A DNA stretch of 64,000 nt, taken from the NCBI RefSeq assembly GCF_025666195.1, contig NZ_CP102592.1, positions 2,108,001 to 2,172,000 on the forward strand, written 5' to 3'. Below the pieces are notes generated by a model. That model ran no database searches. It worked only from the letters and a program-made list of their open reading frames with translations, and was not told the origin of the DNA. The DNA is from Xanthomonas sp. CFBP 8443 (lineage in GTDB: Bacteria; Pseudomonadota; Gammaproteobacteria; Xanthomonadales; Xanthomonadaceae). Positions 1 to 64,000 of this stretch are shown in pieces. Within the stretch, counting starts at the first letter, position 1. Each line of letters starts with the position of its first letter. Position numbers and translations under genes: made by a program.

Positions 1-1
1 G

Positions 2-1099
2 ATGGGCGTGCTGTTCGCGCAGTCCTACTACGACGGCGACGACCCGCGCGAAAAGCAGATCCGCGAGATCGCCGACACCCTGTACAAGCGCGTGGACTGG
101 ACCTGGCTGCAGCAGCGCGAGCCGCTGATCTCGATGGGCTGGTTCCCCGAGAGCGGCTTCATCAGCCACGACTGGATGGGCTACAACGAGGCGATGATGC
201 TGTACATCCTCGCTCTGGGGTCGCCGACCCATGCGGTCAGCCCGGACGCGTGGACGGTGTGGACGCGTACCTACAACAACGACTGGGGCGTGTACTACGG
301 CCAGGAATACCTGTCGTTCGGGCCGATGTTCGCGCACCAGTACAGCCATGTGTGGATCGACTTCCGCGACCTGCAGGACCAGTACATGCGCGAGCGCGGC
401 ATCGACTACTTCCTCAACAGCCGCCGCGCGGTGCTGGCGCAGCGCGAGTACGCGATCGCCAACCCGATGAAGTGGAAGGACTACAGCGAGGACGTGTGGG
501 GCCTGACCGCCAGCGACGGCCCGCAGAACACCGCGCAGGACTACCGCGGCGAGCAGCGCCAGTTCCGCCACTATTCCTCGCGCGGCGCCGGCCTGCGCGA
601 GAACTTCGACGACGGCACGCTGGCGCCGACCGCGGCGGTGGCCTCGATCGTGTTCGCCCCGGAAGTGGTGATCCCGGCCACGGTGGAGATGCACAAGCGC
701 TACGGCGACTACATCTATTCCAGCTACGGCTTCCTGGATTCGTTCAACCCCAGCTTCAACTACGATATTCCGCTGAAGACCGGGCGCGTGGTGCCGGACC
801 GCGGCTGGGTGTCCAGCGACTACATCGGCATCGACCAGGGCCCGATCCTGACCATGATCGCCAACTACCGCAACGAGTTCGTCTGGAACGTGATGAAGAA
901 GAACAAGTACGTGCGCACCGGCCTGGAACGCGCCGGCTTCAGCGGCGGCTGGCTGACCCCGGAAGGCGAGGCGCAGCCGGTGCCGAAGAAGGACGAGCAG
1001 GCCGCCGCCGCGCGCGCGATCGGCATTGCCGAGTCGCGCGCCGCGTCCGCCGAGGCGCAGCAGAATCCCGCGCAGCGCCAACCGCAGAAGCCCGAATGA
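2..1099 (+). CDS. Glucoamylase-like glycoside hydrolase, 5' end outside window
   Basis: The visible 365 residues are the C-terminal part of an (alpha/alpha)6-barrel glycosidase with the putative glucoamylase (PF10091) domain, the family that includes GH144 beta-1,2-glucanases. Aromatic and acidic signatures are visible, such as GWFPESGFISHDWMGYNEAM near residue 46 and GQEYLSFGPMFAHQYSH near residue 100. The Met at base 2 is probably internal, because the frame is open to the window edge. The last 40 residues are a low-complexity Ala/Gln/Pro tail. The stop overlaps the start of the downstream solute-binding protein (ATGA), so it belongs to a sugar-uptake operon and probably trims a glucan for import. 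The exact substrate cannot be read from sequence; a beta-1,2-glucan is a guess. Confidence 0.8.
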   Translation: MGVLFAQSYYDGDDPREKQIREIADTLYKRVDWTWLQQREPLISMGWFPESGFISHDWMGYNEAMMLYILALGSPTHAVSPDAWTVWTRTYNNDWGVYYGQEYLSFGPMFAHQYSHVWIDFRDLQDQYMRERGIDYFLNSRRAVLAQREYAIANPMKWKDYSEDVWGLTASDGPQNTAQDYRGEQRQFRHYSSRGAGLRENFDDGTLAPTAAVASIVFAPEVVIPATVEMHKRYGDYIYSSYGFLDSFNPSFNYDIPLKTGRVVPDRGWVSSDYIGIDQGPILTMIANYRNEFVWNVMKKNKYVRTGLERAGFSGGWLTPEGEAQPVPKKDEQAAAARAIGIAESRAASAEAQQNPAQRQPQKPE

Positions 1100-2409
1100 G
1101 CGCACTGCGGACAACCCGTCGCTGGCTGGCGCTGGGCGCGCTGATGGTGGCCATCTGCGGCTGCGCGCGCGCGCCGCAGGGCGAGGTGGTGCGGTTCTGG
1201 GCGATGGGCCGCGAGGCCGAGGTGGTGGCCGAGCTGATCCCGGAATTCGAGAAGGAGAATCCCGGCATCCGCGTGGACATCCAGAACATCCCGTGGACCG
1301 CCGCGCACGAGAAGCTGCTGACCGCGTTCGCCGCCGACGGGCTGCCGGACGTGTGCCAGCTCGGCAACACCTGGATCCCCGAGTTCGCCGCGCTGGACAC
1401 GCTGCAGCCGCTGCAGCCCTACGTGGACAGCTCCAAGGTGGTCGACCCGAAGGACTACTTCGCCGGCATCTGGGACACCAGCGTCATCGACGGCCAGCTG
1501 TACGGGGTGCCGTGGTACGTGGACACGCGCCTGCTGTTCTACCGCAAGGACATGCTCCGCGACGCCGGCGTGGAGACGCTGCCGCAGACCTGGGCCGAGT
1601 GGGAACAGGCCATGGCCGCGGTGAAGAAGCACGTGGGGCCCAAGCGCTACGCGATCCTGATGCCGATCAACGAATTCGAGCAGCAGTTGTCGCTGGGCCT
1701 GCAGCTGGACGATCCGCTGCTGCGCGATCACAACAACTACGGCAACTTCCGCAGCCCCGGCTTCCGCAAGGCGCTGGGCTTCTACGCCAACATGTTCGAG
1801 CAGGACTGGGCGCCGAAGATGTCCGAGACCCAGATCTCCAACGTGTGGGACGAGTTCTTCAACGGCTTCTACGCCTTCTACATCTCCGGGCCATGGAATA
1901 TCCGCGAGTTCCGCAAGCTGGAACCGGCGGCGCTGAAAGGGCAGTGGGGCACGATGCCGCTGCCGGGTCCGGACGGTCCGGGAGCCGGCATCGCCGGCGG
2001 CACCAGCCTGGTGATCTTCCGCAAGTCGCAGCAGAAGGACGCGGCGTGGAAGCTGATCGAGTTCCTGTCGCGGCCGCAGACCCAGGCGCGCTTCCACGCG
2101 CTGATCGGCGACATGCCGCCGCGGCGCAGCACCTGGGAGTACCCGTCGCTGGCCAACGATCCGCTGGCGCATGCGTTCCGCGACCAGCTGGAGCGGGTCA
2201 AGCCGGCGCCGAAGGTGCTGGAATGGGAGCGCATCGTGCAGGAAATGCGGCTGGTCACCGAGCGCGTGGTGCGCGGCGGCGAAAGCCAGGAGAAAGCGGT
2301 GCAGGACCTGGACAAGCGCGTGGACGAGATCCTGGAGAAGCGGCGCTGGATCTATCAGCAGCAGCATCCGCAGGCAGCGGCGGCGCCGGCCGCAGGAGCG
2401 ACGCCATGA
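1096..2409 (+). CDS. Sugar ABC transporter solute-binding lipoprotein
   Basis: A 437-residue family 1 extracellular solute-binding protein of the MalE/UgpB type. It starts with a basic and hydrophobic leader that ends in a lipobox (ICGC, likely lipidated Cys23), so it should be anchored in the membrane facing the periplasm. The body carries typical type-1 signatures such as LPDVCQLGNTWIPEFAA near residue 82 and GVPWYVDTRLLFYRKD near residue 138. The ATG overlaps the upstream stop by 4 nt, and its own stop overlaps the start of the first permease in the same way, so translation is coupled. The neighbours are two MalF/MalG-type permeases. The ligand is unknown; the flanking glycosidases suggest an oligosaccharide. 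Confidence 0.93.
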   Translation: MSALRTTRRWLALGALMVAICGCARAPQGEVVRFWAMGREAEVVAELIPEFEKENPGIRVDIQNIPWTAAHEKLLTAFAADGLPDVCQLGNTWIPEFAALDTLQPLQPYVDSSKVVDPKDYFAGIWDTSVIDGQLYGVPWYVDTRLLFYRKDMLRDAGVETLPQTWAEWEQAMAAVKKHVGPKRYAILMPINEFEQQLSLGLQLDDPLLRDHNNYGNFRSPGFRKALGFYANMFEQDWAPKMSETQISNVWDEFFNGFYAFYISGPWNIREFRKLEPAALKGQWGTMPLPGPDGPGAGIAGGTSLVIFRKSQQKDAAWKLIEFLSRPQTQARFHALIGDMPPRRSTWEYPSLANDPLAHAFRDQLERVKPAPKVLEWERIVQEMRLVTERVVRGGESQEKAVQDLDKRVDEILEKRRWIYQQQHPQAAAAPAAGATP

Positions 2410-3287
2410 AGCGCGGGTCCCTGGCCGGCTGGCTGTTCGCCGGCCCGGCGCTGATCGTGATCGGCGTGTTCTTCGGACTGCCGGTGCTGTCGGCGCTGGC
2501 GCTGAGCGTCACCGACTTCGACCTGTACGCGCTGGCCGACAGCAACCACCTGCGCTTCGTCGGCTTCGGCAACTACATCGAACTGCTGCAGACGCAGATG
2601 TTCTGGAAGTCGCTGTGGAACACCACCTACTTCGTCATCGTCGGCGTGCCGCTGTCGATCGGCGCCTCGCTGGGCGCGGCGCTGCTGCTCAACGCGCCGG
2701 TGGCGCGGTTCAAGCCGCTGTTCCGCACCGCACTGTTCGCGCCGGTGGTGACCACGCTGGTGGCGGTGGCGGTGATCTGGCGCTACCTGTTCCATACCAG
2801 CTACGGCCTGGTCAACTACGGCCTGAGCCACCTGGGCATCGGCCCGGTCGACTGGCTCGGCGACCCGCATTGGGCGATGCCGACGATCATGCTGTTCGCG
2901 GTGTGGAAGAACTTCGGCTACAACATGGTGATCTTCCTGGCCGGCCTGCAGGGCATCCCGCAGGACCTGTACGAAGCCGCGCGCATCGACGGCGCATCGA
3001 AATGGCGGCAGTTCCTGCACATCACCCTGCCGATGCTGGGGCCGGTGCTGCTGGTGGTCGGGGTGATCACCGTGTCCGGCTACTTCCAGCTGTTCGCCGA
3101 ACCCTACGTGATGACCCGCGGCGACCCGCTGCAGAGCACGGTCAGCGTGCTGTACTTCATGTTCGAGGAAGGCTTCAAGTGGTGGAACCTCGGCCGCGCG
3201 TCGGCGGTGGCGTTCCTGCTGTTCCTGATCATCCTGGGAGTGACCTCCGTGATGCTGCGCTTCGGCCGCAAGAAGGACCTGGTATGA
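2406..3287 (+). CDS. Sugar ABC transporter permease, MalF/UgpA type
   Basis: A 293-residue integral inner-membrane permease with about six transmembrane helices. The cytoplasmic EAA loop that docks the ATPase is visible near residue 194 as DLYEAARIDGASKWRQFLHI. The start is the ATG that overlaps the stop of the solute-binding protein (ATGA); its own stop overlaps the next permease start. It forms a heterodimer with the following gene in CUT1-type importers. No ATPase gene lies in this operon, so the protein probably uses the MalK/UgpC-like ATPase encoded at 14401-15525. Confidence 0.93.
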   Translation: MKRGSLAGWLFAGPALIVIGVFFGLPVLSALALSVTDFDLYALADSNHLRFVGFGNYIELLQTQMFWKSLWNTTYFVIVGVPLSIGASLGAALLLNAPVARFKPLFRTALFAPVVTTLVAVAVIWRYLFHTSYGLVNYGLSHLGIGPVDWLGDPHWAMPTIMLFAVWKNFGYNMVIFLAGLQGIPQDLYEAARIDGASKWRQFLHITLPMLGPVLLVVGVITVSGYFQLFAEPYVMTRGDPLQSTVSVLYFMFEEGFKWWNLGRASAVAFLLFLIILGVTSVMLRFGRKKDLV

Positions 3288-4120
3288 GCCGCGAGATCGG
3301 CGCTTCGCGCTGGAACACGCTGCTGGTCAACGGCGGGCTGCTGGTGTTGGCGCTGGTCAGCCTGGCGCCGCTGCTGTGGATGGTGTCGGTGTCGTTCATG
3401 CCGGCCGGGCAGGCCAGCCGCTTCCCGCCGCCGATGCTGCCGACCGGCCCGACCCTGGCCAACTACGGCGAGCTGTTCTCGCGCACCGGCATGGCCCGCA
3501 ACTTCGCCAACAGCCTGCTGGTGTCGTGCGCGATCACCTTCGGCTCGCTGCTGATCAACACCATGGCCGGCTACGCCTTCGCCAAGCTTCGCTTCGTCGG
3601 CAAGGAGCGGATCTTCCAGATCCTGCTGGCGGCGCTGGTGATCCCGGCGCAGGTGGCGATGCTGCCGCTGTTCCTGCTGATGAAGCAGCTGCACCTGGTC
3701 AACAACTTCGGCGGGGTGGTGGTGCCGGCGCTGGCGACGGTGTTCGGCATCTTCCTGGTGCGGCAGTACGCGCGCTCGATCCCGGACGAACTGCTGGAGG
3801 CGGCGCGCATCGACGGCGCCGGCGAACTGCGCATCTTCTTCCAGATCGTGTTGCCGATGCTCAAGCCGGTGCTGGTGACGCTGACCATCTTCACCTTCAT
3901 GGCCGCGTGGAACGACTTCATGTGGCCGTTGATCGTGCTGACCGACCAGGAGCACTACACCTTGCCGGTGGCGCTGGCGGCGCTGTCGCGCGAGCACATC
4001 ATGGACGTGGAAATGATGATGGCCGGCGCGGTGGTGACGGTGATCCCGGTGCTGGCGCTGTTCCTGGCGCTGCAGCGCTACTACATCCAGGGCTTGCTGC
4101 TGGGTAGCGTGAAGGGGTGA
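3284..4120 (+). CDS. Sugar ABC transporter permease, MalG/UgpE type
   Basis: A 278-residue second permease of a CUT1-type importer with about six membrane helices. The EAA motif ELLEAARIDGAGELRIFFQI lies near residue 167. It is coupled to the upstream permease by a 4 nt overlap. It is the last gene of the importer operon; a repeat-rich gap of roughly 490 nt follows before the next gene on the same strand. Confidence 0.93.
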   Translation: MSREIGASRWNTLLVNGGLLVLALVSLAPLLWMVSVSFMPAGQASRFPPPMLPTGPTLANYGELFSRTGMARNFANSLLVSCAITFGSLLINTMAGYAFAKLRFVGKERIFQILLAALVIPAQVAMLPLFLLMKQLHLVNNFGGVVVPALATVFGIFLVRQYARSIPDELLEAARIDGAGELRIFFQIVLPMLKPVLVTLTIFTFMAAWNDFMWPLIVLTDQEHYTLPVALAALSREHIMDVEMMMAGAVVTVIPVLALFLALQRYYIQGLLLGSVKG

Positions 4121-4134
4121 GGCGCAACGCTTGC

Positions 4135-4441
4135 GCGCCACTGGCGCGCGTTGCGCCGAACGCCCGGCCACGGATGGCCGGGCCGGTTTGTCCGGAGCCG
4201 ATCGGTTGCGCCAGGGATGGCATGGGAAAGATGCGAGTGCGGCGACGCGCTTGCGAGCCACTGGCTCGCGCGTCCGCGAACGCCTGGCCAGGGATGGCCA
4301 GGCCGGACGTTCTGGTGCACGAGTGTTGCGCCATGGATGGCAGCAGTTTTGCCGATCATGGAGCGCCACTGGCGCGCGTTGCGCCGAACGCCCGGCCACG
4401 GATGGCCGGGCCGGTTTGTCCGGAGCCGATCGGTTGCGCCA
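4135..4441. repeat. Three-copy direct repeat, two copies identical over 79 bp
   Basis: Copies at 4135-4213 and 4363-4441 are identical over 79 bp, 228 nt apart. A diverged third copy in the same orientation lies at about 4255-4333. Each copy contains short palindromes (GCCACTGGC; a CCCGGCCA..TGGCCGGG type stem). In the middle copy the stem bases change together (CTGGCCA..TGGCCAG), which suggests that the hairpins are maintained. No transposase is nearby. Confidence 0.85.
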
Positions 4442-4521
4442 TGGACGGCATCGGAACCGGGCGAGTGTGGGAACGCGCCTGCATCGCTTCGCGCTGAACT
4501 GCAGGCCATGATGGACGTACG

Positions 4522-4583
4522 TGCAGGAGGGGCGTCGGCCCCGACGCCTTGCTGGTAGAGCCAGGGCCGACGCCCCTCCTGCA
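4522..4583. repeat. REP-like inverted repeat pair
   Basis: Inverted arms TGCAGGAGGGGCGTCGG and CCGACGCCCCTCCTGCA enclose about 28 nt. The layout matches the GGAGC..CTTCAG-type REP pairs elsewhere in the window, but the stem sequence is different (GGCGTCGGCCCCGACGCC). It lies just upstream of the discoidin/glycosidase start. Confidence 0.8.
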
Positions 4584-4611
4584 AAAACCAACGACGAGCA
4601 GGACGAGGTCT

Positions 4612-7600
4612 ATGACGGACGGTGCGGCGATGACGAGTGGACGGTGGCTGGTGGCGGTGCTGGGACTGGCGGCGGCGCAGGCCTTCGCCGCGGCGCCGAC
4701 CGCGCCGCTGGCGCTGGACGGCTTCAACAACCTGGACAACTGGCAGATCGTCGTCTCCAACCAGGTCACCGCCTCGACCCGGCTGGTGCAGGCCGCCAGC
4801 GGCGGCCGCGCCAAGGCGATCTGCCTGGACTACGACTTCAACGGCGTCTCCGGCTACGCCGGCATCCGCCGCGCGCTGCCGGTCGAGTACCCGGACAACT
4901 ACCAGCTCTCGTTCCAGCTGCGCGGCGATTCGCCGAGCAACGACCTGCAGTTCAAGCTGGTCGACGCCAGCGGCGACAACGTGTGGTGGGTCAACCGGCC
5001 GCGCTACGACTTTCCCAAGCAATGGACCACGCTCGCCTTCAAGAAGCGGCAGATCGACAAGGCCTGGGGGCCGAGCCCGGACAAGGAACTCAAGCGCAGC
5101 GCGCAGATCGAGTTCACCATCTACAACCAGGTCGGCGGCAAGGGCACGGTGTGCTTCGACCAGCTGGCGCTGACCCCGCTGCCGCCGCAGGACACCTCGC
5201 CGCTGGCGGTGAAGGTCAGCGCCGACACCGCGCCGGCGCTGGAGCAGCGCATCGCCGACGGCAAGGCGGACACGGTGTGGTACAGCGGCAACGCCAAGAC
5301 CCAGACGGTGATGCTGGACCTGGGCAAGGTGCGCGAGTTCGGCGGCGCCAAGCTGCAGTGGGCGCCGGGCGTGTACGCCTCGCGCTACCGGCTGCAGGGC
5401 TCGGCCGACGGCCGCAGCTGGCGCGAACTGCGCAACGTCACTGCCGGCAACGGCGGCACCGACTGGCTGCCGATGCCCGAGACCGAGGCGCGCTACGTGC
5501 GCATCGACCTGGAGGACGGCCCCAGCTTCCGCTACGGCATCGCCGACATCGCGCTGCAGCCGCTGGCCTTCGCCGCCACCCCGAACGACTTCGTCAAGTC
5601 GGTGGCGGCCGATTCCACCCGCGGCTGGTTCCCGCGCGGCTTCAGCGGCGAGCAGCCATACTGGACCATCGTCGGCCTGGACGGCGGCCGCGAGCAGGGC
5701 CTGGTCGGCGAGGACGGCGCGATCGAAGTGGGCAAGGGCGGCTTCAGCATCGAGCCGTTCCTGCTGCTGGACGGCAAGCGCCTGAGCTGGGCCGACGTGA
5801 AGACCGCACAGAGCCTGCAGGACGACTACCTGCCGATCCCGAGCGTGGACTGGAGCCACGACAACGCCGGCCTGCGCATCACCGCCTTCGTCCAGGGCAC
5901 CCCGGAGCAGGCGCAGCTGGTGGCGCGCTACCGGCTCAGCAACCCGAGCAAGCAGCCGCACGACTACACCCTGGCGCTGGCGGTGCGGCCGTTCCAGGTG
6001 AACCCGCCCAGCCAGTTCCTCAACACCGTCGGCGGGGTCAGCCCGATCCATCTGCTGGCGTTCGACGGCGGCCAGGTGCAGGTCAACGGCGAGCCGCGGG
6101 TGTTCGCGGTACAGAAGCCCGATGCGGCCTATGCCACGGCGTTCGACGCCGGCATCGACGTGGAGCGCTTGTCTGCCGATGGCGCCGCGCTGCCGCAGCA
6201 GGCGTCCGACGCCGACGGCCTGGCCTCGGGCGCGCTGCTGTACCGCGGGCGCCTGGCCCCGGGTGAAGTGCGCGAGGTGGCGTTGCTGATCCCACAGACC
6301 GGCGCGCAGGCGTTGCCGGCCGGTTTCGACCCGGCCAAGGCGCAGCAGCAGGTCGCCGCGCAATGGCGCGAGAAGCTGGACCGGGTGCAACTGCACGTGC
6401 CGGCCGAGGGCAAGGCGCTGGCCGACACGCTGCGCACCGCGCTGGCGCACATGCTGATCTCGCGGATCGGGCCGCGCCTGCAGCCGGGCACGCGCTCGTA
6501 TTCGCGCAGCTGGATCCGCGACGGCGCGATGATTTCCGAAGGCCTGCTGCGCCTGGGCCGCGCCGACGTGGCGCGCGAATACCTGGAGTGGTACGCGCCG
6601 TACCAGTTCGCCAACGGCATGGTGCCGTGCTGCGTGGACGACCGCGGCAGCGACCCGGTGCCGGAGAACGACAGCCACGGCGAACTGATCTTCGGCGTCG
6701 CCGACTACTACCGCTACAGCGGCGACCGCGCATTCCTGGAGAAGATGTGGCCGCACGTGCTGGCCGCGTACGAGTACATGGAGCAGTTGCGGCTGAGCGA
6801 GCGCACCGAGGAGAACCGCTCGCGCAACCCGGCGTTCTACGGAATGATGCCGGTGTCGATCAGCCACGAAGGCTATTCGGCCAAGCCGATGCATTCGTAC
6901 TGGGACAACTTCTGGGCATTGCGCGGCTACAAGGACGCGGTGGAGATCGCCGCCGAACTGGGCCGGATCGACGATGCGGCACGCTTCGCTGCCGCGCGCG
7001 ACGAATTCCGCCAAGACCTGTACGCCTCGCTGGAGAGCGCCACGCAGCAGCACCACATCGATTTCCTGCCGGGTTCGGCCGAGCTGGGCGATTTCGATCC
7101 CACCTCCACGACCATCGCGCTGGCGCCGGGCGGCGAGCAGGGACGGTTGCCGCCGCAACTGCTGGGCAACACCTTCGAGCGCTACTGGGGCGAGTTCGCC
7201 AGCCGCCGCGACGGCAAGCGCGAATGGAAGGACTACACGCCGTACGAATGGCGCAACGTCGCCGCGTTCGTGCGCCTGGGCTGGCGCGAGCGCGCCTGGG
7301 ACGCGACCCAGTTCTTCTTCAAGGACCGCGCGCCGCAACCCTGGAACCAGTGGGCCGAAGTGGTCTCGCGCACGCCGCGCAAGCCGTTCTTCGTCGGCGA
7401 TCTGCCGCATGCCTGGGTCGGCTCGGACTTCGTGCGCTCGGTGCTGGACATGTTCGCCTACGCGCGCGACGTCGACGACAGCCTGGTGCTGGCGGCCGGC
7501 GTGCCGGCGGCGTGGTTCGACGGCAAGGGCATCGCCATCCAGGACCTGCGCACCCCGCAAGGCGAACTGAGCTACCAGTTGCGCCGGCAGAAGAATCGCC

Positions 7601-7773
7601 TGACCTTGGGCATCTCCGGCGGCCTGCGCGTGCCCAGCGGCGGCCTGGTGCTGCCGTGGCCGTACCCGGGCGAGCCCGGCCGCACCCAGATCAACGGCGA
7701 AGCGGCGCAGTGGGAAAACGGCGAACTGCGGATCCGTTCGTTGCCGGCGGATGTGCAGATTGAGGTGAGGTGA
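4612..7773 (+). CDS. Secreted discoidin-domain (alpha/alpha)6 glycosidase
   Basis: A 1053-residue exported protein. The ATG at 4612 is preceded by AGGACGAGG; a second ATG at 4630 would also leave an intact signal peptide (hydrophobic run ending in AQAFAAA near residue 27). The N-terminal part has jelly-roll, carbohydrate-binding character. An F5/8 type C (discoidin) module at about 200-310 includes LQGSADGRSWRELRN and ARYVRIDLEDG. The C-terminal half (about 600-970) is a six-hairpin glycosidase-like barrel with SRSWIRDGAMISEGLLRLGR and VPENDSHGELIFGVADYY; acids in these motifs could be catalytic. It probably degrades an extracellular or periplasmic glucan for the ABC importer encoded just upstream. 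The substrate cannot be assigned. Confidence 0.85.
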   Translation: MTDGAAMTSGRWLVAVLGLAAAQAFAAAPTAPLALDGFNNLDNWQIVVSNQVTASTRLVQAASGGRAKAICLDYDFNGVSGYAGIRRALPVEYPDNYQLSFQLRGDSPSNDLQFKLVDASGDNVWWVNRPRYDFPKQWTTLAFKKRQIDKAWGPSPDKELKRSAQIEFTIYNQVGGKGTVCFDQLALTPLPPQDTSPLAVKVSADTAPALEQRIADGKADTVWYSGNAKTQTVMLDLGKVREFGGAKLQWAPGVYASRYRLQGSADGRSWRELRNVTAGNGGTDWLPMPETEARYVRIDLEDGPSFRYGIADIALQPLAFAATPNDFVKSVAADSTRGWFPRGFSGEQPYWTIVGLDGGREQGLVGEDGAIEVGKGGFSIEPFLLLDGKRLSWADVKTAQSLQDDYLPIPSVDWSHDNAGLRITAFVQGTPEQAQLVARYRLSNPSKQPHDYTLALAVRPFQVNPPSQFLNTVGGVSPIHLLAFDGGQVQVNGEPRVFAVQKPDAAYATAFDAGIDVERLSADGAALPQQASDADGLASGALLYRGRLAPGEVREVALLIPQTGAQALPAGFDPAKAQQQVAAQWREKLDRVQLHVPAEGKALADTLRTALAHMLISRIGPRLQPGTRSYSRSWIRDGAMISEGLLRLGRADVAREYLEWYAPYQFANGMVPCCVDDRGSDPVPENDSHGELIFGVADYYRYSGDRAFLEKMWPHVLAAYEYMEQLRLSERTEENRSRNPAFYGMMPVSISHEGYSAKPMHSYWDNFWALRGYKDAVEIAAELGRIDDAARFAAARDEFRQDLYASLESATQQHHIDFLPGSAELGDFDPTSTTIALAPGGEQGRLPPQLLGNTFERYWGEFASRRDGKREWKDYTPYEWRNVAAFVRLGWRERAWDATQFFFKDRAPQPWNQWAEVVSRTPRKPFFVGDLPHAWVGSDFVRSVLDMFAYARDVDDSLVLAAGVPAAWFDGKGIAIQDLRTPQGELSYQLRRQKNRLTLGISGGLRVPSGGLVLPWPYPGEPGRTQINGEAAQWENGELRIRSLPADVQIEVR

Positions 7774-7775
7774 GG

Positions 7776-8006
7776 CGTCGGGACTCGGGACTCGGGACTG
7801 GGGACTCGGTGGAGCCGGGACCAGGGACCGGGGACCGGGGACCCGGAACGGCAGATGCGACAGCAACAGCCGGGACCAGGAACCGGGGACCCGGAACGGC
7901 AAACGCGACAGCAACAGCCAAACAAAAAGCGCCGGCATGCCGGCGCTTTTCTTTTGCTTTTGATTTTCCGGGTCCCCGGTCCCCGGTCCCCGGTCCCCGG
8001 TCCCGG
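7776..8006. repeat. GGGACTC/GGGACCG heptamer arrays in inverted orientation around a terminator
   Basis: Left arms (about 7776-7850 and 7877-7905) are runs of GGGACTC and GGGACCG units. The right arm (about 7966-8005) is the complementary run of CCCCGGT units. The arms can pair into a long GC-rich stem that encloses the terminator at 7925-7950. A separate direct repeat containing GCGACAGCAACAGCC is seen at about 7853 and 7901. The region lies between convergent genes. Confidence 0.85.
7925..7950. terminator. Bidirectional Rho-independent terminator
   Basis: A perfect palindrome (AAAGCGCCGGC / GCCGGCGCTTT) with A-rich and T-rich flanks lies between the convergent discoidin/glycosidase gene and eda. 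It fits termination from both sides. Confidence 0.85.
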
Positions 8007-8008
8007 CC

Positions 8009-8668
8009 TCACCCAGCCCTGACAGACCGCACGATCCCGGCCGCCTTCGCCGCGCTCTCCCGCACCTTGTCCCACTCGCCGTTGGCCAGCCAGTCCTTGG
8101 GCACCATCCACGAGCCGCCGATGCAGACCACGTTCGGTTGCGCCAGGTACTCGGCGGCGGTGCTTTCGCCGATGCCGCCGGTGGGGCACAGCTTCAGGTC
8201 GGCCAGCGGGCCGGCCAGGCCCTTGAGCATCGCCAGGCCGCCGACCGCCGAGGCCGGGAACAGCTTGCACACGCGGAAGCCGCGCGCCATCAGCGCCAGC
8301 AGTTCGGTCGGGGTGGCCGCGCCCGGCACCACCGGCAGCGGCGCCCGCGCCAGCGCGTCGGCCAGCGCCGGCGGCGTGCCCGGGGTGACGATGAAATCGG
8401 CGCCGGCGTCGATCGCCTGCTGCAACTGGGTCTCGCTGAGCACGGTGCCGGCACCGATCTTGATGTCCGGCAGCTCGCGCTTGAGCATCGCCAGCGCGTC
8501 CATCGCCACCGGCGTGCGCAGGGTCAGCTCGATCGCGGGCAGGCCGCCTTCGAGCAGGGCGGCGGACACGCGGCGCGCCTCGTCCAGGGTGTGGACGGTG
8601 ACAACCGGCAGGATGCCGGCGTCGCGCAGCAGCGCTTCGGCTGTGTTCTGGTATTCGGCAATCGTCAT
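8009..8668 (-). CDS. eda: KDPG aldolase (2-dehydro-3-deoxyphosphogluconate aldolase)
   Basis: A 219-residue class I aldolase that cleaves KDPG to pyruvate and glyceraldehyde 3-phosphate, the last step of the Entner-Doudoroff pathway. The beta-strand motifs are visible: IGAGTVL near residue 68, ADFIVTPG near 88, and the Schiff-base lysine in FRVCKLFPA near residue 130. Length matches the family. It is the last gene of the zwf-glk-pgl-edd-eda operon, 97 nt after edd. Confidence 0.96.
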
Positions 8669-8765
8669 GACAGTCTCGTGTTGGCGATGATGGCAGGGGT
8701 TCGTTGGCCGCATGCGGCCGGCGCAGGGGAGGGCAGGCGCGCGCGGCGCCTGCCGGGCCGCGGGC

Positions 8766-10682
<1,917 letters not shown>

Positions 10683-10708
10683 TGGCTGAAGTGGCTATGA
10701 AGTGTGGG

Positions 10709-10806
10709 GATGTCGGGACTCGGGACGGGGGACTCGGGACTCGAAAGAGCGGGAATGCGGCAGCCCTGGGCTGTTACGAGTCCCGAGTCCCGAGTCCCCG
10801 GTCCCG
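10709..10806. repeat. Inverted GGGACTC arrays between pgl and edd
   Basis: The left arm has GGGACTC-type units (about 10723-10742) and the right arm has the complementary GAGTCCC units (about 10779-10805). About 35 nt of unique sequence separates them. On the transcript they could form a strong hairpin inside the operon, between pgl and edd. Confidence 0.85.
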
Positions 10807-10809
10807 GCT

Positions 10810-11525
<716 letters not shown>

Positions 11526-11529
<4 letters not shown>

Positions 11530-12533
11530 GCGACGACTCCTGGGGATTCGCGCTCGGCATCGACCGCGTAGGCAGCGGCGCCGAGCAGGCCGGGACGCGG
11601 ATGGATCACCGCCAGCGACGGCACCCGTGCCATGATCGACGAAAAGCGGCCCTTGTGCTCGAAGCGCTGGCGGAAGCCGGAATGCTGGAGCGCATCGAGC
11701 ATCTTCGGTACCAGGCCGCCGGTCAGGAACACGCCGTCCCAGGCGCCGTGCATCAGCACCAGGTCGCCGGCGATGGCGCCGAACACCGCACAGAACACGT
11801 CGATCGTGCGCATCGCGCGGTAGTCGCCCTGCGCGGCGCGCGCGGTGATGTCGGCCGGCTGCAGCGGGCCCGGGTCGTCGCCGGCGATCTCGCTGAGCGC
11901 GCGATGGATGTTGACCAGGCCGGGACCGCAGATCAGGCGCTCGTTGGAGACGCGGCCGAACTGTTGCGACAGCAATTCCAGGATGCGGATCTCCTCGGGC
12001 GTGCCGGGCGGGAAGCTGACGTGGCCGCCCTCGGTCTCCAGCGGATAGCAGCGGCCGCCGCGGATCAGCAGGCCGCCCACGCCCAGGCCGGTGCCCGGGC
12101 CGATCACCGCGTAGTTGCGCGGCTGCGCGATCGGCGACGGCTGCCAGACCGCGCCGCCGACCTGGATCACGTCCTGCGGCTGCAGCAGGCTGATCGCCAT
12201 CGCCTGCGCGGCGAAGTCGTTGATCAGGTGCAGTTCCTCGAAGCCGAGCATGGCGCGGGTGCGCGAGCGCGAGATCACCCACGGATGGTTGGTGATCCGC
12301 GCCTCGTCGCCGTCCACGCGCCCGGCCACGGCGAACACGCCGCTGCGCGCGTCCACTCCGGTCTGCTGCAGGTAGTAGCGCGCGGCATCGCCCAGCGACG
12401 GGAAGTCCACCACCGCGAAGGTCTGGGTGCTGTCGTCGAGCAGCGGCGCCGACGCGCCGAGGTCGGCGAGCGCGAAGCGCGCGTTGGTGCCGCCGATGTC
12501 GGCGACCAGCACCGGCCGCAGCGGCGCGGTCAT
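11526..12533 (-). CDS. glk: Glucokinase
   Basis: A 335-residue ATP-dependent glucokinase of the E. coli Glk type. It carries the N-terminal phosphate-binding motif LVADIGGTNARFALADLG and the internal VIGPGTGLGVGGL. It phosphorylates free glucose released from imported sugars and feeds the Zwf reaction. The start overlaps the zwf stop by 4 nt and the stop overlaps the pgl start. Confidence 0.95.
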
Positions 12534-13993
12534 GGCGTGTCCCGCTGCACGGCGCTGGCGTCGTCGGCGGAGACGTAGCGTTCGGCTTCCTGCGGCCCCC
12601 AGCTGCCGGCCGGGTAGGGCAGCAGCGGCGACTGCGCCTGCGCCCAGGCGTCGCTGACGCTGTCGATCCAGGCCCAGGCCGCGCGCACTTCGTCGTCGCG
12701 CACGAACAGCGCGTGGTTGCCGTTGAGCGCGTCGAGCATCAGCCGCTCGTAGGCGATGCGGCGGTGCAGGCCGGTCGGCACCGACAGCTCCAGCTCCAGC
12801 GGCTGCAGTTCCAGCGCGCCCCATTCCGGACCGGCCAGGCTGCTCATCAGGCCCAGCTCGATGTTTTCCTGCGGCTGCAGCTGGAAGGTCAGCCGGTTCG
12901 GCGCCACGTGGGTCGCGTCGGGCCGCTCGAACAGCCAGTGGGTGACCGGCTTGAGCGTGACCACGATGCGCGTGGTGCGTTCGGCCAGGCGCTTGCCGGT
13001 GCACAGCCGGAACGGCACGCCGGCCCAGCGCCAGTTGTCGATGTAGGCGGTGACGCCGACGAAGGTCTCCACGTCGCTGCCTTCCGGCGGCTGGTAGGCC
13101 TGCGCCGGCTGGCCGTTGATGGTGCCGGCGGTGTAGCGCCCGCGCACGCTGTCGCGCGCGGCGTGCGCGGCCTGCAGCGGACGCAGCGCGCGCAGCACCT
13201 TGACCTTCTCGTCGCGGATGCGGTCCGCTTCCAGCGACGCCGGCGGCTCCATCGCCACCAGGCACAGCAACTGCAGGATGTGGCTCTGGACCATGTCGCG
13301 CAGCGCGCCGGAACGCGCGTAGTAGGCGTCACGGCCGTCCACGCCTTCGCTCTCGGCGACCAGGATCTCCACCGACTCGATGTAGTTGCGGTTCCACACC
13401 GCTTCCAGCAGCGTGTTGCCGAAGCGCAGCGCGATCAGGTTCTGCACCGCGGCCTTGCCCAGGTAGTGGTCCAGGCGGAACACGCGGTCCTCGTCGATCA
13501 GCGCGCCGATCGCCTGCAGGATCTCGCGCGCGCTGGCCGAGTCGTGGCCGATCGGCTTCTCCAGCATCAGCCGGTTCGGCGCGGCCAGCGCGCCGCCCAG
13601 AGCCAGGCCCTGGCAGGTGCTGATGTACAGCCCCGGCGGGATCGCCAGGTAGCTGACGCACTTGCGCGCGGCCAGCTCGCGCACCGCATCGGCCACCGAC
13701 TCGGCGTTGCGCAGGTCCACCGAGCGGTAGTCGGTGCGGTCCAGCAACGATTGGATGACCGCCTCGCTGACCTGCGGCATCGCCGCCTGCAGGCGCGGCT
13801 TGAGGATCTCGTGGAACTTGGCGGTGTCGTGCGGCGACAGCGCCAGCGCGCGGATGCGGAAGTCTTCCGGCAGGAAGCCGTCGTCGAGCATGCGCAGCAG
13901 CGAGGGGAACAGGTAGCGCTGGGCCAGATCGCCGGTGGCGCCAAACAGCAGGAAGGTATCGTGCATCGACCGGTTTTCGGTTTCGGGTGACAT
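12530..13993 (-). CDS. zwf: Glucose-6-phosphate 1-dehydrogenase
   Basis: A 487-residue NAD(P)-dependent enzyme that oxidises glucose 6-phosphate to the lactone. The Rossmann motif LLFGATGDLAQRYLFPSL is at the N-terminus and the active-site segment RLDHYLGKAAVQNLIALRFG near residue 168. The start at 13993 is chosen because AGGTGA lies 8 nt upstream; an alternative ATG at 13966 (MHDTFLLFG) has no obvious ribosome site. It is the first gene of the Entner-Doudoroff operon, with a 407 nt divergent promoter region upstream. Confidence 0.94.
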   Translation of the reverse strand: MSPETENRSMHDTFLLFGATGDLAQRYLFPSLLRMLDDGFLPEDFRIRALALSPHDTAKFHEILKPRLQAAMPQVSEAVIQSLLDRTDYRSVDLRNAESVADAVRELAARKCVSYLAIPPGLYISTCQGLALGGALAAPNRLMLEKPIGHDSASAREILQAIGALIDEDRVFRLDHYLGKAAVQNLIALRFGNTLLEAVWNRNYIESVEILVAESEGVDGRDAYYARSGALRDMVQSHILQLLCLVAMEPPASLEADRIRDEKVKVLRALRPLQAAHAARDSVRGRYTAGTINGQPAQAYQPPEGSDVETFVGVTAYIDNWRWAGVPFRLCTGKRLAERTTRIVVTLKPVTHWLFERPDATHVAPNRLTFQLQPQENIELGLMSSLAGPEWGALELQPLELELSVPTGLHRRIAYERLMLDALNGNHALFVRDDEVRAAWAWIDSVSDAWAQAQSPLLPYPAGSWGPQEAERYVSADDASAVQRDTP

Positions 13994-14400
13994 TTCGTCG
14001 ATCACCTGGGGGCTAGAAGTGACGTGGCGTTGGTAAGCAAGCGGCGGGACCGGCCTGTATCCGTCCTGCGGCTCGTGCGGGCATAGCGGTGACCGCCAGC
14101 GGGACGCACGATCCTGGAGATGAATACGACTGCCAGACCTCTGAGCATACCTGTCTAATGCCTCAAGCATCAGGCCGTTGCTCGTGCGCGCGCCGGGACG
14201 GCGGCAGGTTGGCGGATCGCATCGCAGGCCCTCGCAGGCGTCGATGTTGCCCCGTGAAAACGGTTACATGGCAGAATACCGCATTGCGCTCCCATTGTTG
14301 CCTGTGTCGCTGGCACGATGCGAACCGCATTCGTATGCACTGCCATCGGGAGGGACCGGCGGCAGCCCGTCTCTCCCAGCCGGAAACCGGATACCGCACC
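13994..14400. other. Divergent promoter region between zwf and the MalK-like gene
   Basis: This non-coding gap of about 407 nt separates the two divergent sugar-metabolism units. The clear element is a LacI-type operator at 14255-14268. I see no unambiguous -35/-10 pair and no convincing small gene. Confidence 0.7.
14255..14268. promoter_or_regulatory. LacI-family operator
   Basis: TGAAAACGGTTACA fits the pseudo-palindromic LacI-family consensus TGNAANCGNTTNCA at every fixed position, including the central CG. It lies 133 nt before the MalK-like start and about 260 nt from zwf. A sugar-responsive LacI regulator encoded elsewhere is the likely ligand. Confidence 0.75.
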
Positions 14401-15525
14401 ATGGCGAAAGTACAACTGGACAACATCCGCAAGGTCTACGACAACGGCCAGGTCGCCGTGCACGGGGCCAGCTTCGAAGTGGCCGACGGCGAGCTGATGG
14501 TGCTGGTCGGGCCGTCCGGCTGCGGCAAGTCCACCCTGCTGCGGATGATCGCCGGGCTTGAAGAGATCAGCGGCGGCGAGCTGCGTATCGGCGAGAACGT
14601 GGTCAACGACGTGGCGCCGAAGGATCGCGACATCGCGATGGTGTTCCAGAGCTACGCGCTGTACCCGCACATGACCGTGGCCGAGAACCTGGCGTTCGGG
14701 CTGAAGCTGCGCGGCGAACCCAAGGACGTCATCGAGCGCCGTGTCGCCGCCGCTGCCGAGACGCTGGGCCTGACCCCGATGCTCGGCAAGCTGCCGCGGG
14801 CGATGTCCGGCGGCCAGCGCCAGCGCGTGGCGCTGGGTCGCGCGCTGGTGCGCGAGCCGGCGGTGTTCCTGCTCGACGAGCCGCTGTCGAACCTCGACGC
14901 CAAGCTGCGCCATTCGGTGCGCACCGAGATCGCGCAGCTGCACCGCAAGCTCGGCACCACGATGATCTACGTGACCCACGACCAGGTCGAGGCGATGACC
15001 CTGGGCCAGCGCATCGTGGTGCTCAAGGACGGGCTGATCCAGCAGATCGACACGCCGATGGCGCTGTACGAACGCCCCGCCAACCTGTTCGTGGCCGGGT
15101 TCCTCGGCAGCCCGGCGATGAACGTGCTGCAGGGCCAGCTGGTCGAGGAAGACGGCGTGCACCTGCAGCTGGCCGACGGCAGCCGCGTGCCGCTGCACGG
15201 CGCGCATGTCGCGCCGCAGTGGCTGGGCCGGCCGATCGCGATCGGCGTGCGGCCCGAGCACCTGCAGCCCAGCGCGGACGGGCAGGGCGGGTTCGCGGCC
15301 ACCATCGAGGTGATCGAGCCGGTCGGCAACGAGATCTTCGTCAACCTCAGCTACGGCAGCCAGCCGCTGGTGATGCGGGTGGCGCCGCGCGCGCTGCCGG
15401 GCCTGGGCGAGAGCCTGCGCGTGGCGGTGCGCGGCGAGGCGCTGCATTTCTTCGATCCGGAGAGCGGCGAGCGTTTGGAGGCTCGGGACTCGGGACTCGG
15501 GACTCGGGACTCGCAACCGCAATAA
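14401..15525 (+). CDS. ugpC: Sugar ABC transporter ATP-binding protein, MalK/UgpC/MsmK type
   Basis: A 374-residue CUT1-type ATPase. Walker A is VGPSGCGKST near residue 36, the signature is MSGGQRQRVALGRAL near 136, and Walker B is FLLDEPLSNLDAKLRHSVRTE near 158. These are followed by the switch histidine (YVTHDQ) and a C-terminal TOBE/regulatory domain. It is a single gene away from any permease, and the sugar importer at 1096-4120 lacks an ATPase, so it probably serves that importer and perhaps others. The last 15 or so residues (EARDSGLGTRDSQPQ) are encoded by a GGGACTC repeat. Confidence 0.92.
   Translation: MAKVQLDNIRKVYDNGQVAVHGASFEVADGELMVLVGPSGCGKSTLLRMIAGLEEISGGELRIGENVVNDVAPKDRDIAMVFQSYALYPHMTVAENLAFGLKLRGEPKDVIERRVAAAAETLGLTPMLGKLPRAMSGGQRQRVALGRALVREPAVFLLDEPLSNLDAKLRHSVRTEIAQLHRKLGTTMIYVTHDQVEAMTLGQRIVVLKDGLIQQIDTPMALYERPANLFVAGFLGSPAMNVLQGQLVEEDGVHLQLADGSRVPLHGAHVAPQWLGRPIAIGVRPEHLQPSADGQGGFAATIEVIEPVGNEIFVNLSYGSQPLVMRVAPRALPGLGESLRVAVRGEALHFFDPESGERLEARDSGLGTRDSQPQ
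15481..15515. repeat. GGGACTC heptamer array inside the 3' end of the ATPase gene
   Basis: Four tandem copies of a 7 nt unit (CGGGACT) lie inside the last codons of the MalK-like gene. Because 7 is not divisible by 3, the repeat is translated as a 7-residue period (RDSGLGT). Confidence 0.85.
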
Positions 15526-15557
15526 GCCAAGGTGGGCGTTCCCGGCCGCTGCCGGGT

Positions 15558-16424
15558 TCAGCGCGCGAGGCCTTCGTGCAGCGGCTGCCATTGCGCGGCC
15601 TGCGCACCGATGGACAGACCGGTCGGCGGCGCGTCCTCCAGCGGCAGTACCGCCAGCGCCAGCTCGCCGGCGATGCTGACCACACTGCCCAGCGCCTGTC
15701 CGTCGCGCAGCACCTGCGCGCCGACCTCGGCCACGCCGTCCACCGCCAGCAACTGCAGCGCGCGCTTGGCCTTGCCCAGGAAATGGGTGCGGGCGACGAT
15801 CTCCTGGCCCGGATAGCAGCCTTTCTTCACGCTGAAGGCGTGCAGCCGGTCCAGCGCCAGCTGCTGCGGGGTCCATTGTTCGCGCTGGCCGGCGTCGAGC
15901 CGGGCCAGGCCCAGCGCCAGATCGGTCCGGCGCCATGCCGCGGCGAATGCGGGATCGGCCACGCCGGCATCGGCGGCCGGCGCCAGCAGCAGCGTGCGCG
16001 GCATCGCGCCGCCGCCCATGTCCAGCTCGATCACGCCGTGGTCACCCGGCGCAGACGCTGCGCCCCGGGCCTGTTCGGGCATGCTCAGGCGCCCGAAGCC
16101 ATGCAGATCCTCACGCACCGCGATGCGCACCTTGCGCCGGAATACGAAGCGGTTCAGCGCCGTCGCCAGTTCCGCTGCGCCGCCGTCTGGCAGCAGCACC
16201 AGCAGTTCGTCGTCGGCGCGCCGCAGCAGCGCGAACAGCGCGATCACCCGGCCTTTCGCGGTCAGCCAGGCATTCCACTGCCAGTGGCCGTTGCGCAGCG
16301 CCTGCACGTCGTTGGCGAACTGCGCCTGGGCGAAAGCCACTGCATCCACGCCGCTCAAGCCTACGTATTGCAGGTCTGGCAGCGCGGAAAAACGGTCGAA
16401 AGTGAGATTCAGGTTGTCAGGCAC
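15558..16424 (-). CDS. ygfZ: Folate-binding iron-sulfur maturation protein YgfZ
   Basis: A 288-residue GcvT-fold protein. The YgfZ signature K-x-G-C-Y-x-G-Q-E is present as KKGCYPGQEIVAR near residue 203. The family uses folate to help mature or repair Fe-S enzymes. The start is a GTG at 16424 (VPDNLNLTF), because no ATG lies nearby in frame; no good ribosome site is visible, so this start is provisional. It is divergent from the succinate dehydrogenase operon, whose SdhB needs three Fe-S clusters. In E. coli ygfZ is also divergent from sdhE-ygfX. Confidence 0.9.
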   Translation of the reverse strand: MPDNLNLTFDRFSALPDLQYVGLSGVDAVAFAQAQFANDVQALRNGHWQWNAWLTAKGRVIALFALLRRADDELLVLLPDGGAAELATALNRFVFRRKVRIAVREDLHGFGRLSMPEQARGAASAPGDHGVIELDMGGGAMPRTLLLAPAADAGVADPAFAAAWRRTDLALGLARLDAGQREQWTPQQLALDRLHAFSVKKGCYPGQEIVARTHFLGKAKRALQLLAVDGVAEVGAQVLRDGQALGSVVSIAGELALAVLPLEDAPPTGLSIGAQAAQWQPLHEGLAR

Positions 16425-16462
16425 GAGGGGGAGGACTAAAATTACGCTGTTGTGAGACCCGC

Positions 16463-16633
16463 ATGATAGGCCAACCAACCCCCACACCCGAGTCCGATCC
16501 CGAAACGCAGCGACCCGCCGAGGAGACGACTCCGGAAGCGACGCCTGCGCCGCGGGAAATCGGCGGTCGCGGCGGCCTCGAGCCGACGCGCTACGGCGAC
16601 TGGGAGAAAAACGGACGCTGCATCGATTTCTGA
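16463..16633 (+). CDS. Small SDHAF4-like protein (DUF1674)
   Basis: A 56-residue protein with a disordered Pro/Glu/Thr-rich N-terminus. Its C-terminal motif GLEPTRYGDWEKNGRCIDF matches the hallmark of the SDHAF4/DUF1674 family, which in mitochondria binds flavinated SdhA and assists its joining to SdhB. It lies 61 nt before sdhC and divergent to ygfZ, so it is the first gene of the sdh operon. It is short enough to be missed by automated calling. The motif and position make the assignment strong; the function in this organism is inferred. Confidence 0.88.
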   Translation: MIGQPTPTPESDPETQRPAEETTPEATPAPREIGGRGGLEPTRYGDWEKNGRCIDF

Positions 16634-16694
16634 TCCAGCTTTGAGCCAACGCGGCCTTAAGCACGCCGCCCAGCCGAGACAACGAGCCCAGCGA

Positions 16695-17087
16695 ATGGCG
16701 ACCCGCGAACGTCCTCTTTCCCCCCACCTGCAGGTCTATCGTTGGCAGATCCAGATGGTGACCTCGATCCTGAATCGAGCCACCGGCATCGTGCTCTCGA
16801 TCGGCGCCCTGGTCATCGCCGCCGGTTTGCTGGCGCTGATGCTCGGTCCGTCCTCCTGGAACCTCTTCCGCGATATCGCCGGCGCCTGGTACGGACAGGT
16901 GTTCCTGTTCGGCTGGACCTGGTGCTTCGCCTTCCATCTGTTCGGCGGCCTGCGCCACATCCTGCAGGACTTCGGCCAGGGCTACGCGGTGCGCGCCTTC
17001 GTCACCATCGGCTGGCTGTCGGTGATCCTCAGCTTCGTGCTGACCGGCGCCGTGTGGGCCTACGTGTTGCTGGGAGCTGGCGCATGA
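16695..17087 (+). CDS. sdhC: Succinate dehydrogenase cytochrome b556 subunit
   Basis: A 130-residue membrane anchor with three helices. The quinone-site segment SILNRATGIVLSIG lies near residue 24 and the haem-ligand region FHLFGGLRHILQDFG near 80. The ATG at 16695 (MATRERPLSPHLQVY) fits the family; an upstream TTG at 16641 would add 18 unconserved residues. Its stop overlaps the sdhD start. Confidence 0.95.
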   Translation: MATRERPLSPHLQVYRWQIQMVTSILNRATGIVLSIGALVIAAGLLALMLGPSSWNLFRDIAGAWYGQVFLFGWTWCFAFHLFGGLRHILQDFGQGYAVRAFVTIGWLSVILSFVLTGAVWAYVLLGAGA

Positions 17088-17470
17088 ACCGTTACCGTAC
17101 TCCGCTGAAGAACGTGCGCGGCCTGGGCGCGGCCAAGACCGGCACCGAGCATTTCGTGGTGCAGCGGTTGACCGCCACCGCGCTGGTGCCGCTGTCGATC
17201 TGGTTCCTGATCTTCGTGCTGGGCCTGATGGGTTCGGACTACGTCGCCGCCACCGAGGCGGTGGCCAAGCCGTGGAATGCGATCCTGCTGGTCGGCTTCC
17301 TCATCGCCGCGTTCTGGCATGCGCAGCTGGGCATGCAGGTGGTGCTGGAAGACTACGTGCACACCTCGCTGCTGGCCCTCGCGGCGCAGACCATCGTGCG
17401 TTTCGTCGCCGTGCTCGGCGCCATCGTCAGCATCTTCGCCGTGGCGCGCATCGCGCTAGGCATTGCCTGA
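17084..17470 (+). CDS. sdhD: Succinate dehydrogenase hydrophobic membrane anchor subunit
   Basis: A 128-residue subunit with three predicted membrane helices. The typical segment [19 protein letters not shown] near residue 72 contains the haem-ligating histidine region. The ATG overlaps the sdhC stop by 4 nt. It anchors SdhAB and contributes to the ubiquinone site. Confidence 0.94.
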
Positions 17471-17504
17471 TCCGCCGGCGACCCTTCTAGGAACCCCCAT
17501 TTCG

Positions 17505-19295
17505 ATGTCCGCTTACAAGATCACCGAACACAAGTACGACATGGTCGTGGTCGGCGCCGGCGGCGCCGGCCTGCGCGCCACCTTCGGCCTGGCCCAGAAG
17601 GGCCTGCAGACGGTCTGCCTGACCAAGGTCTTCCCGACCCGTTCGCACACCGTGGCTGCGCAGGGCGGCATCTCCGCCGCGCTCGGCAACATGGGCGAGG
17701 ACGACTGGCGCTACCACTTCTACGACACCATCAAGGGCTCGGACTGGCTGGGCGACCAGGACGCGATCGAGTACATGTGCCGCGAGGCGATCCCGGCGAT
17801 CATCGAGCTGGAACACTACGGCGTGCCGTTCTCGCGCACCGAGGACGGCAAGATCTACCAGCGTCCGTTCGGCGGCATGACCACCAAGTACGGCGAAGGC
17901 CCGTCCGCGCAGCGCACCTGCGCCGCCGCCGACCGCACCGGCCACGCCATGCTGCACACGCTGTACCAGCAGTCGCTGGCGCACAACGCGCGCTTCATGA
18001 TCGAGTACTTCGCGCTGGACTTGATCTTCGACGAGGAAGGCGTGTGCCGCGGCGTGCTCGCGCTGGACATGGCCGAAGGCTCGCTGCACCTGTTCCGCGC
18101 CCATGGCGTGGTGCTGGCCACCGGTGGCTACGGCCGCGCCTACTTCAGCGCCACCTCCGCCCACACCTGCACCGGCGACGGCGGCGGCCTGGTGATGCGC
18201 GCCGGCCTGCCGATGCAGGACATGGAGTTCGTGCAGTTCCATCCCACCGGCATCTACGGCGCCGGCTGCCTGATCACCGAGGGCGTGCGCGGCGAAGGCG
18301 GCATCCTGCGCAACAGCAACGGCGAGCGCTTCATGGAGCGCTACGCCCCGCACTACAAGGATCTGGCCTCGCGCGACGTGGTGTCGCGTTCGATGACCAT
18401 CGAGATCCGCGAAGGCCGCGGCGTCGGCGAGCACAAGGACCACATCCTGCTCGATCTGACCCATCTCGGCCCGGAAGTGATCAACGACAAGCTGCCCGGC
18501 ATCGCCGAGAGCGCGCACATCTTCGCCGGCGTCGACGTGGCCAAGCAGCCGATCCCGGTGATCCCGACCGTGCACTACAACATGGGCGGCATCCCGACCA
18601 ACTACCACGGCGAAGTGGTGCGCAAGGACGGCGACAACCCGGATTCGGTGGTGCCCGGCCTGTACGCGATCGGCGAGGCGGCCTGCGTGTCGGTGCACGG
18701 CGCCAACCGCCTGGGCTCCAACTCGCTGTTGGACCTGGTGGTGTTCGGCCGCGCGGTGGCCATCCGTTGCGCCGAGACGATCAAGTCCGGCGCGCCGCAC
18801 AAGACCCTGCCCAGCGATTCCTGCGACAAGGCGCTGGGCCTGCTCGACAAGCTGCGCAACTCCAACGGCGGCACCCCGACGTCGGTGATCCGCGACAAGA
18901 TGCAGCGCACCATGCAGTCCGACGCGGCGGTGTTCCGCACCAGCAAGACGCTGCAGGAAGGCGTGGACAAGATGGCCGAGATCTTCGCCACGTTCCAGGA
19001 CGTGAAGGTCTCCGACCGCTCGCTGGTGTGGAATTCGGACCTGATCGAGACCTACGAACTGAACAACCTGCTGCTCAACGCGGTGGCGACGATCAACTCG
19101 GCCGAGCAGCGCAAGGAAAGCCGCGGCGCGCATGCGCACGAGGATTTCCCCGACCGCGACGACGTCAACTGGCAGAAGCACACCCTGGTCACCGTCGACG
19201 ACAAGGGCCAGTGCAGCTTCGACTACCGCCCGGTGCACATGTATACGCTCAGCAAGGACGTTGACGTGGTGCCGCCGAAGCCGCGCGTGTACTGA
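17505..19295 (+). CDS. sdhA: Succinate dehydrogenase flavoprotein subunit
   Basis: A 596-residue FAD subunit that oxidises succinate to fumarate. The dinucleotide-binding motif [18 protein letters not shown] is near residue 13. The covalent-flavin histidine is in [17 protein letters not shown] near residue 45. The substrate and active-site regions ([40 protein letters not shown]) are intact. Its length is normal. It lies 34 nt after sdhD. Confidence 0.98.
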
Positions 19296-19302
19296 CCAAA
19301 GC

Positions 19303-19389
19303 CGGGATTGGGGATTGGTGATTCGGGATTCGAAGCACTTCGTTTCCTGCGCCCAACGCACCCCCCAATCCCTAATCCCCAATCCCGGA
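19303..19389. repeat. Inverted GGGATTG/GGGATTC arrays between sdhA and sdhB
   Basis: A left arm of GGGATTG and GGGATTC units (about 19307-19335) and a right arm of complementary CAATCCC units (about 19364-19387) face each other across about 30 nt. This could form a long hairpin inside the sdh transcript, just before the sdhB start region. Confidence 0.85.
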
Positions 19390-19400
19390 TTTTAAAAGCC

Positions 19401-20183
19401 ATGGCAGAGTTCACCCTCCCCAAGAATTCCAAGATCGGCAAGGGCAAGCACTTTCCCGCCACCGGCGCGAAGAATGCACGCACCTTCAAGGTCTACCGTT
19501 GGAATCCGGACGACGACAGCAACCCGCGTACCGACACCTACGAGGTGGATCTGGACGCGTGCGGCCCGATGGTTCTGGACGCGCTGATCAAGATCAAGAA
19601 CGAGATCGATCCGACCCTGACCTTCCGCCGTTCCTGCCGCGAGGGCATCTGCGGGTCGTGCGCGATGAACATCGACGGCACCAACACGCTGGCCTGCACC
19701 AAGGCGATCGCCGACTGCGACAAGGCCGAAGTGCCGATCTATCCGCTGCCGCACATGAGCGTGATCAAGGATCTGGTGCCGGACCTGACCCACTTCTACG
19801 CGCAGTACGCGTCGATCAAGCCATGGATCCGCACCCAGACCCCGCCGCCGCCGGACCGCGAGCGGCTGCAGTCGCCGGAAGACCGCAAGAAGCTCGACGG
19901 CCTGTACGAGTGCATCCTGTGCGCGTGCTGCTCGACCAGCTGCCCGAGCTACTGGTGGAACGGCGAGCGCTACCTGGGCCCGGCGATCCTGCTGCAAGCC
20001 TACCGCTGGATCATCGACTCGCGCGACGAGGACACCGGTGCGCGCCTGGACGACCTGGAAGATCCGTTCAAGCTGTACCGCTGCCACACCATCATGAACT
20101 GCGCGCGGACCTGTCCGAAGGGGCTGAACCCGGCGCTGGCGATCGCCGAGATCAAGAAGCTGATGATGGCGCGCCGCGCCTGA
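19401..20183 (+). CDS. sdhB: Succinate dehydrogenase iron-sulfur subunit
   Basis: A 260-residue electron-transfer subunit. The 2Fe-2S ligands lie in CREGICGSC near residue 78 with a further Cys in TLACTK. The 4Fe-4S and 3Fe-4S ligands lie in [16 protein letters not shown] near 173 and [17 protein letters not shown] near 227. The ATG is 105 nt after sdhA, behind an inverted repeat. Confidence 0.98.
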
Positions 20184-20311
20184 TCGGTTAGCTCCACACA
20201 TGGCGGGCGTGCCCGTCCACTGCGCGGCACCGGCTCTCGGGTTCGGTGCCGCGCGCGTTTCCGGCGGTCGCCGCAGCAGGCGTCCGTCCACAAAGACATG
20301 GGTGCGATGCG

Positions 20312-20560
20312 ATGGACGAAGCCACCGAACTGAAGAAGCTGCGCTGGCGCTGCCGGCGCGGCATGCGCGAGCTGGACCAGCTGTTCGGGCGCTACCTGGA
20401 CCGGCGCTGGGCGCAAGCCTCCGAGGCCGAGCGCGGGGTTTTCCTATACCTGCTCGATTGCGAGGACGATAAGTTGTGGCGCTGGTTCATGGGCTACGAG
20501 GCTTGTCCCGATGCGCGCGCCGCCGATCTCATCGCCACCATCCGCGCCATGCCGGCTTGA
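20312..20560 (+). CDS. sdhE: FAD assembly factor SdhE
   Basis: An 82-residue helical protein of the SdhE/YgfY (SDHAF2) family, which promotes covalent flavination of SdhA. The family RGxxE motif is [10 protein letters not shown] near residue 16, followed by [16 protein letters not shown]. It lies 128 nt after sdhB and overlaps the following ygfX-like gene, so it is likely part of the sdh operon. Confidence 0.93.
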
Positions 20561-20966
20561 GTGGCGCCCATCGCGCTGGCTGCTGGCGGCACTGGCGCTG
20601 CTGAGCGTGCTGGCGCCGCTGTCGATCCTGGGCTCGGACATGCCGCGGCCCTGGGCCTGGCCGGCAGCGGCGTTGGCCGCGCTGTACGCGGCGCTGCTGC
20701 TGCGCCGCGAAGCCCGCCGCGCGCCGCGCGCGCTGCTGATTCCACCGCAGGGCAGCGTGGCGGCGAGCGTCGATGGCCAGCCGGTGGCGGCGCTGCAGGT
20801 GGACTGGCGCGGGCCGCTGGCGTTCGTGCGCTGGCGCGACGCGCACGGACGGGTAGGGCGCCTGGCCTGGTGGCCGGACACGCTGCCGGCGCCGGCGCGA
20901 CGTGAACTGCGTCTGGCCGCTCAGGCCCGTGCCGCTTCGTCTGCGCCCCCGCAGATGGCACCATAG
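20511..20966 (+). CDS. YgfX/CptA-like membrane protein
   Basis: A 151-residue protein with two membrane segments (about 24-42 and 47-62), then a soluble domain with [12 protein letters not shown] near residue 104. Size, topology and position directly after sdhE match YgfX, the small membrane partner of SdhE. The ATG at 20511 overlaps sdhE by 50 nt; no other in-frame ATG is suitable. Identity is inferred mainly from gene order and topology. Confidence 0.7.
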
Positions 20967-20989
20967 CGCTCCCTGGACGGTGGCTGCGC

Positions 20990-22234
20990 ATGTTCAAACC
21001 CTTACCCGTGGCCATCGGCCTGCGCTACCTGCGCGCCAAGCGCCGCAACAACTTCATCTCTTTCATTTCGATGGCCTCGATCCTCGGCATCGCCCTGGGC
21101 GTGACCGTGCTGATCACCACGCTGGCGGTGATGAGCGGTTTCCAGAAGGAGATCCGCGACCGCCTGCTGCAGATGGCCGCGCATGCCACGGTCAGCGCGC
21201 AGGGCGCGCCGATGCAGGACTGGCAGCACGCGGTGGACGTGGCCACCCGCGATCCGCGCGTGGCCGGCGCCGCGCCGTACGTCGAGGAAGAGGCGCTGCT
21301 CACCGGGCAGCGCAACCAGCCGGCGATCGTGCGCGGCATCCTGCCCGGCGAGGAGGCCAAGGTCTCGGTGCTGGCGCAGAAGATGAAGCAGGGCTCGATC
21401 GACAGCCTGACCCCCGGCTCCTACAACATCCTGCTCGGCCAGGAACTGGCGCTGTGGCTGGGCGTGGGCGTCGGCGACAAGGTGGTGGTGATGCTCGGCG
21501 AACCGCAGGCCAGCCCGATGGGCATGGTGCCGCGCTACAAGCGCTTCACCGTCAGCGGCATCTTCGAGGCCGGCTACAACGAGATCGACCGCGGCCTGGC
21601 GGTGACCAGCATGGCGGACATGCAACGCGTGCTGCGCATGGGCGACGGCGTCACCGGCGTGCGCCTGAAGCTGCACAACATGGACCTGGCCTGGAACGTG
21701 GCCCGCGACCTGGCGCTGAACCTGCACGGCCCGTACATGGTCAGCGACTGGACCCGCGAGAACGCCAACCTCTACCAGTCGCTGAAGATGGAAAAGACGG
21801 TGATGGGCATCCTGCTGTCGCTGATCATCGCGATGGGCGCGTTCAACCTGGTGTCCTCGCAGGTGATGCTGGTCACCGACAAGCAGGCCGACATCGCCAT
21901 CCTGCGCACGCTGGGGCTGAGCCCGGGCGGGGTGATGCAGGTGTTCATGGTGCAGGGCACGCTGATCGGCGTGATCGGCACCGTCGCCGGGGTGATCGGC
22001 GGCATCGTGCTGACCCTGAACCTGGAGCGGATCCTGGCCGGCATCGAAGCGCTGTTCAACATCAAGCTGCTGCCCGAGGACGTGTACTACATCACCGGCC
22101 TGCCCACCGACATGCAGCCGCACGACGTGGTGGTGATCACCCTTGTCGCGCTGCTGATGAGCTTCCTGGCCACGCTGTACCCGGCCTGGCGCGCGGCGCG
22201 TACGCAACCGGCGGAGGCGCTGCGTTATGAATGA
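20990..22234 (+). CDS. lolC: Lipoprotein-releasing ABC transporter permease LolC/LolE
   Basis: A 414-residue MacB/FtsX-type permease. It starts with [20 protein letters not shown], typical of LolC/E. One membrane helix lies near 25-50, a large periplasmic domain follows, and three helices lie after residue 270. It extracts outer-membrane lipoproteins for LolA. Only one permease gene accompanies lolD, so this may be a homodimeric LolF-type system unless a second gene lies elsewhere. Its end overlaps the lolD start by 8 nt. Confidence 0.93.
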
Positions 22235-22982
22235 GCATCGGGACATGGGACTCGGGACTCGGGACTCGGAAGTGCAAAAGCCACAGCGTGCCGATGCGGC
22301 GATCCGCGCCGAAGGCCTCGGCAAGACCTACGCCGAAGGCAAGATGCGCACGCCGGTGTTCGACGGGCTGGACCTGGCCGTGGCGCCGGGCGAGACCGTG
22401 GCCATCGTCGGCGCGTCCGGCGCCGGCAAGAGCACGCTGCTGCACCTGCTCGGCGGCCTCGACGTGCCCACCGCCGGCGAGGTGTACGTGGCCGGGCAGC
22501 GCATGTCGGCGCTGTCGGACGCGGCGCGCGGGCAACTGCGCAACCGCTCGCTGGGCTTCGTCTACCAGTTCCATCACCTGCTGCCGGAATTCACCGCGCT
22601 GGAGAACGTGATGATGCCGGTGCTGCTCGGCGGCGCCGCGGTCAAGGACGCCGAGGCGCGCGCGCGCGCCTTGCTGGAATCGGTGGGCCTGGGCCATCGC
22701 CTGGAGCACAAGCCGGGCGAACTGTCCGGCGGCGAGCGCCAGCGCGCGGCGGTGGCGCGTGCGCTGGTCAACCGCCCGGCCTGCGTGCTCGGCGACGAGC
22801 CGACCGGCAACCTCGACGACAAGACCGCGGCCAACGTGTTCGCGCTGATGCTCGACCTCAACCGCGCGCACGGCACCAGCCTGGCTCTGGTCACCCATGA
22901 CCGCAGCCTGGCGCGCAAGCTCGACCGTGTGCTGGAACTGCACCAGGGCAAGCTGCGCGAACTGGCGCCTGCCGACGTGTAG
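22227..22982 (+). CDS. lolD: Lipoprotein-releasing ABC transporter ATPase
   Basis: A 251-residue ATPase with Walker [18 protein letters not shown] near residue 69, signature [15 protein letters not shown] near 168, and Walker [13 protein letters not shown] near 190. Residues 7-14 (MGLGTRDS) are encoded by a GGGACTC repeat that has entered the reading frame. The conserved domain only begins near residue 23, so the repeat sits in a dispensable N-terminal extension. Confidence 0.94.
22247..22272. repeat. GGGACTC heptamer array inside the 5' end of lolD
   Basis: Three consecutive GGGACTC-type units lie within codons 7-15 of lolD and encode GLGTRDS, the same peptide seen at the C-terminus of the MalK-like ATPase. 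Confidence 0.85.
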
Positions 22983-23074
22983 CGGCGCGTGTGTCGGCGT
23001 GGAATGCGCCGGCATGGTCGCGACCCGGCGGCTGCGACGAATGCATTTCGGAACAATGGCGGTTCCGGCGATCG

Positions 23075-23149
23075 GTCGCGGCTGAAGCCGCTCCTACAGT
23101 GCACCCAGCCGCCGGCCACGCCCCCTGTAGGAGCGGCTTCAGCCGCGAC
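23075..23149. repeat. REP pair upstream of the tandem array
   Basis: GCGGCTGAAGCCGCTCCTACA at its left end and TGTAGGAGCGGCTTCAGCCGC at its right end are exact reverse complements, separated by about 27 nt. The same 20-mer family recurs at 54252-54319. Confidence 0.85.
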
Positions 23150-23206
23150 GAACGAAGCCGGAGTTTTTCCGGTCATGGAACACCCGGTGGCCCGATGGGC
23201 CGAAGC

Positions 23207-24115
23207 CACGCGGAGTCGCTCCCACAGGGGACTTGTGGCCTGCTCGTTGGGTGCACTGTGGGAGGACTTCAGTCCCGGCGCGGTCCGGTCGCGGCATCTC
23301 CACCGCTTCGCTCGTCGCGACTGAAGTCGCTCCCACAAGGGACTTGTGGCCTGCTCGCTGGGTGCACTGTGGGAGGGACTTCAGTCCCGGCGCGGTCCGG
23401 TCGCGGCATCTCCACCGCTTCGCTCGTCGCGACTGAAGTCGCTCCTACAAGGGACTCGTGGCCTGCTCGCTGGGTGCACTGTGGGAGGACTTCAGTCCGG
23501 ACGCGGTCCGGTCGCGGCATCTCCACCGCTTCGCTCGTCGCGACTGAAGTCGCTCCTACAAGAGACTTTTGGCCTGCTCGCTGGGTGCACTGTGGGAGGA
23601 CTTCAGTCCCGGCGCGGTCCGGTCGCGGCATCTCCACCGCTTCGCTCGTCGCGACTGAAGTCGCTCCCACAAGGGACTTGTGGCCTGCTCGCTGGGTGCA
23701 CTGTGGGAGGGACTTCAGTCCCGACGCGGTTCGGTCGCGGCATCTCCACCGCTTCGCTCGTCGCGACTGAAGTCGCTCCCACAGGGACTTGTGGCCTGCT
23801 CGCCTGGTGCACTGTGGGAGGGACTTCAGTCCCGACGCGGTCCGGTCGCGGCACCTCCAATGCTTCGCTCGTCGCGACTGAAGTCGCTCCCACAAAGGAT
23901 TCGTGGCCTGCTCGCTGGGTGCACTGTGGGAGGACTTCAGTCCCGACGCGGTCCGGTCGCGGCATCTCCACCGCTTCGCTCGTCGCGACCGAAGTCGCTC
24001 CCACAAGGGACTTGTGGCCCGCTCGCTGGGTGCACTGTGGGAGGGACTTCAGTCCCGACGCGTTTCGGTCGCGGCACCTCCAATGCTTCGCTCGTCGCGA
24101 CCGAAGTCGCTCCAG
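23207..24115. repeat. Tandem array of eight 111-112 bp BIME-like units
   Basis: Using GTGGCCTGCTCG as a marker, units begin at 23235, 23346, 23458, 23569 (here TTGGCC), 23680, 23791, 23903 and 24014. Each unit holds two inverted REP-like stems: GGGAGGACTTCAGTCCC and CGCGACTGAAGTCGCTCCCAC. Spacer variants alternate (CATCTCCACCGC or CACCTCCAATGC). Single-base indels explain the 111 and 112 nt periods. Confidence 0.92.
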
Positions 24116-24218
24116 ACCCACCGGACGAAGACCCTCAGATCCTGTCAATTCGACAATCCCTCATCGCCGCTCTCACAGCGGCAGCAGCCAACCCGCCGAT
24201 GCTGCGATTCTGCGACCG

Positions 24219-25283
24219 TCAGGGAATCATCCGCTGCGCGCGCAGCCTGGTGAACAGTTCCAGGAACGACGCGCGGCTGTCGTAGTAGCCGAGGAAGCCG
24301 AGATCGCGGCTCTTGGTCATGTCGTTGACGCACTCGATTTCGCGGCCGAGGTCGGCATCGGTATGCCACCACGACGCCAGCTGATTCACGTCCGCCTGCA
24401 CCAGCGCGTGCCCCTCGGCGATCTGGCGCCATTGTGCCGGCGCGCTGTCCTTCAGGCGCGGCTCCAGCGGCATCGGCGCCTCTGGATACGGCGCGGCCTC
24501 CAGGCCGAAGAACGCGGCGATCTCGCCCCACATCCAGCGCCAGCGGAACACGTCGCCGTTGACCGTGTTGAACGCCTGGTTGCGCGCGGCCGGGCTGGTC
24601 GCGGCCCAGGCCAGCTGGCGGCCGAGCAGGCCGGCGTCGGTGAGGTCGGTGAGGCTGTCCCACTGCGCGCGCGAGCCGGGGAACACGAACGGCTGCCCAC
24701 TGTGCTTGCACAGCGTCGCGTACACCGCCAGGGTCACGCCCATGTTCATCGCATTGCTGCCGTTGGCCTGGCCGATCATGGTGTGCGAGCGGTGCACGCT
24801 CCAGCCGAAACTGTGGCGTGCGGCGGCGTCGAACAGCAGGTCTTCCAGCGTGTAGTAGAAGTTCTCGCCGGGCTGGCGCGGCTCGCTCTCGCGGAATGGC
24901 GTCTCCGCCTTGCCGCTGCCGTAGTGTTCGAACGAACCCACGTAATGCTTGGTGCCGGTGACCAGCGCCATGTGCTGCAGCGTGGCGCCGTCCAGGCCTT
25001 CGCGCAGATGGCGCAGCATCGCGCCGTTGGCGGCGACGTTTTCCTTCTCGGTGGCGCGCCGTGTCCATGTGCAGAAGAACACGTGGGTAATCGGCAGCCC
25101 GCGCAGCGCGGCCATGGTCGCCTCGCGATCGAGCAGGTCGGCGGCGACCGCGATCACGCCTTCCTGCGGGACCGGGCGGCGCGCCAGGCCATAGACGGTC
25201 CAGCCTTCCGCGACCAGGACCCTGGCCAGGTTGTAGCCGGAAATGCCGGTGACCCCGACCACCAGTGCGGTGCCCTTGCGCAT
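24219..25283 (-). CDS. SDR-family NAD(P)-dependent reductase, PRISE-like
   Basis: A 354-residue Rossmann protein of the atypical short-chain dehydrogenase type that resembles progesterone 5-beta-reductase/iridoid synthase-like enzymes. The cofactor motif ALVVGVTGISGYNLARVL is at the N-terminus; VFFCTWTRRATEKEN near residue 70 and TGTKHYVGSFE near 107 follow the PRISE pattern. The ATG at 25283 has GAGGA upstream; an earlier TTG at 25304 is less likely. It is a lone gene, divergent from comEC, with the repeat array downstream. The substrate is unknown. Confidence 0.85.
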   Translation of the reverse strand: MRKGTALVVGVTGISGYNLARVLVAEGWTVYGLARRPVPQEGVIAVAADLLDREATMAALRGLPITHVFFCTWTRRATEKENVAANGAMLRHLREGLDGATLQHMALVTGTKHYVGSFEHYGSGKAETPFRESEPRQPGENFYYTLEDLLFDAAARHSFGWSVHRSHTMIGQANGSNAMNMGVTLAVYATLCKHSGQPFVFPGSRAQWDSLTDLTDAGLLGRQLAWAATSPAARNQAFNTVNGDVFRWRWMWGEIAAFFGLEAAPYPEAPMPLEPRLKDSAPAQWRQIAEGHALVQADVNQLASWWHTDADLGREIECVNDMTKSRDLGFLGYYDSRASFLELFTRLRAQRMIP

Positions 25284-25613
25284 GCGCGGATCCTCATCAG
25301 CCAAACCGGCACGCTAGCGAGACGCCGATGAACATGCGGCGAAAGCGACCGTGCGCTGCACGTGACGACGCAAGGCGCGTGCGGCGAATTCCTACGCGGC
25401 CTGCAGGGCTTGGCCGATAGCGCGCATCGGCACGGCGCGAGAGCCTGTCGATGCAGCCAGCGCGATGACGATGACCACGAAAGACCGCGACAGGTAGCGG
25501 CGGCCCCGGGTCGTCTGCTGACCTCGATGTCGCCCGACGCGGTCGCCGTCGTCCGGCGCGATGGCTGCGGCCACTCGTGCACCTTCACCCGTCCATGCCA
25601 AGGAGGCGATCGC
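25284..25613. other. Divergent intergenic region before comEC
   Basis: About 330 nt without a convincing gene. It must hold the promoters of the SDR gene and comEC. The only clear element is the strong AGGAGG ribosome site at 25601-25606 in front of comEC. Confidence 0.6.
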
Positions 25614-28166
25614 ATGCGGCAATGCTCGGCACCTGCCGACGGCCACGCCGTCCGCGTATCGGCGCCTTCGCACGGCAGCGCGATCGCGCCGTTCGGCATC
25701 GCCGTCGCCGCCGCTCTGACCGCCGGCGTGCTGGCGACCTTGTGGCTGCCGCGGCTGGCGCCGTGGCCGCTGTCGCTGGCGCTGCTGCTGGGCGGCATCG
25801 CGCTGTTCGTGGGCCTGCCGCGCTGGCGTTGGCTGGGTGCGTTCGCGGTGGGCTGCGGATGGTTGGGGCTGGTCGCCGGCATGGTGCTGGCGCGGCAACT
25901 GCCGGCGAACCTGGAAAAGCGCGTGGCCACGCTGAGCGGGCAGGTGGTGGAGTTGCCGCAGGCAGAGGTACGGCGCACGCGATTCCTGTTCCCGGTGGAT
26001 GCCGACCCCGCGCAGCCGGCGCCGTTGCGCGGGCGCCTGCTGCAACTGGCCTGGTACGACGATTTCGGCGCGCAGGCGCCAGGTCCACGTACCGCGCTGC
26101 ATGCCGGCGCGCGCTGGCGCCTGAGCGTGCGCCTGCGCGCGCCTCGCGGGCTCAGCAACCCCGGCGGCTTCGACGCCGAGGCGTATGCGCTGGCGCAGCG
26201 GATCAGCGCCAGCGGCTACGTGGCGGCGCCGCGCGAGGCCGCCGAACTGGCGCCCGGGCGCGGCATCGATGCCTGGCGCGAGCGCGTGTCGGCGCGGATC
26301 GCGGCCGCGGTGCCGCGGGCCTCCGCGCGTTATGTGCAGGCGCTGGCGCTCGGCGATACGCGGATGCTGGACGACCGCGACTGGCGCATCCTGCGCGCCG
26401 CCGGCCTGACCCATCTGATCGCGATCTCCGGTTTCCATGTCGGCCTGGTCGCCGGTGCGTTCGCGCTGCTCGGCGGCGGCCTGTGGCGGCTGTGGCCGCG
26501 GCTGGGACGGCATTGGCCGCGACGCCAGGCGGCGGCGTTGCTGGCGGTGCTCGGCGCCGGTGGCTACACCGTGCTGTCGGGAATGGCGCTGCCGACCGTG
26601 CGCACCTTGCTGATGATCGCAGTGGTGGTGGTCGCGCGCCTGTGGCGGCGCCCGGTGCGGGTGGTCGATGGCCTGGCGCTGGCAGCGATCGTCATGCTGG
26701 TCTTCGACCCGCTGGCGGTGCTGTCGGCGGGGTTCTGGCTGAGCTTCCTCGGCGTGGCCTGGCTGGCCTGGTGCATGCCGGTCGCCGGCAGCGGCTGGCG
26801 CGACAAGCTGCGCGAGTTCCTGTCGGCGCAGGGCGTGGCCACCGTGGGACTGCTGCCGCTGAGCACGATGCTGTTCGGGCAGGCCTCGGCGGCCGGGCCG
26901 CTGGCCAACCTGCTGGCGATTCCCTGGTGGAGCCTGGTGGTGGTGCCGCTGGCGCTGCTCGGCACCGCGCTGGAAGCGCTGCATGCCGGTGCCGGGAGTT
27001 GGGCATGGCGCGCGGCGGCGGCGTGCTTCGACCTGTCCTGGCCGCTGTTCAGCACCCTGGGCGAAAGCCGCTTCGCGCTGTGGTGGTTGCCCGAGGCGCG
27101 CGACTGGGCGCTGCCGCTGGCGCTGCTGGGCGCGTTCTGGCTGTTGCTGCCGCGCGCGGTCCCGGGCAAGCCGCTGGCGGCCCTGCTGTGGCTGCCGCTG
27201 TTCTGGCCGCCGCTGGAGCGGCCGGCGCCGGGCGAGGTGGAACTGGTGATGATCGACGTCGGCCAGGGCCTGTCGGTGCTGGTGCGCACCGCACGGCACC
27301 AGTTGCTGTACGACGCCGGGCCGGCGATCAAGGACGGCTACGACGCCGGCGAGCGCGCGGTGGTGCCGGCGCTGCACGCGCTCGGCGTGGCGTGGCTGGA
27401 CCGGGCGGTGATCAGCCATGGCGACAACGACCACGCCGGCGGCTTCGATGCGGTCCGCGCAGCGCTGCCGGTGGCCCTGGCCGAGGCGCCGGCCGGCGCG
27501 CCGGTGCGGGTGGACCGCCCGTGCCAGGCCGGGACGGCCTGGGAGTGGGACGGGGTGCGCTTCCGCTTCCTGCATCCCACGCCCGGGTTTCCCTACCTCG
27601 GCAACGAGTCGAGCTGCGTGCTGCGGGTGGAAAGCGCGCACGGCGCGATGCTGCTGACCGGCGACATCGGCGAGGTCGTCGAGAGTCGCCTGCTGCGCCA
27701 GAGGCCGCAGGACCTGCGCGCCGACGTGGTGCTGGCGCCACATCACGGCAGCGCGCATTCCTCGCAGCCGGCCTTCGTCGCCGCCACCGGCGCGCGGCTG
27801 GCGCTGGTCTCGGCCGGCGACGGCAACCGCTTCGGCCATCCGCGGCCGGCGGTGGTGGCGCGCTGGCAGGCGTCCGGCGCCGAAGTCGCGACCACCCCGC
27901 AGGGCGGCGCGCTGCGGGTGTGGCTGGGGCAGGCGGGGCTGCAGCTGCGCGAACGGCGGCCGTGGCGGGCGCGGCTGTGGGATGCCGCGGAGCGGGCGCG
28001 GGCGGCTGCTATCCTATCGGCCAGTGAACGAACGGCCGAACGTGCCGGAGGGTTGCGACGTGTGGGAACTGGTCAAGGCCGGTGGCTGGCCGATGGTGCC
28101 GTTGCTGCTGTTGGGCGTGGTCGCGCTGGCGATCGTCCTGGAGCGGTTCTGGAGCCTGCGCCGTAG
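25614..28166 (+). CDS. comEC: DNA internalization protein ComEC/Rec2
   Basis: An 850-residue inner-membrane channel for uptake of transforming DNA. N-terminal helices and an OB-like region (about 1-200) come first. The competence membrane domain (about 230-500) includes GLTHLIAISGFHVGLVAGAF. A C-terminal metallo-beta-lactamase-like domain begins with VELVMIDVGQGLSVLVR and includes ISHGDNDHAGGFDAV and VLAPHHGSAHSS. The ATG at 25614 has a perfect AGGAGG 7 nt upstream. The frame runs 107 nt into the exbB-like gene, which is unusual; the last 40 residues look unconserved. Confidence 0.93.
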   Translation: MRQCSAPADGHAVRVSAPSHGSAIAPFGIAVAAALTAGVLATLWLPRLAPWPLSLALLLGGIALFVGLPRWRWLGAFAVGCGWLGLVAGMVLARQLPANLEKRVATLSGQVVELPQAEVRRTRFLFPVDADPAQPAPLRGRLLQLAWYDDFGAQAPGPRTALHAGARWRLSVRLRAPRGLSNPGGFDAEAYALAQRISASGYVAAPREAAELAPGRGIDAWRERVSARIAAAVPRASARYVQALALGDTRMLDDRDWRILRAAGLTHLIAISGFHVGLVAGAFALLGGGLWRLWPRLGRHWPRRQAAALLAVLGAGGYTVLSGMALPTVRTLLMIAVVVVARLWRRPVRVVDGLALAAIVMLVFDPLAVLSAGFWLSFLGVAWLAWCMPVAGSGWRDKLREFLSAQGVATVGLLPLSTMLFGQASAAGPLANLLAIPWWSLVVVPLALLGTALEALHAGAGSWAWRAAAACFDLSWPLFSTLGESRFALWWLPEARDWALPLALLGAFWLLLPRAVPGKPLAALLWLPLFWPPLERPAPGEVELVMIDVGQGLSVLVRTARHQLLYDAGPAIKDGYDAGERAVVPALHALGVAWLDRAVISHGDNDHAGGFDAVRAALPVALAEAPAGAPVRVDRPCQAGTAWEWDGVRFRFLHPTPGFPYLGNESSCVLRVESAHGAMLLTGDIGEVVESRLLRQRPQDLRADVVLAPHHGSAHSSQPAFVAATGARLALVSAGDGNRFGHPRPAVVARWQASGAEVATTPQGGALRVWLGQAGLQLRERRPWRARLWDAAERARAAAILSASERTAERAGGLRRVGTGQGRWLADGAVAAVGRGRAGDRPGAVLEPAP

Positions 28167-28737
28167 CGAAGTGCTGCCGCCGGGGCTGGGCCAGGAAGTG
28201 CGCAACTGGGCCACGCGCGGCAAGCTGGACCAGACCCACATCGAGTCGCTGCGGCACAATTCGCCGCTGGGCGCGCTGCTCGCCGCGGGGCTGGACGTGC
28301 GCAACCGCCCGCGCGAGATCGTCCGCGAGCGGATCGAGGACACCGGCCGCCACGTCGTGCATCGCATGGAGCGGTTCCTGAACGCGTTGGGCACGGTGGC
28401 CTCGGCCGGGCCGCTGCTCGGCCTGCTCGGCACCGTGGTCGGCATGATCCAGATGTTCCTGGGCATCCTCGACCACGGCGTCGGCGACGTGAACCAGCTC
28501 GCCGGCGGCATCGGCAAGGCGCTGGTGTGCACCGCCACCGGCATGATCATCGCGGTGCCGGCGCTGGTCTTCCACCGCTATTTCAAGGGCCGCATCGCCG
28601 GCTACGTCATCGAGATGGAGCAGGAGGCCACCGCCTTGAGCGATGTCCTCGACGGTCACGGCCGCCCTGGCGCGCCGGCACCGGGCACGCCGCGCACGGC
28701 CTCGCGCCCGGGCGCCGCTGCGCCGGCCAAGGGCTGA
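28060..28737 (+). CDS. exbB: ExbB/TolQ-type proton channel subunit
   Basis: A 225-residue MotA/TolQ/ExbB-family protein with three membrane helices (about 10-28, 110-135 and 155-178). It carries LGTVVGMIQMFLGI near residue 127 and LVCTATGMIIAVPALVFHRY near 154. The GTG at 28060 (VWELVKAGGW) is chosen for GGAGGG 7 nt upstream. It lies inside the 3' end of comEC. With ExbD it converts the proton gradient into motion for an outer-membrane process. The position before msbA and lpxK is a recurring proteobacterial order. Confidence 0.9.
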   Translation: MWELVKAGGWPMVPLLLLGVVALAIVLERFWSLRRSEVLPPGLGQEVRNWATRGKLDQTHIESLRHNSPLGALLAAGLDVRNRPREIVRERIEDTGRHVVHRMERFLNALGTVASAGPLLGLLGTVVGMIQMFLGILDHGVGDVNQLAGGIGKALVCTATGMIIAVPALVFHRYFKGRIAGYVIEMEQEATALSDVLDGHGRPGAPAPGTPRTASRPGAAAPAKG

Positions 28738-28741
28738 GCCG

Positions 28742-29164
28742 GTGCGGATCCGCGACGACCGCGGCCAGGACGAGCCGCAGATCGACCTGGTGCCCCTGAT
28801 CGACGTCATCCTTGTGCTGATCATCTTCTTCGTTGTGACCACCACCTTCGACGCCCGTTCCACCCTGCAACTGCAGCTGCCCAACGCCAGCGACCAGCAC
28901 AACCCGGCGCCGCCGCGCGCGCTGAGCGTGCTGGTCAATGCCGACGGGCACTATTTCATCAACGACCAGGAAGTGCTGCGCACCGACGTGGAGTCGGTCA
29001 AGCGCAGCATCGCCCAGGTCGCCGGCGACGACCGCGAGCAGCCGGTGCTGCTGCGGGCCGATGCGCGCACCCCCTACCAGGCCGTGGTCACCGCGCAGGA
29101 CGCGCTGGGCCAGCTCGGTTTCCGCCGCATCGCCATCGCCACCGCGCCGGAAGTCAAACCGTGA
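28742..29164 (+). CDS. exbD: ExbD/TolR-type proton channel subunit
   Basis: A 140-residue protein with one N-terminal membrane helix (about 16-37). The helix begins with the conserved IDLVPLIDVILVLIIFFVV, in which the aspartate is the proton-relay residue. A periplasmic domain follows. The GTG at 28742 (VRIRDDRGQ) fits the family length. It follows exbB by 4 nt and overlaps the msbA start by 4 nt. Confidence 0.92.
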   Translation: MRIRDDRGQDEPQIDLVPLIDVILVLIIFFVVTTTFDARSTLQLQLPNASDQHNPAPPRALSVLVNADGHYFINDQEVLRTDVESVKRSIAQVAGDDREQPVLLRADARTPYQAVVTAQDALGQLGFRRIAIATAPEVKP

Positions 29165-30909
29165 GCGGCAAGATGACCCCGGTCTGGCCGATCTACCGTC
29201 GGCTGCTCGGCTATACCCGCGCCTACTGGGTGATGCTGACCGCGGCGGTGGTAGCGATGGTGGTCGAGGCCACCGCCGGCTACTGCTTCACCCGGCTGAT
29301 GGATCCGCTGGTCAACCGCGGCTTCGTCAATCCCGAGGCACGCATGGCGGTGCTGCTGCCGCTGGCGATCCTGGGCCTGTTCCTGATGCGCAGCGTCGCC
29401 ACCTTCGTCGGCGACTACTGCATGGCGCGCACCGGGCGCAGCGTGGTGCGCGACCTGCGCGAGCAGGTGCTGGCCAAGTACCTGCACCTGCCGTCCTCGC
29501 ACTTCGACGTGGAGGCCACGCCGGTGATGGTCAGCCGGCTGAACTTCGATACCGAACAGGTCACCCAGGCCGCCTCCGATGCGCTGAAGACGCTGGTGGC
29601 CGATACCCTGACCATCGTCGGCATGCTGGTGGTGATGCTGCAGATGAGCGTCAAGGTGACCCTGGCGCTGCTGGTGGTGGCGCCGCTGATCGGGGTCATC
29701 GTGTCCTACGTCGGCAAGCGCTACCGCAAGATCAGCCGCGGCATCCAGGACGGCATGGGCTCGATGGCGCAACGCGCCGAGCAGTCGCTGGGCGCGCAGC
29801 AGGAAGTGAAGGTGCACGGCACCCAGGCCCTGGAGATCAGCCACTACGCGGCGCTGGCCAACCGCATGCTGGGCCTGAACATGAAGGTCGAGACCACCCG
29901 CGCGCTGGCCTCGAGCATGGTCCAGTTCCTGGCCGCGGTGGCACTGGCGGCGATCGTCTGGGTCTCCACCCGCGAGGCGCTGGCCGGGCGCCTGAACCCG
30001 GGCCAGTTCATCGCGCTGATGACCTCGATGATGGCGATCATCCCGTCGCTGCGCCGGCTGACCAGCGTGCAGACCTCGATCTCGCGCGGCGTGGCCGCGG
30101 CCGAGCGGCTGTTCTCGATCCTGGACACGCCGGAGGAGCGCGACAGCGGCAGCGTGTCGGTGCAGCGCGTGCGCGGCGAACTGGAATTCGACCGGGTGAT
30201 GCTGCGCTACCGCGACGACGCCGGGCTGGCGCTGGACGACATCAGCTTCAGCGCCAGGCCAGGCACGGTCACCGCCATCGTCGGCCGCTCCGGCAGCGGC
30301 AAGACCAGCCTGGTGCGGCTGGTGCCGCGCTTCTACGAGCCCAGCGGCGGCCGCATCACCCTGGACGGGGTGCCGCTGCACGACTACCGCCTGCACGACC
30401 TGCGCCGGCAGATCGCGCTGGTCGGGCAGCGGGTGATGCTGTTCGACGACACCATCGCCGCCAACATCGCCTACGGCACCGAGGCCAGCGACGCGCAGAT
30501 CCGTGCCGCGGCCGAGGCCGCCAACGCCTGGGAGTTCATCGAGCGCCTGCCGTTGCAGCTGCGCACCCCGGTCGGCGAGAACGGCGCGCTGCTGTCCGGC
30601 GGCCAGCGCCAGCGCCTGGCGATCGCCCGCGCGATCCTGCGCGACGCGCCGATCCTGATCCTCGACGAAGCCACCGCCGCGCTGGATAACGAGTCCGAGC
30701 GGCTGGTGCAGGACGCGCTGCATCGGCTGATGCCCGAGCGCACCACGCTGGTCATCGCGCACCGCCTGTCCACCATCGAGCACGCCGACCAGGTGCTGGT
30801 GATGGACCATGGCCGCATCGTCGAGCGCGGCACCCACCACGCGCTGCTCGCCCAGGGCGGCCTGTACGCCCACCTGCACAGCATGCAGTTCCGCGAAAGG
30901 CAGGCCTGA
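29161..30909 (+). CDS. msbA: Lipid A export permease/ATP-binding protein MsbA
   Basis: A 582-residue half-transporter with an N-terminal six-helix domain (about 1-320) and an ATPase domain. Walker A is [20 protein letters not shown] near residue 376, the signature is [17 protein letters not shown] near 478, and Walker B is [12 protein letters not shown] near 498. It flips lipid A-core across the inner membrane. The GTG start overlaps exbD, and the stop overlaps lpxK (TGATG). Confidence 0.95.
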
Positions 30910-31943
30910 TGAGCGGTCGTGGTCCCCACACGCCCGGCTATTGGTACGGTCAGGGCACGCCGCCGCTGTACGCGCGCCTGCTGACCCCGGTGTACGCGGC
31001 GGCAATCGGCCTGCGCCGCGCGCTGTACCGGCGCGGCTGGCGCAAGCGCTACAGCGTCGCGGTGCCGGTGGTCGTGGTCGGCAACCTCACCGCCGGCGGC
31101 ACCGGCAAGACCCCGCTGACCATCGCCCTGGTGCGCAAGCTGCAGGAGGCCGGCTGGAAGCCCGGCGTCGCCACCCGCGGCTACGGCCGCAGCCAGGACC
31201 AGGTCGCGCGCTGGATCGAGCCGGGCACCACGCCCGAACTGGGCGGCGACGAGCCGGTGCTGATCGCGCACAAGACCGGCGCGCCGGTGCGGGTGGACCG
31301 CGACCGCGTCGCCGCCGCGCGCGCGCTGCTGCAGGCCGGCTGCGACATCGTGGTTTGCGACGACGGCCTGCAGCACTACCGGCTGCAGCGCGACATCGAG
31401 ATCGAAGTGGTCGACGGCCACCGCCGCTACGGCAACGGCCGCCTGCTGCCGGCCGGGCCGCTGCGCGAGCCGGTGGCGCGCGGCCGCGAATGCGACTTCC
31501 GGGTCATCAACCTGGGCCAGGCCAGCGATGCCGGCGAGGTCCAGGCCGGCTTCGGCGAGTGGGCGATGCGCCTGCGCATCGACAGCGCGCAACCGCTGCA
31601 GGGCGGCCGCGCGCGGCCCCTGCGCAGCTTCGCCGGGCAGCGCGTGCACGCTGTCGCCGGCATCGCCCATCCGCAGCGCTTCTTCGACATGCTGCGCGCG
31701 CACGGCATCGGCGTGGTGCCGCATGCGTTTCCCGACCACCACCGCTACCGCGCCGCCGATCTGTCGTTCGGCAGCGAACTGCCGGTGCTGATGACCGAGA
31801 AGGACGCGGTCAAGTGCGCGTCGCTGGTCGACGACTGGTGCTTCAGCGTGCCGCTGGTGGCGGAGTTGCCGGCCGCGTTCTGGATCGGCCTGCTCGACCG
31901 GCTGGACAAGCTGCGCGGGCGCAGCGGCGACGCCAGCGAATAG
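30909..31943 (+). CDS. lpxK: Tetraacyldisaccharide 4'-kinase
   Basis: A 344-residue kinase that adds the 4'-phosphate to the lipid A precursor. The P-loop is [20 protein letters not shown] near residue 58; [20 protein letters not shown] near 155 and [11 protein letters not shown] near 295 are typical of LpxK. It is coupled to msbA, so lipid A phosphorylation and export are co-expressed. Confidence 0.96.
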
Positions 31944-32418
31944 CGGCGCGTGCGCTCGTGCCGTCGCACGGGCTTGGCATCGAGTGAAGCAGCTGGAGCA
32001 TGCGCACAGGGCGCATCCGTGACGTTTGCAGCGACGAAGCATGGCAGCGGCGAATCCTGTGGGAGCGACTTCAGTCGCGACAGGGCGTTACCGGTAAAGC
32101 CCGTCGCGACTGAAGTCGCTCCCACAAGGTCCTGCGCCGGCTGAAGTGCCGCCGTCGAAACACCGTCGTCCGGCACGGGAAGCGTTGCGTGCGCTGCTGC
32201 TCCCACGGCGGGCCTGCCATAGCCGTCGCTGACGCTGCAGACGCTTTCGCGCACCGGAGCGTGTGCAGAGCTGCGATCGGCAGGGCCTATAGAATGGCAG
32301 GGAAGGCGGCTGCCACGCGCGCGCGGCGGCTGGCATGCCTCGCTGCAGCGAACGCCTGCCGCCGCCGCGCCTTGGCGAAGACGCGTTGCCCCCGAATCGA
32401 CAACGGAGAAGATCATCC
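31944..32418. other. Intergenic region between lpxK and kdsB with a REP pair
   Basis: About 475 nt without a convincing gene apart from the short leader frame that begins at 32419. It contains an inverted REP pair at 32058-32126. A promoter for kdsB probably lies in the last 150 nt. Confidence 0.65.
32058..32126. repeat. REP pair, GACTTCAGTC family
   Basis: TGTGGGAGCGACTTCAGTCG at its left end and the reverse complement CGACTGAAGTCGCTCCCACA at its right end enclose about 29 nt. This is the same REP family that makes up the array at 23207-24115. Confidence 0.88.
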
Positions 32419-32475
32419 ATGTTTGGCTTCCGCGTATTCCAGCATTCCGCCGCTGCCGGCGCTCGCCGCGCATGA
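32419..32475 (+). CDS. Possible 18-residue leader peptide coupled to kdsB
   Basis: A short frame ([18 protein letters not shown]) starts with ATG behind GGAGAAG and ends in TGA that overlaps the kdsB ATG (ATGA). kdsB itself has no clear ribosome site, so translation could be coupled through this leader. It is only 18 codons, so it may equally be fortuitous. No homology is recognised. Confidence 0.4.
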
Positions 32476-33260
32476 GCGCCGGACGCGACCTGACCCCGCC
32501 GCCGTTCGTGGTCGCCATCCCGGCGCGCTACGCCGCCTCGCGCCTGCCGGGCAAGCCGCTGCGCGCGCTCGGCGGCGAACCGCTGGTCCGGCACGTGGCG
32601 CGCCGCGCGCTCGGCGCCGGCGCACAGCAGGTGTGGGTGGCCGCGGACGATCCGCGCATCGCCGCGGCGGTGGCCGACCTGGAAGGGGTGCACGTTGCGC
32701 TGACGTCCGCGGCGCACGCCTCCGGCACCGATCGCCTGGCCGAATGCGCCGACATCGCCGGCTGGGACGACGCCACCGTGGTGGTCAACCTGCAGGGCGA
32801 CGAGCCGTTCGCGCCGGCCGCGGGAATCGTCGCGGTGGCGCAGGCGCTGGCCGCCAGCGGCGCGGAGATGGCGACGCTGGGCACGCCGGTCGAGTCGGCC
32901 GAGAGCCTGTTCGACTCGAACGTGGTCAAGCTGGTGCGCAGCGCGCGCGGCGATGCGCTGTATTTCAGCCGTGCGCCGATCCCGTGGCACCGCGACGCGT
33001 TCGCCGCCTCGCGCGAACGCCTGCCGCCGGGTCCGTGGCTGCGCCACATCGGCATCTACGCCTATCGTGCCGGGTTCCTGCGCCGGTTCGCGGCGATGCC
33101 GCCGGGCGGGCTGGAACAGGTGGAGGCGCTGGAGCAGTTGCGGGTGCTGGAAGCCGGTTTCCGCATCGCGGTGGCGCTGTCGCCGGCGCCGTTCCCGCCC
33201 GGGGTCGACACGCCCGAGGACCTGGCCCGCGCCGAGGCGCATCTGCGGAGCCTGGCATGA
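32472..33260 (+). CDS. kdsB: 3-deoxy-manno-octulosonate cytidylyltransferase
   Basis: A 262-residue CMP-KDO synthetase for lipopolysaccharide core assembly. Motifs include [18 protein letters not shown] near residue 13, [13 protein letters not shown] near 101 and [13 protein letters not shown] near 163. The stop overlaps the next gene by 4 nt. It is separated from lpxK by the REP-containing gap, so it may have its own promoter. Confidence 0.96.
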
Positions 33261-33745
33261 AGCTGCTGCTGGTCTGCCTGGGCAACATCTGCCGCTCGCC
33301 GATGGCCGAAGGCGCGCTGCGCCATCACCTGCAGCGCTCGCCGCTGGCTGGGCGCGTGCAGGTGGATTCGGCCGGCACCGGCGACTGGCACAGCGGCGAG
33401 CCGCCGGACCGGCGCGCGATTGCCTGCGCCCGCGGCCACGGGGTGGACATCGCCGGGCTGCGTGCGCGGCAGCTGCAAGACATCGATTTCGCCGCGTTCG
33501 ACTGGATCCTGTGCGCCGACGCGGCCAACCTGCGCGACGTGCGCCAGCGCGCTCCGGTCGCGGCGCGGGAGCGGGTGGCGCTGTGGCTGCCCTGGGCCGG
33601 GCTGGAGGGCCGCCGCGAGATCCCCGACCCCTACACCGGCGGCAGCGACCACTTCGAGGACGTCTGGCGCCTGGTAGACGAAGCCGCCGCCGGCAGCGTG
33701 GCGCGACTGTCTGTCGACGGCGGCTCCGGCATAATCGGCCGATGA
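33257..33745 (+). CDS. Low-molecular-weight protein-tyrosine phosphatase
   Basis: A 162-residue phosphatase with the P-loop CLGNICRS (C7-X5-R13) at the N-terminus and the general-acid segment DPYTGG near residue 122. Such enzymes often dephosphorylate tyrosine kinases of polysaccharide export. Here it is coupled to kdsB and to the next gene, both by 4 nt overlaps. Confidence 0.93.
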
Positions 33746-35163
33746 ACTCGATCGCCGCCCTGGAACTGCCGCAGCCCGGCACCTGGCTCAATGCCGCGCC
33801 GACCACGCTGCGCGAGCAGCAGGGCCGGGCGCTGGTGCTGGCCTTCGTCAACGCCGCCTCGGCGTGGTGCGCGCAGCGCCTGGCTGAGCTCAGCCAGTGG
33901 CAGGCGCGCAATCCGGGGCGCCTGCAGCTGATCGTGGTGCAGGTGCCGCGCTTCGACAGCGAGCGCGAGCCGCAGCGGGCGCTGAAGCTGCTGCGCAGCC
34001 AGGGCGTGTCGGCGCCGATCCTGCTCGATGCCGACTGGGCCGCCTGGCAGCGTTTCGACGTGCAGGCATGGCCGACGCTGGTGCTGCTCGACGCCGGCGG
34101 CTATGAGCGCGAGCGCCTGGTCGGGATCGGCGGCGCCGACCTGGAGAAGGCGCTCAACGCGCTATGCGCCGGGCAATCGCTGCCGCTGGACGACGAACTG
34201 CGGCAGCCGCGCGAGACCCAGCCCGAGCCGCGCCTGCCGCTGCGCTTCCCGGTCGGCCTGGCGGTCGCCGACGATCGCCTGTACATCGCCGACAGCGGCC
34301 ACCACCGCATCCTCGAATGCACCACCGGCGGCCGCGTCCTGCGCCAGTTCGGGCTGGGCACCGCCGATTTCATCGACGGCGGGCTCGGCGAGGCGGCGTT
34401 CCACCGGCCGCGCGGCCTGGCGCTGGAGCGCGGCGTGCTGTACGTCGCCGACACCGGCAACCACGCGCTGCGCCGGATCAACCTGCTCAACGGCCAGGTC
34501 GACACCCTGTGCGGCAACGGCCGCGCCGGCGAGCCGGTCGAAGGACCGGTGCAGCAGGCGCAGCAAGCGCCGCTGAACCACCCGCAGGACGTGGTGGTGG
34601 CCGACAACCAGGTGCATATCGCGATGGCCGGCGACAACCGCATCTGGAGCTACGAACTCGGCAACCGCAGCCTGCGCTGGCGCGCCGGCTCGGGCGTGCT
34701 GGAACTGCGCGACGGCAGCGGCCACCTGGCCGCGTTCGCGCAGCCGTGCGGCCTGGCCGCGGTGCAGCAGGCGCTGTATGTGTGCGACGCGCTGGGCTCG
34801 GCGGTGCGTTCGCTGCAGTTGCGCGGCGACCTGGTGCAGACCCTGCTCGGCGGGCAGGGTCCGTGGGATTTCGGCAACGAGGACGGCCCGCGCAGCCGCG
34901 CGCGCCTGCAGTTCCCGCAGGCGATCGCGCTGAGCCCGGACGCGCCGCTGCTGTGGATCGCCGACAGCGGCAACGGCAGCCTGCGCAGCCTGCGCCTGGG
35001 CGGCGGCGAACTGTCCACCACTGCGTTGCCGCGGCGCTTGCACGGCCCGGCCGGGCTGGCGGTGACCGCGGGCACGGTGTGGATCGCCGAGACCGACGCC
35101 CACGCCGTGCTGCGCTACGACATCGCCAGCGGCGAACTGAGCGACGTGCCGATCAGCGAATGA
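33742..35163 (+). CDS. Thioredoxin-fold/NHL-repeat protein
   Basis: A 473-residue protein. The first 150 or so residues look like a thioredoxin fold (LVLAFVNAASAWCAQRL, then FDVQAWPTLVLLDAGG with the cis-proline), but the usual CxxC is missing and only one Cys is left. The rest (about 165-465) is a beta-propeller of NHL-type repeats, for example GLALERGVLYVADTGNHALR and LLWIADSGNGSLRSLRL. No signal peptide is seen. Overlaps of 4 nt couple it to the phosphatase gene and to uvrC. The function is unknown. Confidence 0.8.
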   Translation: MNSIAALELPQPGTWLNAAPTTLREQQGRALVLAFVNAASAWCAQRLAELSQWQARNPGRLQLIVVQVPRFDSEREPQRALKLLRSQGVSAPILLDADWAAWQRFDVQAWPTLVLLDAGGYERERLVGIGGADLEKALNALCAGQSLPLDDELRQPRETQPEPRLPLRFPVGLAVADDRLYIADSGHHRILECTTGGRVLRQFGLGTADFIDGGLGEAAFHRPRGLALERGVLYVADTGNHALRRINLLNGQVDTLCGNGRAGEPVEGPVQQAQQAPLNHPQDVVVADNQVHIAMAGDNRIWSYELGNRSLRWRAGSGVLELRDGSGHLAAFAQPCGLAAVQQALYVCDALGSAVRSLQLRGDLVQTLLGGQGPWDFGNEDGPRSRARLQFPQAIALSPDAPLLWIADSGNGSLRSLRLGGGELSTTALPRRLHGPAGLAVTAGTVWIAETDAHAVLRYDIASGELSDVPISE

Positions 35164-37016
35164 CCGCGTCCTTGCAGCCCCCGTTCGACGGCAAGGCCTT
35201 CGCCGCCAACCTCAGCACCGCGCCCGGCGTCTACCGCATGTACGCGGCCGACGACACCTTGCTGTACGTCGGCAAGGCCGGCGCGCTGCGCAAGCGCGTG
35301 TCCAGTTATTTCAGCGCCTCGCCGAAGAACGCGCGGACCATGGCGATGCTGGCCCAGGTCGCGCGCATGGACGTGACCGTGACCCGCAGCGAAGGCGAGG
35401 CGCTGCTGCTGGAAAACCAGCTGATCAAGTCGCTGTCGCCGCGCTACAACGTGTCGCTGCGCGACGACAAGAGCTATCCCTTCGTGCTGCTGACCCGCGA
35501 GGAGTGGCCGCGGATCGCGCTGCACCGCGGCCCGCGCGCGGTGCCCGGGCGCTACTTCGGCCCGTATCCGGGCGTGACCGCGGTGCGCGAGACGCTGAAC
35601 CTGATGCACAAGCTGTTCAAGCTGCGCAGCTGCGAGGACAGCGTGTTCCGCAACCGCTCGCGGCCGTGCCTGCAATACCAGATCGGCCGCTGCAGCGCGC
35701 CGTGCGTGGCGCTGGTGCCGGCCGACGACTACGCCGAGTCGGTGCGCCGCGCGAGCATGTTCCTGGACGGACGCAGCGACCAGCTCGGCGAGGAACTGGT
35801 GCAGGCGATGCAGGCCGCCAGCGAACAGCTGGAGTTCGAGCGCGCCGCGCGCCTGCGCGACCTGCTCGGCTCGCTGCGCAGCATGCAGAGCCGGCAGTAC
35901 GTGGACGGCCGCGCCGCCGACCTGGACGTGCTCGCCTGCGCGATGCAGGGCGCCAACGCCTGCGTGCTGCTGCTGGCGTTCCGCGACGGCCGCAATCTCG
36001 GCACCCGCGCGTTCTTCCCCAAGACCAACGGCGAGGACAGCGCCGCCGAAGTGCTCGGCGCGTTCGTGTCGCAGTACTACGCCGAACAGCCGCCGCCGCG
36101 CGAGGTGCTGCTGGACCGCGAGATCCCCGATGCCGAGCTGATCGAAGCGGCGCTGGGCTCGGCCGCCGAGCGCAAGGTGCAGTTGAAATGGAACGTGCGC
36201 GGCGAGCGCGCCGGCTACCTGGAGCTGGCCAGCCGCAACGCGCAGGCCACGCTGGCCACCGAACTGACCAGCCGCAACGCGCAGCACGCGCGCAGCGAGG
36301 CGCTGCGCGAGATGCTGGGGCTGGCCGAGCCGGTCAGGCGCGCGGAGTGCTTCGACATCAGCCACACCATGGGCGAGGCCACCGTGGCCTCGTGCGTGGT
36401 GTTCGATGCCAGCGGCCCGGTGCGCAGCCAGTACCGGCGCTACAACATCAGCGGCATCGAGCCGGGCGACGACTACGCGGCGATGCGCCAGGCGATCGAA
36501 CGCCGCTTCCGCCGCGCTGCGGAGGGCGACAAGGCCGACGTGGTGCTGCCCGACGTGCTGCTGATCGACGGCGGCGCCGGCCAGCTGGCGCAGGCCAACG
36601 CCGCGCTCGCCGACCTGGGCGTGGAAGGCATCCTGGTGATCGGCGTGGCCAAGGGCGCCGAACGCCGCGCCGGCCACGAGACCCTGGTGATGCCGGACGG
36701 GCGCGAACTGCGCCCCGGCGCGGCGTCGCCGGCGCTGCAGTTCATTCAGCAGGTACGTGACGAGGCGCACCGTTTCGCCATCACCGGCCACCGCGGGCGC
36801 CGCCAGAAAGCGCGCATGACCAGCAAGCTGGAAGACATCCCCGGCATCGGTCCGCGCCGCCGCGCAAGCCTGTTGAAGCATTTCGGCGGGCTGGCCGGGC
36901 TCAAGGCCGCCGGCGAAGCGGAGATCGCGCGCGTGGAAGGCATCAACGACGCACTCGCTGCGCGAATCTACGCTAACCTGCACGGACTGCCGGTGCCCGA
37001 TCCGGCAGGCGAGTAG
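35160..37016 (+). CDS. uvrC: Excinuclease ABC subunit C
   Basis: A 618-residue nucleotide-excision repair nuclease. The N-terminal GIY-YIG domain is visible (APGVYRMYAADDTLLYVGKA near residue 21). A UVR motif (EQLEFERAARLRDLLGSL) follows near 222, then the RNase H-like nuclease domain (ECFDISHTMGEATVASCVVF near 396). Tandem helix-hairpin-helix motifs close the protein (LEDIPGIGPRRRASLLKHFG). It is coupled to the NHL gene by ATGA and lies 9 nt before pgsA. Confidence 0.97.
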   Translation: MTASLQPPFDGKAFAANLSTAPGVYRMYAADDTLLYVGKAGALRKRVSSYFSASPKNARTMAMLAQVARMDVTVTRSEGEALLLENQLIKSLSPRYNVSLRDDKSYPFVLLTREEWPRIALHRGPRAVPGRYFGPYPGVTAVRETLNLMHKLFKLRSCEDSVFRNRSRPCLQYQIGRCSAPCVALVPADDYAESVRRASMFLDGRSDQLGEELVQAMQAASEQLEFERAARLRDLLGSLRSMQSRQYVDGRAADLDVLACAMQGANACVLLLAFRDGRNLGTRAFFPKTNGEDSAAEVLGAFVSQYYAEQPPPREVLLDREIPDAELIEAALGSAAERKVQLKWNVRGERAGYLELASRNAQATLATELTSRNAQHARSEALREMLGLAEPVRRAECFDISHTMGEATVASCVVFDASGPVRSQYRRYNISGIEPGDDYAAMRQAIERRFRRAAEGDKADVVLPDVLLIDGGAGQLAQANAALADLGVEGILVIGVAKGAERRAGHETLVMPDGRELRPGAASPALQFIQQVRDEAHRFAITGHRGRRQKARMTSKLEDIPGIGPRRRASLLKHFGGLAGLKAAGEAEIARVEGINDALAARIYANLHGLPVPDPAGE

Positions 37017-37025
37017 AGCAGCGCA

Positions 37026-37661
37026 ATGAAGTTGACCATCCCCACCTGGCTGACGCTGCTGCGGATCGTGATGATTCCGGTGCTGGTGCTGGTGTTCTAC
37101 CTCCCGTACACGTGGACGAACTTCGCCTCGGCGGCGATCTTCGGCCTGGCCGCGTTCACCGACTGGCTGGACGGCTGGGTGGCGCGGCGCTACCACCAGT
37201 ATTCCGCGTTCGGCGCGTTCCTGGACCCGGTGGCTGACAAGCTGATGGTTGCGGTGGCACTGTTCCTGATCGTGCAGGGCCACCCGACGCCGTGGATGGC
37301 GTTCTGGGCGGCGGTGATCGTCGGCCGCGAGATCGCGGTGTCGGCGCTGCGCGAGTGGATGGCCGAGATCGGCCAGCGCGCCAAGGTGCGGGTGGCGATG
37401 ATCGGCAAGGTCAAGACCACCGCGCAGATGGTCGCGCTGCTGTGCCTGCTGTACTCGGTGATGCCCGACGGCTCGCCGCCGGAAAGCGTGTGGATGGGCC
37501 TGTTCATTTTCCACATCGGCGACTGGACGCTGGCGATCGCCTCGATCCTGACCCTGTTGTCCGGCATCCAGTACCTGCATGCGGCCTGGCCGAGCCTGCG
37601 CGCCGACGAGCGCGCCGCGGTGGCGGACAAGAATGCGAAGAAAATCGAAGGCAACGGTTGA
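37026..37661 (+). CDS. pgsA: CDP-diacylglycerol-glycerol-3-phosphate 3-phosphatidyltransferase
   Basis: A 211-residue membrane enzyme that makes phosphatidylglycerol phosphate. The CDP-alcohol phosphatidyltransferase motif is complete: DWLDGWVARR and, after it, GAFLDPVADK near residues 45-70. Several membrane helices are present. It follows uvrC directly and is followed by tRNA-Gly, the same order as in E. coli. Confidence 0.95.
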   Translation: MKLTIPTWLTLLRIVMIPVLVLVFYLPYTWTNFASAAIFGLAAFTDWLDGWVARRYHQYSAFGAFLDPVADKLMVAVALFLIVQGHPTPWMAFWAAVIVGREIAVSALREWMAEIGQRAKVRVAMIGKVKTTAQMVALLCLLYSVMPDGSPPESVWMGLFIFHIGDWTLAIASILTLLSGIQYLHAAWPSLRADERAAVADKNAKKIEGNG

Positions 37662-37697
37662 CAGCCTGCCGGTTCCCGGTAAAATTCGCGGCCTCAA

Positions 37698-37773
<76 letters not shown>

Positions 37774-38509
37774 GACGGTTCGCAGGCATCCAGCGGATAC
37801 CTGCAGAACGATGAAATCAGGACCTTCGGGTCCTTTTTTCGTTTTGGCGCAAGTGCGATGCGTTCGCTAGGGTGCCACTGCGGAGATCGGCGCTATGCCG
37901 TATCGGGCATGTCGCGTCGGCCGGCGGCGCTTCGCCGGCGCAGGCGTTCCGCTACGGCATCGACGCCGCCGTCGAGTCGATACGCCGCACCGGCACGGCT
38001 TCCCGCAGTTGCCGGAAATGGTCCAGTCCACCCGATTGCTGCACGTCGCCGAGCACATAGCAGGAGGCGAGGTGGTGGGCGCCACCGGCACGACGAAGAA
38101 GAGCGCATCCCACGGCGTGGACGTTGTTCGACGGGCAAGCTTGTCCCGCTGCGTGCGTTCACCGCGCCCAGATCGGCGATGAATTTGCAGCGTTAGCCAG
38201 GGTTGTGAGCGTCGGCCACCGACGCTGGCGATGCTGGCCCGCACGCGCGCTGGCATCGCGACTGGGATGGCTGTTCCGAAGCCGCGCAGTGTCGACCGCG
38301 CGCGCCGCGATCTGCGCTAGGTTCGGCCAGGGGCATTGCATCGCGTGCAGACTGGCGGAGGCGGAGGCGGCGGCGTTGCGGTCGCAGCGACCGGCACGAG
38401 CAAGACACGACAGGCGTTTGCGTCGGGACCGAAGCGGTCGCGGCGCCGAGCGCATGCGCGGATGCCGGTCGCCCTCGACGCACATCCATCCACCACTGCA
38501 GGAGCCACC
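37774..38509. other. Gene-poor gap after tRNA-Gly
   Basis: About 735 nt. Apart from a terminator (37819-37839) I see no gene: the open frames on both strands are short, overlap each other and resemble nothing known. An AGGAG site at 38500-38504 serves the next gene. Confidence 0.6.
37819..37839 (+). terminator. Rho-independent terminator after tRNA-Gly
   Basis: The stem AGGACC/GGTCCT with loop TTCGG is followed by a run of six T. It lies 46 nt after the tRNA and probably ends the uvrC-pgsA-tRNA transcript. Confidence 0.85.
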
Positions 38510-39334
38510 ATGAACTTCGAGATCGCGACCTGGTACGACACATGGAACGGCACGGGTGCCGACAATCTTGCGCAGGGCAAGGTGCCGCTCGGATATGCCA
38601 GCCGCTACAACCTGGCCTTCGGCATCTTCGTCGAGTCCGGCAACGGCTATACCGTGGACCTCAATGCGCAATTCGCTGCGCAGAATCTCGCCCAGATCAA
38701 GGCGCAGGCGCCCGGCGCGCTGATCTATGCCGGGGTCGGCGACACCGGCTTGGTGGCGACGGTGACGGACAATCGCGACAACGCCAATCGCTCCACCGCC
38801 AACATCGTGGCCTATCTGCAGCAGAAAGGCCTCAACGGCATCAGCATCGATTCCGAAGGCGACGGCATGTCCTCGGTCGTGGAGCTGGTGACGCAGCTCA
38901 GCCCGAGCTTCAAGGCGGCCGGACTCGGCATCGCGGTGTCGGTGCCGTGGCCCGCAGGTGGCCCTGTCGCCCTTTACGGCGACGGCGCGGTGGCGGCGTT
39001 CAACCAGTACGTGGATGCCGCCGAGTTGCAGGACTATTCGTCCTCCGGCACGCCGCAGGATGCGCAGGCGTGGATCCAGGCCGGGGTGCGCGCCGACATC
39101 CTGATGGGCGGAGTGGCCACCGAGAACGGCAACGTGCAGACCTCGCTCGAAGACACCGCGGCCTGGACCAACTACGCGCTGCAGAACGGCTTGCGCGGCA
39201 TGTTCAGCTGGAGGCTCGACAACGACCACGGGCAGGACGGCCAGGAAGAAGACGTGGATCCGACCTTCACCGGCGCCAAGACCATCTACGACACGGTGTA
39301 CGCGGCCGGCGGCGGCGCGGCGGCGGCCGGTTAG
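38510..39334 (+). CDS. GH18-fold (chitinase-like) protein with degenerate active site
   Basis: A 274-residue TIM-barrel protein. Strand segments in GH18 order are visible: IATWYDTW, NLAFGIF, ALIYAGVG, LNGISIDSEGDG (109-120), GIAVSVPW, ELQDYSSSG, DILMGGV and GMFSWRLDND. In the catalytic motif DGxDxDxE the first two aspartates are replaced (N109 and S112), while D114 and E116 remain. No signal peptide is seen, and the protein ends in a Gly/Ala-rich tail. The ATG at 38510 has AGGAG 5 nt upstream. It could be a reduced-activity or binding protein, or an EndoH-like enzyme. Confidence 0.75.
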   Translation: MNFEIATWYDTWNGTGADNLAQGKVPLGYASRYNLAFGIFVESGNGYTVDLNAQFAAQNLAQIKAQAPGALIYAGVGDTGLVATVTDNRDNANRSTANIVAYLQQKGLNGISIDSEGDGMSSVVELVTQLSPSFKAAGLGIAVSVPWPAGGPVALYGDGAVAAFNQYVDAAELQDYSSSGTPQDAQAWIQAGVRADILMGGVATENGNVQTSLEDTAAWTNYALQNGLRGMFSWRLDNDHGQDGQEEDVDPTFTGAKTIYDTVYAAGGGAAAAG

Positions 39335-39560
39335 CCGCCGACGTCGCGGGCGGCGCGAGCGTGCAGCGCCCGGGTATCCCGTCGCCGCGGACGCGTTGCG
39401 GCGGATTCGCCGTGCCTCGGACCACGCCGGCGATGGGACTGGCACGCGTCACGGCGATGATCGCGGCGTGGCGGGGCGCGCCATGGTCTTGCGCATCGCC
39501 ACTGCTGCGCCCGCACGCGCACAAGCTGCACGATCTGCGGCGGCGAGCAGGCGAGCGGCG

Positions 39561-40031
39561 CTACAGCACCGGCGGGCGCGCCACCATCAGGTAGAAGATC
39601 GCCAGGAAACTGAACAAGGCCGGCACCCCGAGCGCGGTCCAGTAGCCGAGATGGCGCGCGTAGTCCAGCGGCAGTTCGCGGCCGTCCGCCGCGGCGGCCG
39701 CGGCGATGTCGCGCAGGCGCATCTGCAGCCACACCACCGGCAGCCAGCACAGCGCGGCGATCACGAACAGCACGATCGACCAGTACAGCCACGCGCTGTG
39801 CAGCGAATAGCCCATCCTGTGCGCCAGGTACAGGCCGCTGAGCGGCTGGAACACGATGGTGGTGGCGGTGAACAGCCAGTCGGCGATCACCACGTAGCGC
39901 GCCACCACCGCCACCACGCGCGCGTCGCGGGTGCGGCTGACGAAGAACAGGTAGAACGCGGTGCCCACGCCGGTGCCGAACAGGAACGTGGACGACAGCA
40001 CGTGCAGGTACTTAACGACGATGAGGTCCAT
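39561..40031 (-). CDS. DUF2269 family membrane protein
   Basis: A 156-residue protein with four membrane helices. It begins with the family-typical KYLHVLSSTFLFGTGVGTAFY and ends with FLAIFYLMVARPPVL. The start overlaps the end of the upstream SDR-membrane fusion gene by 20 nt, so the two are co-expressed. The function is unknown. Confidence 0.88.
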   Translation of the reverse strand: MDLIVVKYLHVLSSTFLFGTGVGTAFYLFFVSRTRDARVVAVVARYVVIADWLFTATTIVFQPLSGLYLAHRMGYSLHSAWLYWSIVLFVIAALCWLPVVWLQMRLRDIAAAAAADGRELPLDYARHLGYWTALGVPALFSFLAIFYLMVARPPVL

Positions 40032-41301
40032 GCGACGGCTCCAGTGCGCTGGCCAGCGCGATCGCGGCCAGCAGCGGCAGGTTCTTCAGGATCGGCCCGT
40101 ACGGGTGCAGCCAGTATTCGGGCAGGAAGGCGCTGATCAGCACGGTGTACGCGCCGATCAGCAGCAGTTGCGCCGCGTAGACGTGGCGCCGCCAGCGCGG
40201 CAGGCACAGCAGCGCCAGGCCCAGCGCCGCATCCAGCGCCGCCGCGGCGTATAGCGCGGCCACGGCCAGGCCGCCGTGCAGGCCGGTACGCGCGAGCAGG
40301 GCGAGGCTGTCGGCGACCGGGTAGGCGAATGCCGAGACATAGCCGGTGACGATCCACATCAGCGCGATCGACCAGCGCAGTGCCGGCAGCAGCCATTGCA
40401 GCAGCGCCGCCTGGCGCAGGCGCGCGCGGTTGCCGGCGTGCACGAAGTGCTCCGGCGCGCGCGGCGCGCGCCCGAGCGCGGCGTGCATGTCGTCCGGCGG
40501 TGCGGTCGAGCCGGCCTGCAGCATGTCCAGTGCGTCCGGCGCCAGCCAGCCGCTGCGCGGGCCCAGCAGGCGCCCGGCCAGGCGCAGCGGCGCCAGCGGG
40601 ATCGGCAGGCAGCCGCCGATCGCGCCGAGGCCGTGCTTGAGCAGCGCCAGGTAGCGGCGCAGGGTCAGCGCGGCCGGGCCGACCGCGCGCAGCCGCGGCG
40701 GCGGATCCGGACGCTCCAGCAGGCCGACGATCGCCTCGCACAGGTCGTCCAGGTGTAGCGGCTGGATGCGCTGCTTGCCGTCGCCAGGCAGCGGCGTCAG
40801 CGGCAGCACCGCCAGCGCCGCGAACCACTGGCTGCTGGCGCCGTCGGGCGCGAACACCAGCGACGGCTGCACGATGGTGGAGCGGATCGGCAACGCCGCC
40901 AGCGCCGCATCGGCACGGCCTTTCGAGGCCAGATACGGCGCAGTCTTGGACGGATGCGCGCCCAGTGCGGAAATCTGCACCACCTGGCGCACGCCGACGT
41001 CGCAGGCGGCGCGGAACAGCTGCAGCGGGCCGTTCACATGCACTGCATCGAAACTCTGGCCTGCTTGTTCGCGAAAGATCCCGACCGCGTTGATCACCAC
41101 GTCCACGCCGCGCAGGTAGTCGGACCACGGTGGCGGCTCGGCCGCACCGAATCCAGCCCGTACGATCCGGGCCGCCGGCCAACGCTGGCGCGCGTCCCGC
41201 TCGTCGCGAACCGCGAGGACCAGCTCATGCCCCCGATGCGCCAGCCTGTCGACCAACGCACTGCCGATCATGCCGCTGGCCCCGGTCAGCAGGATGCGCA
41301 C
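40012..41301 (-). CDS. NAD(P)-binding SDR fused to a DoxX-like membrane domain
   Basis: A 429-residue two-part protein. Residues 1-290 are an atypical SDR/NmrA-like Rossmann domain (VRILLTGASGMIGSALVDRL; later VVQISALGAHPSKTAPYLASKG). Residues 300-429 hold four membrane helices of DoxX-like character. The start is a GTG at 41301 with GGAGG 4 nt upstream. It overlaps the DUF2269 gene, and the pair probably works together at the membrane. The substrate is unknown. Confidence 0.85.
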   Translation of the reverse strand: MRILLTGASGMIGSALVDRLAHRGHELVLAVRDERDARQRWPAARIVRAGFGAAEPPPWSDYLRGVDVVINAVGIFREQAGQSFDAVHVNGPLQLFRAACDVGVRQVVQISALGAHPSKTAPYLASKGRADAALAALPIRSTIVQPSLVFAPDGASSQWFAALAVLPLTPLPGDGKQRIQPLHLDDLCEAIVGLLERPDPPPRLRAVGPAALTLRRYLALLKHGLGAIGGCLPIPLAPLRLAGRLLGPRSGWLAPDALDMLQAGSTAPPDDMHAALGRAPRAPEHFVHAGNRARLRQAALLQWLLPALRWSIALMWIVTGYVSAFAYPVADSLALLARTGLHGGLAVAALYAAAALDAALGLALLCLPRWRRHVYAAQLLLIGAYTVLISAFLPEYWLHPYGPILKNLPLLAAIALASALEPSHGPHRR

Positions 41302-41793
41302 GGCGCCTCCGCAACGCGGCGGTGGTGGCCGCACTGCAAACGCATCCTGCTGACCGGCTCAGCCGCCAGCATCGTGTCCACCGTGGTCGTGGCGGCGCTG
41401 GCGCGGCGCCGCACCGGCGCGCTCAGCAGCGGAGCCAATGCGACCAGCCACTGGCTGTGGGGCGAACGCGCCAAGCGCCGGCACGCGCCGAGCGCGCGCT
41501 ACACCGCGGTCGGTTACGCGATCCACCACGCCAGTTCGCTGCTGTGGGCCGGCGTGTTCGACCGCGCCACCCGCGCCAGCCACGCGCCGGCGCGGGTCGC
41601 CGCCACCGCGGCGGCGGTCGCCACGGCGGCCTATGCGGTGGACTATCACGTGGTGCCGCGGCGGCTCACCCCCGGCTTCGACCGGCATCTGTCGGCGCCG
41701 GGCATGGTCGCGACGTACGCGGCCTTCGCCGCCGGGCTGGCCGCGGCGCACTGGCTGCTGCACACCGGCAGCCGGCGCGCGCCGCGGCGCTGA
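41236..41793 (+). CDS. Small hypothetical membrane protein, start uncertain
   Basis: The reliable part begins near base 41341 (KRILLTGSAASIVSTVVVAA), giving about 150 residues with helices near the N-terminus, in the middle and at the C-terminus. NATSHWLWGE and IHHASSLLWAGVFD are typical of small membrane proteins of unknown function in this family of bacteria. The ATG at 41236 lies antisense to the divergent SDR fusion gene, so the true start may be a non-canonical codon after 41301. No function is assigned. Confidence 0.6.
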   Translation: MRQPVDQRTADHAAGPGQQDAHGASATRRWWPHCKRILLTGSAASIVSTVVVAALARRRTGALSSGANATSHWLWGERAKRRHAPSARYTAVGYAIHHASSLLWAGVFDRATRASHAPARVAATAAAVATAAYAVDYHVVPRRLTPGFDRHLSAPGMVATYAAFAAGLAAAHWLLHTGSRRAPRR

Positions 41794-41804
41794 GCGCGCG
41801 CGGC

Positions 41805-43334
41805 TCATTCGTCCTGCGGCCAGGGGAACGGCGCCAGCGCGGTGCTGGCTGGACCGTTGAGCACCGCGCCGCTGTCGGCGGCGAAACGCGAGCCATGGCA
41901 GGGGCAGTCCCACGACTTCTCCTGCGGGCTCCAGCGCACCGCACAGCCCATGTGCGGGCAACGCGCGTTGAACGCATGCAGCGCGCCTTCGCCGTTGCGG
42001 TACACCGCGACCCGGTGCAGGCCGCGACGCAGCACCGCGCCTTCGCCGCGGGCCAGTTCGGCCACGCCGGAGGCCTGGCCGGGGGCGATCCAGTCACGGT
42101 ACTGCACGGCGACGTTGGCGTTCTCGCGCAGCCATTCGCTGCCGCCGCGCAGCGATTTGCGGCGCGGGTCGTAAAGCGCGTGCCAGGGATTGTCGCGGCC
42201 TTCGAGCAGATCGGAGAGCAGCAGCCCGGCGACGACGCCGTGGGTGACGCCGTTGCCGGAATCGCCGGTGACGACATATACGTTGTCCTCGCCGCCCGGA
42301 TCGGCGCCGATGTAGGCCAGTCCGTCGCTCGGTTCCAGGATCTGCCCGGACCAGCCATGCGTGTAGCGGGTGACACCGGGCAGCAGCGTGTCGGTCCAGT
42401 GCTGCAGGCGCACATAGGCCTGCGGGTCGTCGCTCTGCCCGGTCTTGTGGTCCTCGCCGCCGATGATGGCGAGCATGCCGCCGTGCTCGCGGTCCTCGGT
42501 CAGGCGCACGTAGTGGTACGGGTCGCCATCGTCCCAGATCAGCGCGTCCGGCAGCGCATCGGCGGCGATCGGCCCGGCCACGACATAGCTGCGGTACGGC
42601 GCCTGCTTGGTGTGGATCGCCACGCGCTCGTGGAACGGCACGTTGCTGGCGATCACCGTGGTGTTGGCGTGCAGCACCTGGCCCGACGCCAGCGTGACCC
42701 GGGTCTGCGCGCCGCCGTCCACCGCGGTCGCCTCGCCCAGGCAGAAGCGCACGCCCTGGGCGTGCGCCGCGGCGGCCAGCGCGTCCAGGAAGCGGCCCAT
42801 GTCGATGCGCGCCTGGTCGTCGAAGCGGACCGCGGCGCCGAGCTGCGGCAGGCCGGGAATGCCGCCGTCGAGAAATTCGGTGCCCAGCCCCGCGGCGGCC
42901 GCGGCGTCGGCTTCCTTGCGCAGGCGCTCGGGGTCGCCGTCGTGCGCGAACAGGTAGCCGGGCACGCGGCGGAACCCGCAGCGGTCGGCGCTGGCGGCGA
43001 CGAAATCCTCGATCCAGTCGATCGCCTCGGCGTGGCTGGCGGCGGCCATGCGCGCGCCGTGCTCGCCGTGCAGGTCGGCCAGCGCGTAGTAGCGGTCGTC
43101 CAGCGCCGAGGCCAGGTGCGCGGTGGTGCGCAGCGACTCGCCCTGGCCGATGCCACCGCGGTCGATCACCAGCACGTGGCGTCCGCGCTGCGCGCACAGC
43201 AACGCGGTGGTCAGCCCGGCCACGCCGGCGCCGACGACGATCACGTCCTGAGCCTCGCTCGGCGGTGTCGGCGCGAAGTGCGCGGTGGGGTCGCTGCCGA
43301 GCGACCAGACGGGCAGGGTGCGTGCGCTGGACAT
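41805..43334 (-). CDS. FAD-dependent oxidoreductase with C-terminal Rieske domain
   Basis: A 509-residue protein. A DAO-type FAD domain begins with VIVVGAGVAGLTTALLCAQR near residue 31. A C-terminal Rieske 2Fe-2S domain has both ligand pairs, CPHMGC and CPCHGSRF, near residues 455-480. The combination suggests electron transfer between an amine or alcohol substrate and the Fe-S centre. It stands alone within the segment between the two tRNA-Gly genes. The substrate is not predictable. Confidence 0.88.
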   Translation of the reverse strand: MSSARTLPVWSLGSDPTAHFAPTPPSEAQDVIVVGAGVAGLTTALLCAQRGRHVLVIDRGGIGQGESLRTTAHLASALDDRYYALADLHGEHGARMAAASHAEAIDWIEDFVAASADRCGFRRVPGYLFAHDGDPERLRKEADAAAAAGLGTEFLDGGIPGLPQLGAAVRFDDQARIDMGRFLDALAAAAHAQGVRFCLGEATAVDGGAQTRVTLASGQVLHANTTVIASNVPFHERVAIHTKQAPYRSYVVAGPIAADALPDALIWDDGDPYHYVRLTEDREHGGMLAIIGGEDHKTGQSDDPQAYVRLQHWTDTLLPGVTRYTHGWSGQILEPSDGLAYIGADPGGEDNVYVVTGDSGNGVTHGVVAGLLLSDLLEGRDNPWHALYDPRRKSLRGGSEWLRENANVAVQYRDWIAPGQASGVAELARGEGAVLRRGLHRVAVYRNGEGALHAFNARCPHMGCAVRWSPQEKSWDCPCHGSRFAADSGAVLNGPASTALAPFPWPQDE

Positions 43335-43956
43335 GCGAAAACTCCGTGGCCAATTGCCGGTCCACGATACGCAGCGCGGGTGATCGCCATGTCACCGCAG
43401 CGTCGTGTGCGTGGCAACGCATGCAGGGTTCGCCTGCACGTTGTGCACGTCGCGCCGCCGCGGGCAACGCTTGAAATTCTTCACGGCGGGGCTGGTGCCG
43501 GCGGCGATCGACGTACGCGGTCACGGCGTATCCGAACGTTGCGTTCGCGTTGGACCTGGGCGCGCCGCTGAAGTGGAAATGGGCGCCGCCGCACTAGCAG
43601 GCGGCAGGCGTGGCTGGGTGCGACGTGGTCGACCGTGGCGCGGCAAGCCGATGTTCGAAACGCTAGACGGGCGCAGGCTGGCGCTGGAATCGTACCTGGC
43701 ATGGAGGCCCAGCACGCGTCGCGGTCGCGCACCGCACACCCCTCTACCTCGATGGGCGAACGCTGCAGGCGATATTCCAGTCCGCTTGGCGTCGCGGAGT
43801 AGTTGCTCTCCCTCGAAACAGCGGTGGCGCAGTTCGAGCGGCTGGCCCTACTCGGCGCGGCATGCTGCATGCGAGCGTCCGCAGAGGATCGAGGCATCGT
43901 CCGCAAACGCAAAACGCCCGGTAGATCGTGGATCTACCGGGCGTCGGAACTGCAGA
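43335..43956. other. Non-coding gap before tRNA-Cys
   Basis: About 620 nt in which I see no gene. Open frames on both strands overlap each other without recognisable domains. The only clear element is the tRNA-Cys terminator at 43914-43944. Confidence 0.65.
43914..43944 (-). terminator. Terminator of the tRNA-Cys transcript
   Basis: A perfect 14 bp stem (ACGCCCGGTAGATC / GATCTACCGGGCGT) with a 3 nt loop is followed, in the minus direction, by TTTTGCGTTT. It lies 12 nt beyond the tRNA. Confidence 0.85.
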
Positions 43957-44030
43957 TGGAGGCCTGGGTCGGAATTGAACCGGCGTACGCGGATTTGCAG
44001 TCCGCTGCATAACCACTCTGCCACCAGGCC
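43957..44030 (-). tRNA. tRNA-Cys (GCA)
   Basis: A 74 nt cloverleaf with acceptor GGCCTGG and a 3' CCA, anticodon loop CTGCAAA (GCA), and T-loop GTTCAATTC. It lies 78 nt downstream of the second tRNA-Gly on the same strand. Confidence 0.96.
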
Positions 44031-44079
44031 GGTGGACTGGATTCTAGCCGAAACCGCCAACGGCGGTCCGACAAAACAA

Positions 44080-44097
44080 AGCCCCGCTGACGGGGCT
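44080..44097 (-). terminator. Hairpin between tRNA-Gly and tRNA-Cys
   Basis: The stem AGCCCCG/CGGGGCT with loop CTGA is followed by TTTGTTTTG on the minus strand. It lies between the two tRNA genes, so it may attenuate or end the tRNA-Gly transcript. Confidence 0.75.
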
Positions 44098-44108
44098 CTA
44101 TCTGAATC

Positions 44109-44184
<76 letters not shown>

Positions 44185-44357
44185 TTGGGAGCCCGGCATT
44201 CTACAGCCCCCGCCGGCGTTGCGCCAGCCTCCCCGGCAAAAAATCCGGCGCGCAGATCGCCGCCCGGAAAACACCGGCGGCACGGCGGCATCTGGCAACA
44301 GGCGGTCCCGCCAGGTCGCGCCGTCATCGTGGGCAGGGAGGCACGGGCCAGCGCCGC

Positions 44358-45503
44358 TCAGTGCGCAGCGAACAACCACGCCAGCGACGTCGCCAGCAAC
44401 AGCGCAAGCCCGGCCAGCAAGCGCGGCCGGCGCAGCCAGCGCCGCGGCTGGCGGTCCACCGCGTTGGCGCTGGCGACGCGCAGCAGGCCGTGCGCGAAGC
44501 CGTGGCGGTCCATGCTGCGGTCGCAGGCGTCCACGCAGGCGCCGCAGGCGGTGCAGGCGTAGTGCGGGCCGTTGCGCAGGTCGATGCGTGCCGGGCAGGC
44601 GTCGATGCAGGCGCTGCAGTCCACGCAGTCGCCGAGCTGGGCGTCGCTGAACTTGGGCAGGATGCCGGCGTAGGCGGCCAGTGCCTCGCTGCGCCGGCCG
44701 TCCTGGCCGGCGAGCCGGGCGATGCCGGCGCGCAGCGCGTAGTCGCGGGCGGTGCCGGCGTCGAGCAGGCGTCGCCCGCGCTGGGCCACGCTGCCCTGGC
44801 CGCAGGCGCGCGCACCGCGCGGTTCGCCGCGCCGTGCGTCGTAGCCGATCAGCGGCGTGTCGCGGTCGCACAGCAGCGGCTGCAGCCGCGCGTAGGGGCA
44901 CAGGTAGCGGCACGCCTGGCTGCGCAGGAAACCGGCGTTGCCCCAGGTGGCCAGGGCGTAGAACAGCACCCAGAAGGTTTCCCAGCCGCTCCAGGCGAAC
45001 GGGCGCACGCGCGCGACCAGCTCGGCGATCGGCGCGAAATAGCCGACGAAGCTGATCCCGGTCCACAGCGCCAGCGCCGCCCAGACCACGTGGCGCGCGG
45101 CCGCCGGCCAGGCGGCGAAGCGCCGTTCCAGCCAGGCGAAGGCCTGGCTCCAGACCGTCTGCGGGCAGGCGAAGCCGCACCACACCCGTCCGGCCAGCGT
45201 GGTCGTCACCGCCAGCGCGGCGATCGCGGCGAGCAGCGCCAGCAGCAGCCAGCCGATGTCGTGCGGCCACAGGGTCCAGCCGAACAACTGCAGGCGCCGC
45301 GCCGGCAGGTCGAGCTGCAAAGCCTGGCGGCCGTCCCAGCGCAGCCATGGCAGCAGGTAGAACGCGGCGAACAGCAGCCACAGCACGCCGCCGCGCGCGC
45401 GCGTGTAGCGGTTGCGCAGCGGTGCCACGGTGTGGGCGGCGGCCACGGCGGGCGTGGCGATCGTGCGCGATGGAATGGCGCGGGGCGTAGGCGTGCCGCT
45501 CAC
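44358..45503 (-). CDS. ccoG: Cytochrome c oxidase accessory protein CcoG (FixG/RdxA)
   Basis: A 381-residue inner-membrane ferredoxin-like protein that supplies copper or electrons for cbb3 oxidase assembly. It has several membrane helices, the motif RVWCGFACPQTVWSQAF near residue 105, RYLCPYARLQP near 198, and two 4Fe-4S motifs (CVDCSACIDACP and CTACGACVDACD). The GTG at 45503 has GAGGAG 8 nt upstream and overlaps the stop of the small membrane protein. It is shorter than many CcoG proteins, which end in an additional periplasmic domain that is missing here. Confidence 0.92.
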   Translation of the reverse strand: MSGTPTPRAIPSRTIATPAVAAAHTVAPLRNRYTRARGGVLWLLFAAFYLLPWLRWDGRQALQLDLPARRLQLFGWTLWPHDIGWLLLALLAAIAALAVTTTLAGRVWCGFACPQTVWSQAFAWLERRFAAWPAAARHVVWAALALWTGISFVGYFAPIAELVARVRPFAWSGWETFWVLFYALATWGNAGFLRSQACRYLCPYARLQPLLCDRDTPLIGYDARRGEPRGARACGQGSVAQRGRRLLDAGTARDYALRAGIARLAGQDGRRSEALAAYAGILPKFSDAQLGDCVDCSACIDACPARIDLRNGPHYACTACGACVDACDRSMDRHGFAHGLLRVASANAVDRQPRRWLRRPRLLAGLALLLATSLAWLFAAH

Positions 45504-45820
45504 GGCAACGGCTCCTCGGCATCGTCGCCGCCGGCGCGCGGCGCCGGTCGCGACAGGAATCCGGTCAACCCGCTCGACGCCAGCGTCGCCAGCCAGAACA
45601 TGAAGAAGCCCAGCGTGTAGCCGAACTCGCGGCTCAGCTGGCGGCCCGGGAAACTGATGTCGCGCAGCGCCAGCGGATCGACCACGGCGAAGAACAGCAC
45701 GCTCATCGCGCCGGCGACCAGGAAGCTGGGCCACAGCACCACGCCCAGCCGCTGCACCAGCGGCCGCGGCGCGGCGGGATCGAACAGCGGGTCGAGCAGG
45801 GGATCGTCGCTGGGGGTCAT
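45500..45820 (-). CDS. Small two-helix membrane protein upstream of ccoG
   Basis: A 106-residue protein with membrane segments at about 26-46 and 66-90 (LGVVLWPSFLVAGAMSVLFF and GYTLGFFMFWLATLASSGLT). The ATG at 45820 has GGAGT upstream; another ATG at 45835 lacks a ribosome site. It is coupled to ccoG by a 4 nt overlap, which ties it to cytochrome oxidase biogenesis. No known name is recognised. Confidence 0.8.
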   Translation of the reverse strand: MTPSDDPLLDPLFDPAAPRPLVQRLGVVLWPSFLVAGAMSVLFFAVVDPLALRDISFPGRQLSREFGYTLGFFMFWLATLASSGLTGFLSRPAPRAGGDDAEEPLP

Positions 45821-45982
45821 GCGGGCGGACTCCATGGCGGAAGGGAGAGGTGCGGCATGCGCCGGGGTGGTGCCGCGTGCGGACCGGCGCGCCTCGCACG
45901 CGGCCGCGCCGCCGATCCCCCGTCGACGGCGGCGCAGGCGCATGCCGCCCACGCAGACTAGGCAGCGCGGCGCGTGGCGACA

Positions 45983-45996
45983 TTGATCCTGATCAA
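45983..45996. promoter_or_regulatory. FNR/ANR-type box, perfect palindrome
   Basis: TTGATCCTGATCAA matches the FNR consensus TTGATNNNNATCAA exactly. It lies 52 nt before the hemoglobin start and 162 nt upstream of the divergent small membrane protein/ccoG unit, so it may control both under low oxygen. Confidence 0.85.
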
Positions 45997-46048
45997 GGCC
46001 GGGCCGGCACCGATGCGGATACTGGACGCATCGAACAGGAACGCCGCC

Positions 46049-46483
46049 ATGCATGACCCCATCGCCGCCTTGCCGTTGCCCGGGCCGGACTTGTGCAGCG
46101 AGGACGAAGTGACCGCGCTGGTGGACGCGTTCTACCGCCGCGTGCGCGCCGACCCGGAACTGGCCGCGGTGTTCGCCGCGCACATCGAGGACTGGGACGC
46201 GCACCTGCTGCAGCTGAGCGACTTCTGGTCGGCGATGCTGCGCGGCACGCGGCGCTTCCGCGGCGCGCCGATGCCCAAGCACATGGCCATGCGCGAACTC
46301 AGCGCGGCGCTGTTCCAGCGCTGGCTGAGCCTGTTCCGCGCCACCACCGCCGAGTTGGACAACGCGCCGATGCGCGTGCTGGCCGACGACATCGCCGCGC
46401 GCATCGCCGACACCTTCTGGCGCCGCCACCAGATGAGCTGGCGGCCGTTCGAGCCGGTCACGTCGTTGCCGCCGGCCGATTGA
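46049..46483 (+). CDS. Group III truncated hemoglobin
   Basis: A 144-residue 2-on-2 globin of the group III (cgb/YjbI-like) type. FYRRVRADPELAAVFAAHI near residue 31, LQLSDFWSAMLRGTRRFRG, and PMPKHMAMREL (containing the likely proximal-region His) near 73 are characteristic. The ATG at 46049 has AGGA 8 nt upstream; earlier starts are possible. It probably handles oxygen or nitric oxide. It follows a perfect FNR box, consistent with microaerobic expression. Confidence 0.88.
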   Translation: MHDPIAALPLPGPDLCSEDEVTALVDAFYRRVRADPELAAVFAAHIEDWDAHLLQLSDFWSAMLRGTRRFRGAPMPKHMAMRELSAALFQRWLSLFRATTAELDNAPMRVLADDIAARIADTFWRRHQMSWRPFEPVTSLPPAD

Positions 46484-46493
46484 TCCAAGTCAA
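46480..46493. promoter_or_regulatory. Second FNR/ANR-type box, upstream of hemN
   Basis: TTGATCCAAGTCAA is one base from the perfect palindrome and overlaps the hemoglobin stop codon. It lies 35 nt upstream of the hemN ATG. Confidence 0.75.
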
Positions 46494-46528
46494 GGCGGCC
46501 CGCCGCCGCCGCGCGCAAGCTCGTGTCC

Positions 46529-47926
46529 ATGGACATCCTCACCGCTCCCGATCCCGCCGCCGCCTGGACCTTCGACGCCGAGCTGCTGCGCCGCTACGAC
46601 CGTCCCGGCCCGCGCTACACCTCGTATCCGACCGCGCCGCATTTCCAGGCCGGCTTCGGCCCGACGCAGCTGTTCGCGGCGGTGCAGGCCAGCGATCCGG
46701 CGCGGCCGCTGTCGCTGTACGTGCATGTGCCGTTCTGCCGCAACCCGTGCTTCTACTGCGGCTGCAACCGGGTCATCACCCGCGACGCCGGCAAGGGCCG
46801 CGCCTACGTGCAGCGGGTGCTGCGCGAGGCGGCGATGATGGCCGCGTGCTTCGATACCGAGCGCGAAGTGGTGCAGCTGCACCTGGGCGGCGGTACGCCC
46901 AATTTCCTGGCACCGGAACTGCTGGGCGAACTGCTGCGCGGCCTGCGCGGGCTGTTCCGTTTCAGCGACGCGCCGGACCGCGACATCTCCATCGAACTGG
47001 ATCCGCGCACGGTGACGCCGCAGGACATCGCCGCGCTGGCCGCGCTGGGCTTCAACCGCGCCAGCCTGGGCATCCAGGACTTCGATCCGCTGGTGCAGGA
47101 GGCGATCAACCGCCGCCAGGGTGTGCAGGAAACGCTGGACATCCTGCGCGCCTGCCGCGTGCAGGGCATGCGTTCGGTCAACGTGGACCTGATCTACGGC
47201 CTGCCGCGGCAGACGTTGGCCGGGTTCGAGCGCACCCTGGAGACGGTGATCGCGGCGCGTCCGGACCGCCTGGCGGTGTACGGCTATGCGCACATGCCGC
47301 AACTGTTCAAGGCGCAGCGGCGCATCGCCGATGCGGACCTGCCCGACGCCGAGCAGAAGCTGGCCTTGCTCGGGCTGGCGGTGCGCATGCTGTCGGCGGC
47401 CGGTTACCAGTACATCGGCATGGACCATTTCGCGCTGCCGCACGAAGCCCTGGCGCGCGCGCAGCGCCAGGGCGGGTTGCACCGCAATTTCATGGGCTAC
47501 ACCACGCATGCCGAAACCGACCTGCTCGGGCTGGGGGTCAGCGCGATCAGCCGTATCGGCGACAGCTACAGCCAGAACCAGCGAGAGCTGCCGGCCTGGG
47601 AGGCGGCGGTGGATGCCGGCGACAGCCCGGTGCTGCGCGGCCTGCAGCTCAGCGCCGACGATGCGCTGCGCGCGGAGCTGATCCAGCAGCTGATGTGCCA
47701 GGGTCGCGCCGACGTCGTCGCGCTGGCGCAGCGCCATGGCATCGACTTCGACCGCTATTTCCACGACGAACTGCAGGCGCTGGCGCCGCTGTGCGCCGAC
47801 GGCCTGGCCGAATACCGCGACGGCGTGATCCAGGCCACCGCGCGCGGGCGCCCGCTGCTGCGCCTGATCGCGATGTGCTTCGACCGCTACCTGCGCCAGC
47901 CGGCACGCTATTCGAAGGCGATCTGA
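46529..47926 (+). CDS. hemN: Oxygen-independent coproporphyrinogen III oxidase
   Basis: A 465-residue radical-SAM enzyme that decarboxylates coproporphyrinogen III without oxygen. The radical-SAM cluster motif is CRNPCFYCGC near residue 66 (CxxxCxxC). The HemN N-terminal signature RYDRPGPRYTSYPTAPHF is at residue 22, and LHLGGGTPNFL lies near 115. A GTG six bases earlier is an alternative start. The FNR-type box in front fits its role in low-oxygen haem synthesis. Confidence 0.96.
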   Translation: MDILTAPDPAAAWTFDAELLRRYDRPGPRYTSYPTAPHFQAGFGPTQLFAAVQASDPARPLSLYVHVPFCRNPCFYCGCNRVITRDAGKGRAYVQRVLREAAMMAACFDTEREVVQLHLGGGTPNFLAPELLGELLRGLRGLFRFSDAPDRDISIELDPRTVTPQDIAALAALGFNRASLGIQDFDPLVQEAINRRQGVQETLDILRACRVQGMRSVNVDLIYGLPRQTLAGFERTLETVIAARPDRLAVYGYAHMPQLFKAQRRIADADLPDAEQKLALLGLAVRMLSAAGYQYIGMDHFALPHEALARAQRQGGLHRNFMGYTTHAETDLLGLGVSAISRIGDSYSQNQRELPAWEAAVDAGDSPVLRGLQLSADDALRAELIQQLMCQGRADVVALAQRHGIDFDRYFHDELQALAPLCADGLAEYRDGVIQATARGRPLLRLIAMCFDRYLRQPARYSKAI

Positions 47927-48103
47927 ACGCCGCGCGCCGACAGGTTCACCGTTTGCCGACTGGCATCCCCGGTTCCGTCGTGGCGGCGGCGTCGGGGCTT
48001 TTGTTTGGCGCTTGTGGCGCCGCGGCGGCCTGTATGGCCGTCGACTGCGGCGTGTGAGCGCTGCGCACGCCTGCATTTGCGGCTGCTCATGCCGAAACGC
48101 GGA

Positions 48104-48190
48104 TGGTGCCCGGAGCCGGAATCGAACCGGCATGGGGTCGCCCCCGGCGGATTTTAAGTCCGATGCGTCTACCAGTTTCGCCATCCGGGC
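48104..48190 (-). tRNA. tRNA-Leu (TAA)
   Basis: An 87 nt class II tRNA with acceptor GCCCGGA/TCCGGGC, anticodon loop CTTAAAA (TAA), a long variable arm (CCGGGGGCGACCCC region), T-loop GTTCGATTC and a 3' CCA. In E. coli the Gly-Cys-Leu tRNAs lie together after pgsA; here the Leu gene lies 3.9 kb beyond the Gly copy. Confidence 0.96.
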
Positions 48191-48334
48191 CTGGTGCCGC
48201 TAGCCTGCCTGATTGCGTCCGAATTGTGAACCGCGCACGTCGTCGCCGCGCTACATGGCGCGGGTGAACGTCCCCGATTGGCGTGGATCTTGCCGAAAGG
48301 AACCCGAAAGACAGCCCACCTAGGCTCTGCGCGA

Positions 48335-49045
48335 ATGAGCCGGAGAGCCGCCTTGCGCGTCCAGTGGAAGATTCTTTGCGATTTCGACGGCACCGTGTCG
48401 CTGCAGGACGTGACCGATACCTTGCTCGAGCGCCTCGGCCGCCCCGGCTGGCGCGCGCTGGAGGACGATTGGGTGGCCGGGCGCATCGGCGCGCGCGCGT
48501 GCATGAGCGGCCAGGTGGCGCTGCTCGATGGCGACGTGGACGCGCTGCACCGCGTGCTCGACGACGTGCGCATCGATCCGGCGTTCGTGCGCTTCGTCGA
48601 CCTGGCGCGCGATCTCGGCATGCCGCTGAGCATCGTCAGCGACGGCCTGGACTATCCGATCGCGCGGATCCTGGCGCGGCACGGCCTGCACCAGCTGCCG
48701 ATCGTCGCCAACCGCCTGCTGCGCACCGAGGCCGGGCATTGGCGCTTGGCCTCGCCGCACGCGCGGCCGGACTGCGCCAGCGGCACCTGCAAGTGCGCGG
48801 TCATGGCGCAACAGCAACCGGCGCGCTCCACGCTGCTGATCGGCGACGGTCGCTCCGATTTCTGCGTGGCCGGCAAGGCCGATCTGGTGTTCGCCAAGGA
48901 CGGCCTGCTGCGGCATTGCCGCGCCAGCGGCATCGCCCACCACGCGATCGGCGGCTTCGACGATGCGATCGCGCTGCTGCACGAGCTCGCCGCGCCCGCC
49001 GCGGCGGCCGCGCGCCTCCCTCTCCCCGTTCCCCAACGAGCCTGA
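48335..49045 (+). CDS. HAD-IB family phosphatase, MtnX-like
   Basis: A 236-residue HAD-superfamily hydrolase. Motif I is ILCDFDGTVSLQDVTD near residue 12, motif II is SIVSDGLDYPI near 100, and motif III is LLIGDGRSDFCVAGKADLVF near 170. The Cys-rich stretch RPDCASGTCKCAVM near 150 resembles MtnX-type phosphatases. The aminotransferase gene starts 5 nt later, so both belong to one operon. In this context it may dephosphorylate an intermediate of an unknown product. Confidence 0.88.
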   Translation: MSRRAALRVQWKILCDFDGTVSLQDVTDTLLERLGRPGWRALEDDWVAGRIGARACMSGQVALLDGDVDALHRVLDDVRIDPAFVRFVDLARDLGMPLSIVSDGLDYPIARILARHGLHQLPIVANRLLRTEAGHWRLASPHARPDCASGTCKCAVMAQQQPARSTLLIGDGRSDFCVAGKADLVFAKDGLLRHCRASGIAHHAIGGFDDAIALLHELAAPAAAAARLPLPVPQRA

Positions 49046-49050
49046 TCCTC

Positions 49051-50568
49051 ATGAATCGGAATGTTCCGCTCCCCACGGCGCTCGCGCCGCTCCACGGCGA
49101 TCTCGACACGCTCGACGCTCCAGAGCACGCCAGCCCGCAGCCGGCGGCGCCGGATCCCGACGCGCTGCTGCGTACCGGCCCCGCCTACCACGCCGCCCTC
49201 GGCGATGCGCAACTGCTGGCCGACGAGGCCGAATACTGCTCGTTCGGCGACACCGTGCACTACAGCGAACCGCCGCGGATCTTCGCGCACTGCGACGGCA
49301 GCTATCTGTACGACACCGAGGAGGTGCCGTACCTGGACCTGCAGATGTGGTATTCGGCGGTCAACTTCGGCTACGCCAATCCGCGCTTGAACGGCGCGCT
49401 GAAGCGACAGATCGACAGCCTGCCGCAGGTCGCCAGCCAGTACCTGCACCCGACCAAGATCGAGCTGGCCAGGACCATCGCCCAGGACGCGCAGCGCAAG
49501 TGGGGGCGCAAGGGCAGGGTGCATTTCAACGTCGGCGGCGCGCAGGCGGTGGAGGACTCGCTGAAGCTGGTGCGCAACGCCAGCGGCGGCAAGAGCCTGG
49601 TGTTCGCGTTCGAGGGCGGCTATCACGGCCGCACTCTCGGTGCTTCGGCGATCACCTCCTCGTACCGCTATCGGCGCCGCTTCGGCCATTTCGACCGCGC
49701 CCAGTTCATCGAATTCCCGTACCACTTCCGTGGCCCCAAGGGCATTTCCAAGGAGGAATACGGCGAGCAGTGCGTGGCCAGATTCGAACGCCTGTTCGAG
49801 ACCGAGTACAACGGCGTGTGGGATCCCAAGGCCGGGCAGTGCGAGTACGCCGCGTTCTATGTCGAGCCGATCCAGGGCACCGGCGGCTACGTGATTCCGC
49901 CGCCGAACTTCTTCACCGGCCTGAAGCGGGTGCTGGACAAGTACGGCATCCTGCTGGTGGTCGACGAGATCCAGATGGGTTTCTTCCGCACCGGCAAGCT
50001 GTGGGCGATCGAGCACTTCGGGGTGACCCCGGACGTGCTGGTGTTCGGCAAGGCGCTGACCAACGGCCTCAATCCGTTGGCCGGGATCTGGGCGCGCGAG
50101 GAACTGATCAACCCGACCGTGTTCCCGCCGGGTTCGACCCATTCCACCTTCGCCTCCAACCCGCTCGGCACCGCGGTGGGCCTGGAGACCATGCGCATGC
50201 TGGCCGAGACCGACTACGAAACCATGGTCATGGCCAAGGGCGCGCATTTCCTCGACGGCCTGCGCGACCTGCGGAAGCGCCATCCGGAAATCGGCGACGT
50301 CGACGGCCTGGGCCTGGCGCTGCGCGCGGAGATCTGCCAGGCGGACGGCTTCACCCCGAACCGCAAGCTGCTCGACACGATGGTGGACATGGGCCTGGAG
50401 GGCGAGCTGCGCCACAACGGCAAGCGCATCGGCCTGGTGCTGGACGTGGGCGGCTACCACAAGAACGTGATCACGCTGGCGCCGTCGCTGCACATCAGCC
50501 ATGACGAGATCGACCTGGGACTGTCGCTGCTGGACCAGTTGCTGACCCGCGCCAAGCGGGTGGCATGA
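49051..50568 (+). CDS. Class III pyridoxal-phosphate aminotransferase
   Basis: A 505-residue PLP enzyme of the ornithine/diaminobutyrate aminotransferase class. VHFNVGGAQAVEDSLKLVRN near residue 158, VVDEIQMGFFRTG near 305 and the PLP lysine in LVFGKALTNGLNP near 333 are intact. The first 80 or so residues are an extra N-terminal region. It follows the HAD phosphatase by 5 nt and converges with the ketosynthase gene, with only 61 nt between. The substrate is unknown; an amino-group transfer in a lipid- or polyamine-like product is possible. Confidence 0.9.
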   Translation: MNRNVPLPTALAPLHGDLDTLDAPEHASPQPAAPDPDALLRTGPAYHAALGDAQLLADEAEYCSFGDTVHYSEPPRIFAHCDGSYLYDTEEVPYLDLQMWYSAVNFGYANPRLNGALKRQIDSLPQVASQYLHPTKIELARTIAQDAQRKWGRKGRVHFNVGGAQAVEDSLKLVRNASGGKSLVFAFEGGYHGRTLGASAITSSYRYRRRFGHFDRAQFIEFPYHFRGPKGISKEEYGEQCVARFERLFETEYNGVWDPKAGQCEYAAFYVEPIQGTGGYVIPPPNFFTGLKRVLDKYGILLVVDEIQMGFFRTGKLWAIEHFGVTPDVLVFGKALTNGLNPLAGIWAREELINPTVFPPGSTHSTFASNPLGTAVGLETMRMLAETDYETMVMAKGAHFLDGLRDLRKRHPEIGDVDGLGLALRAEICQADGFTPNRKLLDTMVDMGLEGELRHNGKRIGLVLDVGGYHKNVITLAPSLHISHDEIDLGLSLLDQLLTRAKRVA

Positions 50569-50629
50569 GATGGCGGGAGACAGCGCGTTGGCGCCGCGTT
50601 GCCTCCCGTTCTTCGCCGCGGCGCGCGCG

Positions 50630-51865
50630 TCAGTCCGCCGCGCGCAGCGCCAGTACCGCGTTGAGTCCGCCGAAGGCGAAGGAATTGCTGAGCACCGCGC
50701 GCACCGCCTGCGCGCGGGCGTGGTTGGGCACGTAGTCCAGGTCGCACTCCGGATCGGCATCGAGGAAGTTCGCGGTCGGCGGCACCGTCTGCTCGCGCAG
50801 CGCGCCGATCGCCGCGACCAGCTCCAGCGCGCCGGCGGCGCCGAGCGCGTGGCCATGCACCGCCTTGGTCGAACTCACCGCCAGCGCATCGGCGTGCGCG
50901 CCGAATACCTGGCGGATCGCCTGCGTCTCACCGCGATCGTTGGCAAGGGTGCCGGTGCCGTGGGCGTTGATGTAGTCGATCTGCTGCGGTTGCAGCCCCG
51001 CGTCCTGCAGCGCCAGGCGCATCGCCGCGGCGGCGCCGTCGGCACTGGGCGCGACGATGTCGTGCGCATCGGCGCCCAGGCCGACGCCGGCCAGTTCCGC
51101 CAGCGCCACCGCGCCGCGCGCAGCCGCGTGCGCGGCGCTTTCCAGCACGAAGATGCCGGCGCCTTCGCCCAGCACCAGGCCGCTGCGTTGCGCGCAGAAC
51201 GGCCGGCAGGTGTCGTCGCTGACCACCCGCATCGCCTCCCAGGCGCGGATCAGCGGCAGGCTCAGGCAGGCTTCGCTGCCGCCGGCGATGGCGACATCGG
51301 CCAGGCCGTGGCGGATCAGCAGCGCCGCCTGCGCCAGCGCGTGGTTGGCCGAGGCGCAGGCGCTGGACACGGCGAAGGCCGGGCCGCGCAGGCCGAAGGC
51401 GATGCTGATCTGGCTCACCGGAGCGTTGTTCATGCTGCGCACGATGGTCAGCGGATGCAGGCGTTCGGTCTGCTCGCGGTACAGCCGCCGCGATTGTTCG
51501 TCGCGGCTGAGTTCGGCGCCGACGCCGGTGCCGATCACCACCGCCGCGCGTGCGGCGCCTGCACCGTCCAGCGCCAGGCCGGACTGGGCCATGGCCTCGC
51601 AGGCCGCGACCAGCGCCATCTGCGTCATGCGGTCCAGCTGGCCCGGCGCGATGCCGCCCAGCTGCGCCGCTTGCGGCGCGAAACCGGGCACGGCGGCGGC
51701 CACGCGCATCTTCAGCGCGGACTGCGGATCGGGCGATGCCAGCGCGGCGATGCCGCTGCGGCCCTCGCACATGCCGCGCCACAGCGCATGGGCGCCCAGG
51801 CCGAGCGCGCTGACCGCGCCCATCCCGGTGACGACGACGCGACGTCCCTGCGCCGAGCGCGCCAT
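50630..51865 (-). CDS. Beta-ketoacyl-ACP synthase (FabF-like)
   Basis: A 411-residue condensing enzyme with a complete catalytic triad: C170 in AVSSACASANHAL, H302 in NAHGTGT, and H339 in STKAVHGHALGAAG. It lies 6 nt after a dedicated acyl carrier protein gene, so it likely elongates an acyl chain on that carrier rather than serving housekeeping fatty acid synthesis. It belongs to the uncharacterised cluster at 48335-57130. Confidence 0.92.
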   Translation of the reverse strand: MARSAQGRRVVVTGMGAVSALGLGAHALWRGMCEGRSGIAALASPDPQSALKMRVAAAVPGFAPQAAQLGGIAPGQLDRMTQMALVAACEAMAQSGLALDGAGAARAAVVIGTGVGAELSRDEQSRRLYREQTERLHPLTIVRSMNNAPVSQISIAFGLRGPAFAVSSACASANHALAQAALLIRHGLADVAIAGGSEACLSLPLIRAWEAMRVVSDDTCRPFCAQRSGLVLGEGAGIFVLESAAHAAARGAVALAELAGVGLGADAHDIVAPSADGAAAAMRLALQDAGLQPQQIDYINAHGTGTLANDRGETQAIRQVFGAHADALAVSSTKAVHGHALGAAGALELVAAIGALREQTVPPTANFLDADPECDLDYVPNHARAQAVRAVLSNSFAFGGLNAVLALRAAD

Positions 51866-51871
51866 GCCGGC

Positions 51872-52147
51872 TCAGTGCGCCGCGGCGAGCGACGCGGCGG
51901 CGGCCTTGGCGGCCAGCGCCTGCCGCACCGCCTCGCTCAGCTTGCCCAGCGAGCCGTCGTCCAGGTTCGGGTCGCGCTGCGGGAAGGTGATGTCGAAGTG
52001 CTCTTCGATGTCGAACAGGATCTCGATCGCCTCCAGCGAATCCACACCCAGGTCCTGCAGCTTGGTGCCCGCGGTCAGGCCGGCGGGATCGATCTCCGCG
52101 TGATTGGCGACGATGCTGTGGATCTGGGTCTCGATAGACGGGGTCAT
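51872..52147 (-). CDS. Acyl carrier protein
   Basis: A 91-residue carrier with the phosphopantetheine serine S37 in DLGVDSLEAIEILF. It is the first gene of the minus-strand pair, 6 nt before the ketosynthase. Its sequence and C-terminal Ala-rich tail differ from a housekeeping AcpP, which points to a pathway-specific carrier. A divergent promoter region of about 110 nt separates it from the acyltransferase gene. Confidence 0.93.
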   Translation of the reverse strand: MTPSIETQIHSIVANHAEIDPAGLTAGTKLQDLGVDSLEAIEILFDIEEHFDITFPQRDPNLDDGSLGKLSEAVRQALAAKAAAASLAAAH

Positions 52148-52260
52148 GGCAGTCCTCCGCGAAATGAAAGGCCACCGTGCGGCGCGTGCCGGCGGTGGAA
52201 GGCACGCCGCGGCCCATGGCTGCGGCGTCCATCCTCCACGCTAGCCGGCCAATCTTGCAG

Positions 52261-53331
52261 ATGCCTTTCGTAAGCCAACTCGAACCGCAGGCGCTGCTGC
52301 GGCAGTTCCTGGCCCATCCGCCGCAGGCCTTCGTGGCGCGCGCGCTGGAGCATGGCGTGCCGGCGTTCGAGGCCGAGTTCGACCTGCTCACCACCGCCGA
52401 CCCCGCGTTGCGCGCGCGCGTCGCCGGCTGGCCGCTGCAGCGGCTGTGGCGGCGCCTGCTGCGGCCGCGCACCAGCTTCGTCGGCAGCACCGTCAGCGAA
52501 TACGCCTGGCTGCCGCGTGCGGCCGATCCGGCGCAGTTGCCCAGGCAGTGGCGCGCGCAGCTGGGGCGACGGCAGCCGTTGCTGATCGTCAAGGACATCC
52601 CGCAGCGCTCGCCGCTGCTCGACGCCACCGACAACGCCTGGGCGCACGTGTTCCTGCAGGCCTGCGAACGCAGCGGCTACGTGCTGCTGCGCGGACAGGC
52701 GCTGGCCTGGGTGCCGATCGATTTCGCCTCCACCGACGAGTACCTGGCGCGGCTGTCGCGCGGCCGCCGCCGCAACATCCGCCGCAAGCTGCGCTCGCGC
52801 GCCGATCTGGACGTGCAGATGCTGCCGACCGGCGCCGCCTTCGCCGATCCGGCGCTGCGCGCGCAGTGCTATGCGCTGTACCTGCAGGTCTACGCGCAGA
52901 GCGAGGTGCACTTCGACCTGCTGACCGCCGCATTCTTCGATGCGCTGCTGACCGATGCGGACGCGGGCGGCCTGGTATTCACCTATCGGCACCAGGGCCG
53001 GTTGATCGGCTGGAACCTGTGCTACGTGCACGCCGGGCGGCTGCTGGACAAGTACATCGGCCTGCACTATCCGGACGCGCGCGCGCACAACCTGTACGCG
53101 CTGAGCTGGATGCACAACCTGGACTACGCCTGCCGCCATGGCCTGCGCGCCTACGTCGCCGGCTGGACCGATCCGCAGGTGAAGGCGCAACTCGGCGCCA
53201 GCTTCACCTACACCTGGCATGCGGTGTACCTGCGCAATCCGCTGCTGCGCATCGCGTTGCGGCGGCTGCGGCCGCTGTTCGAAGCCGACGCCGTCGCTGT
53301 CGCCGAGCCCGACGACGATGCGGCGCCATGA
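52261..53331 (+). CDS. FemAB/GNAT-like acyltransferase
   Basis: A 356-residue protein of the GNAT/FemAB-like family, often annotated as a peptidogalycan biosynthesis protein. A basic helix RLSRGRRRNIRRKLRSRADL lies near residue 163. LVFTYRHQGRLIGWNLCYVH lies near 240, and LHYPDARAHNLYALSWMH lies near 270, the typical second half of the fold. The ATG at 52261 is chosen; 52216 is possible. The next gene starts 2 nt after its stop. It may transfer the ACP-bound acyl chain to an amine. Confidence 0.78.
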   Translation: MPFVSQLEPQALLRQFLAHPPQAFVARALEHGVPAFEAEFDLLTTADPALRARVAGWPLQRLWRRLLRPRTSFVGSTVSEYAWLPRAADPAQLPRQWRAQLGRRQPLLIVKDIPQRSPLLDATDNAWAHVFLQACERSGYVLLRGQALAWVPIDFASTDEYLARLSRGRRRNIRRKLRSRADLDVQMLPTGAAFADPALRAQCYALYLQVYAQSEVHFDLLTAAFFDALLTDADAGGLVFTYRHQGRLIGWNLCYVHAGRLLDKYIGLHYPDARAHNLYALSWMHNLDYACRHGLRAYVAGWTDPQVKAQLGASFTYTWHAVYLRNPLLRIALRRLRPLFEADAVAVAEPDDDAAP

Positions 53332-53332
53332 C

Positions 53333-54214
53333 ATGAGCGCACCGGTGGTGCTGGACCTGGATGGATCGCTTGGCGCATTGCCGGGCGCGCTGCGGCTGCC
53401 GCTGCAGCCGTGGTGCGACGGACTGCGCTTCGCCTGTTCGTTGCGCCGGCTACGCCGCTTCGGCACTGCGCTCGACGGCATGCTGCCGGCGCAGCACGGC
53501 ACCGTGCTGCTCGGCAGCGGCGATTTCCACCACCTGAGCCTGCCGCTGATCGCGCGGCTGGCGCGGCGGGCGCAGGCGCCGCTGCGGGTGGTGGTGTTCG
53601 ACAACCACCCGGACAACATGCGCTTCCCGTTCGCGGTGCATTGCGGTTCGTGGGTGTGGCGGGTGGCGGCGCTGCCGCAGGTGACGCAAGTGGACGTTGT
53701 CGGCATCACCTCGGGCGATGTCGGCGCCGCGCACGCCTGGGAGAACCATCTGCGGCCGCTGTACCGCGGCACGCTGCGCTACTGGTGCAGCGGCGTCGAC
53801 GTCGGCTGGGCGCGGCGGCTGGGACTGGGTCGCGCGGTGCGCGGCTTCGGCTCGAGCATGGAGATGATCGACGCCTTCCTGCAGCACCTGCGCAGTACGC
53901 CGATGCCGACCTACCTGTCGCTGGACAAGGACGTGCTGGATCCGCAGGACGCGCGCACCAACTGGGACCAGGGCGAGCTGCGGGTGCCGCACCTGCTCAC
54001 CGCGATCGCTTACCTGCACGGGCAACTGCTCGGCAGCGACATCACCGGCGAGGTGTCCGAAGCGCGCTATCCGCAATGGTGGAAGCGGCGGCTGGCGGCG
54101 CTGGATGCGCAACCGCCGCCTTCGCCGCAGGCGCTGCCGGCGTGGCAGGCGCAGCAGCACGAAGTGAATCTGCGGCTGCTGGAGGCGCTGGCGGAGGCGG
54201 GGTTGCCGCGGTAG
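53333..54214 (+). CDS. Ureohydrolase-fold (arginase-like) protein, divergent
   Basis: A 293-residue protein with the metal-binding pattern of the arginase/agmatinase fold: GSGDFHH (H66/H67), DNHPDN (D90, H92, D94) and SLDKDVLDP (D198, D200). The motifs vary from the usual GGDHS, DAHxD and SxDxDxxDP, so a different substrate is likely. It is separated by 1 nt from the FemAB-like gene. In the cluster it could hydrolyse a guanidino or amide bond and release an amine. Confidence 0.8.
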   Translation: MSAPVVLDLDGSLGALPGALRLPLQPWCDGLRFACSLRRLRRFGTALDGMLPAQHGTVLLGSGDFHHLSLPLIARLARRAQAPLRVVVFDNHPDNMRFPFAVHCGSWVWRVAALPQVTQVDVVGITSGDVGAAHAWENHLRPLYRGTLRYWCSGVDVGWARRLGLGRAVRGFGSSMEMIDAFLQHLRSTPMPTYLSLDKDVLDPQDARTNWDQGELRVPHLLTAIAYLHGQLLGSDITGEVSEARYPQWWKRRLAALDAQPPPSPQALPAWQAQQHEVNLRLLEALAEAGLPR

Positions 54215-54251
54215 CGCATGCTCGACGCTGGTCTACGCAAAAGCGGAGCCC

Positions 54252-54319
54252 TGTAGGAGCGGCTTCAGCCGCGACGGGCTTTACCGATAGATCCTGTCGC
54301 GGCTGAAGCCGCTCCTACA
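54252..54319. repeat. REP pair, GGCTTCAGCC family
   Basis: TGTAGGAGCGGCTTCAGCCG at its left end and the reverse complement CGGCTGAAGCCGCTCCTACA at its right end enclose about 28 nt. It lies between the convergent ureohydrolase-like and DegT genes. Confidence 0.88.
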
Positions 54320-54350
54320 GAATCGCGCAGGGTGCGACATTCTTGCTGCA

Positions 54351-55556
54351 TCAGCCCATCCGCTCCGCACACACCAGCCGCAGCACAGCGACGATCGCCT
54401 CGAACCCATCTTCGTCCAGCCACGGGCTGTTGCTGATGCTCAGGCAGCGCGCGGCGAAGTCGCGCGCGTTGGGCATCGGCGCGGCATCGACGATGTCGCG
54501 CAGGTAGGCGTAGTCGGGCAGGGCGTGCACGAACAGCAGGCCGACGCCGAGCCCACGCGGCCACAGCCGCGCCAGCGCGCGTTCGCGTGCGGCCGCGTCC
54601 GGCAGCAGCACCAGCAGCGCCGGCCAGCTGCCCTGCGCACCGGGGCTGTCGGCGACGACGCGCAGCCCGGCGATCGCGGCCAGGCGCGCGGCGCGGCGCA
54701 GGCCCTGCGCGCGCGCCTGCGCCAGGAACGCCGGCCAGCGCGCACTGGCCCGCGCACCGACGGCTTCGCGCCAGGCGCCGACCGCGTGTTGCGGGATCGC
54801 CGCATCGAACTGGTCGCCGGCCGCGGCCACACGGTCGCCGCGGCGCAGCGCGCGGCGCAGCGGCATGCCGTAGGCCCAGCGCAAGGCGCGCGGCCGGTAC
54901 AGCGCGGCATAGCCCAGCAACTGCAGGCTGCGCTGCAGTTCCCGGCGCCAGTCCGGCTGGCCCAGGCGTGCTGCGGTGGCGGCCAGGCTGCGCCGCAACG
55001 GTGCATGGCGCGACAGCAGCAGGCCGCCTTCGTACAGGGTCGGGCCCTTGCCCACCGCCAGGCTGCAGAAGCCGATGTCGCCGCCCAGGCCGGCCGGGGT
55101 GCCATCGGCATGCACGCCGCCCAGCGCCTGCGCGGCGTCCTCGATCAGCATCGCGCCGCAGGCCGCGGCGGCGGCGCGCAGCGGGGCCAGGTCGGTCAGG
55201 CGGCCGCCCAGGTGGGTGGCGACGATCGCCAGGGTGTCGTTGCCGCACCGCTGCGCCAGCTGCGCCGGGTCCGGTTCGATCGCATCGGGCAATAGATCGC
55301 ACAGCACCAGCTGCAGGCCGCAGTGGGCCACCGCCAGCGCCACCAGCGGACAGGTGTAGGCGGCCACCAGCACCTGCCGGCGGCGGCTGCTCGCGGCCAG
55401 GGTGCGCAGCGCGACGACCAGCGCGGCGGTGCCGGAGCAGGTCAGCAGCGCGTCGGGCAGGCCGAGTTGCGCGGCCAGCCGTTGCGGTGCGCGCGCCGGC
55501 CACAGGTCGCGCCAGCGCAGCGGCAGGCCGGCGGTGGGCGGAACCTCAGTGCGCAT
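54351..55556 (-). CDS. DegT/DnrJ/EryC1/StrS-type aminotransferase
   Basis: A 401-residue PLP aminotransferase of the sugar-aminotransferase superfamily. The cofactor region LIEDAAQALGGVHADG lies near residue 157 and the Schiff-base lysine lies in SLAVGKGPTLYEGGLLL near 190. It is the last gene of a minus-strand operon with two SMR transporter genes and an alpha/beta hydrolase gene; its start overlaps the second transporter by 11 nt. The product is unknown. Confidence 0.85.
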   Translation of the reverse strand: MRTEVPPTAGLPLRWRDLWPARAPQRLAAQLGLPDALLTCSGTAALVVALRTLAASSRRRQVLVAAYTCPLVALAVAHCGLQLVLCDLLPDAIEPDPAQLAQRCGNDTLAIVATHLGGRLTDLAPLRAAAAACGAMLIEDAAQALGGVHADGTPAGLGGDIGFCSLAVGKGPTLYEGGLLLSRHAPLRRSLAATAARLGQPDWRRELQRSLQLLGYAALYRPRALRWAYGMPLRRALRRGDRVAAAGDQFDAAIPQHAVGAWREAVGARASARWPAFLAQARAQGLRRAARLAAIAGLRVVADSPGAQGSWPALLVLLPDAAARERALARLWPRGLGVGLLFVHALPDYAYLRDIVDAAPMPNARDFAARCLSISNSPWLDEDGFEAIVAVLRLVCAERMG

Positions 55557-55944
55557 CGGCCGGGGCGGTGCGCTCGCCGAGCGCGAGGCAGGCGATGCCG
55601 GCCACGATCAGCACCGCGCCGAGCACCTGCACCATGCCGATCGGTTCGCCGAACCACCACGCCGACAGCAGCAGTACGCTGACCACTTCCAGGTGCGAGG
55701 CGGCGAACGCCGGCCCGATCGGCGCGTGCTCGAGCAGTTTCATCCAGGTGAAGAACGCGCCGACATAGCCCAGCAGCGCGGCGTACAGCCAGGGGCTGGC
55801 GAGCAGACGCAGCAGCCAGGCCCACTCGGCCTGCGGCGGCAACGCGTGCGCGCCGCCGAGCTTGAAGCCGATCTGGGCCAGGGTGTCGAAACCCAGCAAC
55901 AGGGCGAAACCGATGGCGTAGCGCTGCAGCGGCGGCCGGCTCAT
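55546..55944 (-). CDS. SMR/DMT-type four-helix transporter, subunit 2
   Basis: A 132-residue protein with four membrane helices, comparable to small multidrug resistance and ArnE/ArnF-like proteins (IGFALLLGFDTLAQIGFKLG at the start; LEVVSVLLLSAWWFGEPIG near 90). The stop overlaps the DegT start and the start overlaps the sister gene by 4 nt. It likely forms a heterodimer with that sister and exports a cluster product or substrate. Confidence 0.82.
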   Translation of the reverse strand: MSRPPLQRYAIGFALLLGFDTLAQIGFKLGGAHALPPQAEWAWLLRLLASPWLYAALLGYVGAFFTWMKLLEHAPIGPAFAASHLEVVSVLLLSAWWFGEPIGMVQVLGAVLIVAGIACLALGERTAPADAH

Positions 55945-56303
55945 GTGCCGAGCCCGACCACGGCCACGCCGGCGCTGACCAGGCAGATCCCGGCCACCTG
56001 CATGCGTCCCAGCCGTTCGCCGAACAGCCAGCGCCCGGCGAGCATGATCGCCACGATGTTGATCGAGCCCAGCAGCACGCCGCGACCCAGCGGCACCAGC
56101 GACAGGAACGCGGTCCAGGCCAGGAATTCGAACGCGTAGCAGCCCATGCCCAGCCACAGCCACGGCTGCCGCGCCATGCGCCGCCAGCGCGCCGCGCCGC
56201 TCGCCAGCGGGTCGCTGGCGACGTGCTTGAAGGCCAGTTGGCCTACCGTGTCCAGCGCCACCGTCGCCAGCCACACGCCGACCGCCGGCGCCTGCAGCGC
56301 CAT
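55941..56303 (-). CDS. SMR/DMT-type four-helix transporter, subunit 1
   Basis: A 120-residue four-helix protein (VGVWLATVALDTVGQLAFKH at the start; GRGVLLGSINIVAIMLAGRW near 75). It is coupled on both sides: its ATG overlaps the hydrolase stop, and its stop overlaps the sister transporter start. Pairs of short SMR genes usually act as one antiparallel transporter. Confidence 0.82.
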   Translation of the reverse strand: MALQAPAVGVWLATVALDTVGQLAFKHVASDPLASGAARWRRMARQPWLWLGMGCYAFEFLAWTAFLSLVPLGRGVLLGSINIVAIMLAGRWLFGERLGRMQVAGICLVSAGVAVVGLGT

Positions 56304-57130
56304 CAGGCGGCCTGGCGCGGCGCCGCGGCCTGCGCGGCGAAGAACTGCGCCAGGCGCGCGCCGAGCAGGCGGCGTTCGCGGTCCAGTGTGATCATGTGGT
56401 AGCTGTCGTGCAGCAGCAGCAGTTCCACCGGCCCGGACACGCCGGCCACCACCAGCTGCGCGTTGCGCAGATGCGCGATGTCGTCCTCGGCCGCGTGCGC
56501 GACCAGGCACGGCGCGGTCACCTTGGCCAGGTTGCGCCGTACCCGCCGCGACAGCAGGTGCATCTCGGCCAGCGCGTGCCACGGATTGCCGGGCAGGCCG
56601 GCGGCGCTGCTGTCGCCGCCGAGCATCGCGCCGCTGATCTGCGCGCGGATGCGCTCGTCGCGCAGGCCGTACGGCGGTTCTTCCAGGAACATGCGGCGGC
56701 GGCCGATGCCCAGCCGCTTGAACCACGGCAGCAGGAACGCCAGCCGCGCGCGCCGCGGGATGTTCCAGCCGTCGTAGCGGAAGGTGGCGCCGAGTACGCC
56801 GACGCCGTCGATCCACTCCGGCCGCTCTTCGGCCAGTTGCAGCGCCAGCAGCGCACCCATCGACAGCCCGGCCACGAACAGTTTGTCCACCTGCGGACGC
56901 ATCCGCGCCGCGGCCTGTTCGACGCTGGCGGACCAGTCGCGCCAGCCGGTCGCGAGCAGGTCGTCCTCGTCGCCGCAATGCCCGGCCAGTTGCACGCCGT
57001 GCACGCTGAAGCCCTCGCGGTGCAGGCACTTGCCGAGCAGGCGCATCTCGCTGGGAGTGCCGGTCAGGCCGTGGATCAGCAGCACGCCGTGGCGGCCGCC
57101 CTGGAAGTGGAATTCGGCGGATCGGATCAT
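56303..57130 (-). CDS. Alpha/beta hydrolase, carboxylesterase/lipase-like
   Basis: A 275-residue hydrolase of the Est30-like type. The oxyanion segment GVLLIHGLTGTPSEMRLLG is at residue 15, the nucleophile S90 is in VAGLSMGALLALQL, an acid lies in AHAAEDDIAHL near 213, and the His is in HDSYHMITLDRE near 245. No signal peptide is seen. It is the first gene of the minus-strand unit. A role in releasing or trimming an acylated product fits the cluster, but this is inference. Confidence 0.86.
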   Translation of the reverse strand: MIRSAEFHFQGGRHGVLLIHGLTGTPSEMRLLGKCLHREGFSVHGVQLAGHCGDEDDLLATGWRDWSASVEQAAARMRPQVDKLFVAGLSMGALLALQLAEERPEWIDGVGVLGATFRYDGWNIPRRARLAFLLPWFKRLGIGRRRMFLEEPPYGLRDERIRAQISGAMLGGDSSAAGLPGNPWHALAEMHLLSRRVRRNLAKVTAPCLVAHAAEDDIAHLRNAQLVVAGVSGPVELLLLHDSYHMITLDRERRLLGARLAQFFAAQAAAPRQAA

Positions 57131-57350
57131 GGCGTCACGGTGCGGGGGACTGGGGATCGCGCGCAGCGTGGCGCGGATGCGTTTCAGCAGCCTTTCCGGT
57201 CAGCGTGGCGCCGCGGCCGGGTTGCGGAAGCGCACCCAGCACGCGCTGGCCCAGGCGCAGCGCCGACGGCTGCCGGAACGCCAGCACGCAGGCCACGCTC
57301 GGTCGTTGCCGTTGCCGTTGCCGTCGGCGGCGTCGTGCAACTGCGCCGGC

Positions 57351-58775
57351 TCATGCCGGCGGCGCCGCACTGCCCGGCAGGTCCAGTTCCACGCGCAGGC
57401 CGCCCAGCGCCGAGCGCTGGTAGCGCAGGGTGGCGTGGTGGCGCGCGGCGATGTTGGCGACGATCGCCAGGCCCAGGCCGGTGCCGCCTTCGGGCGCGTC
57501 CGGGGCGCGGAAGAAGCGTTCGCCCAGGCGCGGCAGCAGCGCGTCGTCCAGCCCCGGGCCGGCATCGTCGATCGCCAGTCGCAGCTGCCGCGGCATGCGC
57601 CGCAGGCTCACCGTGACCATGCTGCCGGCGGCGTGCTTGAAGGCGTTGTCGAGCAGGTTGTCGAGCAGTTCGCGCAGCGACCAGGCATCCGCCTCGACCC
57701 AGGCCGGTTCGCTGCCGGCGTCGTCGTAGCCGAGGTCGACCCCGGCCAGCAGCGCGTCGGGAATGCGTTCGGCCAGCGCCTGCGGCAGCCACACGGCCAG
57801 GTCCAGCGGCAGCAGCGGGCGGATGCTCTCGCGCGGCGCCTGCGCGCGGGTCAGCGCCAGCAGCTGGGTGGAACTGCGGATCGCGCGGTCGGTCAGTTGG
57901 CGGATGTGCTGCAGCGCCTGCGCGGTGTCCTGCGCGCGGGTGCTGGCCTGGGCGCGCTGCACGTGCATGCTGAGTCCGGCCAGCGGCGTGCGCAGCTGGT
58001 GCGCGGCGTCGGCGACGAAGCGCTCCTGCAAGGCCATCAACTGCTTGAGCCGGCCGAGCAGGCCGTCGATGGCCTGGGTCAGCGGCAGCACCTCGATCGG
58101 GATGTCCGGGCCGGACACCGGGCTGAGATCGCGCTGGCTGTCGTCGAGCCGGCGCACCGCCGGCTGCAGCAGGCGCAGGCCCACGCGCACGCCATGCCAG
58201 ACCAGCGCCAGCAACGAGCAGGTCAGCAGCAGTTCGATCGGCAGCATCAGCATCAGGATCTCGCGCGCGCGGCGGTGGCGGTCGTCCAGGGTCTCGGCCA
58301 CCGAGATCGTCAGCCGGTCGCGGGTCTCCCACGCCGACGGCACGATCAGGCTGGCCACGCGCACGGGGGTGCCGTCGGCCATGCGTTCGTCGCGCAGTGC
58401 GACCCGGCCGAGCGTGGCGGGGGCGGCATGCGCCGGGATCGGCTGCGCGCTGTTGCTGATCACGCCGTGGTCGCGGCTGCGCACCTCGAAGAACACCCGG
58501 CCGTCGCTGCTGTATTCGAGCAGGCGCCGCGCCTGCAGCGGCAGCGGCAGGCTGGCGCCGGCGTCGTTGACCGCCTTGGCCAGGCCCAGCGTGTCCTCCT
58601 TCAGGTCCATGTCGTGGACGTGGTTGGAGTAGGTGAGCATCAGCAGGTAGAACAGCGCCGAGACCACCAGCATCAGCAGCAGGGTCGGGATCAGCAGGAA
58701 CGCCAGCAGGCGCCGGCGCAGGCTGGGATGGGCGGGAACCGCGCCCGCCGCCGCGGCTGCCGCGGCCGCGCTCAC
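57351..58775 (-). CDS. Sensor histidine kinase, TctE/QseC-like
   Basis: A 474-residue kinase with a first membrane helix near 22-48, a periplasmic domain (about 50-165), a second helix near 172-192 and a HAMP-like linker. The H-box is FVADAAHQLRTPLAGLSMH near 250, the N-box LLDNLLDNAFKHA near 362, and the G-boxes are DDAGPGL and GGTGLGLAIV. The GTG start at 58775 overlaps the regulator stop (GTGA). The signal is unknown; the carbohydrate-porin/fructose genes next door suggest a nutrient. Confidence 0.9.
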   Translation of the reverse strand: MSAAAAAAAAGAVPAHPSLRRRLLAFLLIPTLLLMLVVSALFYLLMLTYSNHVHDMDLKEDTLGLAKAVNDAGASLPLPLQARRLLEYSSDGRVFFEVRSRDHGVISNSAQPIPAHAAPATLGRVALRDERMADGTPVRVASLIVPSAWETRDRLTISVAETLDDRHRRAREILMLMLPIELLLTCSLLALVWHGVRVGLRLLQPAVRRLDDSQRDLSPVSGPDIPIEVLPLTQAIDGLLGRLKQLMALQERFVADAAHQLRTPLAGLSMHVQRAQASTRAQDTAQALQHIRQLTDRAIRSSTQLLALTRAQAPRESIRPLLPLDLAVWLPQALAERIPDALLAGVDLGYDDAGSEPAWVEADAWSLRELLDNLLDNAFKHAAGSMVTVSLRRMPRQLRLAIDDAGPGLDDALLPRLGERFFRAPDAPEGGTGLGLAIVANIAARHHATLRYQRSALGGLRVELDLPGSAAPPA

Positions 58776-59479
58776 GACGCGTGCGGGGCGTGGGCGGCGT
58801 CGGCGTCGGCGTCGCGGGATTCTTCCAGCAGGTAGCCCAGGCCGCGGATGGTGCGGATGCCGACCCCGGAGCCGTGCAGCTTGCGGCGCAGGCGGTGCAT
58901 GGAGATGTCCAGGCCGTTGTCGGTGATCTCGTGCTGCCAGTCGCACAGCGCATCGGTGAGCTGGCCGCGGCTGACCACGCGCCCGCTGCGCAGCAGCAGC
59001 GTCTCCAGCAGCGCGAACTCGCGCGCGGTCAGCTCCAGCGGCTGGTCCTGCAGCCACACCCGGCGCCCGGCCAGGTTGATCCGCAGTTGGCCCAGGGCCA
59101 TTTCCGGGATGCCGCCGCTGCTGCGCCGACGCAGCAGGGCGCGGGTGCGGGCCAAAAACTCGGACAGTTCGAACGGCTTGATCAGGTAGTCGTCGGCGCC
59201 CTGGTCGAGGGCGCGGATCCTGTCCTCCACGCCGTCGCGCGCGGTCACCACCAGCACCGCGACCTCGTCGCGGCGTTCGCGCACGCGCTGCAGCACCTGC
59301 AGGCCGTCGCGCCGCGGCAGGCCCAGGTCCAGCACCAACAGGTGGTAGGACTCGGCGCTGAGCGCGCGCTCGGCGGCGGCGCCATCGTTGACGTGGTCCA
59401 CCACGTGCCCGCACTCGGCCAGCGAGTCGCGCAGGGCGATGGCAATGGACGTGTCGTCTTCGGCAACCAGAATGCGCAT
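58772..59479 (-). CDS. Response regulator, OmpR/PhoB family
   Basis: A 235-residue regulator. The receiver domain has acidic residues E7/D8, phospho-acceptor D51 in LVLDLGLPRRDG and lysine in DDYLIKPFELSEFL near 100. The winged-helix domain follows with LELTAREFALLETLLLRSGR and the DNA-binding segment LDISMHRLRRKLHG. Its C-terminus has a short Asp/Ala-rich tail. It is co-transcribed with the sensor kinase. Confidence 0.94.
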   Translation of the reverse strand: MRILVAEDDTSIAIALRDSLAECGHVVDHVNDGAAAERALSAESYHLLVLDLGLPRRDGLQVLQRVRERRDEVAVLVVTARDGVEDRIRALDQGADDYLIKPFELSEFLARTRALLRRRSSGGIPEMALGQLRINLAGRRVWLQDQPLELTAREFALLETLLLRSGRVVSRGQLTDALCDWQHEITDNGLDISMHRLRRKLHGSGVGIRTIRGLGYLLEESRDADADAAHAPHAS

Positions 59480-59940
59480 GCCGCGATGCTTGCAACGGCG
59501 ATGTTGGAAAACCGTCGTAATCGGCGCTGGCCAGGCGATCGCGATGGGTTCCGTTTATCTAGTGCCGGTGACCGTTGCGCGGCAGTGCGGCGCGGCCGGC
59601 GCCGGACGAGGCGGGAAGGAGCGCGCCGCGGCGCGCGCCTGCCTGCGGCGCCTGACCGCTGCAATGGCGCTATGCGCGGCAACTTGCAGCGCGTAGCGCT
59701 AGGCCCTCATCGGCGGTCGGCGCATGTCGGGAAATTCTGACAGCACGGCGCGGTGTCGGCCGATCGCGCCGGCGCGCGACGGCGGGCATCCTGTGCGTGT
59801 CGGCAACGTCATCGCTCCCGCGCCAGGGATGCGCACTTGCACGGAATCGAACGGATCTCGATTCGCCGGCCACCTGATTTCGTTCCCGCATGCGCCGACG
59901 GACCGGCGCGCGCGCATGCGAACGGAGTGACACGGACGGA

Positions 59941-59976
59941 ACGCACGACGCCCCGGCATGCCGGGGCGTCGTGCGT
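59941..59976. terminator. Strong bidirectional terminator
   Basis: A perfect inverted repeat (ACGCACGACGCCCCGGC / GCCGGGGCGTCGTGCGT) with an AT loop is followed by TTTTA. The nearest recognised genes are about 460 nt away on the left and 390 nt on the right, so it may end an unannotated transcript. Confidence 0.85.
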
Positions 59977-60340
59977 TTTAGGTTGGGTTCTGGTTGCGCG
60001 CCTGCAACCGTGCTGCCGTGCTGCGGATCGCCGATCCCGCCGACGTGGGAATCGGCGGACGGGTCGTCGGCCAGCAACGGTCGGGACCATGGCGAAGGGT
60101 CAACGCGTGCCCGCTCCAGTCGCCATGGCGCGCCTCGCCTCGCCACCTTCCGACCCGTCGATAGGGATCAACTGGATTGCCGGTACCGCTGCTGCGCGCT
60201 CGGACCGGAATTGGCAGCGGTGAGATTGACTCCCGACTTCGGCCGCGCGGCCCGTCATCTACTGCAGGCCGCTGCATCTCTATCGATAAAAACGCCGACG
60301 AGGTTACCGCCAGCGCTCACACAGCCGCCGCCTGCACCGA

Positions 60341-60361
60341 GTCCCGAGTCCCCAGTCCCGA
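60341..60361. repeat. GAGTCCC heptamer array before the porin 3' end
   Basis: Three tandem GAGTCCC/CAGTCCC units lie 7-8 nt beyond the porin stop codon. It belongs to the family seen at 7776-8006, 10709-10806, 15481-15515, 19303-19389 and 22247-22272. Confidence 0.8.
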
Positions 60362-60368
60362 ACAATAC

Positions 60369-61634
60369 TCACAACGCCCAATCCACCCGCATCCCCGCCA
60401 CCAACGCATTCGGCAGTTCGCGGGTGCGTGCCGGTTCGTTGAACTGGTCCGGGTGCACGATGTAGTGCAGGTTCGGCGCGATGCGCAACTGCGGGGTGAC
60501 CTGGATGCCGTAGCTCAGTTCCATCATGGTCTGCGCGCTGTGCGGGGTGCCGCTGCCGCCGGCCGCGGCGCGCGCCAGGCGCAGGTCTTCCAGCGCGTCG
60601 TCGCTGTAGTGCTGCTGCGTGACGACGAAAGCGATGTTGTCCTGCGGGCGGCTGGCGAATGTGCCGCGCTGGACCAGGCCCAGCTCCAGGAAGTGGTCCT
60701 CGATCAGCTGCCCGGAGGTGCCCTTGAGCACCGAGCCGAACAGCACCAGCCCGCGCGCGCTGTCCGGGTCGGGGCGGGTGACCTGCTGCTCGAAGCGGAA
60801 GAACGCGCCGGAGCGGCCGTTGCCGGTGGCATGGTCCAGGCCGCTGAGCCGCGCCGGGTTGCCGTTGCGGTCGTTGAGCGGATCGCTGTAGTCGGAGTTG
60901 TCCTGCCAGCCGCCCAGTTCGTACATGGCCGGCAAGCGCACGCTGGCCGCCTCGGTCTTGTAGCCGACCGCGTACGGCACGATCACCCCGGTGCGGTCGC
61001 GGCTGCTCCAGTTCAGCCCGTGCTCGCCGTCCTCGGCCTGGGTCGGGTTGACCTCGTAGGCGCCGACGTGCACGTACACCTGCGGGGTCACCCAGGCCTT
61101 GGCGTGCGCGGCCCAGCTGGACACCGGCCACCAGGTGAAGTTGCTGGTGCGGAACACGTAGGTCGGATTGCCGCAGGCCGAGTTGCCCTGGAAATAGCCG
61201 CACAGCTCCGAGCCGAGGAAGTGGATGTTGGCCACGCTGCGTCCGGCCTCCAGTTCCAGGCGGTCGTCGAACAGTTTCTGCTGCAGGGTGAAGTTGGCCA
61301 GGCGCGTGCCCTGGCCGCCGTAGATTTCCTGCACCGAGGTGCTGTTGCCGATGTCGCTGTTGGCCAGGTTGGTGCCGTGGCGGTTGATCGCGTAGACCTT
61401 CAGCGTGGCGCCGTTCCAGCCCAGCAAGCGCTGCAGGTCGACGTCGGTGCCGAACATCAGCTGGCCGGCGTAGGCGCTGCCCTGTTCCTTGCCGCCGTCC
61501 AGCGAGACCGCGGCCTCGCCGGTGTAGGCGAGCTTGAGCTTGAACGCGTCGCTGCCGTCCTGGGCATGGGCCAGCGGCGCGACGGCGAGCGCCAGGGCGG
61601 TGAGCGCCAGGCGCCGGGTGAGGGAGAGGGACAT
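60369..61634 (-). CDS. OprB-type carbohydrate-selective porin
   Basis: A 421-residue outer-membrane protein with a signal peptide (about 1-25, cleaved after AHAQ). Beta-strand-rich sequence with aromatic-alternating segments follows (FTWWPVSSWAAHAKAWVTPQ near 165; AMYELGGWQDNSDYSDPL near 238) and ends in the aromatic/hydrophobic VDWAL typical of the outer-membrane assembly signal. The ATG at 61634 has AGGAG 8 nt upstream. It follows fruA by 91 nt and probably admits hexoses such as fructose. Confidence 0.9.
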   Translation of the reverse strand: MSLSLTRRLALTALALAVAPLAHAQDGSDAFKLKLAYTGEAAVSLDGGKEQGSAYAGQLMFGTDVDLQRLLGWNGATLKVYAINRHGTNLANSDIGNSTSVQEIYGGQGTRLANFTLQQKLFDDRLELEAGRSVANIHFLGSELCGYFQGNSACGNPTYVFRTSNFTWWPVSSWAAHAKAWVTPQVYVHVGAYEVNPTQAEDGEHGLNWSSRDRTGVIVPYAVGYKTEAASVRLPAMYELGGWQDNSDYSDPLNDRNGNPARLSGLDHATGNGRSGAFFRFEQQVTRPDPDSARGLVLFGSVLKGTSGQLIEDHFLELGLVQRGTFASRPQDNIAFVVTQQHYSDDALEDLRLARAAAGGSGTPHSAQTMMELSYGIQVTPQLRIAPNLHYIVHPDQFNEPARTRELPNALVAGMRVDWAL

Positions 61635-61725
61635 GGGGGAGACTCCTGGGGGCATGGGGAGGCCGGCGCGTCGCCGTGGGCGACGGGGGAGGGGAGTCGC
61701 CCCCGGCGGCGCGCCGGCGCGGGGC

Positions 61726-63453
61726 TTATTCGGCGACCGGCTTCTTCAGCACGCGCAGCGCCAGCGCGGTCAGTACGGTGCCGGCGAGCAGGGCGATCAG
61801 GTACATGCCCAGATGGGTCGCCGCGTTGGGGATCGGCAGCACGAACACGCCGCCGTGCGGCACCTTCAGTTCGGCGCCGGCGGCCATCGAGATCGCGCCG
61901 GCCAGCGCCGAACCCAGCATCAGCGCCGGGATGGTGCGCAGCGGGTCGCGCGCCGCATACGGGATCGCACCTTCGGTGACGAAGGCCAGGCCGAGCACGC
62001 CGGTGGCGGCGCTGGTGCCGCGTTCCTCGCGGGTGAAGCGGTTGCGGAACACCCAGGTCGCCAGCGCGATGCCCAGCGGCGGGGTCATGCCGGCGACCAT
62101 CGCCGCGGCCATCGGCGTGTACACCTGGCTGGCGATCAGGCCGGTGGAGAACGCGTAGGCGGCCTTGTTGACCGGTCCGCCCATGTCGAAGGCCATCATC
62201 GCGCCCAGCAGCAGGCCCAGCAGCACCGCGCTGCTGCCCTGCATGCCGCGCAGCCAGTCGGTGAGCCAGGCCAGCGCTTCGGCGACCGGCTGGCCGACCA
62301 CGTACAGCATGGTCAGGCCGACCAGCAAGGTGCCCAGCACCGGCAGGATCAGCACCGGCTTGAGTCCTTCCAGCGTGCGCGGCAGCTTGATCGCGCGGTT
62401 CAGCGCGGCCACGCCGTAGCCGGCGATGAAGCCGGCGAAGATGCCGCCGATGAAGCCGGCGCCGAGGTTGGCCGCGACCATGCCGCCGATCATGCCGGGG
62501 GCGATGCCGGGGCGGTCGGCGATGGAGTAGGCGATGTAGCCGGCCAGCGCCGGCACCATCAGGGTGAAGCCGGCCTTGGCGCCGATCTGGAACAGCGACC
62601 AGGCCAGCGTGCCCTTGTGCGCGTCGTCGAAGGCGTAGATGCCGCCCAGCGCGAACGCCAGCGCGATCAGCAGGCCGCCGGCGGTGACGAACGGCAGCAT
62701 GAACGACACGCCAGTCATCAGGTGCTTGTACGGGCCGGCCGAGCGGCCGCGCTCGCTGTTCGCCGGCGTGGCGCCGGTGCCGCTGGTCGCGTGCACGCCG
62801 GCCTCGGCCAGGGCCTTGCGGATCAGTGCCGGGCCGTCGTTGATCGCCGGCTTGGTGCCGCTCTTGAACAGGCGCTTGCCGCCGAAGCGGGACAGGTCCA
62901 CCTCGCGGTCGGCGGCGATCAGCACCAGGTCTGCCTCGGTGATTTCCGCGTCGCTGAGCGTGTCCTGTGCGCCGACCGAGCCTTGCGTCTCGACCCGGAT
63001 CCGGTGGCCCAGGGTCTTGGCCGCCTGCTGCAGGCCTTCGGCGGCCATGAAGGTGTGGGCGATGCCGGTGGGGCAGGAGGTGACCGCGACGATGCGCTTG
63101 GGACCATCCGTCTGCGTGGCCGTGTTGGCGGTCGCCGCCGGCGCGGCGCTGGCCGCGGCCAGCAGCGGCGCCAGCACGCCGGCGGCATCGTCGAGCACCG
63201 CATCCAGGCTGGCGCGCAATGGCGCGGCGCCGTCGAAGCGTGCTGCATCGGCATCGCCATCGCCGACCAGCAGCAGCGCAGCGTTGGTGTCGGCCGCGGC
63301 CAAATCCAGCGGCGCGATCACGCCCTGCGGCGTGCGCACCTCGGCGTGCAGCACCGCGCCGCGCGCACTGGCCGCATGGCGCAGCGCTTCGGCGGCGAGG
63401 ACGGCTTCGGTGCTGCGCTCGCCGGCGACGATCACCACGAAGATAGGATTCAT
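61726..63453 (-). CDS. fruA: PTS fructose-specific EIIBC component
   Basis: A 575-residue transporter. The N-terminal part (about 1-100) is a degenerate EIIB-like domain. A functional EIIB domain follows with the phosphocysteine motif [17 protein letters not shown] near residue 125. The EIIC membrane domain (about 240-570) contains [20 protein letters not shown] and [16 protein letters not shown]. It imports fructose and releases fructose 1-phosphate. It lies downstream of fruK, as in the usual fru operon, with an OprB porin after it. Confidence 0.95.
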
Positions 63454-63550
63454 GCTTGCTCCCGATGGACGCAGGGGGACGCCGCGCGCGAAGGCGGCGG
63501 CGTGGAATTCGACGGCGTGGAGTTCGAGGACATGGCGTGCGGCGTCGGGT

Positions 63551-64000
63551 TCATTGCAGCGCCTCGATGCGCACCGCGGCGGCGATGCCGTCGACCTGTT
63601 CGCGCGGCAGCCGGCGCACCGCGCCGCTGCCGAGCGTCGCCACGGCGAAGGCGGTGGCCTGGCGCGCGCAGGTCGCCAGGTCGGCGTCGGCGAGCAGCGC
63701 CGCGACCAGCCCGGCGACCATCGCATCGCCGGCGCCGACGCTGCTGCCGCCGGCCAGCTGCGGCGGATGCGCCAGCAGCGCCTGCTCGCCGCGCACGAAC
63801 AGCGCGCCGTCGGTGCCCAGCGACACCACCACCAGGGCGATGCCGCTGGCCAGCAGCGCGCGCGCGGCCGCCAGCACCTCAGCGGTGCTGTGCAGCGGCG
63901 TGCCCGCCCAGTCTTCCAGTTCGTGGCGATTGGGCTTGATCGCGAACGGCAGCTGCGCGCGCGGCGCGGCCAGCGCGGCGCGCAGCGGCGTACCGCTGGT
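63551..64000 (-). CDS. fruK: 1-phosphofructokinase, start outside window
   Basis: The last 149 residues of a PfkB-family kinase are visible. [13 protein letters not shown] near the window edge is the conserved KPNxxEL segment. [19 protein letters not shown] carries the catalytic GAGD motif, and the protein ends with [14 protein letters not shown]. It phosphorylates fructose 1-phosphate to fructose 1,6-bisphosphate. The 97 nt gap to fruA and the shared strand fit the fru operon. Confidence 0.93.

Follow-up and report, generated by a model that had tools for sequence, protein, structure and literature searches.

Ten genes of Xanthomonas sp. CFBP 8443, lying at 48335..57130 of a 64,000-nucleotide stretch of contig NZ_CP102592.1 (the window, that is, the whole stretch of DNA analysed), behave as a single unit in evolution. 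They are grouped in the window into four smaller units, two of which share a cluster-specific DNA element. The predicted enzymes suggest that the cluster probably builds a fatty, amine-bearing molecule that is moved out through the cell envelope. Compared with the first-pass annotation of this DNA, the exporter and two-component neighbours, the direct repeat, the wider range and a replacement enzyme beside HAD are new.

Gene content and conserved residues

All ten open reading frames are present on the strands listed in Table 1 and, as described earlier, fall into four tight units: gaps of 5 nt, 6 nt and 1 nt separate HAD from AT3, KS from ACP and FEM from ARG, respectively, and overlaps of 1, 4 and 11 nt join ABH to SMRa, SMRa to SMRb and SMRb to DEG. 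Two starts were revised. HAD had been taken to begin at 48335, but the ATG at that position is not conserved (ATT, ACT, ATC and ATC in four other Xanthomonas) and initiation at TTG 48353 yields 693 bp, as annotated in X. sacchari; the TTG is therefore likely the true start. The FEM start was moved to ATG 52261, which is conserved among relatives.

Table 1. Features of the cluster and its flanks, in window positions
Feature	Positions	Strand	Basis or remark
Cis-element copy 1, GAAAG-N6-GAAAG-N9-CTA	48295..48322	+	upstream of HAD; only exact match in own genome
HAD: HAD-IB phosphatase, MtnX-like	48353..49045	+	TIGR01489 94.5 bits, cut-off 81.55
AT3: class III aminotransferase-fold PLP enzyme	49051..50568	+	PF00202
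KS: FabF-like ketosynthase, own clade	50630..51865	-	PRK07314 404.8 bits, cut-off 387
ACP	51872..52147	-	PF00550
Cis-element copy 2	52242..52269	-	one mismatch to exact pattern; faces ACP, overlaps FEM start
FEM: FemAB-like/GNAT acyltransferase	52261..53331	+	PF04339; conserved start
ARG: divergent arginase-fold metallohydrolase	53333..54214	+	PF00491
DEG: DegT-type PLP aminotransferase	54351..55556	-	PF01041
SMRb: EamA/SMR half-transporter, ArnF-like	55546..55944	-	Pfam and NCBIfam profiles
SMRa: EamA/SMR half-transporter, ArnE-like	55941..56303	-	Pfam and NCBIfam profiles
ABH: alpha/beta hydrolase nearest monoacylglycerol lipase	56303..57130	-	7e0n, E 5.2e-29
Residual fragment of MFP (membrane-fusion protein of the lost exporter)	57237..57299	-	86% identity over 7% of MFP
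QseC/PmrB-like sensor kinase	57351..58775	-	best NCBIfam QseC, 146.7 of 475 bits; conserved neighbour
TctD/PmrA/QseB-like response regulator	58772..59479	-	NCBIfam profiles

Pfam and NCBIfam profile searches upheld the family assignments of all ten products, several at a level broader than a defined function. HAD reaches only the MtnX-like subfamily (76.2 bits against the MtnX equivalog cut-off of 303.2), KS reaches subfamily PRK07314 and stays below the fabF equivalog (419.3 bits, cut-off 493.75), and ARG scores 16.9 bits against an agmatinase cut-off of 174.3. KS is 41% identical to its best-scoring paralogue in the same genome and 50-72% identical to cluster-type KS proteins of four other genomes. 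FEM gave no NCBIfam match and no significant solved relative (best E 0.79).

The active sites, previously called intact from this genome, are conserved with few exceptions in orthologues of KS, ACP, both PLP enzymes, HAD, ABH and ARG. Fully kept are ACP Ser37 (65/65 near and 4/4 far copies), DEG PLP Lys170 (64/64 and 6/6) and the DxHxD and DxD motifs of ARG (75/75 and 12/12), and the first metal-ligand motif of ARG (GDH/HH) is found in 75 of 75 near and 11 of 12 far copies. The Cys-His-His and Lys active site of KS is present in all 66 near copies; both His and the Lys occur in all five far copies and the Cys in four. The exceptions are a gap at one position in each of the KS and ARG alignments, a Cys in place of the ABH serine in one of 16 far copies, and gaps at the N-terminus of HAD (5/52 near, 4/19 far orthologues). 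The SMR halves each carry an acidic residue in TM1: Asp20 of SMRb in 66/66 near copies, with eight Asp and two Glu among ten far ones, and Asp18 of SMRa in 65/66 (one gap), with ten Asp, two Glu and one Gly among 13 far ones. In the class III fold, glutamate is usually handled by Glu211 and Arg398 (GABA-aminotransferase numbering). AT3 departs from this pattern of glutamate-dependent class III aminotransferases: aligned to 7vno, both positions are Thr (Thr277 and Thr475), and this holds for all 81 orthologues. The absence of the Glu/Arg pair sits badly with a glutamate-fed route to serinol, a head group considered below.

Recurrence, range and neighbours of the cluster

Among 100 relatives, own genome included, ARG, AT3 and DEG occur in 24, 25 and 23 genomes as nested sets; 19 carriers of each fall in one genus, and outside it they number 5, 6 and 4 of 80. 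At E 1e-100, AT3 is found in 26 of 398 genomes of the phylum. Named loci are the best 80 of 417 stretches, and counts over them are biased to close relatives; flanks are shortened in 18 of the 80, gene presence was scored by tblastn with bit thresholds set by the analysts, and the script-made gene calls missed some genes (AT3 in L149, ARG in L093). Within these best 80 of 417, all ten genes are together in 39 loci, or in 35 of the 62 with full flanks; HAD and AT3 lie at most 300 bases apart in 47 of 49 loci, KS and ACP likewise in 66 of 66, and FEM and ARG adjoin on the same strand within that distance in all 80. The cluster recurs with its units inverted, re-ordered or split over two loci and yet kept, so the arrangement is beyond chance.

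The range, first framed as Xanthomonadaceae, reaches Agrobacterium, Rhizobium and Delftia, where the core is usually found with no KS-ACP pair nearby; many clusters outside Xanthomonadales lack DegT and KS-ACP in their vicinity. KS, ACP and AT3 occur together in many Xanthomonadales and a few distant loci. Of 17 AT3-bearing genomes tested, 4 gave a cluster-type KS (at least 50% identity); the 17 had been chosen largely because no KS was seen near AT3, and L146, L148 and L160, with KS or ACP near AT3, fell outside the set. The 'private ACP and ketosynthase' of the earlier annotation thus look like an add-on. The units are co-conserved across relatives, although in Dyella they are divided between two loci, with AT3 apart from FEM-ARG in seven genomes; in the one inspected, AT3 stands beside HAD, exporter and two-component genes. 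In Rudaea, FEM-ARG occurs without AT3, and some FEM-ARG pairs have no other cluster gene within 10 kb. A weak ARG match in genome G205 was set aside, as no cluster genes surround it.

HAD goes together with a class III enzyme. In four genomes that lack AT3 (G803 and G804, likewise without it, are left out of this count), a class III paralogue resembling GSA aminomutase adjoins HAD, and HAD is absent from six housekeeping-type loci searched up to 1.5 kb on each side. Ordinary HemL was rejected as the identity of this replacement, seen in Dokdonella-type genomes: it scores 440.2 bits, below the hemL cut-off of 527.3, and all four genomes carry, besides it, another HemL-like gene (42-45% identity) that has no HAD next to it.

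All ten genes of the original annotation are real, but in many relatives the cluster is larger, with a QseBC/PmrAB-like two-component system and, next to it, a DevBCA-like exporter. At the place of the MFP fragment, 17 of 18 cluster-bearing congeners have this exporter intact, its adaptor, ATPase, FtsX-type permease and outer-membrane channel encoded together; the window keeps the two-component system but not the exporter, a loss that may mean the pathway is decaying in this strain. A search without positive control did not find the permease elsewhere in the genome. The permease's only NCBIfam match at E 1e-10 is DevC and the ATPase matches DevA best; for the adaptor HlyD is the best model and DevB the fifth. 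Since DegT and KS-ACP are often absent outside Xanthomonadales, and the permease is present in 39 of the 62 full-flank named loci (among the best 80 of 417), neither a ten-gene nor a fourteen-gene pathway is universal.

A direct repeat upstream of HAD and ACP

The direct repeat GAAAG-N6-GNAAG-N9-CTA lies upstream of HAD and ACP and is conserved across genera. It was spotted by eye and then counted. In its own genome the pattern matches twice, both times in the cluster, at HAD and at ACP. The reversed pattern also matched once, so the significance of the two matches is in their places, not their number. Upstream stretches shorter than 200 bases were dropped from the relaxed count, for which five shuffled replicates preserving base composition only gave no match. 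In this count the repeat precedes HAD at 50 of 52 loci (40 with the CTA), ABH at 11 of 63 and other genes at 5 of 550; it precedes ACP divergent from FEM at 48 of 55, a post hoc count, the relaxed half-site GNAAG having been adopted once the ACP copy was known. With the strict repeat the figures are 49/52 for HAD, window included, and 11/62 for ABH and 1/542 for other genes, window left out. The ABH sites sort by the preceding gene, occurring at 11 of 20 loci where this is a non-cluster gene and at 0 of 39 where it is MFP. Seven Dyella loci have no ACP site, none of 32 QseB upstream stretches has the repeat, and L141 has a QseB-like regulator with no repeat before HAD. The presumed reader of the element is the response regulator, whose assumed role these absences speak against; the 11-bp repeat period would suit an OmpR/PhoB-family protein.

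Proposed product and comparison with known systems

These observations have led us to propose, at an even chance, that the system makes and exports an acylated amine (amino-lipid) under two-component control. The acylated-amine product suggested earlier fits the evidence, although we infer its lipid-amine nature from the predicted enzymes. AT3 and HAD would make a small amino-alcohol head by amination of a phosphorylated ketone and removal of the phosphate, before or after acylation. The favoured candidate, serinol made from dihydroxyacetone phosphate, is put forward tentatively and at rather low odds. RtxA of Bradyrhizobium aminates dihydroxyacetone phosphate to serinol phosphate (PMC3222319), and in the Campylobacter jejuni capsule (S)-serinol phosphate is coupled before a separate phosphatase removes the phosphate (PMC13276843). 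FEM would attach a fatty acyl group to the amine, with primary metabolism as the source of this group, or the private ACP-KS pair in many Xanthomonadales. ARG may trim or remodel the product by C-N hydrolysis, ABH may hydrolyse an ester on a monoacylglycerol-like skeleton and DEG, where present, may add a second amination. The SMR pair, with its membrane carboxylate conserved in both halves, would flip the cationic lipid over the inner membrane for export by the DevBCA-like pump and outer-membrane channel, the step lost in this strain, and the neighbouring two-component system would turn the units on via the direct repeat.

It is rather unlikely that the product is a non-lipid small molecule (siderophore-like, guanidino or polyamine) secreted by a MacB-type pump, with FEM as an N-acetyl or N-aminoacyl transferase. 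The arginase fold suggests guanidino chemistry, and MacB-type pumps also export pyoverdine (PMC5985334), but ACP, KS and the lipase-like ABH point to acyl chains, as do a fatty-acid desaturase within the Rhizobium acidisoli cluster and a cyclopropane synthase adjoining it. Doubtful to a greater degree is a beta-amino fatty acid route in which AT3 aminates the beta-ketoacyl-ACP formed by KS and ACP and the beta-amino acyl product is released and exported. The class III domain of mycosubtilin synthase aminates beta-ketoacyl-ACP, and the AT3 replacement matches that chain (6kfm, E 1.3e-56). The joint occurrence of KS, ACP and AT3 also favours this route, but the failure to find a cluster-type KS in 13 of the 17 AT3-bearing genomes tested, picked largely for having no KS seen near AT3, argues against it, and the constant HAD partner would go unexplained.

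Quite improbable is an Arn-like envelope modification, in which DegT would aminate a carrier-linked sugar, an ArnE/F-like SMR pair would flip it and PmrAB-like control would alter surface charge. DegT abuts the SMR pair, whose proteins are weak matches to ArnE and ArnF, and the regulator hits PmrA at a score under the cut-off; against this, the ArnB, ArnE and ArnF cut-offs are not reached, DegT is absent near many clusters, the ten genes include no glycosyltransferase and an outer-membrane exporter would be superfluous. Among the ten genes and the 15 neighbour families present at 34 or more loci, no glycosyltransferase or UDP-sugar gene was seen; rarer families are mostly unlabelled. That independent operons are merely held close by a shared envelope-stress regulon is very unlikely: units are inverted, moved or lost separately, but ARG, AT3 and DEG co-occur as nested sets, Dyella retains both halves and the element matches only cluster genes in its own genome. 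A link to exosortase/PEP-CTERM was set aside because all matches stayed below cut-off (24.2 of 202.75 bits for ABH, 406.6 of 502.6 for a distant response regulator). Clusters for sphingolipids, ornithine lipids and aryl polyenes were set aside too, as none of their marker enzymes is among the ten genes or the labelled common neighbours.

The amino-lipid reading extends, as a possibility we hold with low but real expectation, to an unrecognised lipid class: N-acylated amino-alcohol lipids made, flipped and exported under two-component control in alpha-, beta- and gammaproteobacteria. If so, a portable core of HAD, class III enzyme, FemAB and arginase fold, with paired SMR proteins and a DevBCA-like pump, would produce such lipids (acyl-serinols, for instance, as amine counterparts of monoacylglycerol) with no need for NRPS or sphingolipid enzymes. 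Xanthomonas, Lysobacter, Rhodanobacter, Dyella, Delftia, Agrobacterium and Rhizobium, in which the cluster occurs, are common plant- and soil-associated bacteria, and a conserved, separately regulated synthesis and export system suggests that they have an envelope or secreted metabolite yet to be assigned. With its DNA element, its core of genes and its naturally occurring replacement enzyme, the system can be tested directly in non-pathogens.

The earlier statement that no named system has this composition stands for the profile libraries and the open-licence PMC literature searched (titles and abstract openings), where no characterised match or description of the cluster was found. FEM shares a Pfam domain (PF04339) with FemAB/GNAT acyltransferases. 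The serinol modules of RtxA and C. jejuni are set beside AT3 and HAD by described chemistry, not by sequence, and in C. jejuni serinol ends in sugar amides, not lipids. The Arn pathway is alike in that a DegT aminotransferase adjoins two SMR halves with PmrAB-like regulators nearby; it differs in that the cluster proteins fall below the equivalog cut-offs (ArnB 47.2/631, ArnE 26.6/92, ArnF 29.2/99 bits), both SMR halves have the acidic TM1 residue and the ten genes include no sugar pathway. The heterocyst glycolipid exporter DevBCA-TolC/HgdD of Anabaena likewise combines an adaptor, a single ATPase, a DevC/MacB-like permease and an outer-membrane channel beside lipid-building genes; DevBCA exports glycolipids (PMC5985334). 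In contrast, the exporter of the relatives, in its Lysobacter copy, scores below all three Dev cut-offs (DevB 44.2/129, DevA 210/295.8, DevC 68.9/290.35 bits), the cluster KS and ACP are free-standing, and the other partners, namely aminotransferases, an arginase-fold protein, FEM and the SMR pair, are new.

The conserved cluster and its core

The cluster is a real, widespread and co-regulated biosynthesis and export system, no description of which was found in the literature searched. The core idea of the first-pass annotation stands; the limits that it set to the cluster and the weight that it gave to a private ketosynthase do not. All ten genes that it described were confirmed in the window with the intergenic distances it gave. 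Searches against Pfam and NCBIfam identify HAD as an MtnX-like HAD-IB phosphatase, AT3 as a class III aminotransferase fold, KS as a FabF-like ketosynthase partnered by the ACP gene, FEM as a FemAB-like acyltransferase, ARG as a divergent arginase-fold protein, DEG as a DegT aminotransferase and ABH as an alpha/beta hydrolase; the closest families of the two EamA/SMR halves are ArnF and ArnE. Among solved structures, MtnX is the sole relative of HAD at E 0.001, and no useful relative of FEM was found. The active sites, reported earlier as intact wherever they could be checked, keep their catalytic residues across orthologues with few exceptions (counted in "near", or named, and "far", meaning distant or unnamed, loci sorted by our own score thresholds).

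Among 100 relatives, the window's own genome included, ARG is present in 24, AT3 in 25 and DEG in 23. Within the genus each occurs in 19 genomes, with all three in 19/20 and none in the remaining one; outside it the counts are 5/80, 6/80 and 4/80. Every ARG-bearing genome carries AT3. In the single genome with AT3 but no ARG, the surroundings of AT3 include the exporter, ABH, the SMR pair, ACP, KS, HAD and two-component genes, and FEM, ARG and DEG were not found around that locus. Scanning 84,980 species genomes yielded 417 stretches coding for ARG relatives, the best 80 of which supplied the locus counts. In these best 80 of 417, the complete set of ten sits together at 39 loci (35 of the 62 with full flanks), and spacings of 300 bases or less separate HAD from AT3 in 47 of the 49 loci with both, KS from ACP in 66/66 and FEM from ARG in 80/80. 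That the genes belong together is supported by these 39 loci and by the nested occurrence of ARG, AT3 and DEG. Frateuria has the units inverted, Dokdonella and Delftia have them in another order, and seven Dyella genomes place AT3 apart from FEM-ARG; in the one of these read out, AT3 sits beside HAD, the exporter and the two-component genes. Shared inheritance of position alone does not explain this co-conservation, in which units are retained even where they are inverted, re-ordered or split.

In Xanthomonas sacchari R1 the cluster lies on a 509-kb record labelled plasmid, with hemN/truncated-haemoglobin neighbours as in the window; this is possibly a misassembled part of the chromosome. A divergent variant in one genome (G043; loci L037 and L201) has close KS, ACP and ABH, whereas SMR, FEM and ARG are only about 30-36% identical; AT3-HAD is elsewhere on the same contig and DEG was not found.

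Few genomes in a class-wide sample have ARG (3/321, a count that takes in the window's genome and one weak match with no cluster around it). AT3 was found in 26/398 genomes of the phylum, the window's among them, and 25 of the 26 show at least 68% identity. HAD, AT3 and ABH occur together in 12 of 20 AT3 loci read out, often with ARG, FEM and SMR genes; some of these loci share family or order, and gene content comes from our own gene calls. Plasmids of Agrobacterium fabrum and Rhizobium acidisoli carry the order HAD, AT3, ARG, SMR, ABH, FEM, SMR, the former with the exporter as well. A cluster-type KS (at least 50% identity) was found in 4/17 AT3-bearing genomes tested, a set picked largely for having no KS seen near AT3, and the other 13 hold only copies of 43% or less; L146, L148 and L160, which have KS or ACP near AT3, belong to genomes outside the 17. 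This distribution argues that KS-ACP is accessory and not part of the constant core.

Features of the window and of related loci
Feature	Coordinates	Remark
tRNA-Leu gene	48104-48190	about 105 bp ahead of the cis-element; possible old insertion boundary
cis-element before HAD	48295..48322
HAD start, ATG	48335	not conserved among relatives
HAD start, TTG	48353	likely start, from sequence comparison
cis-element before ACP	52242..52269
Inverted repeat, GTAGGAGCGGCTTCAGCCGCGAC and complement	54256-54332 (approximate)	where ARG and DEG converge; may be a terminator or REP-like element
Exporter deletion scar	57131-57350	between ABH and QseC; four-gene loss, 63-base remnant
AT3 replacement, GSA-aminomutase-like	L101:18227-19576; L091:18815-20203	beside HAD, Dokdonella-type genomes
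Fatty-acid desaturase and cyclopropane synthase, Rhizobium acidisoli copy	L163:12670-17238	desaturase inside the cluster, synthase at its end
Two large adjacent genes near FEM, Pigmentiphaga relatives	L093:10824-15646 (also in related L102, L103, L118)	presumably cyanophycin synthetase-like

The shared cis-element

Alignment of HAD upstream regions revealed a direct repeat of 11-bp period followed by CTA (GAAAG-N6-GNAAG-N9-CTA). Its strict form, with GAAAG in both halves, precedes HAD in 49/52 cases, ABH in 11/62 and other genes in 1/542. The relaxed form precedes HAD in 50/52, ACP divergent from FEM in 48/55, ACP in other arrangements in 2/11, ABH in 11/63 and other genes in 5/550; in the loci examined none lies upstream of AT3, KS, FEM, ARG, DEG, SMR, exporter or two-component genes. 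Six loci of Frateuria type, where ACP-KS comes after AT3 in the same orientation, lack the ACP site, and Dyella accounts for 6/7 site-less divergent ACP genes and one site-less ACP in another arrangement. ABH sites are confined to loci with a non-cluster gene before ABH (11/20, versus 0/39 with the exporter's membrane-fusion protein there). In the 5.24-Mb host genome, allowing one mismatch, the pattern has two matches, both in the cluster, and a reversed-pattern control has one. Among distant loci, the element is present at L156 and L157, which have neighbours of QseBC type, and absent at L153 (NtrC-type regulator) and similar loci and at L141 despite a QseB-like neighbour. From its location and period we infer that the neighbouring response regulator binds the element.

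Export and the predicted product

The first-pass annotation closed the cluster at ABH; in many relatives ABH is separated from the two-component system by four more genes, which encode an adaptor, an ATPase, an FtsX-type permease and an outer-membrane factor. The permease gene is present in 45 of the best 80 of 417 loci, and all four genes in 17/18 congeners with the cluster. The window retains a deletion scar at this place, and in another congener (G013), where the loss is comparable, more of the sequence remains. A search run without a positive control found no permease elsewhere in the window's genome. The window's lineage either no longer has the outer export step or relies on a different pump. 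All scoring below cut-off, DevA is the best NCBIfam model for the ATPase, DevC the only match for the permease at E 1e-10 and DevB the fifth-ranked model for the adaptor. DevBCA works together with a TolC homologue in the export of glycolipids (PMC5985334).

The first membrane helix has a conserved acidic residue in both SMR halves (exceptions one Gly, one gap), which would suit an amine cargo. EmrE has an essential Glu at that position. The closest relatives of ABH are monoacylglycerol lipases, which would go reasonably well with a glycerol-like amine. The product is likely an amino-lipid.

HAD and AT3 are steady partners across loci. Four genomes without AT3 have two GSA-aminomutase-like class III enzymes, 42-45% identical, one adjoining HAD and the other a housekeeping-type copy with no HAD beside it; two AT3-bearing genomes have a single GSA-aminomutase-like copy at E 1e-80. 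The replacement, a natural one, lends support to a shared reaction, in which PLP chemistry would act on a compound dephosphorylated by HAD at some point. AT3 has Thr at both places of the usual Glu/Arg pair, which suggests an unusual donor or substrate. Serinol is our best single guess for the head group, if a rather unlikely one. There are precedents: RtxA forms serinol from dihydroxyacetone phosphate with glutamate preferred (PMC3222319), human transaminases do so as a slow side reaction (PMC9283133), and Campylobacter capsule synthesis uses serinol phosphate and then a phosphatase, the phosphate leaving after coupling (PMC13276843).
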